Of a stretch of DNA of 39,507 bases, positions 1-39,507 are shown in pieces; positions within the stretch are counted from its first letter, which is position 1; each line of letters starts with the position of its first letter. This stretch comes from Chloroherpeton thalassium (GTDB taxonomy: Bacteria; Bacteroidota; Ignavibacteria; Kapaibacteriales; UBA2268). The position numbers were made by a program, and so were the translations under genes. Where the stretch lies: the NCBI GenBank assembly GCA_020722095.1, contig DYLM01000003.1:28748-68254 (forward strand). Direction: 5' to 3'. The notes under the pieces were generated by a model that saw only the letters and a list, made by a program, of their open reading frames with translations, was not told where the DNA came from and did no database searches.

Positions 1-102
1 AGATTTGGCTCTGATGACCGAAGAGACGGAGGCGACAGACGCGAAGGTGGCAGATTTGGCTCTGATGACCGAAGAGGCGGAGGCGACAGACGCGGAGGAG
101 AT
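1..102 (+). repeat. 51-bp tandem repeat, two copies, in the RG-rich tail
   Basis: Bases 1-51 and 52-102 both begin AGATTTGGCTCTGATGACCG and differ at only a few positions. The unit is 17 codons long, so the reading frame is kept. The array may continue upstream of the window. Later units (GGFSGDRKR-like, about 240-360) look like older, more diverged duplications. Confidence 0.85.
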
Positions 103-420
103 AGAAGAGACGGATTCAAATCAGATAGACCAAGAAGAAGTGAAGATTTTCCACAAAGTGGTAGAAGACCATATTCACCAGTAGAAGGTGGAGAAAGCAC
201 AGCACCAAGAAGAGAGAGGTCATCTGATGACAGACGCAGTAGCGGTGGATTTTCGGGCGATAGAAAACGCACTGGTGGATTTTCAGGGGACAAAAGACGT
301 AGCGGTGGATTTGGCGATAAAAGACGCAGTGGTAGCGGTGCATTTTCAGGTGATAGAAAACGCTCCGACAAAAAAGGTGACTTTAAATCAAGCAGACCCA
401 AAAGGTCAAAAGACAATTAA
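1..420 (+). CDS. C-terminal tail of a truncated gene, RG/RGG-rich basic low-complexity region
   Basis: Frame 1 is open from the first base to a TAA at 418-420, giving 139 residues with no start inside the window. The ORF track misses it and lists an out-of-frame shadow instead. The composition is almost wholly G, R, D, S, K and F, with recurrent units such as RFGSDDRR and GGFSGDRKR, so it is intrinsically disordered and likely binds RNA. Tails like this occur at the C-terminus of DEAD-box RNA helicases, RluB-type pseudouridine synthases and small RNA-binding proteins in Bacteroidota relatives. The catalytic part lies upstream of the window, so the family cannot be chosen. Only 22 bases separate it from the ABC transporter gene. 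Confidence 0.8.
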   Translation, partial: RFGSDDRRDGGDRREGGRFGSDDRRGGGDRRGGDRRDGFKSDRPRRSEDFPQSGRRPYSPVEGGESTAPRRERSSDDRRSSGGFSGDRKRTGGFSGDKRRSGGFGDKRRSGSGAFSGDRKRSDKKGDFKSSRPKRSKDN

Positions 421-442
421 TATTAGTTTGTAATTAGCAATT

Positions 443-2269
443 ATGAGCAAATCACAGACGAAAGTTAAGGATACATTTTACTCCCAAATTTTTGGTTTTA
501 TTAAGCCATATTTGGGAGTAATTGGTTTAGCGATGTTTCTGAATTTTGTATTCTCATCGTTAAACGCATTTTCAGTTGCATTAATTAAACCCGTTTTTCA
601 GATAATTTTTGAATCAGAAACAATCCAAACCGCTCAATCAAGTGAATTTTTCTTAGATAATCTGAAAAATCAAATCTTTGGATCAATTTCCAAACTAATT
701 ATCTCGCCAAAAGGAATTCCAGCAAGTTTAGTTAATTTAAGTTTATTGATAATTGTAACATTTCTACTCAAAAATATTATTAAATATATTGCAGTTATCG
801 CTACTGTGAAGTTTGAAGAAGGAATTGTGAAAACAATTCGCGACCGAATATTTGCAAAATTAACTTCGCTTTCCATTGGCTATTACACCAAAAACAAACA
901 AGGAAACTTAATCTCAATAATTGCCAACGAGACTACTGCACTTTCCTCAACTACAATTGCAGCATTTTCAACAATAATACGCGAAAGCATCCAAGTGTTC
1001 TTATTTGCCATTTTATTGTTATCAATTTCGCCTCAATTAACTTTGATTTCATCAGTTACTGCCGTAGTTAGTATCGTTATTATTCGAATTGCTCGTAAAT
1101 ATCTCCGAAAATATGCCCAAAGAATGCAAGCTGCTATGAGTAATTACACTTCTACAATGCAAGAATCTTTCTATGGGATTAGAATTATCAAGGCTTATTC
1201 TGCCGAAGAGCATATCAATAATCGATTCTTTAGCAATACGATGAACTATGTGAAATCTGCAATTAAACATAAGAAAATCATCACTCTTTTGCCCGCTTTT
1301 AACGAAGTTGCAGCGATTTCTGCCTTGACTTTTGTCTTATATTTTGGTGGCTTGCAGGTTATCAACAAGCAATTAACAAGCGATGATTTGATGCTTTTCT
1401 TATTTTCCCTCTTCTCAATTATGTCTCCGATTACAACTGTGATAAATAACTTTTCACAACTTCCACGTGGACGAGTTGCAGCAGAAAAAATCTTTGAAAT
1501 ACTAAATTATGACGAAAGTATAAAGTCGGGAAATGTCCGTGAAATTACTTTGAATGATAAAATTGAATTTAAAAATGTTACTTTTGGATATACTGACAAA
1601 AAGGTTTTGGATAATGTGTCCTTTATTTTGCCAAAAGGAAAGGTTATGGCAATAGTTGGAGCCAGTGGAAGTGGAAAATCAACAATATTGGACTTAATTG
1701 TACGATTTTACGACCCAAATTCAGGCACAATTTCATTTGATAATAAAAATATAATTGATTTTGACTTACATTATTACCGAAAAATGTTCGGGATTGTATC
1801 TCAGGAAACCACTCTTTTCAATGATACGATTGAAAATAATATTAAATTTGGTAGGGAATACATCACCGAAGAGCAAATTATTTCGGCTACAAAACTTGCA
1901 AATGCTTTCAACTTTATTAGCAGTCTTCCTGAAGGTTTTAAAACGATAATTGGTGATAGAGGAGTGCAATTATCTGGCGGAGAAAGGCAGAGAATTGCCA
2001 TTGCTCGTGCTTTGTTGGACAATCCACAAGTGCTGATATTCGACGAAGCCACTTCCGCATTGGATAATGAATCGGAGAAAATAGTGCAAACAGCAATCAA
2101 CGAAGTTCTGAACGAAAAAACGGCAATAATTGTTGCTCATCGTTTGTCAACCGTTGTAAATGCCGACATAATAATGGTATTAAAAGATGGAAAGATTGTT
2201 GAGACAGGCAATCACAAAGAACTATTATCCAAAGACGGCATTTATAAGAAACTATACGAAATGCAATAG
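443..2269 (+). CDS. msbA: MsbA-type ABC exporter, fused membrane and ATPase domains
   Basis: 608 residues, the usual length of a half-transporter that works as a homodimer in the inner membrane. Residues about 20-330 hold the hydrophobic six-helix exporter domain. The rest is the ATPase, with Walker A GASGSGKST, signature LSGGERQRIAIARALL, Walker B VLIFDEATSALD and the switch histidine in IIVAHRLSTV. Family members flip lipid A-core or other lipids and drugs, and the substrate cannot be read from sequence. The ATG start has no Shine-Dalgarno sequence, as is common in this group. The gene is followed by a strong intrinsic terminator. msbA is the best symbol, but a general lipid or multidrug exporter is possible. 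Confidence 0.85.
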   Translation: MSKSQTKVKDTFYSQIFGFIKPYLGVIGLAMFLNFVFSSLNAFSVALIKPVFQIIFESETIQTAQSSEFFLDNLKNQIFGSISKLIISPKGIPASLVNLSLLIIVTFLLKNIIKYIAVIATVKFEEGIVKTIRDRIFAKLTSLSIGYYTKNKQGNLISIIANETTALSSTTIAAFSTIIRESIQVFLFAILLLSISPQLTLISSVTAVVSIVIIRIARKYLRKYAQRMQAAMSNYTSTMQESFYGIRIIKAYSAEEHINNRFFSNTMNYVKSAIKHKKIITLLPAFNEVAAISALTFVLYFGGLQVINKQLTSDDLMLFLFSLFSIMSPITTVINNFSQLPRGRVAAEKIFEILNYDESIKSGNVREITLNDKIEFKNVTFGYTDKKVLDNVSFILPKGKVMAIVGASGSGKSTILDLIVRFYDPNSGTISFDNKNIIDFDLHYYRKMFGIVSQETTLFNDTIENNIKFGREYITEEQIISATKLANAFNFISSLPEGFKTIIGDRGVQLSGGERQRIAIARALLDNPQVLIFDEATSALDNESEKIVQTAINEVLNEKTAIIVAHRLSTVVNADIIMVLKDGKIVETGNHKELLSKDGIYKKLYEMQ

Positions 2270-2291
2270 AAGAGAAAGAAGCATTTTAATT

Positions 2292-2325
2292 AAATCCTGC
2301 AAGTTATGAATTTGCAGGATTTTTT
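2292..2325 (+). terminator. Intrinsic terminator after the ABC exporter gene
   Basis: AAATCCTGCAA (2292-2302) pairs perfectly with TTGCAGGATTT (2312-2322) across a 9-base loop, and the right arm runs straight into a T-rich tract. It lies 22 bases after the msbA-like stop codon. Confidence 0.85.
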
Positions 2326-2374
2326 TATTTTGTTAATTTGTAATAAAAGGCAAATAACAGAGGAAGTTTTATTG

Positions 2375-2440
2375 GTCAGATTTGCTGTCATTCCCACGAG
2401 AGTTGGAATCCATAGCCCGCGAATTTATTCGTGGGTGCAT
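2375..2440. repeat. Fragment of the inverted-repeat element plus a nested hairpin
   Basis: Bases 2375-2415 (GTCAGATTTGCTGTCATTCC and following) match the inner left part of the 135-bp elements at 14124 and 36134, but the terminal inverted repeat is missing. Next to it CCCGCGAA (from about 2416) can pair with TTCGTGGG around TTTA, a short hairpin. This looks like a truncated, decayed copy. Confidence 0.6.
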
Positions 2441-2447
2441 TTTGTAA

Positions 2448-2736
2448 AGGCTTTCTCATAAGTAAGATTTTACAAAACAATTTTCATCAATTAAGATATG
2501 GCTTGTGTGAATTATATCTAATCAAAAGACCTTATTTTTATTATTTACCTTAGTAGAGAAATAATTTCCATTTTGATACACCAAACCTTATAACCTTATT
2601 CAATTAAAAAAATCAGGAAATAAGGTTGTTATGTTTCGTTTGGTTCATTTCTTTCTACTAAGGTTATTAGGTTAAATAAGGTTCTAAAATTTTTTTATTT
2701 AATATTTTCCAAAAAATCAACTTATAAGACAGCCCT
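2448..2736. mobile_element. MITE-like hairpin element, about 290 bp, no coding capacity
   Basis: The ends are imperfect inverted repeats, AGGCTTTCTCATAAGT at the left and ACTTATAAGACAGCC at the right. They resemble the ends of the 135-bp elements elsewhere in the window (GGCTGTCTCATAAGTC). The interior is a different long imperfect palindrome: the left arm (about 2526-2600) has CCTTATTT, ACCTTAGTAGA, ACCAAAC and ACCTTATT, and their complements appear in reverse order in the right arm (about 2617-2686). There is no significant ORF. Together with the terminator and the fragment at 2375 it accounts for most of the 605-base gap between msbA and purM. Confidence 0.55.
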
Positions 2737-2826
2737 CTACTACCCCAAACACCCAGTACCCAGCACCCGACACAAATATCAACTAAAAAATAATTAACAT
2801 TTTTAATTACTTTTAAATCATTTTTC

Positions 2827-2834
2827 TAATTTTG
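2827..2834 (+). promoter_or_regulatory. Possible Bacteroidota-type -7 box upstream of purM
   Basis: TAATTTTG fits the TAnnTTTG consensus of the main sigma factor in Bacteroidota and lies about 40 bases before the purM ATG. No convincing -33 TTTG is seen, and such strings arise by chance in AT-rich DNA. Confidence 0.3.
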
Positions 2835-2874
2835 TATTATATTTAAAAGCATTTACAAATAATTGGGGTAAATT

Positions 2875-3870
2875 ATGGCAATAGATTATAAAACAAGTGG
2901 CGTGGATATCAAAGCTGGTGAAGAAACAGTTGATAAAATAAAGCCGATGATTAAAAAAACTCATCGCAAGGAAGTTCTTTCGGAAATTGGATTGTTCGGT
3001 GGTTTTTTTGATGCAAAATTTCCCGATTATAATCATCCAGTATTGGTAGCAAGTACTGATGGAGTAGGAACTAAACTCAAAGTTGCCTATGCAATGAATA
3101 AACATAATACAGTAGGCAATTGCTTGGTAAATCATTGTGTTAATGATATTTTAACTTCAGGTGCTCGTCCATTATTTTTCTTAGATTATTTTGCAACTGG
3201 CAAATTAAACCCCGAAATTGCTACTCAGGTGATTGAAGGTTTTGCAAATGGTTGCGTAGAAAATGGAGTGGCTTTATTGGGCGGCGAAACTGCCGAAATG
3301 CCCTCAATTTATACAGGCGAGGAATACGACGTTTCGGGGACAATTGTTGGAGTTGTGGAAAAGGATAAGATCGTTGATGGCAAAAAGATAATTGAAAATG
3401 ATGTGTTAATAGGATTGCCTTCAAATGGATTGCATACAAATGGATATTCGTTGGCTCGGAATGTGCTATTTAGTAAGTACAAAGTTGATGAATATGTTGA
3501 TTCGATTCAAAATACGATTGGCGATGAATTGCTAAAAATACATAAATCATATTTGAAAATAATTGATCCATTACTTAATACTGATTATTTAAAGGGAATT
3601 TCGCACATTACAGGAGGCGGTATTATTGGCAATACTAAGCGAATTATCCCGAAAGGTTTGAAGTTGCAAATTGATTGGAGTAGTTGGGAATTGCCCCCAA
3701 TTTTCAAATTAATCCAAGAGACAGGCAATATTTCAGATGATGAAATGAGGCACGTCTTCAATCTTGGAATAGGCTTAATTCTTGTTGTTGATAGGCAAAA
3801 TGTAGATTCAGTTCTCGAGATTCTTAAAAATGAAAATCCAAAGATAATTGGTAAAGTTATTTCAGAATAA
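2875..3870 (+). CDS. purM: Phosphoribosylformylglycinamidine cyclo-ligase (AIR synthetase)
   Basis: 331 residues, close to the family's usual length. It catalyses the ATP-dependent ring closure of FGAM to AIR, the fifth step of de novo purine synthesis in the cytosol. Recognisable blocks in order are GVDIKAGEETVDKIKP at the N-terminus, STDGVGTKLKVAYAM, NDILTSGARPLFFLDYFATG, ALLGGETAEMPSIY, LPSNGLHTNGYSLAR and the glycine-rich SHITGGGIIGNTKRI. The protein looks complete. The gene stands alone, with no other pur gene next to it, and follows a repeat-rich gap, so it probably has its own promoter. Confidence 0.97.
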   Translation: MAIDYKTSGVDIKAGEETVDKIKPMIKKTHRKEVLSEIGLFGGFFDAKFPDYNHPVLVASTDGVGTKLKVAYAMNKHNTVGNCLVNHCVNDILTSGARPLFFLDYFATGKLNPEIATQVIEGFANGCVENGVALLGGETAEMPSIYTGEEYDVSGTIVGVVEKDKIVDGKKIIENDVLIGLPSNGLHTNGYSLARNVLFSKYKVDEYVDSIQNTIGDELLKIHKSYLKIIDPLLNTDYLKGISHITGGGIIGNTKRIIPKGLKLQIDWSSWELPPIFKLIQETGNISDDEMRHVFNLGIGLILVVDRQNVDSVLEILKNENPKIIGKVISE

Positions 3871-3913
3871 AAAGAAAAATACATAAACTATACTAAATAT
3901 TATTAATTAAATT

Positions 3914-4213
3914 ATGAAAATTTCAGATAAAAATATTATACGAATACAATTACTTTGCAAAGAATACAAGGTTAAGAAATTCTCTGTTTTTGGCTCTGTT
4001 CTGACTGATAAATTTTCATCAGATTCTGACATTAACTTTATAGTTGATTTTTATGAAAATGACCCAATAAAATATACCGATTTATACTACCAACTAAAAG
4101 ATAAATTAGAACAAATTTTGAAACGAAAAATTGACATTATTGAGGAGCGTGGAATAAAAAATTCTTTTTTTAGAAAAGAAATTGAAGAATCTAAAGTTGA
4201 AATTTATGGATAA
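3914..4213 (+). CDS. MntA-type nucleotidyltransferase (HepT/MntA module antitoxin), active site altered
   Basis: 99 residues, typical for the minimal nucleotidyltransferases of type VII toxin-antitoxin modules, where MntA adenylylates the HepT toxin. The fold motif is VFGSVLTDKFSSDSDINF. GS at residues 27-28 is followed by ten residues and then D39-x-N41, where the family has DxD. The codon is AAC, one base from GAC. The third acidic residue appears as D74 in KIDII. The downstream partner is only a stub overlapping the 3' end. Without the second metal-binding aspartate, transferase activity is doubtful, so this may be a relic. Assignment to the family is firm, but function is uncertain. Confidence 0.8.
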   Translation: MKISDKNIIRIQLLCKEYKVKKFSVFGSVLTDKFSSDSDINFIVDFYENDPIKYTDLYYQLKDKLEQILKRKIDIIEERGIKNSFFRKEIEESKVEIYG

Positions 4214-4298
4214 TAAGATTAATGCATGGCTGGAGGACGTTTTACGATTCGAAAATAACAAAAAATGGCAGCAAAGCACAAGCAATGCTGCCATTTAA
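4206..4298 (+). pseudogene. Truncated HepT-like (DUF86) remnant, 30 codons
   Basis: An ATG at 4206 overlaps the end of the MntA gene by 8 bases, the arrangement expected for an mntA-hepT pair. It encodes a peptide starting MDNKINAWLEDVLRFENN, which resembles the N-terminal helix of HepT proteins, but TAA comes after 30 codons where HepT normally has about 100-140. The rest of the toxin, including its RNase motif, is absent. The stub's 3' half coincides with the terminator hairpin of the convergent operon, which suggests a deletion that joined the two. Homology rests on a short stretch only. Confidence 0.5.
4258..4298 (-). terminator. Intrinsic terminator of the Nudix-parAB-porQ operon
   Basis: On the minus strand AAATGGCAGCA pairs with TGCTGCCATTT around a 12-base loop and is followed by TTTTTTGTTATTTT. 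It sits about 20 bases after the stop codon of the 128-residue secreted protein. Confidence 0.85.
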
Positions 4299-4320
4299 AT
4301 TATAACCACTTGTTTAAATG

Positions 4321-4707
4321 TTATTTTGTTTTAGTAGAGGCTACCAAAGCATCAACAAATCTCTTGTAAATTGTAGCGTTCTGTCCTTGCAAAGTTGCTC
4401 TATCCATAAAAGTAACAGTTGCTTGAGCGATATTAAGTGGAATTTTAATATCAACTGTATCATTTACCTTTTTTTGTTGCGCATTTAAGTCTTGAATTAG
4501 TTTGTCAAATGTTTGCTGAACTTGCAAATAAGCATCAACTTCAGCACCTTTGATTTCAACTGTTTTAAGAACTTGCACAACAAAAACTAAATCACCTACC
4601 ACAACTTTTGGTGTAAGAATAGGGGATTCTTTTGTTTGTGTGTTTTGTTGAGCCATTCCCATAAATGGAATTAAAGCGAGAAAAGCAAAAATAATTAGTC
4701 TTTTCAT
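4321..4707 (-). CDS. Small secreted protein of unknown function
   Basis: 128 residues. The first 20 (MKRLIIFAFLALIPFMGMAQ) form a signal peptide with a plausible cut after MAQ, so the mature protein is about 108 residues, periplasmic or surface. The middle (VDAYLQVQQTFDKLIQDLNAQQKKV) looks helical and may form a coiled coil. No known domain was recognised. An AAGGA ribosome site precedes the ATG. It lies 16 bases after porQ in the same direction and just before the operon terminator, so it is the last gene of that operon and may serve the outer membrane. Confidence 0.75.
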   Translation of the reverse strand: MKRLIIFAFLALIPFMGMAQQNTQTKESPILTPKVVVGDLVFVVQVLKTVEIKGAEVDAYLQVQQTFDKLIQDLNAQQKKVNDTVDIKIPLNIAQATVTFMDRATLQGQNATIYKRFVDALVASTKTK

Positions 4708-4723
4708 AAAAAATCCTTTTGTT

Positions 4724-5659
4724 TTAAAGAGAAAATTTGATTGTAAATCTATGTAAATTTAAAGCCGAATTTTGCAAGGAAAGTGCATAATCGAAGTATA
4801 GAATATTTGTTTTAATTCCCAAACCTCCACTAAATCCACTTAAACCTTTATCCACATCATTATTAATAGCTTGGCGAACGTAATTATTATATCCAATTCG
4901 AACATCAACATATTTTGAAATATTGAATTCTCCGCCAATTGCTACATTTGCAAACCGCGAGAAGAAATTATCAGTCGTTTCTGCAAGGTTGACAAATGAA
5001 AGGTTGAATAGAAGTGGCAAACCTTTTAACTTATGATTGAATCCGATTCTCAAATCATTGGGTAAATCTTCGGAAACTCCATCAAAAGTTGAGGTTTGCA
5101 ACCCAAAATTAAGTAAAGAAGCGGCAAGATTAGTGCGCCCATCAGGAAAATAGTATAAAATACCTGCATCAAGAGCAAAAGCAGTAGAATTATATTTTTC
5201 GATATTAGAATAAATAAATTTAATTCCAACGCCATAGGTAATATTTGAATCGATGATGTTTGAGTAATTAGCCGCTATCGCAAAGTCGTTAGCACCATAA
5301 GTGCCATTAGTTTCGCCAAGATCATTCACATAATCAAATGAACCGTAATTAGTGTATGATACATTAGCTGCAAACTTACCGCCTTCCCATTGAAATGGCA
5401 TTAAGTATTGAACTACTCCAGAGTTAATATCAAGTGCACCCTTCATAAATGTAGCGGAAAAATTACGATCATTATCGATTGAATATAGCAATGCAGGATT
5501 GAACAGCGAGGCATCTATGTCATTTTCAATGGCAATCACACTTCCCGCAAGCGCTGAAGAACGTGCATTCGAAAAATCACGAAGGAAATTGAAAGTAGTT
5601 GAGTACGCCACATAGTTAGAAATAAAGAATGCAATCAATAATAAAAGTTTGATATTCAT
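4724..5659 (-). CDS. porQ: PorQ-like outer-membrane protein of the PorV/PorQ family (type IX secretion)
   Basis: 311 residues with a signal peptide (cut near residue 20) and a predicted beta-barrel of alternating strands. The N-terminal block ARSSALAGSVIAIENDID followed by NPALL is the family hallmark. The blocks YTNYGSFDYVNDLGETNGTY and LPNDLRIGFNHKLKGLPLLF fit PorQ better than PorV. In Bacteroidota, PorQ is an outer-membrane component that works with PorU, PorV and PorZ in T9SS cargo attachment. Here it sits with parAB, a thioesterase and a small secreted protein, not with other por genes. A T9SS-type cargo protein occurs about 20 kb away. A general PorV/PorQ family protein is the cautious alternative. 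Confidence 0.75.
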   Translation of the reverse strand: MNIKLLLLIAFFISNYVAYSTTFNFLRDFSNARSSALAGSVIAIENDIDASLFNPALLYSIDNDRNFSATFMKGALDINSGVVQYLMPFQWEGGKFAANVSYTNYGSFDYVNDLGETNGTYGANDFAIAANYSNIIDSNITYGVGIKFIYSNIEKYNSTAFALDAGILYYFPDGRTNLAASLLNFGLQTSTFDGVSEDLPNDLRIGFNHKLKGLPLLFNLSFVNLAETTDNFFSRFANVAIGGEFNISKYVDVRIGYNNYVRQAINNDVDKGLSGFSGGLGIKTNILYFDYALSLQNSALNLHRFTIKFSL

Positions 5660-5670
5660 ATTTAATAAAT

Positions 5671-6126
5671 TTAATAATTTATTAACGATTTTTTTAAAGA
5701 ATTAATTTGTTCAATAAAAAATTTTGGTGGACGAGTAGCTTTTTTGGTTTCTGCATTCATAAAAATATGTTCTGTAAAGCCCGTTGCAATTAAGTCATTA
5801 TCACGAAAAATAGTATAATTAAATCTAAATTTTGCGCCAATAGTGTCCAAGTTTAATTCAGCTTGTATTGTTAGCTTGTCATCATAAACTGCAGCATTGT
5901 GGTAATTGCAGTGAGCTTGAACAAGTGGAAGTTGTATCCCGCTATTTTCTAATTCTGCATATACCAAATCAAAATGTCGCATAAGTTCTGTTCTTCCGAT
6001 TTCGAAAAAACGTAGATAATTGCCATTATAAGCAAATCCCATTTTGTCGGTATCAGCGTATCTAATGCGAATATCATATTTATGGGAAATAATTGTGTCT
6101 GTATTATTATTTTGATTCTGGTTCAT
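5671..6126 (-). CDS. Acyl-CoA thioesterase, YbgC/FadM-like hotdog fold
   Basis: 151 residues, one hotdog domain. The active-site segment RYADTDKMGFAYNGNYLRFFE (split around residues 22-42) matches the YADTDxxGxxxxxxYLxxFE pattern of 4-hydroxybenzoyl-CoA/YbgC-type thioesterases, with D25 or D27 as the catalytic acid. The usual histidine after VVY is replaced (AYNGNY), as in several family members. Such enzymes hydrolyse acyl-CoA in the cytosol, and the true substrate is unknown. The start overlaps the parB 3' end by 20 bases, which suggests translational coupling. porQ follows after 11 bases. Confidence 0.85.
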   Translation of the reverse strand: MNQNQNNNTDTIISHKYDIRIRYADTDKMGFAYNGNYLRFFEIGRTELMRHFDLVYAELENSGIQLPLVQAHCNYHNAAVYDDKLTIQAELNLDTIGAKFRFNYTIFRDNDLIATGFTEHIFMNAETKKATRPPKFFIEQINSLKKSLINY

Positions 6127-7075
6127 TGATTGGCGTTGTTTTAATTTGAGAAAATAAATTTAAAATTCGTTCAAATTCATCTTTAGAATAAAAATCAATG
6201 CTAATTGTTCCGCTTTCTTCATCTTTTGGCTTAATTTGCACTTTTGTTGCAAATGTATGTCTTAATTTTTCCTCGTAATCTTGCAAGAAAACACGAATAT
6301 TTTGGATTTTGGCATCAGTTTCTTTTTTGGTAATATCAACAATATTATCATTTTCAAGCACAAGTCTGCCAGATTGGAAATCTTTGACTATACGCTCTGT
6401 TTGTCGTACGTTCAGACTTTTGGATTTAATCTCGGTGGCAACAACAGCCATCAAATCTTTATCAACCAAACTAAGTAAACTTCGTGCATGCCCTGCAGAA
6501 ATAAGTCCATCGCGTAGGTCATCTTGTACTTTTAAAGGTAATTTGAGCAATCTAATAAAATTTGTGATTGTTGTTCTGTCTCTGCCAATTCTTTCGGCAA
6601 CTTGCTCTTGGGTGTAATTGCACTCTTCAATCAATCTCTGGTAGCCATTGGCAGTTTCAATTGGGTTTAAATCAACTCTTTGAATATTCTCAATCAATGC
6701 TAATTCAAGCATTTTTACATCTTCTTGTATCTTTAAGATGTAAGCAGGAATTTCCTTTAAACCTGCTTGTTTGCTTGCTCGGAAACGTCTTTCTCCCGAT
6801 ATTAATTCGAACGAATCATTTACTTTACGAACTGTAATGGGCTGAATTAATCCGTGTTTCTTTATAGAATCGCTTAAATCATTAATTGACTGTTGGTCAA
6901 AATCCTTTCTTGGTTGATATGGATTGATAATAATTTTATTGACATCAATCATAGCAAAGATATCGGAAGTGCTTGCTACTTGCGATACTTCAGCTTGGTC
7001 ACTTTTAGGTAAAAGTGCTCCAAGACCTTTTCCGAGACCTTTTCCAACGGAGAATTTTGACTTTTGAATGCTCAT
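6107..7075 (-). CDS. parB: Chromosome-partition protein ParB
   Basis: 322 residues. After a KGLGKGLGALLP leader comes the CTP-binding N-terminal domain with INPYQPRKDFD and ISGERRFRASKQAG, then the helix-turn-helix YTQEQVAERIGRDRTTITNF that reads parS, and a C-terminal dimerisation region (about 250-310). All CTPase signature residues of the GERR box are present. ParB clamps load at parS, slide along DNA and direct origin segregation with ParA. A good ribosome site (AAGGTAAG) precedes the ATG. The gene follows parA after 114 bases. No near-perfect TGTTTCACGTGAAACA site was seen in the window. Confidence 0.95.
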   Translation of the reverse strand: MSIQKSKFSVGKGLGKGLGALLPKSDQAEVSQVASTSDIFAMIDVNKIIINPYQPRKDFDQQSINDLSDSIKKHGLIQPITVRKVNDSFELISGERRFRASKQAGLKEIPAYILKIQEDVKMLELALIENIQRVDLNPIETANGYQRLIEECNYTQEQVAERIGRDRTTITNFIRLLKLPLKVQDDLRDGLISAGHARSLLSLVDKDLMAVVATEIKSKSLNVRQTERIVKDFQSGRLVLENDNIVDITKKETDAKIQNIRVFLQDYEEKLRHTFATKVQIKPKDEESGTISIDFYSKDEFERILNLFSQIKTTPINEPESK

Positions 7076-7189
7076 TACTTACCTTTTGTAAAATTTTGAT
7101 TATAACAAACTACAAAATTATGTTAAATAATTGAAATTTATGATAAATATAGTAAATTTTATTGTTGAACTCCTCAAATAAACCCTCAA

Positions 7190-7969
7190 TTATCTTTTAA
7201 TTATATTTTTATTTCTTTGATAAAGTTCATTTGCTAACGCTAAATAATTTTGTGCTCCAGACGAGGTTGCATCATATTCGATAACAGGTACATTATAACT
7301 TGGTGCTTCTGCTAATCTAACATTCCTTGATATTACTGTGTTGAACACTTTTTCTTTAAAGTGTGAGCGTACTTCTTCCACAACAGAATTCGATATTCTC
7401 AATCTGCCATCAAACATAGTCATCAATACTCCTTCGATGTCCAAATTGGGATTGAAACTATGCTTAACAAGCTGTATTGTATTTAGTAATTGACCCAAAC
7501 CCTCTAAAGCATAATACTCGCATTGAACAGGAATTAGCACAGAATCGGCTGCACACAAACCATTTACCGTTAGAAGTCCCAAAGATGGAGGACTATCGAT
7601 AAGGATAAAATCATAATTATTTTTCTGCTGTTGAAGAATATTCTTTAACCTGTTTTCGCGATTAGTTTGATTGACTAATTCAATCTCGGCTCCAACTAAG
7701 TTAATTGAAGAGGGAAGAATTGATAAATTAGGAAAATTAGTTTCTATCACCACGTTTTCAAATTCAGATTCTTCAACTAATAAATCATAAACTGAACTTT
7801 CGAGCTCTTTTATATCCACTCCGAGTCCCGAAGTTGAATTTGCTTGCGGATCAATATCAACTAAAAGTACTTTGAATTCTAAAACGCCCAAAGAAGCGGC
7901 TAAATTTATTGATGTGGTAGTCTTGCCAACTCCACCTTTTTGATTTGCTATTGTAATAATTTTTGCCAT
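7190..7969 (-). CDS. parA: Chromosome-partition ATPase ParA/Soj
   Basis: 259 residues, the normal length for small chromosomal ParA proteins without an N-terminal DNA-binding domain. The deviant Walker A is NQKGGVGKTTTSINLA at the N-terminus, followed by VDIDPQANSTSG and a Walker B region DFILIDSPPSLG. It forms ATP-dependent dimers on the nucleoid and moves ParB-parS complexes. The ATG overlaps the Nudix stop codon by one base (TAATG), so the two are translationally coupled. parB lies downstream in the same direction. Confidence 0.95.
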   Translation of the reverse strand: MAKIITIANQKGGVGKTTTSINLAASLGVLEFKVLLVDIDPQANSTSGLGVDIKELESSVYDLLVEESEFENVVIETNFPNLSILPSSINLVGAEIELVNQTNRENRLKNILQQQKNNYDFILIDSPPSLGLLTVNGLCAADSVLIPVQCEYYALEGLGQLLNTIQLVKHSFNPNLDIEGVLMTMFDGRLRISNSVVEEVRSHFKEKVFNTVISRNVRLAEAPSYNVPVIEYDATSSGAQNYLALANELYQRNKNIIKR

Positions 7970-8514
7970 TAAAAACCAAATTTTAAAAAATAAAATAAAA
8001 ATGCAGTTGTAATAATTGAATGATTAATTTCACCATTTTTAATCATTTGCTTCACGATTCCCATTTCTGTGGGCAAAATATTGATTTCTTCGTTGGAATC
8101 AAGATTTTGCTCCGAAACGGGCTCTAAACCAGTCCATAAATATGTGTAACATTTATTATTCAAAAATGCAGGATTGGGCTGTGTAACTCCAAGCAATTGT
8201 AAATCTTCATTGGAGGAATAACCGGTTTCCTCTAAACATTCTCTTCGTGCCGCATCAATTGGTAATTCGCCAGTTTCAATTAGCCCGCCAGGAATTTCAA
8301 TTGTGACAGAGTTGCTACCTTGCCTAAATTGCTCGATTAGTAGCACTTTATTATCCTTTGTAATTGGAATAATATTTGCCCAATCGTTTGAATCCAACAC
8401 TACAAATTCCGAAGTTTTTTTCCAGATTGGGTGAAATCTTTTAACTAAATCAGCCCTGAAAATTTTGAGTTCTTGTATTCGTTCTTTGGAAATTGTTTCC
8501 CATTTTGGTATCAT
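7969..8514 (-). CDS. Nudix hydrolase, ADP-ribose pyrophosphatase-like
   Basis: 181 residues. The Nudix box is complete: G77, five residues, E83, seven residues, then REcLEETGY (91-99), giving the metal-binding helix. The preceding IEQFRQGSNSVTIEIPGG is typical of the ADP-ribose pyrophosphatase/NudF-type branch, which hydrolyses nucleoside diphosphate sugars such as ADP-ribose. The substrate remains inferred. It is the first gene of the run that continues into parA with a one-base overlap. Confidence 0.9.
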   Translation of the reverse strand: MIPKWETISKERIQELKIFRADLVKRFHPIWKKTSEFVVLDSNDWANIIPITKDNKVLLIEQFRQGSNSVTIEIPGGLIETGELPIDAARRECLEETGYSSNEDLQLLGVTQPNPAFLNNKCYTYLWTGLEPVSEQNLDSNEEINILPTEMGIVKQMIKNGEINHSIITTAFLFYFLKFGF

Positions 8515-8565
8515 AAAAAATGAATTTGGTTTAAATTCAAAATTAACTATAAAAATGAAAATAAT

Positions 8566-8586
8566 ATTAACATTAGGAATGTTAAT
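8566..8586 (-). terminator. Possible terminator hairpin after the receiver gene
   Basis: ATTAACATT and AATGTTAAT form a perfect nine-pair stem with a three-base loop, about 30 bases after the receiver stop codon on the minus strand. The stem is AT-only apart from one pair, and only a broken T-rich stretch follows, so efficiency is doubtful. Confidence 0.4.
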
Positions 8587-8618
8587 TGAATTGTAAAGAA
8601 ATTGAAGGTATTTTTGGT

Positions 8619-8990
8619 TTAAATATTTAAATACTTTTTGATTAATAAATCTAGTTTTACACTATCAATGGGCTTTTGAATTATTTCATCGAACAAATGT
8701 GCATTAGGATGTCCAAGAATTTTGGAAATTTCAAAGGCTGTTTGAACAATAATCGGTAAATTAGGATTTATTTGCTTAATTACTGTTGCAGCTTTAAATC
8801 CATCCATTTCGGGCATCTTGATGTCCATTAATATTAAATCAATATCATATCTCGACTTAACTACTTCAATAGCTTCTAATCCATTTTCTACAAAAATTAA
8901 TTCATAATTAGTATTTCGCAGATACAAATGAAATAAAAGACGTGATTCTCTATCGTCTTCAGCTATAAGTATTACAAATTTACTTTTCAT
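8619..8990 (-). CDS. Stand-alone response-regulator receiver domain
   Basis: 123 residues, a single receiver domain with no output domain. The acidic pocket is AEDD (E11-D12-D13), the phosphoacceptor is D56 in LILMDIKMPEMDG, a threonine sits in IIVQTAF, and the conserved lysine is in IIQKP. The gene start overlaps the upstream histidine kinase gene by 11 bases, so it is the likely cognate partner. With no DNA-binding domain it presumably signals by protein contact or passes phosphate onward. Confidence 0.93.
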   Translation of the reverse strand: MKSKFVILIAEDDRESRLLFHLYLRNTNYELIFVENGLEAIEVVKSRYDIDLILMDIKMPEMDGFKAATVIKQINPNLPIIVQTAFEISKILGHPNAHLFDEIIQKPIDSVKLDLLIKKYLNI

Positions 8991-10131
8991 ATAATTGTTC
9001 CGAATTAATCTTTTTTAGTGGTAATGATACGTAAAAAGTACTCCCTTTTCCTTCGATAGATTGAAACCATATTCTTCCCGACATTAACTCTACTAATGAT
9101 TTGCAAATAGATAAACCTAACCCTGATCCCTCATAAGAACGGTTTAAATTCATATCGGACTGGTAAAATCTGTCGAAAATGTATGGTTTGGAGGATTCCT
9201 TAATACCAACTCCATTATCGTCAACTTCGAATATTATTGAATTAATAGTAGTTTGGTATTTAACTTTAATTTTACCATTTTTTGTAAATTTACAAGCATT
9301 ATCAATTAAGTTTTCTAAAATTTGATTGATCTTTAAATAGTCAGAGTGAAGATGGTCGTTCCCATCTTCTAATCCTGGTTGGAAGATTATTTCATTGTTG
9401 TTTTCTTTGGCTATCAATTCAAAACTTGAAATAATTTCGCTAATCAATTGATTAATTGAAAATGTCAGGTTACTAACTTCTACTATACCAGCTTCGATTT
9501 TGGATATATCGATAATGTTTGACAGGAGAGATAGTAGCCTATTACCACTTTTTGTAATCATTTGAGAGTATTCAACAATTTCGTCTTTGGTAAGATCAGG
9601 ATAAGATAAAATCGAAGCAAAGCCTAATATGCCGTTAAGTGGTGTTCTAATTTCGTGCGACATATTTTGCAAAAAAGCAGCTTTAAGTACATTTGATTGT
9701 TCTGCACTTTCTAATGCTCGTTTTAGTTCTTGATTTTTTCTTTGCAATTGTTCAGTCAATGTTTCGTATTCAGTAATGTCTCTGCCTGTAAGAAATATAG
9801 ATTGTGCTCCATTGTAAATAATAGGTATGCCTTTTATTTCTAATGTTATTACTCTGCCATCTAATGTAATCAATTTTTCGATATTTTGAGGGACTTCAAT
9901 TTTCTGTTCGTTCAAAATAGATAATCTTGCTTTAATTACATCGTAACTTTCGGGATGTATAAGATCGAAAATTGATTTGCCTAATAAATCGTTGATATCC
10001 TCCCCGCCAAGTAGCCTTAATACTTCTTTATTCGCAAAAACAATTATCTTGTTTGTATGAATGATAATTGGAGCGGGAAGAATATCCGATAGTAATTTGA
10101 ATTGATCTATATTTTTAATTTCGGGAATCAT
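8980..10131 (-). CDS. Cytosolic PAS-domain sensor histidine kinase
   Basis: 383 residues and no membrane segment, so the signal is sensed inside the cell. A PAS domain spans about residues 10-125, then a short coiled coil (about 120-150). The dimerisation box is FLQNMSHEIRTPLNG with phosphorylatable H159. The ATPase has N-box NLIDNACKFT, G1 DDNGVGI, F-box FDRFYQ and G2 GSGLGLSICKSLV. All catalytic motifs are intact. It follows nfnB after 9 bases and overlaps the receiver gene by 11 bases, so it may be co-transcribed with the redox genes. No haem- or flavin-binding signature could be assigned to the PAS domain. Confidence 0.92.
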   Translation of the reverse strand: MIPEIKNIDQFKLLSDILPAPIIIHTNKIIVFANKEVLRLLGGEDINDLLGKSIFDLIHPESYDVIKARLSILNEQKIEVPQNIEKLITLDGRVITLEIKGIPIIYNGAQSIFLTGRDITEYETLTEQLQRKNQELKRALESAEQSNVLKAAFLQNMSHEIRTPLNGILGFASILSYPDLTKDEIVEYSQMITKSGNRLLSLLSNIIDISKIEAGIVEVSNLTFSINQLISEIISSFELIAKENNNEIIFQPGLEDGNDHLHSDYLKINQILENLIDNACKFTKNGKIKVKYQTTINSIIFEVDDNGVGIKESSKPYIFDRFYQSDMNLNRSYEGSGLGLSICKSLVELMSGRIWFQSIEGKGSTFYVSLPLKKINSEQLYEK

Positions 10132-10140
10132 CTACTTTAA

Positions 10141-11592
10141 CTACCACTCCCAAACAAAATCAGGATTTGACAAATATTCATTAATATATTTTGCTGCAGT
10201 TCTGCCAGCTCCCATTGCTAAAATAACTGTTGCACCACCTGTTACAATATCACCACCAGCAAAAACACCTTTCTTACTTGTTTTCATTGTATCTTTATCA
10301 ACTAAAATATTGCCCCACTTATTTGTTTTAATTTCGGGAGTTGCACGAGTAATAATCGGATTTGAACCATTACCAATAGCTACAACAGCAACATCAATTG
10401 GAATTTCTTCGATTGCCCCAGGAATTGCAACAGGCTTACGTCTACCCGAAGCATCGGGTTCGCCTAATTCCATTTTTTGAACTTTCATAGCAACTAATTT
10501 ACCCTTCTCATCACCAATATATTCAATCGGACTTGTTAGAAACATAAACTCCACGCCTTCTTGCTTTGCGTGATGAATTTCTTCTTTTCGTGCTGGCATT
10601 TCGGATTCGCTTCTACGATAAATAATCAAACCTCGTTTTGCTCCCATTCGTAAAGATGTTCTAACACCGTCCATTGCGGTATTTCCGCCACCAATTACCG
10701 CCACTACTTTATCTTTGATTTCAACTAAAGGAGTATCATTTTGACCAAATTCATAAGCTTTCATCAAATTAACGCGAGTCAAATATTCATTTGCTGAATA
10801 AACACCATTATATTCTTCCCCAGGAATATTCATAAAATAGGGAAGTCCAGCACCAACTCCTAAAAAAGTAGCATCATAATCTTCCATCAATTCATCTAAT
10901 GTAGCTGTCAATCCAACTACAAAGTTCTTTTCAAATTTAACACCTGCGGATTGCAATGCCTCTACTTCTGCTTTCACAATTGATTTGGGTAATCTAAATT
11001 CAGGAATACCATAAACCAATACTCCACCAATTTCGTGAAGTGCTTCGTAAACTGTTACGTCGTGCCCCATTTGAATTAAATCACCAGCGCAGCTTAAACC
11101 AGCGGGTCCGCCGCCAATAATTGCGACTTTTTTGCTTGTTTTAGTTTTAATTTCTGGAACTTGAATACCAATGTTCTCTCTTTCCCAATCAGCTGCAAAT
11201 CTCTCTAAATTACCAATTGCAACAGGTTTGAACTTTTTGGCTAAAACACATACCATTTCGCATTGTTCTTCTTGAGGGCATACTCTACCACATACTGCGG
11301 GCAAGGCATTGTCGGTTTTGAGAATTTTAGCAGCTTCTGCTATATTACCTTCACGGATTTGTTCAATAAAAGTTGGAATTTGCACGTGTACTGGGCAACC
11401 TTGGACACAAGGAGGATTGGCGCACATCAAGCATCTTTGTGCTTCTTCTTGAGCCATTTGAATTGTATAACCTAAATTAACTTCCTTAAAGTTGGCTCTT
11501 CTGATATTTGGATCTTGTTCGGGTATTTGATGTCTCCCAATTTTCATTCTATCTTTATTTGGGAGCTTTTCTACAGCGGGGTAATTACTCAT
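10141..11592 (-). CDS. nfnB: NfnB-like subunit of electron-bifurcating ferredoxin:NADP oxidoreductase (glutamate synthase small-subunit family)
   Basis: 483 residues. The N-terminus carries two iron-sulfur cluster sites, C54/C57/C62/C66 and C101/C105/C111/C115, in CLMCANPPCVQGCPVH and CGRVCPQEEQCEMVC. FAD binding is at VAIIGGGPAGLSCAGDL and NADP(H) binding at VAVIGGGNTAMDG. The sequence belongs to the GltD family, but no GltB large subunit is present and the upstream neighbour is an NfnA-like flavoprotein. That pairing is diagnostic of NfnAB, which couples NADH and reduced ferredoxin to NADP+ reduction by flavin-based bifurcation in the cytosol. A clear AGGAGA ribosome site supports the ATG. 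Annotation as a plain glutamate synthase small subunit is the less likely alternative. Confidence 0.85.
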   Translation of the reverse strand: MSNYPAVEKLPNKDRMKIGRHQIPEQDPNIRRANFKEVNLGYTIQMAQEEAQRCLMCANPPCVQGCPVHVQIPTFIEQIREGNIAEAAKILKTDNALPAVCGRVCPQEEQCEMVCVLAKKFKPVAIGNLERFAADWERENIGIQVPEIKTKTSKKVAIIGGGPAGLSCAGDLIQMGHDVTVYEALHEIGGVLVYGIPEFRLPKSIVKAEVEALQSAGVKFEKNFVVGLTATLDELMEDYDATFLGVGAGLPYFMNIPGEEYNGVYSANEYLTRVNLMKAYEFGQNDTPLVEIKDKVVAVIGGGNTAMDGVRTSLRMGAKRGLIIYRRSESEMPARKEEIHHAKQEGVEFMFLTSPIEYIGDEKGKLVAMKVQKMELGEPDASGRRKPVAIPGAIEEIPIDVAVVAIGNGSNPIITRATPEIKTNKWGNILVDKDTMKTSKKGVFAGGDIVTGGATVILAMGAGRTAAKYINEYLSNPDFVWEW

Positions 11593-11604
11593 ATTCAGAT
11601 TCTC

Positions 11605-12471
11605 CTAATTAATTTCGTGTTTAACAAGTTCATTATAGGCTCTATCCATGTGGCACTCAAAATCGTGCAATGATTCTTTTTCTTCTGGAATATATGTATT
11701 ATTTCTATTTTTAAGAACTTTGAAATCAACTTTGTGAGCATCAAATTCAGGACCATCAACGCAAACAAACACAGTCTTGCCATCTACAATTGCACGACAT
11801 CCGCCACACATTCCAGTACCATCAACCATAATTGAATTTAAACTGACAACTGTATGAATTCCATAAGGTTTAGTAAGTTTAGAAATTGCTTCCATCATTG
11901 GAATTGGACCAATTGCCAATACAAAATCAATTTTTTTGCCACTATCAATTAATTCTTTTAATTTGTCTGTTACAAAGCCATGATAACCATACGAGCCGTC
12001 GTCTGTCGTTGGATACACTTCATCACTAAATTTGCTGATTTCGTCTTCGAGAATTACAAATTCCTTGCTTCTACCACCGATTATACTAATAACGTGATTC
12101 CCGCTTTCTTTTAATGCTTTTGCAATTGGATAAGCAATTGCTGTTCCAACTCCACCGCCAATGCTAACTGCAGTGCCAAAATTTTCAATGTGTGATGCTT
12201 TACCAAGTGGACCAACTAAATCGTGAATATAGTCGCCTGCTTCCAACATATTAAGTAGTTTGGTTGTCTTTCCCACACCTTGTGCAATAATTTCAATCCA
12301 ACCTTCGTTTGCGTCTGAATCTGCGATTGTTAATGGAATTCTTTCACCTTTATCGTGAACTCGAAGCATTATAAATTGCCCTGCTTTACGCTTTTGGGCA
12401 ATTCTGGGAGCTTCTACCTTGAAAAGTTTAACGTTTGGACCAATAAATTTGGCTTCGATTATTTTATTCAT
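11605..12471 (-). CDS. nfnA: NfnA-like FAD/NAD-binding subunit of the ferredoxin:NADP oxidoreductase
   Basis: About 288 residues. An N-terminal ferredoxin-reductase FAD domain (GERIPLTIADSD near residue 50) is followed by an NAD-binding domain (VSIGGGVGTAIAYPIAKAL). The C-terminal [2Fe-2S] site has an aspartate and three cysteines, VDGTGMCGGC then VFVCVDGPEFD, as described for NfnA. The track starts at TTG (12477), but an ATG two codons in (12471) gives MNKIIEAKF, the form usual for the family, and was chosen. nfnB follows after 12 bases. PyrK and sulfide dehydrogenase subunits are close relatives, and the neighbour decides for NfnA. Confidence 0.85.
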   Translation of the reverse strand: MNKIIEAKFIGPNVKLFKVEAPRIAQKRKAGQFIMLRVHDKGERIPLTIADSDANEGWIEIIAQGVGKTTKLLNMLEAGDYIHDLVGPLGKASHIENFGTAVSIGGGVGTAIAYPIAKALKESGNHVISIIGGRSKEFVILEDEISKFSDEVYPTTDDGSYGYHGFVTDKLKELIDSGKKIDFVLAIGPIPMMEAISKLTKPYGIHTVVSLNSIMVDGTGMCGGCRAIVDGKTVFVCVDGPEFDAHKVDFKVLKNRNNTYIPEEKESLHDFECHMDRAYNELVKHEIN

Positions 12472-12494
12472 ATACAAGTAGTTTTTTAAATTTA

Positions 12495-12502
12495 CAAATT
12501 TA
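12495..12502 (-). promoter_or_regulatory. Possible -7 box upstream of nfnA
   Basis: On the minus strand TAAATTTG fits TAnnTTTG and lies about 24 bases before the nfnA ATG, within an 86-base gap. No clear -33 element was found, so this is weak. Confidence 0.25.
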
Positions 12503-12557
12503 CGAAAAATCCTTGTAAATTTGATTAATTATATGAATAATAATAATTTAGGCAAGA

Positions 12558-13136
12558 CTAATTAATTAAAAGGTATTTATTTTTTGGGATATATTTAAAT
12601 TTTAGTTTTTCAATTTTGGATGATCCAAGAAAATAATATTTAATAACCACTGTACTATCAGAAAATGTGGTCACTGACTTAACTCTCTTTATTTTTTTTG
12701 AAAATTTAAAATCAAATTCATTGTTAAGTGTTCCATTTTCACTTAAATAAATACTGAAATATGAAAGTGTATCTTCTTCATTCTCTATATTAAAGAAAAC
12801 AATAAAATCTTGAATATTATCAAAATTGAAGTCAAAATGTTTTGAATGGAGAGTTCTTTTTATTTCTGTTCCTGGTTTTTGTTCAATAATGGTGACAGAG
12901 TCAAGTTCTTTCTCAATAGGTTTTGTTTTTATACTATCCGACTTTATTATCTCTTTTTCTTCAATAATATTTTTTTTATCAACCTTATCTTTCGTCTTAA
13001 TCGTATCTGAATTAAGTGAATCATTAGTTACGAATTCATTGTGATGAATATATGGCTCTTGCTTATCTTTACACCCATATAAATGTAAAAATAATATAAG
13101 AGAGAGTATAAAATATATACGTGATTTTATTTTCAC
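12558..13136 (-). CDS. Hypothetical lipoprotein with charged linker
   Basis: 192 residues starting at GTG. The N-terminus MKIKSRIYFILSLILFLHLYGC ends in a lipobox-like LYGC, so the cysteine at about residue 22 is the likely lipid-modified first residue. Residues about 40-90 are a K/E/D/S-rich low-complexity spacer. The C-terminal 100 residues (FDFNFDNIQDFIVFFNIENEE) look like beta strands of a small domain that was not recognised. It follows lepB after 22 bases in the same direction. No function is proposed. Confidence 0.7.
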   Translation of the reverse strand: MKIKSRIYFILSLILFLHLYGCKDKQEPYIHHNEFVTNDSLNSDTIKTKDKVDKKNIIEEKEIIKSDSIKTKPIEKELDSVTIIEQKPGTEIKRTLHSKHFDFNFDNIQDFIVFFNIENEEDTLSYFSIYLSENGTLNNEFDFKFSKKIKRVKSVTTFSDSTVVIKYYFLGSSKIEKLKFKYIPKNKYLLIN

Positions 13137-13158
13137 TTATCTTAAATTAAAAAAAATG

Positions 13159-14073
13159 TTAGTTTATCAATTTCCCAATTCTTGAAAATCGAATTGAGCT
13201 TAATTTATCGATTATTTTGCTTAATGGTAAGTCAGTATTCCAGGACCAATAAACAATTAATGGAGTGCCAACTACATTTTCGTAAGGAATAAATCCCCAA
13301 TAACGACTATCTAAACTATGGTCGCGATTGTCGCCCATTCCAAAGCAATAATTGCGTTCAACTTTGTAAGTTTTAGTTACTTTATTATCAATCCAAATAT
13401 TATTGCCATCGTTTTCTATTTTGTGTCCTTCGCGTGCAATGAATGTTGCCCATTGACGATAATTCTCTTGCGTTAATTCCACTTTATCGCCTTCTTTGGG
13501 AATCCTAATTGGTCCATAATTATTTCTTGTGAAATTTAAACCAACTGGAAATGTTCTGAACATATCCGTTGGATCTTCAAATGCAGTAGTATCAACTACA
13601 GAATGCTCGGGAAATGCCTGTTTCTTACCATTTATCCATACTTTATTACCAATAATTTGTAAAGTATCGCCGGCAGTAGCAATGCAACGCTTCAAATAAT
13701 ATTGAAATTCGCTTGCTTCCACTTCATCGCGGTAGCCCGGAAAAATGAATACAATTACATCGCCCTTCTCGGGATCTTTAGGAGATGGGAACTTATAAAA
13801 GGGTATAGGAATGTTAAAAAATGGTACAACTTGTGGTGTTGTTGGTCCATAAATAAATTTATTAACAAATAAAAAATCCCCGGTCATCACTGTATTTTCC
13901 ATCGAACCAGTTGGCACGACAAAAGATGCAAGCAATAATCCATTAATAATCATAACTACTACTATTGCCCACACAATAGTTTTTACCCAAGAAACAAACT
14001 TTTCTACATTGGTTTCTGGAACTTTTTTGTTATTTTTTTTCTTTTGAAAAAACCTTTTAATATCAAATTTCAT
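13159..14073 (-). CDS. lepB: Signal peptidase I
   Basis: 304 residues. A membrane anchor (about 27-50) is followed by the catalytic serine block FVVPTGSMENT with S57, the lysine block YLKRCIATAGDTLQI with K128, and the C-terminal box MGDNRDHSLDSRYWGFIP. It removes signal peptides from exported proteins on the outer face of the inner membrane. An unusually long insertion between the serine and lysine blocks (about 70 residues) matches the larger signal peptidases of Bacteroidota. lepA is the next gene upstream in the same direction, a common order, but here the two are split by a 135-bp inverted-repeat element. Confidence 0.95.
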   Translation of the reverse strand: MKFDIKRFFQKKKNNKKVPETNVEKFVSWVKTIVWAIVVVMIINGLLLASFVVPTGSMENTVMTGDFLFVNKFIYGPTTPQVVPFFNIPIPFYKFPSPKDPEKGDVIVFIFPGYRDEVEASEFQYYLKRCIATAGDTLQIIGNKVWINGKKQAFPEHSVVDTTAFEDPTDMFRTFPVGLNFTRNNYGPIRIPKEGDKVELTQENYRQWATFIAREGHKIENDGNNIWIDNKVTKTYKVERNYCFGMGDNRDHSLDSRYWGFIPYENVVGTPLIVYWSWNTDLPLSKIIDKLSSIRFSRIGKLIN

Positions 14074-14123
14074 TTTTTTAGTAATTTATTTGTTAATAAT
14101 AGTTTGTTTTATTCTTTTTTTTG

Positions 14124-14258
14124 ATGAGGCTGTCTCATAAGTCAGATTTGCTGTCATTCCAACGAATGTGGGAATCTATAAATCCGCTCTGGCATTGGAT
14201 TCCTGTTTGCACGGGAATGACAATTTTGAATTTTTTTGGACTTATGAGACAGCTTCAT
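14124..14258. mobile_element. 135-bp MITE-like inverted-repeat element between lepA and lepB
   Basis: The termini are 20-base inverted repeats with one mismatch, ATGAGGCTGTCTCATAAGTC and GACTTATGAGACAGCTTCAT. Inside, TGTCATTCC..GGGAATC at the left mirrors GGATTCC..CGGGAATGACA at the right, so the whole unit can fold as one long hairpin. It has no ORF of its own. The right end stops one base before the lepA stop codon. A copy of exactly the same length lies at 36134. Such ends are seen on DDE-type insertion sequences, and the mobilising transposase is not in the window. Confidence 0.8.
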
Positions 14259-14259
14259 T

Positions 14260-16065
14260 CTAATCATCATCAATACTTAATACTGCGAGAAATGCTTCTT
14301 GTGGTATTTCTACGCTTCCTATTTGTTTCATACGTTTTTTACCTTCCTTTTGTTTCTCAAGCAATTTTCGTTTTCGTGAAATATCTCCACCATAACATTT
14401 TGCAGTTACATTTTTCCGCATTGCTTTCACAGTTGTCCGAGCGATTACTTTGCTACCAATAGCCGCTTGAATAGCTACTTCAAACATTTGCCTTGGTATT
14501 AAATCTTTTAGTCGTCCAGTTAATTTCTTGCCCCATTCGTAAGATTTTGAGCGGTGAACTATTGTGGATAATGCATCTACAGGTTCGCCATTTATCAAAA
14601 TATCTAATTTAATCAAATCGCCAGGGCGATATTCCAAAAATTCATAGTCCATCGAAGCATAACCGCGTGTGTAAGACTTCAACTTATCATAGAAATCATA
14701 AACTACTTCTGCCAAAGGCAAATCCCAAGTTAAATCTACTCTTTTTGCAGACAAATAATTTGTATTAACCAAGGAACCGCGTCTATCCATACACAGCTTC
14801 ATTATTGTGCCTATATATTCATCAGGCATTATTATTTGTGTTCTTATATATGGTTCAAGTATTTGCTTTATTTTTACTGGTTCGGGTAATTGTGCAGGAC
14901 TATCGATGTATATTTCTTCTTCATTTGTTTTTAAAATTTTGTATCGAACATTTGGAACAGTAGTTACTAAATTTTGATTAAATTCTCTTTCTAATCTTTC
15001 TTGCACAATTTCTAAATGCAATAAGCCAAGAAAACCGCATCTAAAACCAAATCCAAGTGCAGATGAAGTTTCGGGTTCGTAAAATATTGCTGAATCATTT
15101 AGTGATAATTTTCCGAGTGCCTCGCGTAGTGATTCGAAATCAGCAGAACTTGAAGGATAAAATCCACTAAACACCATTGGCTTCACTTCTTTGAAACCTT
15201 CGATTGCAAATTCACAGGGATTTTTGAAATGGGTGATGGTATCGCCAACTTTGGTATCGCTTAATGTTCTGATATTTGGTATGATATAACCCACATTTCC
15301 AGCAGAAAGCTCTTTAGTGCGGAATTTTTTCATTTTTAAAATGCCAATTTCTTCCACATCATAAGGCTGTTCGGTTGCCATAAAGTAAATTTTATCGCCT
15401 TCTTTTACCGTTCCATCCATCACTCTAATATTTACAATAACACCTCGATAATCATCAAAGATAGAATCAAAAATTAAAGCTCTTAAAGGAGCATTTGGAT
15501 CTCCTTTTGGTGGTGGAATTTTATGAACAATTGCTTCGAGAACTTCTGTAATTCCTATTCCTGCTTTTGCAGAAACTTCTAATATTTCATCTTCGGAACA
15601 TCCAATTAAGTCGATAATCTCTTGCTTAACTTTTGGGGCATTTGTTGCTGCACTCGGCAAATCAATTTTATTTAGAACAGGAATGATTTCCAAATTATGC
15701 TCAATAGCTAAATACAAATTGCTTATTGTTTGGGCTTCTATACCTTGAGTGGCATCAACAACCAAAATAGCACCTTCGCAAGCAGCTAAAGAACGAGATA
15801 CTTCATAAGTAAAATCAACATGACCTGGGGTGTCAATCAGATTCAATGTGTATGTATTTCCATCTTTGGCATTATATTGCATCTGAATGGCGTGTAATTT
15901 TATTGTGATACCACGCTCTTGCTCAAGTGGATTATCATCAAGGATTTGATTATAAATCATCTCCCGTTGAGTAATTGTTCCTGTTTGTTCCAGAAATCTA
16001 TCTGCTAAAGTTGATTTTCCGTGATCAATATGTGCTATAATGCCAAAGTTTCTATAATTTTGCAT
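14260..16065 (-). CDS. lepA: Translation elongation factor 4 (LepA)
   Basis: 601 residues, the normal length. GTPase motifs are [13 protein letters not shown] (G1), the switch I region [20 protein letters not shown] (G3) and NKID (G4). The LepA-specific C-terminal domain ends with [20 protein letters not shown]. It is a ribosome-associated GTPase that influences initiation and back-translocation. The gene is complete despite the inverted-repeat element that begins one base after its stop codon. Confidence 0.97.
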
Positions 16066-16126
16066 AAATTAAATAAAAATAAAAAAAGATAAATTTTTAT
16101 AAGATAAATTTGATAAAAAATATTAA

Positions 16127-17788
16127 TTATTCTTCAATTTCGGCTATTCTTTCTTTAGTCTCTTGAATTCTTTTGTCTTTTTCTGATATTTTAGACTTTA
16201 AAATTTCAATTTGATTTGAAATATCTTCTTTGTTTTCGGAATTTTCATCTTGGATTTTTTCAGAATATTTCTCTAATTCAGCTTTATCCAATTCAATTGC
16301 TTCAGTTAATTTTGCTAATTTATCTTTCAGATTTTTCAAAAGAGTTTCGAATTTGCTCTTTTTTGCTTTTTTCTGATTATCGAAAAAGTCATTTCGTTTT
16401 TCGTCAAGTGATTTGAATGTTTCTTTTAATGCTTCGTATAATTTATTGCGATTATCAGTTTTTAGTTTCCAAACTTTAATTTCGCTTTGAATTGTTAATA
16501 AATTCTCGCGAATTGTTTTGAAGTGTGGATTGTCTTCTAATTTTTCTTTTTCAGCATTAATTTTAGCAATCAATTTACCAAAATTCTCTTCAGATTCCTT
16601 CAAGAATTGTTCTCTTTCGCCTTCTTGGTCGGTATTGATCTTCTCGAAAACAATACGAATTTTGCCATAAAGATCATCTCTTTGTTCTTTGGTCAATGTA
16701 ATTCCTTTAATGGAAGTTTGAGCGGCAATCAATGTTTCGCGAGCTTCTTTGAATGTATCTGCTGTTTGTGCAACATTAATTGCATTTTCAACCAATGGTA
16801 AAAGTTTAGCATAATTTTCATTTGCTTCATTCAAAAAAGTAGTCTTATCTATTTCTTGATTTTTACCTAATAATTCAAATCCATTACGAATCATTTGATA
16901 AAGTTCTTCTTGTTGATTTCTCTTCAATGTTTTAGTGGGAATCAATTTTTGAGCATTTATCAAGTCTTGGCGAGAAGCAGGAAAATCTTTGCTGTCTGGT
17001 AATGTTGCCAAAATTTTATCAAAAGCATTTTTCAATTGCAAATAGTTGTCGCTGCATTCCATTTCGTAATTTTCACGTTCGGAAATTTGTCTTTGGGTGA
17101 TTGTGTTGAAAGCATCAGCGATTAACTTTTTAATTTCCTCTATTGTATTTTTGGAAATTTTTGTGGCAATTTCATTAATTTCTTTTTGGAAAGCCATTAA
17201 TTGAGTTCTTGCTTCTCTTAAATTTTGCCATTTATTTGTTGTTTGGAGCACTCCTTCTACTTTTGCTTTATATTCATCGAAGAATTTTTGGGAGGCTTCA
17301 TTTATTTCATTTCTAATTTTTGCATTTCTTTCTTCTAATACTTTTAATTCAGTATGAATAATATTATTGATTTTTTCATTAAATTCATCTGACAAATTAA
17401 GCGAAGGAATTAATTTTAATAAATTCCTATATTGATTTATTGAAAATCTTAAACTTTCATCTGGTTCGGATTGCTCTTTAACTTTTTTTGCTTCATTTTC
17501 GATTTCAGAAAATTTTTCTTCATCATTGTAATTAGCAAAATTAGCGTAAGGGAAGAAGTATTTCCTTACTGGAGTAATAAATTCATTGCCCTTCTTAATT
17601 GGGGTGAGATCGGCATTTACCCAAACTGCAATTAAGTTGTCGCTTACATCGCCAGCATCTGGATTTATTGCGAAAATTTTGGATTCTTCCACTGGATTGT
17701 CAAATTTTTTACCAGTAAAAGCGCAAAGTCCGCCTTGTCTTTGCAATATTTCATTGATTCGTTCTTGAGAAATTTCAATGTTAGTCAT
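16127..17788 (-). CDS. HNH-like N-terminus fused to 77-residue helical repeats; unknown function
   Basis: 553 residues, no signal peptide or membrane segment. Residues about 10-75 read like a decayed HNH domain: RQGGLCAFTGKKF resembles the first zinc knuckle, and DNLIAVWVNADLTPIKKG resembles the NL...N..K end, but the catalytic histidines and most cysteines are missing. Residues about 91-476 hold five helical repeats. Three are gap-free with a 77-residue period (N248, N325, N402; R273, R350, R427), pattern FxxxRxxLxxxQ then LYxxIxxxF. The last 77 residues are a charged coiled coil. The repeats recall DUF349 proteins, but this was not confirmed. An AAGGTGA ribosome site precedes the ATG. It lies between ftsH and lepA. 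Confidence 0.8.
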   Translation of the reverse strand: MTNIEISQERINEILQRQGGLCAFTGKKFDNPVEESKIFAINPDAGDVSDNLIAVWVNADLTPIKKGNEFITPVRKYFFPYANFANYNDEEKFSEIENEAKKVKEQSEPDESLRFSINQYRNLLKLIPSLNLSDEFNEKINNIIHTELKVLEERNAKIRNEINEASQKFFDEYKAKVEGVLQTTNKWQNLREARTQLMAFQKEINEIATKISKNTIEEIKKLIADAFNTITQRQISERENYEMECSDNYLQLKNAFDKILATLPDSKDFPASRQDLINAQKLIPTKTLKRNQQEELYQMIRNGFELLGKNQEIDKTTFLNEANENYAKLLPLVENAINVAQTADTFKEARETLIAAQTSIKGITLTKEQRDDLYGKIRIVFEKINTDQEGEREQFLKESEENFGKLIAKINAEKEKLEDNPHFKTIRENLLTIQSEIKVWKLKTDNRNKLYEALKETFKSLDEKRNDFFDNQKKAKKSKFETLLKNLKDKLAKLTEAIELDKAELEKYSEKIQDENSENKEDISNQIEILKSKISEKDKRIQETKERIAEIEE

Positions 17789-17870
17789 ACGTCACCTTTG
17801 TGTTTATTTTTTATTTTTATTTTTTTTTAAATTAAATTTCAATTCTATATTAATAATATTGATAGTTTAT

Positions 17871-19886
17871 TTAGTTAATATTTGTTGCATTTTCTATTGT
17901 GCTTGTTCCGTTAAATTTTATATTTTTTAATGCTTGCAATTTCATATTGCTTATTGGAGGTAATTCTTCGCCCTTAACAATCATATCCAATTCTATGCCA
18001 TCAATTGTTTCTCTTTCCAATAAGATTTTAGAGCCTTTGTGCAAAACGTCAATATTTTCTTTTAATATCCTGTCAACATCTTGGCTTGCAGACATTAAAA
18101 TTTTTCTAACCTCACTATCTATCAATTGTGCTGTTTCTTCGCTATGTTCTTTGACGTGACCATAATCGCGCCCAAGAAATACTTCGCTATTTTCTGAATT
18201 GAAACTAACTGGTCCGATTACTTCGCTCATTCCCCATTCAGTTACCATTTTACGTGCCAATTTTGTTGCTCTTTGCAAATCATTTGAAGCACCAGTAGTT
18301 AATGTATTAAACACTAATTTTTCGGCTGCGCGACCACCCAAAAGCATTTTGATTTGAGTTGTTATATATTCTTTCACATAAGAATGGCTCTCTTCGGTTG
18401 GCAAATAGGCAGTTATCCCCAATGCTCGTCCGCGAGGAATAATTGTAACTTTATGGACTGGATCTGCATTTAGTGAGTACTTGCCAACTAATGCATGTCC
18501 CATTTCGTGATATGCAGTAATTTCCTTTTCTTTGTCCGAGATTACCATACTTCTGCGTTCTACTCCCATCAATACTTTGTCTTTTGCCATCTCGAAATCA
18601 TACATAGTGATTGATTGGCTTTCTCGTCTGGCAGCTAATAGTGCGGCTTCGTTGGCAATATTTGCAATATCTGCACCCGAAAGACCAGGAGTTGATTTTG
18701 CCAGTACCTCTAAATTTACATCACTTGATAATGGTAATTTACGTGTATGAACAACAAAAATTTCCTTTCTGCCATTTACATCAGGTTTATCAACAACTAC
18801 TTGTCTATCGAATCGACCGGGACGCAACAATGCTGGATCTAATACATCTGGTCGGTTTGTTGCTGCCATTACAATTAAGCTGCTGTTTTGCTCAAATCCG
18901 TCCATTTCTACAAGTAATTGATTGAGTGTTTGCTCTCTTTCGTCGTGTCCGCCACCCATTCCGGCTCCTCTATGGCGACCAACAGCATCAATTTCGTCAA
19001 TAAAAACTATGCAAGGTGAATTTTTCTTTGCTTGCTCAAATAAATCACGAACGCGGCTTGCGCCCACTCCCACAAACATTTCTACAAAGTCTGCACCTGA
19101 AATCGAGAAAAATGGTACTCCTGCTTCGCCGGCAACTGCACGTGCAAGCAATGTTTTGCCAGTGCCCGGAGGTCCTAAAAGTAGAACACCCTTGGGAATT
19201 TTTCCACCTAATTTCTGAAATTTGAATGGATCTTTGAGAAAATCAATTATTTCATTTAATTCTTCTTTGGCTTCGTCTGCACCCGCAACATCTTGAAAAG
19301 TTATTTTGGATTCATTCTTGTCCAACATTCGAGCGCGTGATTTTCCAAAATTGAAAATGTTCTTTCCACCGCTTCCTGCACCACCATTCTGCATTCTTCG
19401 CATAAAGAAAAACCATAATCCTATCAATACAACAAAAGGCAGAATTGATAATACAGGACCCCAAAATGAACTATTATCCACTTCATAAGTCCAATAAATG
19501 CCTTGTTGCTTCCAAATTTCTTCGGTTTTATCATCAACGAAACCAAGTTTTACATTGAATTTAGTAATTTCTTGTGGCTTTCCACTTACATTTATCGTTG
19601 CTGATTCTTTTAATTTTCCATAAAAATCAATATCACCGTACTGATTTTTGATAATTTTCGCACTTTTAATCATATTCTGATTTAAAAATGCTTGGTATTC
19701 TGTGTAGGAAATTGTTACATCTTTGGTTTGACTTTGCTGAAAAACTGCATACATTACAAATACAAAAGAGCCAAATAACAACCATATTAACATATTTTTC
19801 ATTAAGTTAGGTTGATTATTTGAATTAAAGTTCTTCTTGAAATCAAAATTATCTTTATCTGATTTATTTTTTGGGTTTTCGCCCAT
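17871..19886 (-). CDS. ftsH: ATP-dependent zinc metalloprotease FtsH
   Basis: About 671 residues. Two membrane helices ([17 protein letters not shown] and [17 protein letters not shown]) flank a periplasmic domain. The AAA module follows with Walker [19 protein letters not shown], Walker [17 protein letters not shown] and the second region of homology ending RPGRFDRQV. The protease has the zinc motif HEMGH. It degrades membrane and short-lived cytosolic proteins as a hexamer. The track starts at TTG (19889); the next codon is ATG (19886), preceded at good spacing by GGAG, and was chosen. It is the third gene of a tilS-hpt-ftsH cluster. Confidence 0.97.
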
Positions 19887-19998
19887 CAATATTCTCCAAT
19901 TTTGCTATTTTTACTTAATTAACATAAGACGCTTAAAAAGCAAATTAATTTTTGCAGTTTTGAGCGAATATCGTAATATTTATATCTTGTGTGAAATT

Positions 19999-20538
19999 CT
20001 AATCAATTTTGATGTAAATATCCCTTAAATTTCTGCCTTCTTCTGCATAATCCAAGCCATATCCAACAACAAATAAAGGCTCAATTTCAAATCCAATGTA
20101 TTTTACTTGCAAGGGAACAACTAAATTTTTTGGTTTGAATAAAAGTGTGCAAATTTCAATAGAATTTGGCTCAAAACTCTGCAATCTATTCATAAGTGAT
20201 TGCATTGTATAGCCAGTATCAACAATATCTTCAATGATAATTATATCTTTACCTTTTAAATTAACCGGATTCTCTATTACTTCCACTTTACCTTCGCTTG
20301 CAATTTTCATTCCATAACTTTTGGCTATTATTGTTTCTATCTGTGTGGGAATTTCCATTTCTCGCATTAAATCTGCAGCAAAAATTATTGCTCCCTTCAA
20401 AGTTAATAAAAGTATCGGATTCTTGCCACAATAATCTTTGTCAATTCTTTTGGCAATTCCCTTTACCCTTTTGCGGATAACTTCTTTGGACAATAATTTT
20501 TTGAAGTATAAATCTTTGATTTGAATAGTTTCTTCCAT
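19999..20538 (-). CDS. hpt: Hypoxanthine phosphoribosyltransferase
   Basis: 179 residues, typical length. The PRPP-binding loop is IIIIEDIVDTGYTMQSL, with the substrate region LFKPKNL and the C-terminal FVVGYGLDYAEEGRNL. It converts hypoxanthine (and usually guanine) with PRPP to IMP or GMP in purine salvage. It lies between tilS and ftsH in the same direction, an arrangement conserved in many bacteria. Confidence 0.95.
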   Translation of the reverse strand: MEETIQIKDLYFKKLLSKEVIRKRVKGIAKRIDKDYCGKNPILLLTLKGAIIFAADLMREMEIPTQIETIIAKSYGMKIASEGKVEVIENPVNLKGKDIIIIEDIVDTGYTMQSLMNRLQSFEPNSIEICTLLFKPKNLVVPLQVKYIGFEIEPLFVVGYGLDYAEEGRNLRDIYIKID

Positions 20539-20667
20539 AATGATATTGTTTATAAGTTTGTTTATATTAATATAAGATTGAATTCTTTTTCATTAGATAA
20601 TAAAATAATCATTGACGAAAAAGAGACAACTAATATTTAATTTTGATAATTATGTGAAAATTATCTG

Positions 20668-22119
20668 TTATTTTAATTGCGAGAAGGTTGCCTTGATAAA
20701 TCTTTTTGTCGATTCTGTGATTTTATATTTATCATTTATCTGGTGATTGATTACCCAAACAATTTCTGAATTAGTTGCCAATACATTAACAAAGTTCTTG
20801 TCGAATAATGATATTTTATTATCAATAAGTAAATCACTAACTTTTTTTGTACCTTTCATTCCTAAAGGAATAAATGAATCGCCTTCTTCCCAATTCCGCA
20901 AAGTGAGAACAAAAGGTAATTTTTCATAATCAAAATATTCAATATTTTTATCTTCAGAGAATTTTACTTGCTTTTTAGTAACTTCTTGTAAATCCAACAC
21001 AAAATTTCCAACAGTAGTTTTGCTTACCTTATCAATTCTTTGGTTATACTTAATCGGTAACAGATTTCGTGTAAATATCAGATAATTTCTATCTTTATAG
21101 CAAGTGATCATTTTGTTAATTTCAACAATTGTTCCCGTTTCAGAATTTTTAATTGATAAAATTTGTTCGATTTGAGTATGATTGATATGCTCTAAATCAT
21201 AATTTTTCTTTAGAGTATAGGATAAAATCTCGCCTTGTATGTATCTATTATAAGCATCAAAAAGTGGAATTCGGATTTGAACTCTTGAATTATCTTGATT
21301 TTCGGCTACAATTGAGTAAAAATCTTTGATATTCTCGGTAATAAAATCATCTGCTCCTTGCAAAAAAGTAGTAATTCGCATTATATTTTCTGTAATGGAA
21401 GGATTAAAATTATCCCGAATAAACGGAATTAATTTCAGTCTAACTTTATTCCGGGTGTATTCCAACCAAGTATTAGTTATATCTTCTTTCCATTTTAAAT
21501 TACGTGCTGAAATATATTCCTTAATTTCTTCTTTTGTTGAGCTTAGCAATGGACGAATTATACGAACATTTTTTATTAATTGACGAGTTTCAGGTATCCC
21601 CGAAAGTCCTGTCAATCCACTTCCACGCAATAAATTAATGAAGAATGTTTCGATATTATCATCGGCATTATGAGCAGTTGCTAATAAATCTGCTTTTATA
21701 GTGCGGGAAGTTTTTTCGAAAAAGTTATATCTCAAATGTCTTGCAGCAGTTTCGATGCTCATTCCATTCTTGTGTGCGTAATCTTTAACCTTGCCTGATG
21801 AATAGTAAAATTCCAGTCCCATTTTTTCTGCTAAATTCCTTACAAAATTCTCATCTTCATCAGACTCTGCTCTTAATTTATGATTGAAATGTGCAACTGC
21901 CAAATAAAAACCATATTTCTTTGACAAATATGCTAAAATATCTAACAATGTTGTGGAGTCAGCACCACCACTTACAGCCACTACAACTTTAAAAGAATTG
22001 TTAATTCTAATTTTATTAATTAAAAATGACTCTACTTTAGAAATTAACTTATTAATAATGGGATTTGTTAAATCGGGCTTTAAAATTGTATTTGAGTTCT
22101 TATTATTCACAAAATTCAA
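20668..22119 (-). CDS. tilS: tRNA(Ile)-lysidine synthase
   Basis: 483 residues. The ATP-pyrophosphatase loop VVAVSGGADSTTLLDIL sits at about residue 47, followed by AVAHFNHKLRAESDEDE, the HNADDNIETFFINLLRGSGLTGL block and the C-terminal TilS domains (LPFVLTLRNWEEGDSFIPLG). It attaches lysine to C34 of tRNA-Ile(CAU), changing its reading to AUA. The start is TTG, with no ATG in frame before residue about 90, which would delete the P-loop. A TAATTTTG string lies 14 bases upstream of the start. First gene of tilS-hpt-ftsH. Confidence 0.93.
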   Translation of the reverse strand: MNFVNNKNSNTILKPDLTNPIINKLISKVESFLINKIRINNSFKVVVAVSGGADSTTLLDILAYLSKKYGFYLAVAHFNHKLRAESDEDENFVRNLAEKMGLEFYYSSGKVKDYAHKNGMSIETAARHLRYNFFEKTSRTIKADLLATAHNADDNIETFFINLLRGSGLTGLSGIPETRQLIKNVRIIRPLLSSTKEEIKEYISARNLKWKEDITNTWLEYTRNKVRLKLIPFIRDNFNPSITENIMRITTFLQGADDFITENIKDFYSIVAENQDNSRVQIRIPLFDAYNRYIQGEILSYTLKKNYDLEHINHTQIEQILSIKNSETGTIVEINKMITCYKDRNYLIFTRNLLPIKYNQRIDKVSKTTVGNFVLDLQEVTKKQVKFSEDKNIEYFDYEKLPFVLTLRNWEEGDSFIPLGMKGTKKVSDLLIDNKISLFDKNFVNVLATNSEIVWVINHQINDKYKITESTKRFIKATFSQLK

Positions 22120-22132
22120 TAAAATAGAATTT

Positions 22133-22140
22133 CAAAATTA
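22133..22140 (-). promoter_or_regulatory. Possible -7 box upstream of tilS
   Basis: TAATTTTG on the minus strand, 14 bases before the TTG start, fits the TAnnTTTG consensus. It lies in the 36-base gap to the aldehyde dehydrogenase gene. Weak on its own. Confidence 0.25.
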
Positions 22141-22155
22141 ACAAAAAATAACTTA

Positions 22156-23535
22156 TTAAAACTGATTTTTGATAATAATAAGTTTTTCTTCGGTCATATC
22201 GAGTATGGAATATTTAACTCCGCCAGTGCCAAAACCAGATAATTTCTTACCTCCGAAGGGCATCCAATCTACTCTGAAGGCAGTGCTTTCATTAATAATT
22301 ACTGCCTTCTGGTCAATTAATTTTGCATATTTCAAGGCAATATCAATATCTTTGGTATAAATTGCAGTCTGGAAAGAAAATTTGGATTTATTAATTTCAG
22401 AAATTATGGAATTCAAATCATCATATTTTTTGAGAAATAATAATGGTCCAAACACTTCTTCGGTCATTCCATCTATTTGATTATTGGCATTTGAAATTAA
22501 AGTAGGCATAAAGCATTGATTTGGTAATTGTTCGCCACCAATTTCAATTATTCCACCTTTTTCTTTAGCATCATTTACCAAAAAATTCATTTTTTCAACT
22601 ACGGCACTTGTAATGAGTGGACCGCAATCGGTTTCGGGCAAAGTTGCATCGCCAACTTTTAGATTGGCAGTAGCAATTTTCAAAAGTTCAATGGCTTTAT
22701 CATAATTTTCAGAATGAATATAAAGAATTTGAGTAGAAACGCACACTTGACCAGAATGATAAAACGCTCCGCGAATAATTGATGGAATTGCTTTTGATAA
22801 ATCAGCATTTTTGTCGAGAACTGCAGTGCCCGTTCCTCCGTGTTCAAGCATAGTTTTCACTCCCGGTGCGGATAATCGTCTAATCATCCATCCAATATCA
22901 GCATTTCCAATGAATGAAATATAATTTAAATTTGGATTAGAAACAATCATTTGAGTTTCTTTGCCAGATAATAGCAGAAAGTGCAGTGCTTTTTCGGGCA
23001 ATCCTGCTTGGTAAAAATATTCCACAATTTTTTTTGCGGATAAAGGAGTTTTTTCGGCTGGTTTAAGAATAACTACATTTCCTGCAGCAACCGCAGTTGC
23101 TACTTGATGGCAAATCAAATTAACTGGATGATTAAAAGCAGAGATGGCTAAAACTACTCCAACTGGTTCGCGTTGAGTAAATGCAATAACATTTTCGCCA
23201 GCAGCAGATTTGTCCATTTGAATTTGCTCACCATCAAGATGAAAGCATTCGTTTGCTGCCAACTTCACAGTACTAACAGCCCGAATCACTTCAACTTTGG
23301 CATCTTTGTAGGGCTTTCCACCTTCTTGAGCAATCAACAAAGTAAGTTCTTCTAAATTTTGATTGATTAATTCTGCAACTTTTTCTAATATTGCCGCTCG
23401 TTTATAAGCAGGAAACAATTTATATTCGTCATTAAAATACTTTTTTGCAATTTGAATTGATTGCAGAGCGTGTTCTACTGACGATTCTTGAATTTCAGCA
23501 ATTTTTTCACCAGAATATGGGTTTCGAACTATCAT
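22156..23535 (-). CDS. NAD(P)-dependent aldehyde dehydrogenase
   Basis: 459 residues, slightly shorter than the usual 480-500. The cofactor and substrate region includes SAFNHPVNLICHQVATAVAAGN and VVILKPAEKTPLSA. The general base glutamate is in LEHGGTG (normally LELGG), and the nucleophilic cysteine in FYHSGQVCVSTQ. EVFGPLLFLKKY and MPFGGKKLSGFGTGG are typical C-terminal blocks. It oxidises an aldehyde to its acid, and substrate class cannot be decided (glyceraldehyde-3-phosphate, succinate semialdehyde or lactaldehyde types are possible). It lies 9 bases after the large secreted protein's end on the same strand. Confidence 0.93.
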   Translation of the reverse strand: MIVRNPYSGEKIAEIQESSVEHALQSIQIAKKYFNDEYKLFPAYKRAAILEKVAELINQNLEELTLLIAQEGGKPYKDAKVEVIRAVSTVKLAANECFHLDGEQIQMDKSAAGENVIAFTQREPVGVVLAISAFNHPVNLICHQVATAVAAGNVVILKPAEKTPLSAKKIVEYFYQAGLPEKALHFLLLSGKETQMIVSNPNLNYISFIGNADIGWMIRRLSAPGVKTMLEHGGTGTAVLDKNADLSKAIPSIIRGAFYHSGQVCVSTQILYIHSENYDKAIELLKIATANLKVGDATLPETDCGPLITSAVVEKMNFLVNDAKEKGGIIEIGGEQLPNQCFMPTLISNANNQIDGMTEEVFGPLLFLKKYDDLNSIISEINKSKFSFQTAIYTKDIDIALKYAKLIDQKAVIINESTAFRVDWMPFGGKKLSGFGTGGVKYSILDMTEEKLIIIKNQF

Positions 23536-23543
23536 AATTAATC

Positions 23544-26500
23544 TTATTTATATATAATAAATTTTTGAATTTCATTATTGAACCGAACAAAATATATTCC
23601 ATTTGCCAATCTATCAGAATTTAAATTGTAGGTTTTAGTTTGTTTGTTTATATCAAAATTTGCAACATTCACTCCAATTGAGTTGTAAATACTTATCTTG
23701 TCGGATTGTGAAATATTATCAAATTCAAAATTAATTTCATTATCCAAAACATTAATTTGCATTGTTGGTTCGGGATAAATAATTAATTTATGCGACACTT
23801 CAGGGACACAAATTGGCAACAAACTTAGAAGCCCATTTTCTTTCTGAATCTGATGTTCTTTAGTTGTTGAAATATCAAAATTTGAAATAATTAAGTCGGT
23901 ATAAGTCGGATTAGATGCCAATACCTTGCCCTTAATTGCAAATAAAATTGTATCGCGATTAAGCATTTCTTCTGCATCATCTTCCAAAAGATTTAGATTT
24001 ATTTGTCCTCTGTTGTAACTAAAATTATAAGAACTATTATTGGTTTTAGAATTATAAAATACATTCAGCGGATAAAATAAATATTCATCAAATTTTATTT
24101 CAATATCGAGACTTTTTGGGTGAAGTTTATTCAAAATAGGTGAATACTTAACTAAAACATCAATCGTTTCGCCAACTTCGGCTGTATAATTATCAATCCA
24201 TACTTTTGCAGTGTAAAACTCTTTTGGTGTTTGGGCAGATAGTGTAATTTCTAAAGTATCATAGCAAGATGAGTATTCTTCTATAATTATTGAATCGTAA
24301 AATGTTCCGTCAATAAATGAAAGATATTCAAACTCTACTTGTTTGGATTCTCCCGGAGCCAATGAAATCGGAAATTCTGTAAGTAATCTAAATTCATTTG
24401 TTGAAAGTGGCTTTATCAAGTTGATAGTTCGTATTATGGTAGAATTATTTGTAATTGTAATTTGTTGTAGAGCACTTTCTTCAGCCTCAATAATTCCAAA
24501 ATCAATATTTCTATTAGTATAAGTCAATTTTGGTTCAATAATTTCATATTTTAGAATGATAACAAAATTTTGCGGGCAATTCAATGAAGTTAAATTTAAT
24601 GTATCATAAAATATTCCAGTACTATTTGATTTACTTGGATGGAAATTTATAATTAAATCTTCAGAATAATTAGGTTCAATGTCAAACTTTAACGAAGGAA
24701 TAATTTCATAATATTCGGGAATATTATTTGGAGTGATCTCAACAATATTCTCGAGCAATCCAGTATTTGTAATTTTTATGGATTTACTGCTAAATATGTC
24801 GCATATTTCAAAAATACCGAAATCAATAAAATTTGTGTCAATCGAAATTATTGACTTTTTAAAATCCATACTTATTGGCATTGTAAGTAATTGACCTTCA
24901 GGCTCGAGTGTAGAAATGTTGAGTAGTGTGCTAAAATTACCTTCAATTTGCGAGTTGAATTTAATGATAATTTTCAGCGAATCGTTTTGAGGCAAAGAGT
25001 AGGGAAGAGCAACTAAATCAACAAGTGAAAATTCTTTATCACCATCAAGAGAAATATTTGTGATTGTGTCGGCTATTGTTCCTTTATTGACAATCACAAT
25101 AGTGTCGAGTGCATTTCCATCACAAGTAATTTGCGAGAAAGATGAATTGTTGCCAAAAACAACAAAACGAGAAATACTTGAAATTTCAATTGGAATACAT
25201 TTTTCAACAAAACATTCTTCATTTGCAGTAAAACAAAGTTCGCCTTTATAAGAAGTATTATTATTTGATTTTATTTCCATTTTAAAGTTAAAATTCTCGC
25301 CATTTGCAATCGCTAATGGGAAATTTTGGTCAAATGTTATTTCTAAATCTATTGTAGGTGGTTTTAATGTATATTTTACTATTGATAAATCAGTATTACC
25401 CGTATTAGCAATATTTGCATCTATCACTTTGGATTCATTCTTTTTGATAATTTCATTGATAAGAGTAGGATTAATTTCAAAATCTGAAAATACTACTTCG
25501 CCTCTAAATACAATTTCTAACTCCTTGCAATCTCCTGTTTTAAGCTTTAACGTATCTTCAAATTTGCCTACTTGGTATCCATTAAAAATACATTTGACAT
25601 TAATACTTTCTTCGGGATTTATTTGCGGTTCCCAAGGCAATAATATTTCAAATGGACTATTTAATTCTTTGATTGTTTCTAATTGTGCAAAAATATTACC
25701 TTTATTCTCAAAAACAACTATCGTGTCTTTATTACCTTTTAGGCACACTCTACCAAAATCAATAATTGATTGTACTTTAACATTTTCTGTCATCATCTTT
25801 GTAACAAGTAGAATGTCAAAAATTTCTTTATTACCACGAGATAATGTTTTATCATTATTATATAATTGTAAAATATACGCTTGAGATTTTTCATTAATCA
25901 CATCTATCTCAATTATTATTGAATCAGATTGTTTTGGTGCAATTCTAATTGGCAAAGAATTGCCGCTGCTCCAACCAATAATTTTCACTTCAAGCGGATT
26001 ATCTGCAATTAAATTTTTTGTAATTAATAAATCTGAATTTCCCGTATTCCAAACTGGAATTGTTCTTCGAACTTTACCAGCACAAGTGCTAACAAAATGC
26101 AAACTATCAACCGAATTAATAATAGGGGAATAACCATAAGCACGCACTTTAACAAGAGTATCGATTGAGCAAGGCAGTAATTTGAATTTAAAAACTTGCT
26201 CCGACCAACCTGTGTCAATTAATTTTATAGAAAAGCCAGTATTTGTCCCAGTAGGATTAACAGTTAATGGCAAATCCGATACAAAATTAATCTGATCCTT
26301 ATCATTGTTTAATTCGGCTACTGATTTAATCTGCTCTAAAATCTCATCGCTAAACCATTTTAAATTTGCAAATTTTTCGTACCCACAAGCAACGCTATCT
26401 ACAAATATAATATCTGTTTCGGGTCGGATAGTTGTTTTGTTCCCTTTGCCTGATAATGAAATTTCTTTGTAAAATGTTGTTTCGCCGTCATCAGAAACTG

Positions 26501-27728
26501 CTGTCACAACTAAACTTGCGGTGTAATCTTTTTTCGCTTTTGGTAAAAATCTTATGGCAATTCCGACAGAATCACAACTATTTATTGAAGAGTTAAAAGA
26601 AGGATAAACAATTTCAAAAGCATTATCAACATTATTTGTTAATTGCACTTGAAGGCTTGCATTATAAAATGATTTGTTGGTTATTTTGATTGAATCTAAT
26701 CTTGTCCCGGGATAACATAATTCTGCAAAGTTTAACTGGTCTTTATTATTTGATATTTTTGTTTTGCTTAGTTTATATATGCCCTCGCCACACACCCAGC
26801 CTTCATCTGCCGAAAGGAATGTAATGTCGTCTAAATCACCATTATTAATTCCACAATTCATTAGTTTCCAATCATTTCCAGCGTTAGATGTGTAATAAAT
26901 TGATCTGCCATATCCACAAGCCCATGCAGTATTTGCATCAACTAAGCACGCACCAAACATAGAAAAACCTGTGCTTAAGGTTTTCCAATTGTTGCCAAAA
27001 TCTGTCGAAAACATTGCTCCGCCAGCATTCCCCTGACCGCTACAAGTTACTCCCGCATAAGGCAATACAATAGAATTTCCCATAATTGAAATTTCTTCTT
27101 GCCAGACTGTTGCCCCCGTTCCTTTAAAAATAAACCAATCCGAGCCTGTATTGGTAGTTTTCCAGATTTGCCCGCTACTAACAGCAAAGCCAGTACCGTC
27201 CGAGTAAAGTATTAAGTCGGTAAGCCCAGTACTTGGCTGATTGTATGTTTTCAATGTCCAATTTGCGCCGCCATTTGTTGTTTTGTAAAATCTTTGCAAA
27301 TCATCACAACCACCGCCAACAACAACGCCCGTATTTGCATCTAAAAAATAACAACCCCAAAAGCCACGAATAGCACTATCCAAAGGAGTTATTTCGGTGA
27401 AATTTGCACCGCCATCGGTTGTTTTCCATATTCCTTCCACACCAGAAACAAAGCCAACACTTTGATTTACAAAAAAAATTGATTCCAAATGATAAGCGGG
27501 CTGGGGAACTACACTTCCACTCCAAGTTTGACCATAATCGGTTGAGCGAATTACATATCCATCAAAACCACAAGCCCAAACATAATTTGTATTGCTCGGC
27601 AAAAAGAAAATATCCAAGTAATATCCCGAATTGAAGGGCATTGGAATATTAGTTTTCTTCTCCCAATATTGAGCATAATTGGGTAAAGAAAGGATTACGA
27701 GTAGAAATATGTATATTAACTTTTTCAT
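23544..27728 (-). CDS. Large secreted surface protein: YCF48-type propeller, Ig-like repeats, cohesin-like domain, T9SS sorting tail
   Basis: 1394 residues. A signal peptide (MKKLIYIFLLVILSLPNYAQ) is followed at about 25-340 by seven propeller-type units such as IWKTTDGGANFTEI and FYKTTNGGANWTLK, the BNR/YCF48 pattern. Residues about 340-1170 are repeated beta-rich domains of the choice-of-anchor/HYDIN-like type (for example FGRVCLKGNKDTIVV and FGIIEAEESALQQITI). About 1175-1310 resembles a cohesin domain (KVWIDNYTAEVGETIDV). The last about 70 residues (SIYNSIGVNVANFDI, LANGIYFVRFNNEIQKFIIYK) form a type A T9SS sorting domain. It is probably exported by T9SS and anchored or released at the surface. 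No enzyme motif was seen. Confidence 0.85.
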   Translation of the reverse strand: MKKLIYIFLLVILSLPNYAQYWEKKTNIPMPFNSGYYLDIFFLPSNTNYVWACGFDGYVIRSTDYGQTWSGSVVPQPAYHLESIFFVNQSVGFVSGVEGIWKTTDGGANFTEITPLDSAIRGFWGCYFLDANTGVVVGGGCDDLQRFYKTTNGGANWTLKTYNQPSTGLTDLILYSDGTGFAVSSGQIWKTTNTGSDWFIFKGTGATVWQEEISIMGNSIVLPYAGVTCSGQGNAGGAMFSTDFGNNWKTLSTGFSMFGACLVDANTAWACGYGRSIYYTSNAGNDWKLMNCGINNGDLDDITFLSADEGWVCGEGIYKLSKTKISNNKDQLNFAELCYPGTRLDSIKITNKSFYNASLQVQLTNNVDNAFEIVYPSFNSSINSCDSVGIAIRFLPKAKKDYTASLVVTAVSDDGETTFYKEISLSGKGNKTTIRPETDIIFVDSVACGYEKFANLKWFSDEILEQIKSVAELNNDKDQINFVSDLPLTVNPTGTNTGFSIKLIDTGWSEQVFKFKLLPCSIDTLVKVRAYGYSPIINSVDSLHFVSTCAGKVRRTIPVWNTGNSDLLITKNLIADNPLEVKIIGWSSGNSLPIRIAPKQSDSIIIEIDVINEKSQAYILQLYNNDKTLSRGNKEIFDILLVTKMMTENVKVQSIIDFGRVCLKGNKDTIVVFENKGNIFAQLETIKELNSPFEILLPWEPQINPEESINVKCIFNGYQVGKFEDTLKLKTGDCKELEIVFRGEVVFSDFEINPTLINEIIKKNESKVIDANIANTGNTDLSIVKYTLKPPTIDLEITFDQNFPLAIANGENFNFKMEIKSNNNTSYKGELCFTANEECFVEKCIPIEISSISRFVVFGNNSSFSQITCDGNALDTIVIVNKGTIADTITNISLDGDKEFSLVDLVALPYSLPQNDSLKIIIKFNSQIEGNFSTLLNISTLEPEGQLLTMPISMDFKKSIISIDTNFIDFGIFEICDIFSSKSIKITNTGLLENIVEITPNNIPEYYEIIPSLKFDIEPNYSEDLIINFHPSKSNSTGIFYDTLNLTSLNCPQNFVIILKYEIIEPKLTYTNRNIDFGIIEAEESALQQITITNNSTIIRTINLIKPLSTNEFRLLTEFPISLAPGESKQVEFEYLSFIDGTFYDSIIIEEYSSCYDTLEITLSAQTPKEFYTAKVWIDNYTAEVGETIDVLVKYSPILNKLHPKSLDIEIKFDEYLFYPLNVFYNSKTNNSSYNFSYNRGQINLNLLEDDAEEMLNRDTILFAIKGKVLASNPTYTDLIISNFDISTTKEHQIQKENGLLSLLPICVPEVSHKLIIYPEPTMQINVLDNEINFEFDNISQSDKISIYNSIGVNVANFDINKQTKTYNLNSDRLANGIYFVRFNNEIQKFIIYK

Positions 27729-27836
27729 TTTTTTCCAAATTACAAAAAAATATCTAACTAATTATTAGTAAAACAAATTAAAATGGAAATTATTACAAAA
27801 AAAATGAAAAAAAAGTAGTTATTTTTCTCTCCCCAC

Positions 27837-28751
27837 TTAATTCTTTTGGGATTTTATTATTTCTATAATTTTTGTGAAATCGGCTTCGTCCAAATAATAA
27901 TGCTCATTACAGTATTTGCAGACTAATTCATTTTGATTTTGCTCGTGCATTTCTTCAATTTCTTTGATGTCCAATGTTATCATTGCTTTAATGAAATTAT
28001 CTTTAGAACAGCGGCAGTAAAAGTCTATTGGTAGATTTGACGAGGTTGTAAAATCAAAAGGCAAAACATTTTTCAGATTTTCTTCAATAGATAATGTTTC
28101 GTCAAAGAAATTTCCAAGTTGAAGATGATTCTCAATTTTTTCGAACACTTCCTTCAGCTCTTCGTGCTTGCAACCCGGCATAGCTTGAATCATAAAACCA
28201 TAAGATTTAGAAATTTTGCCATCGCTATCGGTTTCCACTTCCATTATAATTGCTGTTGGGATTTGTTCTGATTTATTGAAATAGTACTCCAAATCCGAGG
28301 CTATATCACTTTTGATTAACTCAATAATTCCAGAATTTGGATTTGCTTGGTCGTAGAGTATTCGAGTAACTTTAAGCAAACCAATTCCAAGAACGCTATC
28401 CATATTCTTGATTTGTGCAACTTTTGGGGCATTTGAATTGAACTCAACATAACCTCGTGTTTCACCAATCTGACTTGATTCTGCATATATTTGCGATAAT
28501 AGACCATTCCCAGTTATTTGGAGAATTGCTCTTTCTTCACCTTTTAAAAAGTTAGCAATAAAAGCCGAACCCATCATTGCTCTTGCAAGAAAGTTAGCGG
28601 GTATTTCGGATAATTTATGACGATTTTGTGCTGTTAATGCAGTATTTGTATTTCTAATCATCGCTGCACGGAAATGCTGATTTTCAGAAAGTATTCTTAT
28701 AATTCTATCTCTATTTTTAAATTTAGATTTTATCTCTTCAATATTTTTCAT
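27837..28751 (-). CDS. hslO: Redox-regulated chaperone Hsp33
   Basis: 304 residues. The C-terminal zinc switch is intact: CRC (near residue 245) and CKYC (near 279), the CxC...CxxC pattern. The N-terminal substrate domain has ARAMMGSAFIANFLKGEER and MQAMPGC-like blocks (FMIQAMPGCKHEEL). Under oxidative stress the zinc is lost, disulfides form and it holds unfolded proteins in the cytosol. It stands alone, with a 9-bp tandem repeat array just upstream of its start. Confidence 0.95.
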   Translation of the reverse strand: MKNIEEIKSKFKNRDRIIRILSENQHFRAAMIRNTNTALTAQNRHKLSEIPANFLARAMMGSAFIANFLKGEERAILQITGNGLLSQIYAESSQIGETRGYVEFNSNAPKVAQIKNMDSVLGIGLLKVTRILYDQANPNSGIIELIKSDIASDLEYYFNKSEQIPTAIIMEVETDSDGKISKSYGFMIQAMPGCKHEELKEVFEKIENHLQLGNFFDETLSIEENLKNVLPFDFTTSSNLPIDFYCRCSKDNFIKAMITLDIKEIEEMHEQNQNELVCKYCNEHYYLDEADFTKIIEIIKSQKN

Positions 28752-28763
28752 TGATTCTGTTTT

Positions 28764-28803
28764 AAGTTTTTAAAGTTTTTAAAGTTTTTAAAGTTTGTAA
28801 AGG
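28764..28803 (+). repeat. 9-bp tandem repeat (AAGTTTTTA)n upstream of hslO
   Basis: Three identical units AAGTTTTTA and a fourth, AAGTTTGTA, then a partial fifth. The array fills the gap between the glycosyltransferase stop and the hslO start. The fourth unit equals the unit of the array at 29887 read in reverse complement. Confidence 0.8.
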
Positions 28804-28810
28804 TTTAATG

Positions 28811-29767
28811 TTATAAAATATGTTTGAATATTTGCTCGGCAGTTTCAATGGCGGATTTGTCGACCATAGATGAATCTAATAATATTGGATTTTTGTATAA
28901 TTCTCGTGCTTCTTCGAATTTTTGTTGATTCATTTTTATTGCCGCTAAAATAAACAGGCGAAAACCATCATAATCTGAATTTTCCATGACATTTGTTAAA
29001 TAACTTTCAGCTAAATTGAATTCATTTCTACTTAAATGAATTTGAGCAAGCCTTAATTTGCATAAGTCGTTCTGCGTGTTGGTTAATTGATTAGAATCAA
29101 TTATCTCGCTGTAAAGTTTGAAAGCATCTTGCAAATTATTCATACTAAACTCAGTATTTGCCAAATGATATTTCAGAAAAACATCTTGCGAATTTTCTTG
29201 CAAATCAGATTCAAGCAATTTATGATTTCGCTCTTGCTTTTCGGGCGAGGAATCTAAATAACCAAAATGCTCGATTGTAATATCTGTGTCAATAATTTCG
29301 AAGCCTGCATTTTCGATTGAATTACGAATTTGTTCGTGAACTCGACCCGAAAATTTAAAAGCAGGATTATTACGAAATATCCGAGTAAATCTATGGGTTG
29401 TAAATTGGCTAAAATCATCAGGATTGATGTAATTTTTAAGAATTACATTTATTCCACCAATTTTGGGATCCTCAAATAAATGCGAGTAGTCTTCTAAATT
29501 AACTTCACTCAAAATTTCATCGGTATCAATTGATAAAATCCAATCTTGTCGAGCCATACTAATTGCGAAATTTCTTGCCTCCGAGAAATCATCATTCCAT
29601 TTGTGAAAATAAACCTCAGCATTATTTTGTGTCATCAATGTTGGTGTATTGTCCTCGCTACCTGTATCCACATATACAATTTGTTTGCAAAAAGGTTGAA
29701 CCGAAAACAATGTATCCAAAATCGTTTCCGAATTGTCTTTACCAATAATTATTGCACTAATTTCCAT
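28811..29767 (-). CDS. Family 2 glycosyltransferase with TPR-like C-terminal half
   Basis: 318 residues. The N-terminal half is a GT-A fold: ISAIIIGKDNSETILDTL at the start, VYVDTGSEDNTP, then WILSIDTDEIL with the DxD-type metal site. The C-terminal part (about 190-318) has TPR-like helical pairs such as FKLYSEIIDSNQLTNTQN and ILAAIKMNQQKFEEARELY. GT2 enzymes with TPR tails occur in glycan or glycoprotein synthesis, but the donor and acceptor are unknown. Inverted 9-bp tandem arrays flank it on both sides. Confidence 0.9.
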   Translation of the reverse strand: MEISAIIIGKDNSETILDTLFSVQPFCKQIVYVDTGSEDNTPTLMTQNNAEVYFHKWNDDFSEARNFAISMARQDWILSIDTDEILSEVNLEDYSHLFEDPKIGGINVILKNYINPDDFSQFTTHRFTRIFRNNPAFKFSGRVHEQIRNSIENAGFEIIDTDITIEHFGYLDSSPEKQERNHKLLESDLQENSQDVFLKYHLANTEFSMNNLQDAFKLYSEIIDSNQLTNTQNDLCKLRLAQIHLSRNEFNLAESYLTNVMENSDYDGFRLFILAAIKMNQQKFEEARELYKNPILLDSSMVDKSAIETAEQIFKHIL

Positions 29768-29928
29768 TACTTTATTATTTTATTTTCTATAATATTATCA
29801 TCCCTACGGGATTTATTTGTTGGACGTTTTTATTAGAACCTCCCCCTTTGTCCCCCTCACAGAGTGGGATTTTCATCATATTCCCACTTTACAAACTTTA
29901 TAAACTTTACAAACTTTACAAACTCTTC
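29768..29928. repeat. Intergenic gap with short palindromes and low-complexity strings
   Basis: This 161-base gap holds the perfect palindrome ATCCCTACGGGAT (29800-29812), a C-rich string (CCTCCCCCTTTGTCCCCCTC), an AGTGGGA/TCCCACT hairpin (29863-29888) and the 9-bp array listed separately. It looks like layered repeat-type intergenic DNA with no ORF. Confidence 0.6.
29887..29922 (-). repeat. 9-bp tandem repeat (CTTTACAAA)n, inverted relative to the array at 28764
   Basis: Four units of CTTTACAAA (one reads CTTTATAAA). Its reverse complement TTTGTAAAG is a rotation of AAGTTTGTA, a unit of the array near hslO, so the two arrays are the same satellite in opposite orientation on either side of the glycosyltransferase gene. 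Confidence 0.8.
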
Positions 29929-32900
29929 TTAGAAATCATATCCAAGAGAGAATAAATAGTAAGGTGCCGACCATTTTTCATATTGATTTCTCCAAGCAAC
30001 ATCTAACTTAATTGGCATTCCTAATAAATATGTTCTTGCACCAATACCAGCAGACATATATAAATCTCTTGGTTGTCTCTGACCAAATACATTTACTTCG
30101 GAAGCAACAAATTTATCAGTAAACGCTCCTGCAATATCCAAAAATAAATTGCCCATCACACCTTGTAATAAAATTGGAATTGGTCCCGCCACAAGTGCAG
30201 TAAATAACGGAAAGCGTATTTCTGTATTCAACATAAAGAATTTTGTTCCGCTATGTTGCCCAACAGCCCAACCTCTTGCGGGCATTTCGTAATTCATCAT
30301 AGCAAAATCAATCGGGTCGTCAAATGGTAAGCCATTGCCAAAAAATGATGAATTAATCCAATTTTCCGTTCCACCCAAATAATAATTCACAGGATTTGCT
30401 CCGAAACTTGCACCAACTTTTCCGCGTATTGCAGCAGTCAAATAATCAGAAATAATTGGTTGATAATATCTAATATCAGTGTCGAAATTAACAAAACTTA
30501 CTCCATCGTTGCTAAGTTTCGGCGTTCCACTAACTCCCAAGTAGTATCTTGCACCCGAACTTGGTCCAAAGCTACTAAAAAGCACATTATCAAATACATA
30601 ACGAATACTTGGCATTAGCAAGAATCTATCGATTGAAGGAGCAGTGGGAATATCTACATTTTCTCTGCTTAAGCCCATTATGCCAAGGTTAGCCTCGATT
30701 CTACGGAACAAATCAAAGGGCAAAGCAGCATCAATAGATGTTCCATAGTTGCGGTATCTATATATTAATCCATCAGTACGGTAAACAAAAGCAGATGAGT
30801 GATATAATGATAAGCCGTAATCAACTAAATCGGGCATATACATATAATTAACTAAAAACGAACTATTTTTTAAATCCATTAGCAAACTTGCTTGTGCATA
30901 AATCTGATGATCTCCCAGAATATCTGAAAACATCATTTGAGTTACGCCTTGGAATCCATAAAATGTGCTATAATTTGGGTTTCCAATTATTGCATCTGGT
31001 GTAAAGATAATCTTATATGGTTTTTCAACAAAATTATCATTATTAAGGATCTCGTCTGATTTTTTGATTTGCAATTCGGGGTCTTTTTGCAAAGCATCGG
31101 GATTAGGCTGAACAAAATCCTGTCTTGACAAATCTAAATTATATTTACCAAAAGCAAGTTTTGTAGTGTCGTTAACTGATGAACCCGAACCAATTTTATT
31201 CAATTCAGAAACTAAATTATTTTGTTCGTATTCGGTTTTTAAATATGTTGTAAATGGTAGTGGATTAATCCCAAGATTTTTTTCCAATGGGAAACGCATC
31301 AGAAAAATATCATAACCACCATCAACTTGCCCTGAATATAATAACTTACTGCCATCAGGAGAAATTGAAATTTGACTGATTCCAATTAGTGAGTTTGTCT
31401 TAGGTACGGCAGTTAATGTATTAAGATTTAATTCATACAAATTGCTTATGCCATTATAATCAGAGACGAAGAGGATCTTGTCAGGATTTTGAAAAGCTGC
31501 TATTGATGTAATATTTGAATTTTCTTCAAAGGTGAGCCTTCTAATTTCATTTGTAGTTAGATCAATCGAGAAAATATCCTGTTGGTCAAATTGATAATTC
31601 CAAATCTTTATGTCATTAGTTGTTATATGGATTGTGTCGTTTTGTCCTCTATCTGAAACAAAAAATAATTTTTTAGAATCATAGCTCCATTCGGGAATAG
31701 CATCCGAAAAAACATCATTAGTGACATTTGTTAATTTTTTGGACTTAAAATCATAAATAAAAATATCAGACTGGTTGGGCAATGAAGCTGAAAATGCTAA
31801 TTTATTGCCATCAGGCGACCAAGTGACAGAAGTAATTGATTTTAAATCAAAATCAAGTTTTTCGTAATCGCCAGTTTTTTCATCAATTATAAATACAGCA
31901 TTTTCTCCACCGGCTTTAGCTGAGAGTGCAATTTTAGTGCCTTGTGGATTCCAAGAAATTCCTGGAGTTAAAATATTCAATTCTTCAAAATCTTGTTGTC
32001 TAAAACTACTAACTAATTTACGTGGTTCGCTTTTTTTGTCAATTTCTCTAATGAAAATGGCAAATACACCATCATCAACACCAATATACGCATATTTTTG
32101 TCCATTTGGAGAAATTGCGGGCGATGTATTCCAATAATTTCTTGTTTTTTTACGCAAAGTCAAATTTTCTGAAAAATCATCAGGATCTTGAAATTCTTTA
32201 ACATCTGGAAGGTACATTTTCTTTAAATCTTTCATCCATTTTTCCGAAAAATCTTCTAAAGATAAATTAAATGTATTTTTAAAAGCTACATCAGTATTTC
32301 TATAAGCATTTAGATTATTTATAAGTTCACCAATCTTTTCTTTACCATAATTAGTAGAAATGTACCAATAAAAAATCTGTCCTCCGCGATATGCTAAATA
32401 CCCGTCTAATCTTGGTAAATCGGGAAGATAATTGTTTATGACTAAATCGCGAATGTACATATCTGTTAAAGTAGTCAAAGTTTGCAGACTTTCCCATTCT
32501 GCTAATCCTTCATTCATCCAAATTGGAATTTCAAACATACCGCCAGAGGACAAAGCAGACTGAAATGTACCACCATAAAACATATCATTCAGTACAGCGT
32601 GTACTAATTCGTGAGCGATAACATGCCTATAACTTTCCCAATTACCATCAAATGGTAATACTACACGATTTTTAAAGAGTTCAGTAACTCCACCAATTCC
32701 TTCGGGCATAAAACTGCTAATAGCATTTGTTTGTTGGAATTGCACGTGAGAATTATATACAATAATTGGCACTCTGCGATTAATTGCAAAATTCAAATCA
32801 TTTTGAATAATATTCAGAGATTTTTCTGCATTAATTGCAGTAAATTCAGCTAAATACTTAGAGCCTTGATTGTAATATATATCAAAATGTTCAGACTGAA

Positions 32901-33012
32901 TGAACATCCACTTGAATTTTTCATATTGAACTTTGTTTTTCCCAAATTGAGCAATTAAATTAGTGCTACTGATAATGAAAAGAACAAGAAGGACTTTTTG
33001 AACTTTATACAT
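29929..33012 (-). CDS. Outer-membrane protein combining an HExxH peptidase domain, a TolB-like propeller and a surface-antigen-type beta-barrel
   Basis: 1027 residues with a signal peptide (about 1-21). Residues about 25-270 resemble a peptidase-MA/gluzincin domain: VIAHELVHAVLND with H134-E135-x-x-H138 and the downstream NEGLAEW holding E168/E172, so zinc and catalytic ligands look complete. Residues about 285-610 are repeated WD40-like/TolB propeller blades (TSVTWSPDGNKLAFSAS, ISISPDGSKLLYSGQ). From about 690 to the end, alternating strands ending in YYLFSLGYDF suggest a BamA/D15-like barrel. It is probably a surface or periplasm-facing protease anchored by its own barrel. Substrates are unknown. 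Confidence 0.8.
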   Translation of the reverse strand: MYKVQKVLLVLFIISSTNLIAQFGKNKVQYEKFKWMFIQSEHFDIYYNQGSKYLAEFTAINAEKSLNIIQNDLNFAINRRVPIIVYNSHVQFQQTNAISSFMPEGIGGVTELFKNRVVLPFDGNWESYRHVIAHELVHAVLNDMFYGGTFQSALSSGGMFEIPIWMNEGLAEWESLQTLTTLTDMYIRDLVINNYLPDLPRLDGYLAYRGGQIFYWYISTNYGKEKIGELINNLNAYRNTDVAFKNTFNLSLEDFSEKWMKDLKKMYLPDVKEFQDPDDFSENLTLRKKTRNYWNTSPAISPNGQKYAYIGVDDGVFAIFIREIDKKSEPRKLVSSFRQQDFEELNILTPGISWNPQGTKIALSAKAGGENAVFIIDEKTGDYEKLDFDLKSITSVTWSPDGNKLAFSASLPNQSDIFIYDFKSKKLTNVTNDVFSDAIPEWSYDSKKLFFVSDRGQNDTIHITTNDIKIWNYQFDQQDIFSIDLTTNEIRRLTFEENSNITSIAAFQNPDKILFVSDYNGISNLYELNLNTLTAVPKTNSLIGISQISISPDGSKLLYSGQVDGGYDIFLMRFPLEKNLGINPLPFTTYLKTEYEQNNLVSELNKIGSGSSVNDTTKLAFGKYNLDLSRQDFVQPNPDALQKDPELQIKKSDEILNNDNFVEKPYKIIFTPDAIIGNPNYSTFYGFQGVTQMMFSDILGDHQIYAQASLLMDLKNSSFLVNYMYMPDLVDYGLSLYHSSAFVYRTDGLIYRYRNYGTSIDAALPFDLFRRIEANLGIMGLSRENVDIPTAPSIDRFLLMPSIRYVFDNVLFSSFGPSSGARYYLGVSGTPKLSNDGVSFVNFDTDIRYYQPIISDYLTAAIRGKVGASFGANPVNYYLGGTENWINSSFFGNGLPFDDPIDFAMMNYEMPARGWAVGQHSGTKFFMLNTEIRFPLFTALVAGPIPILLQGVMGNLFLDIAGAFTDKFVASEVNVFGQRQPRDLYMSAGIGARTYLLGMPIKLDVAWRNQYEKWSAPYYLFSLGYDF

Positions 33013-33073
33013 AATTATCCCTATCTATTTTTTAGATATTTCATTCAATAGACGTTTAGTTGCAAATTTAAGT

Positions 33074-33913
33074 TTAATTTAATGGGGCACTTTCTATTGC
33101 TGACTTTATAGCAATAGTAAACTTTGTTGCATTTGTGCTGATTGCATCTAATACTTCTAAGTGGTTTGTCTTTTTCTTTGGATTTTCACTTAACTTATTG
33201 GTAATAAATGAAATGCCTAATTGATTTACGCTCAATAATGCACCCGAAAGCAACTCCAGCACCGTGGACATACCAATTGCATCGCCCTTGATTCTACGGA
33301 AAAATCTTGCTTCGGCGGGTGTTTCGTAACTTGGTCCTGTTACTTCGATATAAGTTCCATTTTGATAAGATATAGAGTTCTGAATTAATGAATTCTCTAA
33401 GCTATTTCTCCATTGTTCCTTGATTATTGCATCATCAATCTTTTTATTTTTTAAAAATTGTTTGTTGAATAAGTGTATTATATCCTTGAAAGTAAAATTT
33501 ATGGAACTGGTTAGAAGCATCAAATCTCCAACATTAAATTTGGGGTTCAAGCCACCAGCAGCATTAAGATAAACAAAATTCCTAACACCAAATAAATATG
33601 GAATTATCAAAGGAATAAGCACAAATTCTAATGGATAGCCCTCGTATAAATGAAATCTTCCAGCAAAAACCATCGCAATTTTCTCATTATGCCTGATAAT
33701 TAAAATCTCATTAGAATGTCCTTCAACTGTTGACTGGGGCATATATGGAATTTCGTTATAATTGATTTTTTGTAGAATTTCGAAATTACTCCAAATATTA
33801 TTTAAGCCCGACCCACTTGAAATCACAAGATTCGGCATAAATTCTAACTTTTCTGCAATTCCATTTGCAATTCCAAATAATTGTTCTAAAATATCAGTAT
33901 GTATTGCTTGCAT
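33074..33913 (-). CDS. Purine nucleoside phosphorylase, divergent
   Basis: About 279 residues from ATG 33913. The track's GTG at 33970 adds 19 residues (MKKIITFKFFSKFVKKKTS), which family members lack, so the internal ATG is preferred. Blocks matching the trimeric PNP family are VISSGSGLN, VEGHSNEILI, FAGRFHLYEGYP, LNAAGGLNPKFNVGDLML and EVTGPSYETPAEARFF with GDAIGMSTV. The usual DHINxxGxNPL segment after GDLML reads TSSINFTFKDIIHLF instead, so substrate preference may differ. It cleaves purine nucleosides to base and ribose-1-phosphate in salvage. Divergent from the BatA-like gene. Confidence 0.88.
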   Translation of the reverse strand: MQAIHTDILEQLFGIANGIAEKLEFMPNLVISSGSGLNNIWSNFEILQKINYNEIPYMPQSTVEGHSNEILIIRHNEKIAMVFAGRFHLYEGYPLEFVLIPLIIPYLFGVRNFVYLNAAGGLNPKFNVGDLMLLTSSINFTFKDIIHLFNKQFLKNKKIDDAIIKEQWRNSLENSLIQNSISYQNGTYIEVTGPSYETPAEARFFRRIKGDAIGMSTVLELLSGALLSVNQLGISFITNKLSENPKKKTNHLEVLDAISTNATKFTIAIKSAIESAPLN

Positions 33914-34012
33914 TGATGTTTTCTTTTTTACAAATTTACTGAAAAATTTAAAAGTAATTATTTTTTTCACTTAAATTTAAGATAATTTTCTTTTTTACGT
34001 CTAATTTATTTT

Positions 34013-34020
34013 TAAATTTG
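34013..34020 (+). promoter_or_regulatory. Possible -7 box directly before the BatA-like gene
   Basis: TAAATTTG lies five bases before the ATG. If used as a TAnnTTTG box, transcription would start at or next to the start codon, giving a leaderless message. No matching -33 element was seen. Confidence 0.25.
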
Positions 34021-34025
34021 CAATT

Positions 34026-36089
34026 ATGAATTTTATAAACCCATTTATACTTTTTGGCTTAGTTTTAGCTTCGATACCAATTATTCTACATTTCCTCAAT
34101 CTAAGAAAACTTAAGAAAGTTGAGTTTTCGAGTTTAAAATTCTTAGTTGAACTCCAAAAATCACATATACGTAAGCTAAAAATCAAGCAATGGCTGTTAT
34201 TATTGCTTCGTACCCTAACTATTATTTTTATCGTATTGGCATTTGCTCGCCCTTTAACGCGTGGGCATTTGCCGGGATTCTCCAAGTATGCTGAATCAAG
34301 TGTGATTGTATTTGTTGATAATAGTCCAAGTATGAATTTAACAGATGAATTTGGAAACAGATTTAATTTCGCCAAGAGAATTGCTAAAAATTTGATTGAA
34401 CAATTCAATTCTCGTGATGAAATTATTCTTATTCCGCTTGCAAATTTACAATCTGCTGATTTTTACAATTTTTCATCAAATTTTATTAAAATTAATGAAG
34501 ATTTATCCAAAATGCGAATTGGCAATTCCACTATTAATATTTCCAATGCTATTACAACTTCTGCAGAATTATTTAAAAAAGCACATTTTTTGAACAGGGA
34601 AATTTATTTCATTACAGACAATCAAACCCTGAACTTCGAGAATTTTGATGATACTTTTATTACAAACATACGACCTGCAATTTATTTTGTGGAAGTTGGA
34701 GCAAATTCCAAAGCACCACTGACTAACATATCAGTTGACTCTATTGTTCCTTCTACAAGGATATTTCAATATAATAATCCAGTTATCAATAAAGTGAAAC
34801 TTACTAATCACTCCACCGAGGACAAAAACAAGCTAAATATGTCTTTGATTTACAATGGAGTGAAAGTTGGTCAGAAAAATGTAAATATCAAAAAGAAATC
34901 ATCAACTTATAATGATATAAGTGCTGTGTTGAAGTCAACTGATGTCCTTTTGGGCGAGGTTGAATTAGAAAATGATGCTTTGCCCAATGATAATCGTAGA
35001 TTTTTTGGCGTTATTCTTCCTAATAAGCCACAAGTAGCCTTAATTTCGGATAATAATAATTTGTTTTTGCAGAATGCACTTGGAATTAATTATCAACAAA
35101 ATTACTGCCATTTAGAGATAATACCAACAATCAACTTTAATAGTACTGATTTGACAAAGTTTGATGTATTGGTTTTTGAAAATTATTCTAAAATAAATGC
35201 TTCAAGAGTGGAAAATTATATCAAAAATGGTGGCAGAGCAATTTTTTTTGCAAGTGAAGATTTTGCGTCTAATCAAGAGTTTTCAAAATTTTTGAAGTTT
35301 GATAAAACTGAAATTGTAAATTATTCCAACAATTCAAATAATATTGTTACCAAAATTGCAAAAACTCATCCAATTTTTGAAGGTGTCTTTACTAATTCAA
35401 ATAATGAAATTGAGGAAAAAATTAAAATTTATAAGGAAATTCCATACAAAAAAGGTGTGGCAATTGTAGAAAATTTAACTGGCAATTTAATGTCGGAGGA
35501 ATACTTATTGCGTGGTAAATATCTATTATTTACAATTAATCCAATGCCTGAGTGGAGCAATTTGCCAACTACGTCTCTGTTTCCAATTCTTATTTATCGC
35601 TCTATTCTTTATCTTTCTTCCTTGCCCGAACTTGCTACAAGTGTGGAAGTAGGCTCTTCTGTGCAATTAAAGATTCCTACTAAGTTCGCCGAAGGTTCAA
35701 ATTTTACTATTATTGACCCAAATGGCAATAAGCAAGTTGTTTATGCTCCTAATTTATCAACGGGGATAATTATAAGCATTCCAAAGGTGGAATTGCTGGG
35801 TAATTATGTTGTGTATAATTCCAAAGAAAAGCCTGTTGGGATAATATCAGCAAATATTAACCCAAAAGAATCAGTTATTTCTAAGATTGATAATGAAAAA
35901 GTGGAAGAATTGCTGAAAAAGAAATTTGAAAAGGAAATTACGGTTGCATTTTTGCAAGATTATGTTAATTTATCTCAACAAATCAAAAGAGTGCGTTCGG
36001 GTTCGGAACTTTGGCAAATCTTCTTAGTTCTTGCAATCATCACAGCAATTTCCGAGTTGCTTGTGCAAAGACTAATGAAAAGCGAGTAA
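34026..36089 (+). CDS. BatA-type membrane protein with von Willebrand factor A domain
   Basis: 687 residues. The N-terminus (MNFINPFILFGLVLASIPIILHFLNLRK, then a second helix LLLLLRTLTIIFIVLAFARP) is the double-membrane-helix domain of Bat and aerotolerance-like proteins. A VWA domain follows with an intact metal site DNSPS (in VIVFVDNSPSMNL). The middle part looks beta-rich and has a glutamine-amidotransferase-like segment (FDVLVFENYSKI, YIKNGGRAIFFAS). A last membrane helix (IFLVLAIITAISELLV) closes the protein. It probably scaffolds or senses at the inner membrane. No bat operon or MoxR partner is adjacent. Single gene ending near a 135-bp repeat element. Confidence 0.85.
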   Translation: MNFINPFILFGLVLASIPIILHFLNLRKLKKVEFSSLKFLVELQKSHIRKLKIKQWLLLLLRTLTIIFIVLAFARPLTRGHLPGFSKYAESSVIVFVDNSPSMNLTDEFGNRFNFAKRIAKNLIEQFNSRDEIILIPLANLQSADFYNFSSNFIKINEDLSKMRIGNSTINISNAITTSAELFKKAHFLNREIYFITDNQTLNFENFDDTFITNIRPAIYFVEVGANSKAPLTNISVDSIVPSTRIFQYNNPVINKVKLTNHSTEDKNKLNMSLIYNGVKVGQKNVNIKKKSSTYNDISAVLKSTDVLLGEVELENDALPNDNRRFFGVILPNKPQVALISDNNNLFLQNALGINYQQNYCHLEIIPTINFNSTDLTKFDVLVFENYSKINASRVENYIKNGGRAIFFASEDFASNQEFSKFLKFDKTEIVNYSNNSNNIVTKIAKTHPIFEGVFTNSNNEIEEKIKIYKEIPYKKGVAIVENLTGNLMSEEYLLRGKYLLFTINPMPEWSNLPTTSLFPILIYRSILYLSSLPELATSVEVGSSVQLKIPTKFAEGSNFTIIDPNGNKQVVYAPNLSTGIIISIPKVELLGNYVVYNSKEKPVGIISANINPKESVISKIDNEKVEELLKKKFEKEITVAFLQDYVNLSQQIKRVRSGSELWQIFLVLAIITAISELLVQRLMKSE

Positions 36090-36133
36090 AAAAAACTGAT
36101 TTTAAATAATAATTCACTATGTTAAATCTGTCA

Positions 36134-36268
36134 TTGAGGCTGTCTCATAAGTCAGTTTTGCTGTCATTCTCACGAAAGTGGGAATCCATAAACCCTCTAT
36201 AATAGTGGATTCCCGTTTGCACGGGATTGACAATTTTGCAATATTTGGGACTTCTGAGACAGCCTCAA
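36134..36268. mobile_element. 135-bp MITE-like inverted-repeat element between convergent genes
   Basis: It has the same length and layout as the copy at 14124. The termini are TTGAGGCTGTCTCATAAGTC and GACTTCTGAGACAGCCTCAA, inverted repeats with one mismatch. The interior carries TGTCATTCTCACGAAAGTGG and a mirrored GGATTCCCGTTTGCACGGGA. It lies 45 bases after the BatA-like stop and before the HD gene's end. The string ACACCCGACACC follows just outside, as near the 2736 end. No clear target-site duplication was found. Confidence 0.8.
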
Positions 36269-36302
36269 AGACGTACAACGACTAACACCCGACACCCATT
36301 TT

Positions 36303-37505
36303 TCAACAGGGATTTGAGAAGTGCTCGTAAATCAAGCGTAATTCCAAATTGGCATAGGTTTTATTTATGTATTGTTCTTTGATTTTGTGAGCAGCAGAGC
36401 TCATCTCATCGGTTTTTATACCTGCATTACACGAATGCCACACTTCTAAAAAAGCAGCTAAATGGTCGGCGGCTCTGATGATTTTTCCGTCATAAGGCTT
36501 AAATTCAACACTGTCATATTTGGTATTAAATTCATCGAAATCATTAATTATTTTGGGATTATCTTGGTATATTTTATTCTCAAATTCATCAATTGTAAAA
36601 TATTTAATTTCATCAATCCATTCTTTTTCTAAAAGTGGATAAATTTCGGACTCTGCCATTTCGATTTCGATAATTTTTATTAATTCATCAAGTGCTTTAG
36701 ATGATGTTTTAACGGGCGAAATAATATCGCGAGTTACTGCTTCGGGCAAATCGTGGAATAATCCACCAAAAAAAGCATTATATAATCTATTGGGATTCGA
36801 TGAATTTTCTCGAACAAATAAATAGGAAATTATTGCAACTAATAGTGAATGTCCCAGAACTGATGTTTTGGGCACACGTGGAATTTGAGCCCAACGATAT
36901 TGGAATCGCAAGTATCCAAACAAATCCACGAAATGCTTGATTGGAAAATCACTATCAAACTTTTTAATGCCGATTAAATCCTGAAATGGAATCATCCTAT
37001 TATCCAATTCTTTGCGTATTTTGTCTATTTGATAATTATCAGGATTAGCATTTTCAATAATTCTAAATTCCCAGATTGAAGCATAAATGTGAGCGGCTGA
37101 TAGTATTCGATTTGAAATATTATCGTAATCTGTATTTTCAAACAAGAAATTATGGAATTCTTGGAGCAATTCACCATCGGGCAATTTTGCCTTTAAATGG
37201 TTGTAAACATATTGATTCAATTTGTTAAAAACTTCTGGTTTTTGGGTTATTTGGGCATAAATTGGAGATTTGATGTCGGAAATTACAATCCTACGCAATA
37301 ATTCGAAAATACCATTTTGAATTATTTGATTCCAATTGATAATTTTGCCACTATTTTCTTCGTATTTTGCTAAAATAAAAGCAATTAGCATTTTATGAGA
37401 GTGCTTATCGATTTCAATTAAATCCATTGGTCTTATTCGGTCATTCCATCTTTGGATATGAAAACCACGAAAAATTTCATTGAGAAGTAAAGTATTTACA
37501 AACAT
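36303..37505 (-). CDS. HD-domain phosphohydrolase, YfbR-like
   Basis: 400 residues. The C-terminal half has the HD signature: VLGHSLLVAIISYLF (H219), LFHDLPEAVTRDIISPVK (H251-D252, with the TxD..PVK stretch of 5'-deoxynucleotidase YfbR), and a final aspartate in KIIRAADHLAAFLEVW. It probably cleaves a phosphate from nucleotides. The N-terminal half (RWNDRIRPMDLIEIDKHSHKM, split here) also has an RW...H...H pattern like a second, worn HD module. It is divergent from the receiver/HD-GYP-like gene across 66 bases. Substrate is inferred from family only. Confidence 0.82.
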   Translation of the reverse strand: MFVNTLLLNEIFRGFHIQRWNDRIRPMDLIEIDKHSHKMLIAFILAKYEENSGKIINWNQIIQNGIFELLRRIVISDIKSPIYAQITQKPEVFNKLNQYVYNHLKAKLPDGELLQEFHNFLFENTDYDNISNRILSAAHIYASIWEFRIIENANPDNYQIDKIRKELDNRMIPFQDLIGIKKFDSDFPIKHFVDLFGYLRFQYRWAQIPRVPKTSVLGHSLLVAIISYLFVRENSSNPNRLYNAFFGGLFHDLPEAVTRDIISPVKTSSKALDELIKIIEIEMAESEIYPLLEKEWIDEIKYFTIDEFENKIYQDNPKIINDFDEFNTKYDSVEFKPYDGKIIRAADHLAAFLEVWHSCNAGIKTDEMSSAAHKIKEQYINKTYANLELRLIYEHFSNPC

Positions 37506-37571
37506 TTTCTTAATTTTGATTATTGAACGAATTCAGTATATTTTAAATGACGTTTAAATAGGGTAATTAAC

Positions 37572-38990
37572 TTGCAAAAAGGCAAATTATTATTAGTTGA
37601 TGATGATGTGATGGTATTAAAGCTTTACGAAAGATATTTCGGGAAGCATTTTGAAGTTAAGACTGCTAAGTCAGCAGAAGATGCACTCAAAGTTATCAAT
37701 AGTGGCTTTAAATTTGAAGTTATTCTTTCAGATCAAATAATGCCGGGGATGACTGGCAGTGAATTACTCCATAAGTTATCCCAGACTCATACTCAATCAA
37801 TTCGAATGTTGATGACTGCTGATACCGAACCAAGTATGATCATAAAAGTAGCTGCACAATCCAGATCACTTGTTGTATTAACTAAACCAATTAAAGAAAT
37901 AGATTTAATCCAATCTGTAAATGTTGCATTCCAATATTACCGACTTAAGGAATTAAATAATGAACTTACCAACAAAATAAAAAATATTTCAACTGAAAAA
38001 GAAACAAAACCAATAAAAATTGAACCAGATTCAAGGAATTATGTTCAAGTTATGCATCAAGCATTTTTAACACTTGGTGCATTTAAAGGAAATTATTTTT
38101 ATAGCCATTTTGAAGGTGTTTTAAAAATTGCTAATTATTTTGTTCGTGAATTAAAATTGCCCGAAAAAAGCAACCAAGATTTGTTTAATATTGAATTGAT
38201 GTATTCAATAATGATGCAAACTTTTCCAAGACGATTGGCTTATACAAATCCTTTTGAATTAGAAGAAGTTGATTTTTCTGAATATTTTGAATATACATCT
38301 AATTTTTTTAAAAAGGTTATTGACAAATATGGAGAGGAAAAATATTCGCATTTTTTCCAAATTTGGGAACATATTGATGGTTCGGGATTTCCAAAAAAAT
38401 TAACAAGTAATATTTCCATAGAATCTCAAATATTCCAGTTATCTAATTTATATTTCCATTTTCTATATTTAATACCTAACGAGAGTTTAATCGATAGATT
38501 TTATAATAAAACATACAGATATAAGTATGAAATTGCTTTTGAGAGAATGAAGCAAGGACAAAAGTTTATTTTGGCAAATAGTAAATGGTTTAATCAAGAT
38601 TTATTTAATATTTTTAGATTTGCTATCAAAGAAAATCACATAGAAGTTTTTCTTCCTATCCGAGAAAATAAAGAAATTCCAAATCTTGAATATTTAATCG
38701 AATTTAGTCAAATCATTGATGAATTAGAGAATTACCGAGAAAGCAACAAAAATAATCAATTAGAAATTGTTAACGAGGGAGATCAAGCCTTTGCAGTTAA
38801 AACGATTCCTCCCAATCAATTAGCTGTCGGAATGGTTATAGATCAGAATTTGGTTACTACAGCCAACGTAACTGTTGCCAGAAGGGGAACGAAAATTTCA
38901 GCTACAGTTTTAAGCAACATCCTTACTTTAATTGACAAAAAAATGCTGAAAGATGCTAACAAAATCGAAGTAAAAATTCCATTAACTTAA
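37572..38990 (+). CDS. Response regulator with degenerate HD-GYP-like output
   Basis: 472 residues from a TTG start. An in-frame stop at 37548 excludes a longer protein, and TTG at 37572 places the receiver right at the N-terminus. The receiver (about 1-125) has D10-D12, phosphoacceptor D54 in ILSDQIMPGMTG, MTAD and the lysine in LTKPI. Residues about 150-350 follow the HD-GYP layout (HFEGVLKIANYFVRELKLP at the start; HIDGSGFPKKL matching HxDGSGYPxGL), but the metal-binding HD reads MMQ and the late vaDvyD reads LSNLYF. So it is unlikely to hydrolyse cyclic-di-GMP and may bind a ligand or partner instead. pyrD follows after two bases. Confidence 0.85.
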   Translation: MQKGKLLLVDDDVMVLKLYERYFGKHFEVKTAKSAEDALKVINSGFKFEVILSDQIMPGMTGSELLHKLSQTHTQSIRMLMTADTEPSMIIKVAAQSRSLVVLTKPIKEIDLIQSVNVAFQYYRLKELNNELTNKIKNISTEKETKPIKIEPDSRNYVQVMHQAFLTLGAFKGNYFYSHFEGVLKIANYFVRELKLPEKSNQDLFNIELMYSIMMQTFPRRLAYTNPFELEEVDFSEYFEYTSNFFKKVIDKYGEEKYSHFFQIWEHIDGSGFPKKLTSNISIESQIFQLSNLYFHFLYLIPNESLIDRFYNKTYRYKYEIAFERMKQGQKFILANSKWFNQDLFNIFRFAIKENHIEVFLPIRENKEIPNLEYLIEFSQIIDELENYRESNKNNQLEIVNEGDQAFAVKTIPPNQLAVGMVIDQNLVTTANVTVARRGTKISATVLSNILTLIDKKMLKDANKIEVKIPLT

Positions 38991-38992
38991 TT

Positions 38993-39507
38993 ATGAATAA
39001 AACAGAAATTCTTGCCAAAATAGACTTGTATCTTCGTAAAAGCATAGTTGCTACTACACCTTATTTCGCTTCATTATTTTATTCATATTCTCGTAAATTA
39101 TTTCTCAAACTATTATATTCTGATTTTGATTTTCCAAAAATTGATATTCCAAAGAAGTTCCAAACTACTTTGTTAGAGTTGACTTTTCAGTCTCCAATTT
39201 TCAATGCTGCCGGTATCTTTAAAGAAGTTTATGGTTACGAAGTTGCATACCGCCAAGGTGCAGGTGCATTTTTAATTGGCACTATCACACCAAAGCCAAG
39301 AAAAGGAAATCTTAAAAAAGGAATTTTGCATCCTTTTATACCTTTGGCGAGTTCTAATTCTGCAATAAATTGGATGGGTTTGCCAAATGTTGGCTTCGCT
39401 GAAGCGGCTAAAAGAATAAATGCAATTGAAAAACAACACGGATGTCCAATTGGAATTAGTATTTCACTTCAGCCTGAAAGCAGTTATCCTGAATCAATGA
39501 ATGAAAT
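38993..39507 (+). CDS. pyrD: Dihydroorotate dehydrogenase, N-terminal part (runs off window)
   Basis: Frame open from ATG 38993 through the last base, 171 complete codons, absent from the track because it is partial. The blocks SPIFNAAGIFKEVYGYE, FLIGTITPKPRKGNLKKG and INWMGLPNVGF match class 2 (quinone-linked) enzymes, which oxidise dihydroorotate to orotate in pyrimidine synthesis with FMN. An N-terminal amphipathic extension of about 60 residues (LRKSIVATTPYFASLFYSYS) supports membrane association. FMN-binding lysine and later motifs lie beyond the window. Confidence 0.9.
   Translation, partial: MNKTEILAKIDLYLRKSIVATTPYFASLFYSYSRKLFLKLLYSDFDFPKIDIPKKFQTTLLELTFQSPIFNAAGIFKEVYGYEVAYRQGAGAFLIGTITPKPRKGNLKKGILHPFIPLASSNSAINWMGLPNVGFAEAAKRINAIEKQHGCPIGISISLQPESSYPESMNE

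Follow-up and report, generated by a model that had tools for sequence, protein, structure and literature searches.

The only characterised DUF349 protein that we found is MSMEG_2731 of mycobacteria, which carries three DUF349 repeats, binds RNA, single-stranded DNA and double-stranded DNA at micromolar affinity, and binds ribosomal protein S1 at 1:1; ATPase activity was not detected (PMC3348880). A second point of reference is the HNH nuclease fold, found in a group II intron maturase (6me0), McrA (6ghc), Cas9 and CBASS Cap5, the last of which joins HNH to a SAVED domain. The 553-residue protein described here resembles both. Like MSMEG_2731/Rv2731, it has tandem DUF349-type repeats, a variable N-terminal part and a C-terminal domain, whereas the mycobacterial proteins have three repeats and no HNH head, and the nucleic-acid and S1 binding measured for MSMEG_2731 would extend to it by inference. 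It has a fold in common with the HNH nucleases but has lost their catalytic histidine motif and is fused to a helical rod.

The window analysed is a stretch of 39,507 nucleotides (contig DYLM01000003.1). A preliminary description of it had placed the gene correctly; the open reading frame lies on the minus strand, starting with an ATG at 17788 just after a Shine-Dalgarno-like AAAGGTGA, and is single copy in the 2.46-Mb draft genome. The gene, its parts and its neighbours are as follows.

16127..17788, minus strand: whole gene, 553 amino acids plus stop (open reading frame; family of 21 aligned members)
17504..17788, minus strand: HNH-derived head, residues 1-95 (HNH profile matches, structure match, head alignment)
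17309..17503, minus strand: loose first helical unit, residues 96-160, with short helix 114-130 (AlphaFold2 model; aligns to DUF349 units)
17075..17308, minus strand: second unit, residues 161-238 (AlphaFold2 model and R-to-R spacings, 79 here, 77 in most orthologues)
16844..17074, minus strand: exact 77-residue repeat 1, residues 239-315 (lag analysis and R-to-R spacings)
16613..16843, minus strand: exact 77-residue repeat 2, residues 316-392 (lag analysis and R-to-R spacings)
16382..16612, minus strand: exact 77-residue repeat 3, residues 393-469 (lag analysis and R-to-R spacings)
16130..16381, minus strand: C-terminal coiled-coil tail, residues 470-553 (model helices 444-513 and 520-552)
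17871..19889, minus strand: ftsH, conserved upstream neighbour, 82 bases from the gene
14260..16065, minus strand: lepA, downstream neighbour in some genomes of the window's genus and not beyond (neighbour comparison)

Searched alone against Pfam and NCBIfam, the protein had no meaningful match. Its sequence retrieved only coiled-coil noise from the PDB (for example, fibrinogen), the whole model had no Foldseek match at E<=0.001 in PDB or BFVD (low TM, long-helix noise), and NCBIfam SMC matches of the relatives L009 and L020 fell far under the cut-offs and were taken as coiled-coil noise.

Within residues 150-480 of the single sequence, self-similarity was greatest at a lag of 77, which scored 0.59 against a background mean of -0.67 (s.d. 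0.20, lags 20-159); lag 77 also ranked first in the family profile, with lag 154 second in both. R-to-R spacings were 77/77/77 in most orthologues (30-35% identity) and 77/78/77 in four members from two small clades. In the window's genus they were 79/77/77 (82 in L005), which marks the looser spacing of the second copy as a local insertion. For 77 residues as the evolutionary unit, L020 gives direct evidence: it holds exactly one additional unit (154 = 2x77). The residues by which the preliminary description had recognised the repeat (N248/N325/N402, R273/R350/R427 and Y249/Y326/F403/F480) are all present, the 77-residue period that it claimed holds in the single sequence, the family profile and most orthologues, and a plain heptad coiled coil without this period is excluded.

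An AlphaFold2 model (21 family members as input; mean pLDDT 86.7, pTM 0.41) resolves each unit into a short helix (14-20 residues) and, after it, a long one of ~50 residues. The short helices begin at 114, 187, 269, 346 and 423 and alternate with the long ones, and we therefore count two looser and three exact copies followed by a coiled coil, in agreement with the earlier reading of the sequence. Because the pTM is low, the model does not define how the rod is shaped overall. Two relatives, L011 (1489-3414) and L013 (1377-3128), carry an extra Glu/Pro/Ala-rich low-complexity tail beyond the coiled coil, reaching about 70 residues in L011.

We infer that the protein serves as a scaffold in the cytosol and is not an enzyme. 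Its five DUF349-type units, each a short and a long helix spanning 77 residues, would make up, with the C-terminal coiled coil, a long rod of helices only; the HNH-derived domain at the N-terminus would be a retained, catalytically dead module exapted for binding; and the gene is probably co-transcribed with ftsH in the host lineage. By analogy with MSMEG_2731, the likeliest ligands of the rod are nucleic acid, a translation component such as the ribosome, or both. The repeat, its homology to DUF349, the HNH fold, the lost catalytic residues, the linkage to ftsH and the purifying selection are computed results, and we are highly confident of the architecture, a DUF349-type rod with an HNH-derived head. 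The full statement, a non-catalytic DUF349-type scaffold with a dead HNH binding head, nucleic-acid or ribosome association and co-transcription with ftsH, is put forward tentatively: its function is transferred from a single, distantly related protein of a different phylum, and with a pI of 5.3 the protein does not look like an obvious binder of nucleic acid, although acidity is shared by most canonical Bacteroidia DUF349 proteins.

The gene family is restricted to one taxonomic family. A single-sequence search found it in 24 of 60 relatives and a profile search in 29 of 119 genomes from the order, all within that family; the remaining families of the order and of the class gave no match to the profile, and no relative was encoded in viral contigs. 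The closest relatives that carry a name are genomes assembled from metagenomes, and several of them were deposited under Candidatus Kapabacteria/Kapaibacterium or Ignavibacteria. Five genera of the taxonomic family (g5, g6, g9, g19 and g21) lacked the gene in the sampled genomes, which also held no DUF349 match over the cut-off, so the gene is dispensable in the group. Not all members have the head: on the tree, the distribution of headed and headless proteins needs three changes, at least two of them forced by supported branches, and L006, which is related to the window's genus but headless, represents a change of its own, apart from those of the other headless clades. Two deposited names bear on these records. 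The gene of L046 (JAGXRP010000077.1), a MAG deposited as Desulfobulbaceae, has ftsH as neighbour and falls inside a clade of the window's family, on a very short branch to G233, and the MAG is probably a misassigned or mixed bin. L031 (DYPF01000005.1) has a gene 89% identical and about 16 kb of gene order in common with the window; its deposited name, Chloroherpeton thalassium, looks wrong.

At 22 of 32 testable loci, from about ten genera, ftsH lies immediately upstream on the same strand, and the 13 complete headless members all show this linkage. Between the two genes lie 6-95 bases in most loci and 194-697 in four; the 82 bases in the window contain no terminator-like site, such scans being weak evidence. 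The lepA gene, by comparison, is adjacent only within the window's genus, in three of its five genomes, and a general lepA linkage was rejected. Of the lepA-ftsH position proposed for comparison among orthologues, the ftsH side is thus conserved and the lepA side is not, and the suggestion that the placement may be incidental is not supported in that form. This context raises the chief rival to a nucleic-acid- or ribosome-associated scaffold, namely a dedicated FtsH partner made from the same transcript (an adaptor, a substrate-delivery factor or a regulated substrate), whose rod would hold clients or the protease in place. The breadth of the linkage, its persistence in every complete headless member, and the unrelated genes that follow ftsH where the family gene is absent or elsewhere all speak for such a partner. 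However, ten headed members sit elsewhere in the genome, with no common neighbour beyond close relatives, canonical DUF349 genes showed no adjacent ftsH in the 1.5 kb inspected, and neighbours in bacterial operons are often mechanistically unrelated, so we consider a dedicated partner unlikely. Somewhat less likely again is a lineage-specific FtsH accessory, in which a DUF349-type rod, made together with the protease and with a captured dead HNH head for docking or RNA sensing, would connect nucleic acid or ribosomes with membrane proteolysis. Genomes of g9, which lack the gene, have a different, conserved pair behind ftsH: what looks by eye like a HAD-like phosphatase, and a membrane protein. 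Elsewhere in the window, 23544-27728 on the minus strand encodes what by eye is a 1394-residue secreted protein with repeated beta domains and a type IX secretion-like C-terminal end.

The scaffold reading depends on the kinship of the rod to DUF349 (PF03993), known from Bacteroidia and Actinobacteria. The window protein itself has no DUF349 match at E<=10 and does not reach the curated Pfam cut-off; six of the 21 members match (best 8.3e-5), and L017/G021 is the only orthologue to reach the cut-off, with 23.3 bits against 23.9 in the member search and 26.2 in the genome search. When 54 genomes from the host's taxonomic family were searched in six frames, 11 DUF349 matches resulted, one of them over the cut-off; ten belong to the family of the 553-residue protein, of which G358 was assigned by open reading frame length only. 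When the family profile was compared by hhalign with 30 Bacteroidia DUF349 proteins, the two aligned in register over about 300 residues with a score of 107 (E 1e-12), and the repeat region alone scored 70; reversed, column-shuffled and seven-residue-block-shuffled controls scored 13-23. The match was also obtained with another alignment, in which the C-terminal tail aligned to the DUF349 tail; taken alone, the tail matched weakly. N248 falls close to the conserved unit-start N of DUF349, whose canonical copies are 76-77 residues apart. The DUF349 check recommended in the preliminary description was thus positive, at profile level only, and the repeat is accordingly of a known kind. A PDB sequence search with the DUF349 profile found no convincing solved relative.

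Identity to DUF349 is only about 13%, which, like the shortfall from the Pfam cut-off, counts against the scaffold reading as a whole. In the consensus, the W-K-x-I-G-P-V-P-R motif of canonical DUF349 is missing, with I-K-x-x-x-L-K-R in its place. The absent motif and the lack of a clear Pfam pass (L017 straddling the cut-off) would suit convergence, the 77-residue repeat having arisen independently of DUF349, but a shared 76-77-residue unit with N near its start, an alignment in register over such a length, and a score that exceeds composition- and heptad-matched controls 3-5-fold make convergence improbable. Taken together, the in-register profile match, the shortfall from the cut-off and the lost motif argue, at the level of sequence profiles, that the repeats are divergent DUF349-type repeats and not DUF349 members by Pfam's own cut-off. 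The window protein shares tandem helical units, the unit-start N and a helical tail with canonical DUF349 proteins; it differs from them, besides the motif and cut-off, in its gene's position beside ftsH and in its HNH-derived head, which was not found in the 30 canonical proteins.

A profile of 18 heads matched the HNH domain of the group II intron maturase (3.6e-6) and McrA (0.0024), a profile of the seven heads with four cysteines gave the same matches plus IscB/Cas9-type HNH proteins, and the L010 head exceeds the Pfam HNH cut-off (22.3 vs 21.4 bits). For the modelled window head (pLDDT 82), CBASS Cap5 and Cas9 HNH domains filled nearly the whole Foldseek top 50, with probabilities up to 1.00 and modest E-values of 0.01-0.2. 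At the position of the catalytic D-H-x-x-P motif, the window protein reads F-A-I-N-P; judged by eye, the motif is absent in every aligned head, and L010 and L020 have a histidine nearby but out of register. Profile, structure and head alignment thus bear out the earlier impression of an HNH-like N-terminus without catalytic histidines, and residues 1-90 do find HNH-fold matches. The two CxxC pairs typical of HNH nucleases are kept in seven relatives (L009, L010, L012, L016, L020, L024 and L045), whereas the window's lineage has lost them and keeps one of the four zinc cysteines, C22. Following the HNH fold, the heads share a conserved motif, KY-x-FPYANF-x-x-Y, which may connect them to the rod. 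Judged by these residues, the head is apparently no longer able to cut. Against the nearest relative, dN/dS is 0.06-0.11 in all segments of the gene, which is under purifying selection; because the value for the head (0.08) is like that of the remaining protein, the head is maintained and not drifting.

That the protein still cuts as an HNH nuclease or acts as a defence effector, its rod serving as sensor or oligomerisation arm, is very improbable: the best structure matches of the head are Cap5 HNH domains and L010 has a weak PADLOC match to a type IV restriction enzyme, but the catalytic motif and zinc cysteines are lost, many orthologues lack the head, the window protein has no SAVED match at E<=10 or other effector domain, and the neighbours are housekeeping genes. 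PADLOC matches were weak or coiled-coil, and a defence role was rejected.

DUF349 is widespread and almost uncharacterised. The clade-restricted subfamily described here extends it beyond its Pfam model and joins it to an exapted nuclease fold, offering a clean case of a nuclease domain that lost first the catalytic residues, then the zinc site, yet stayed under selection. Its conserved ftsH context provides a lead on the function of this DUF349-type subfamily.
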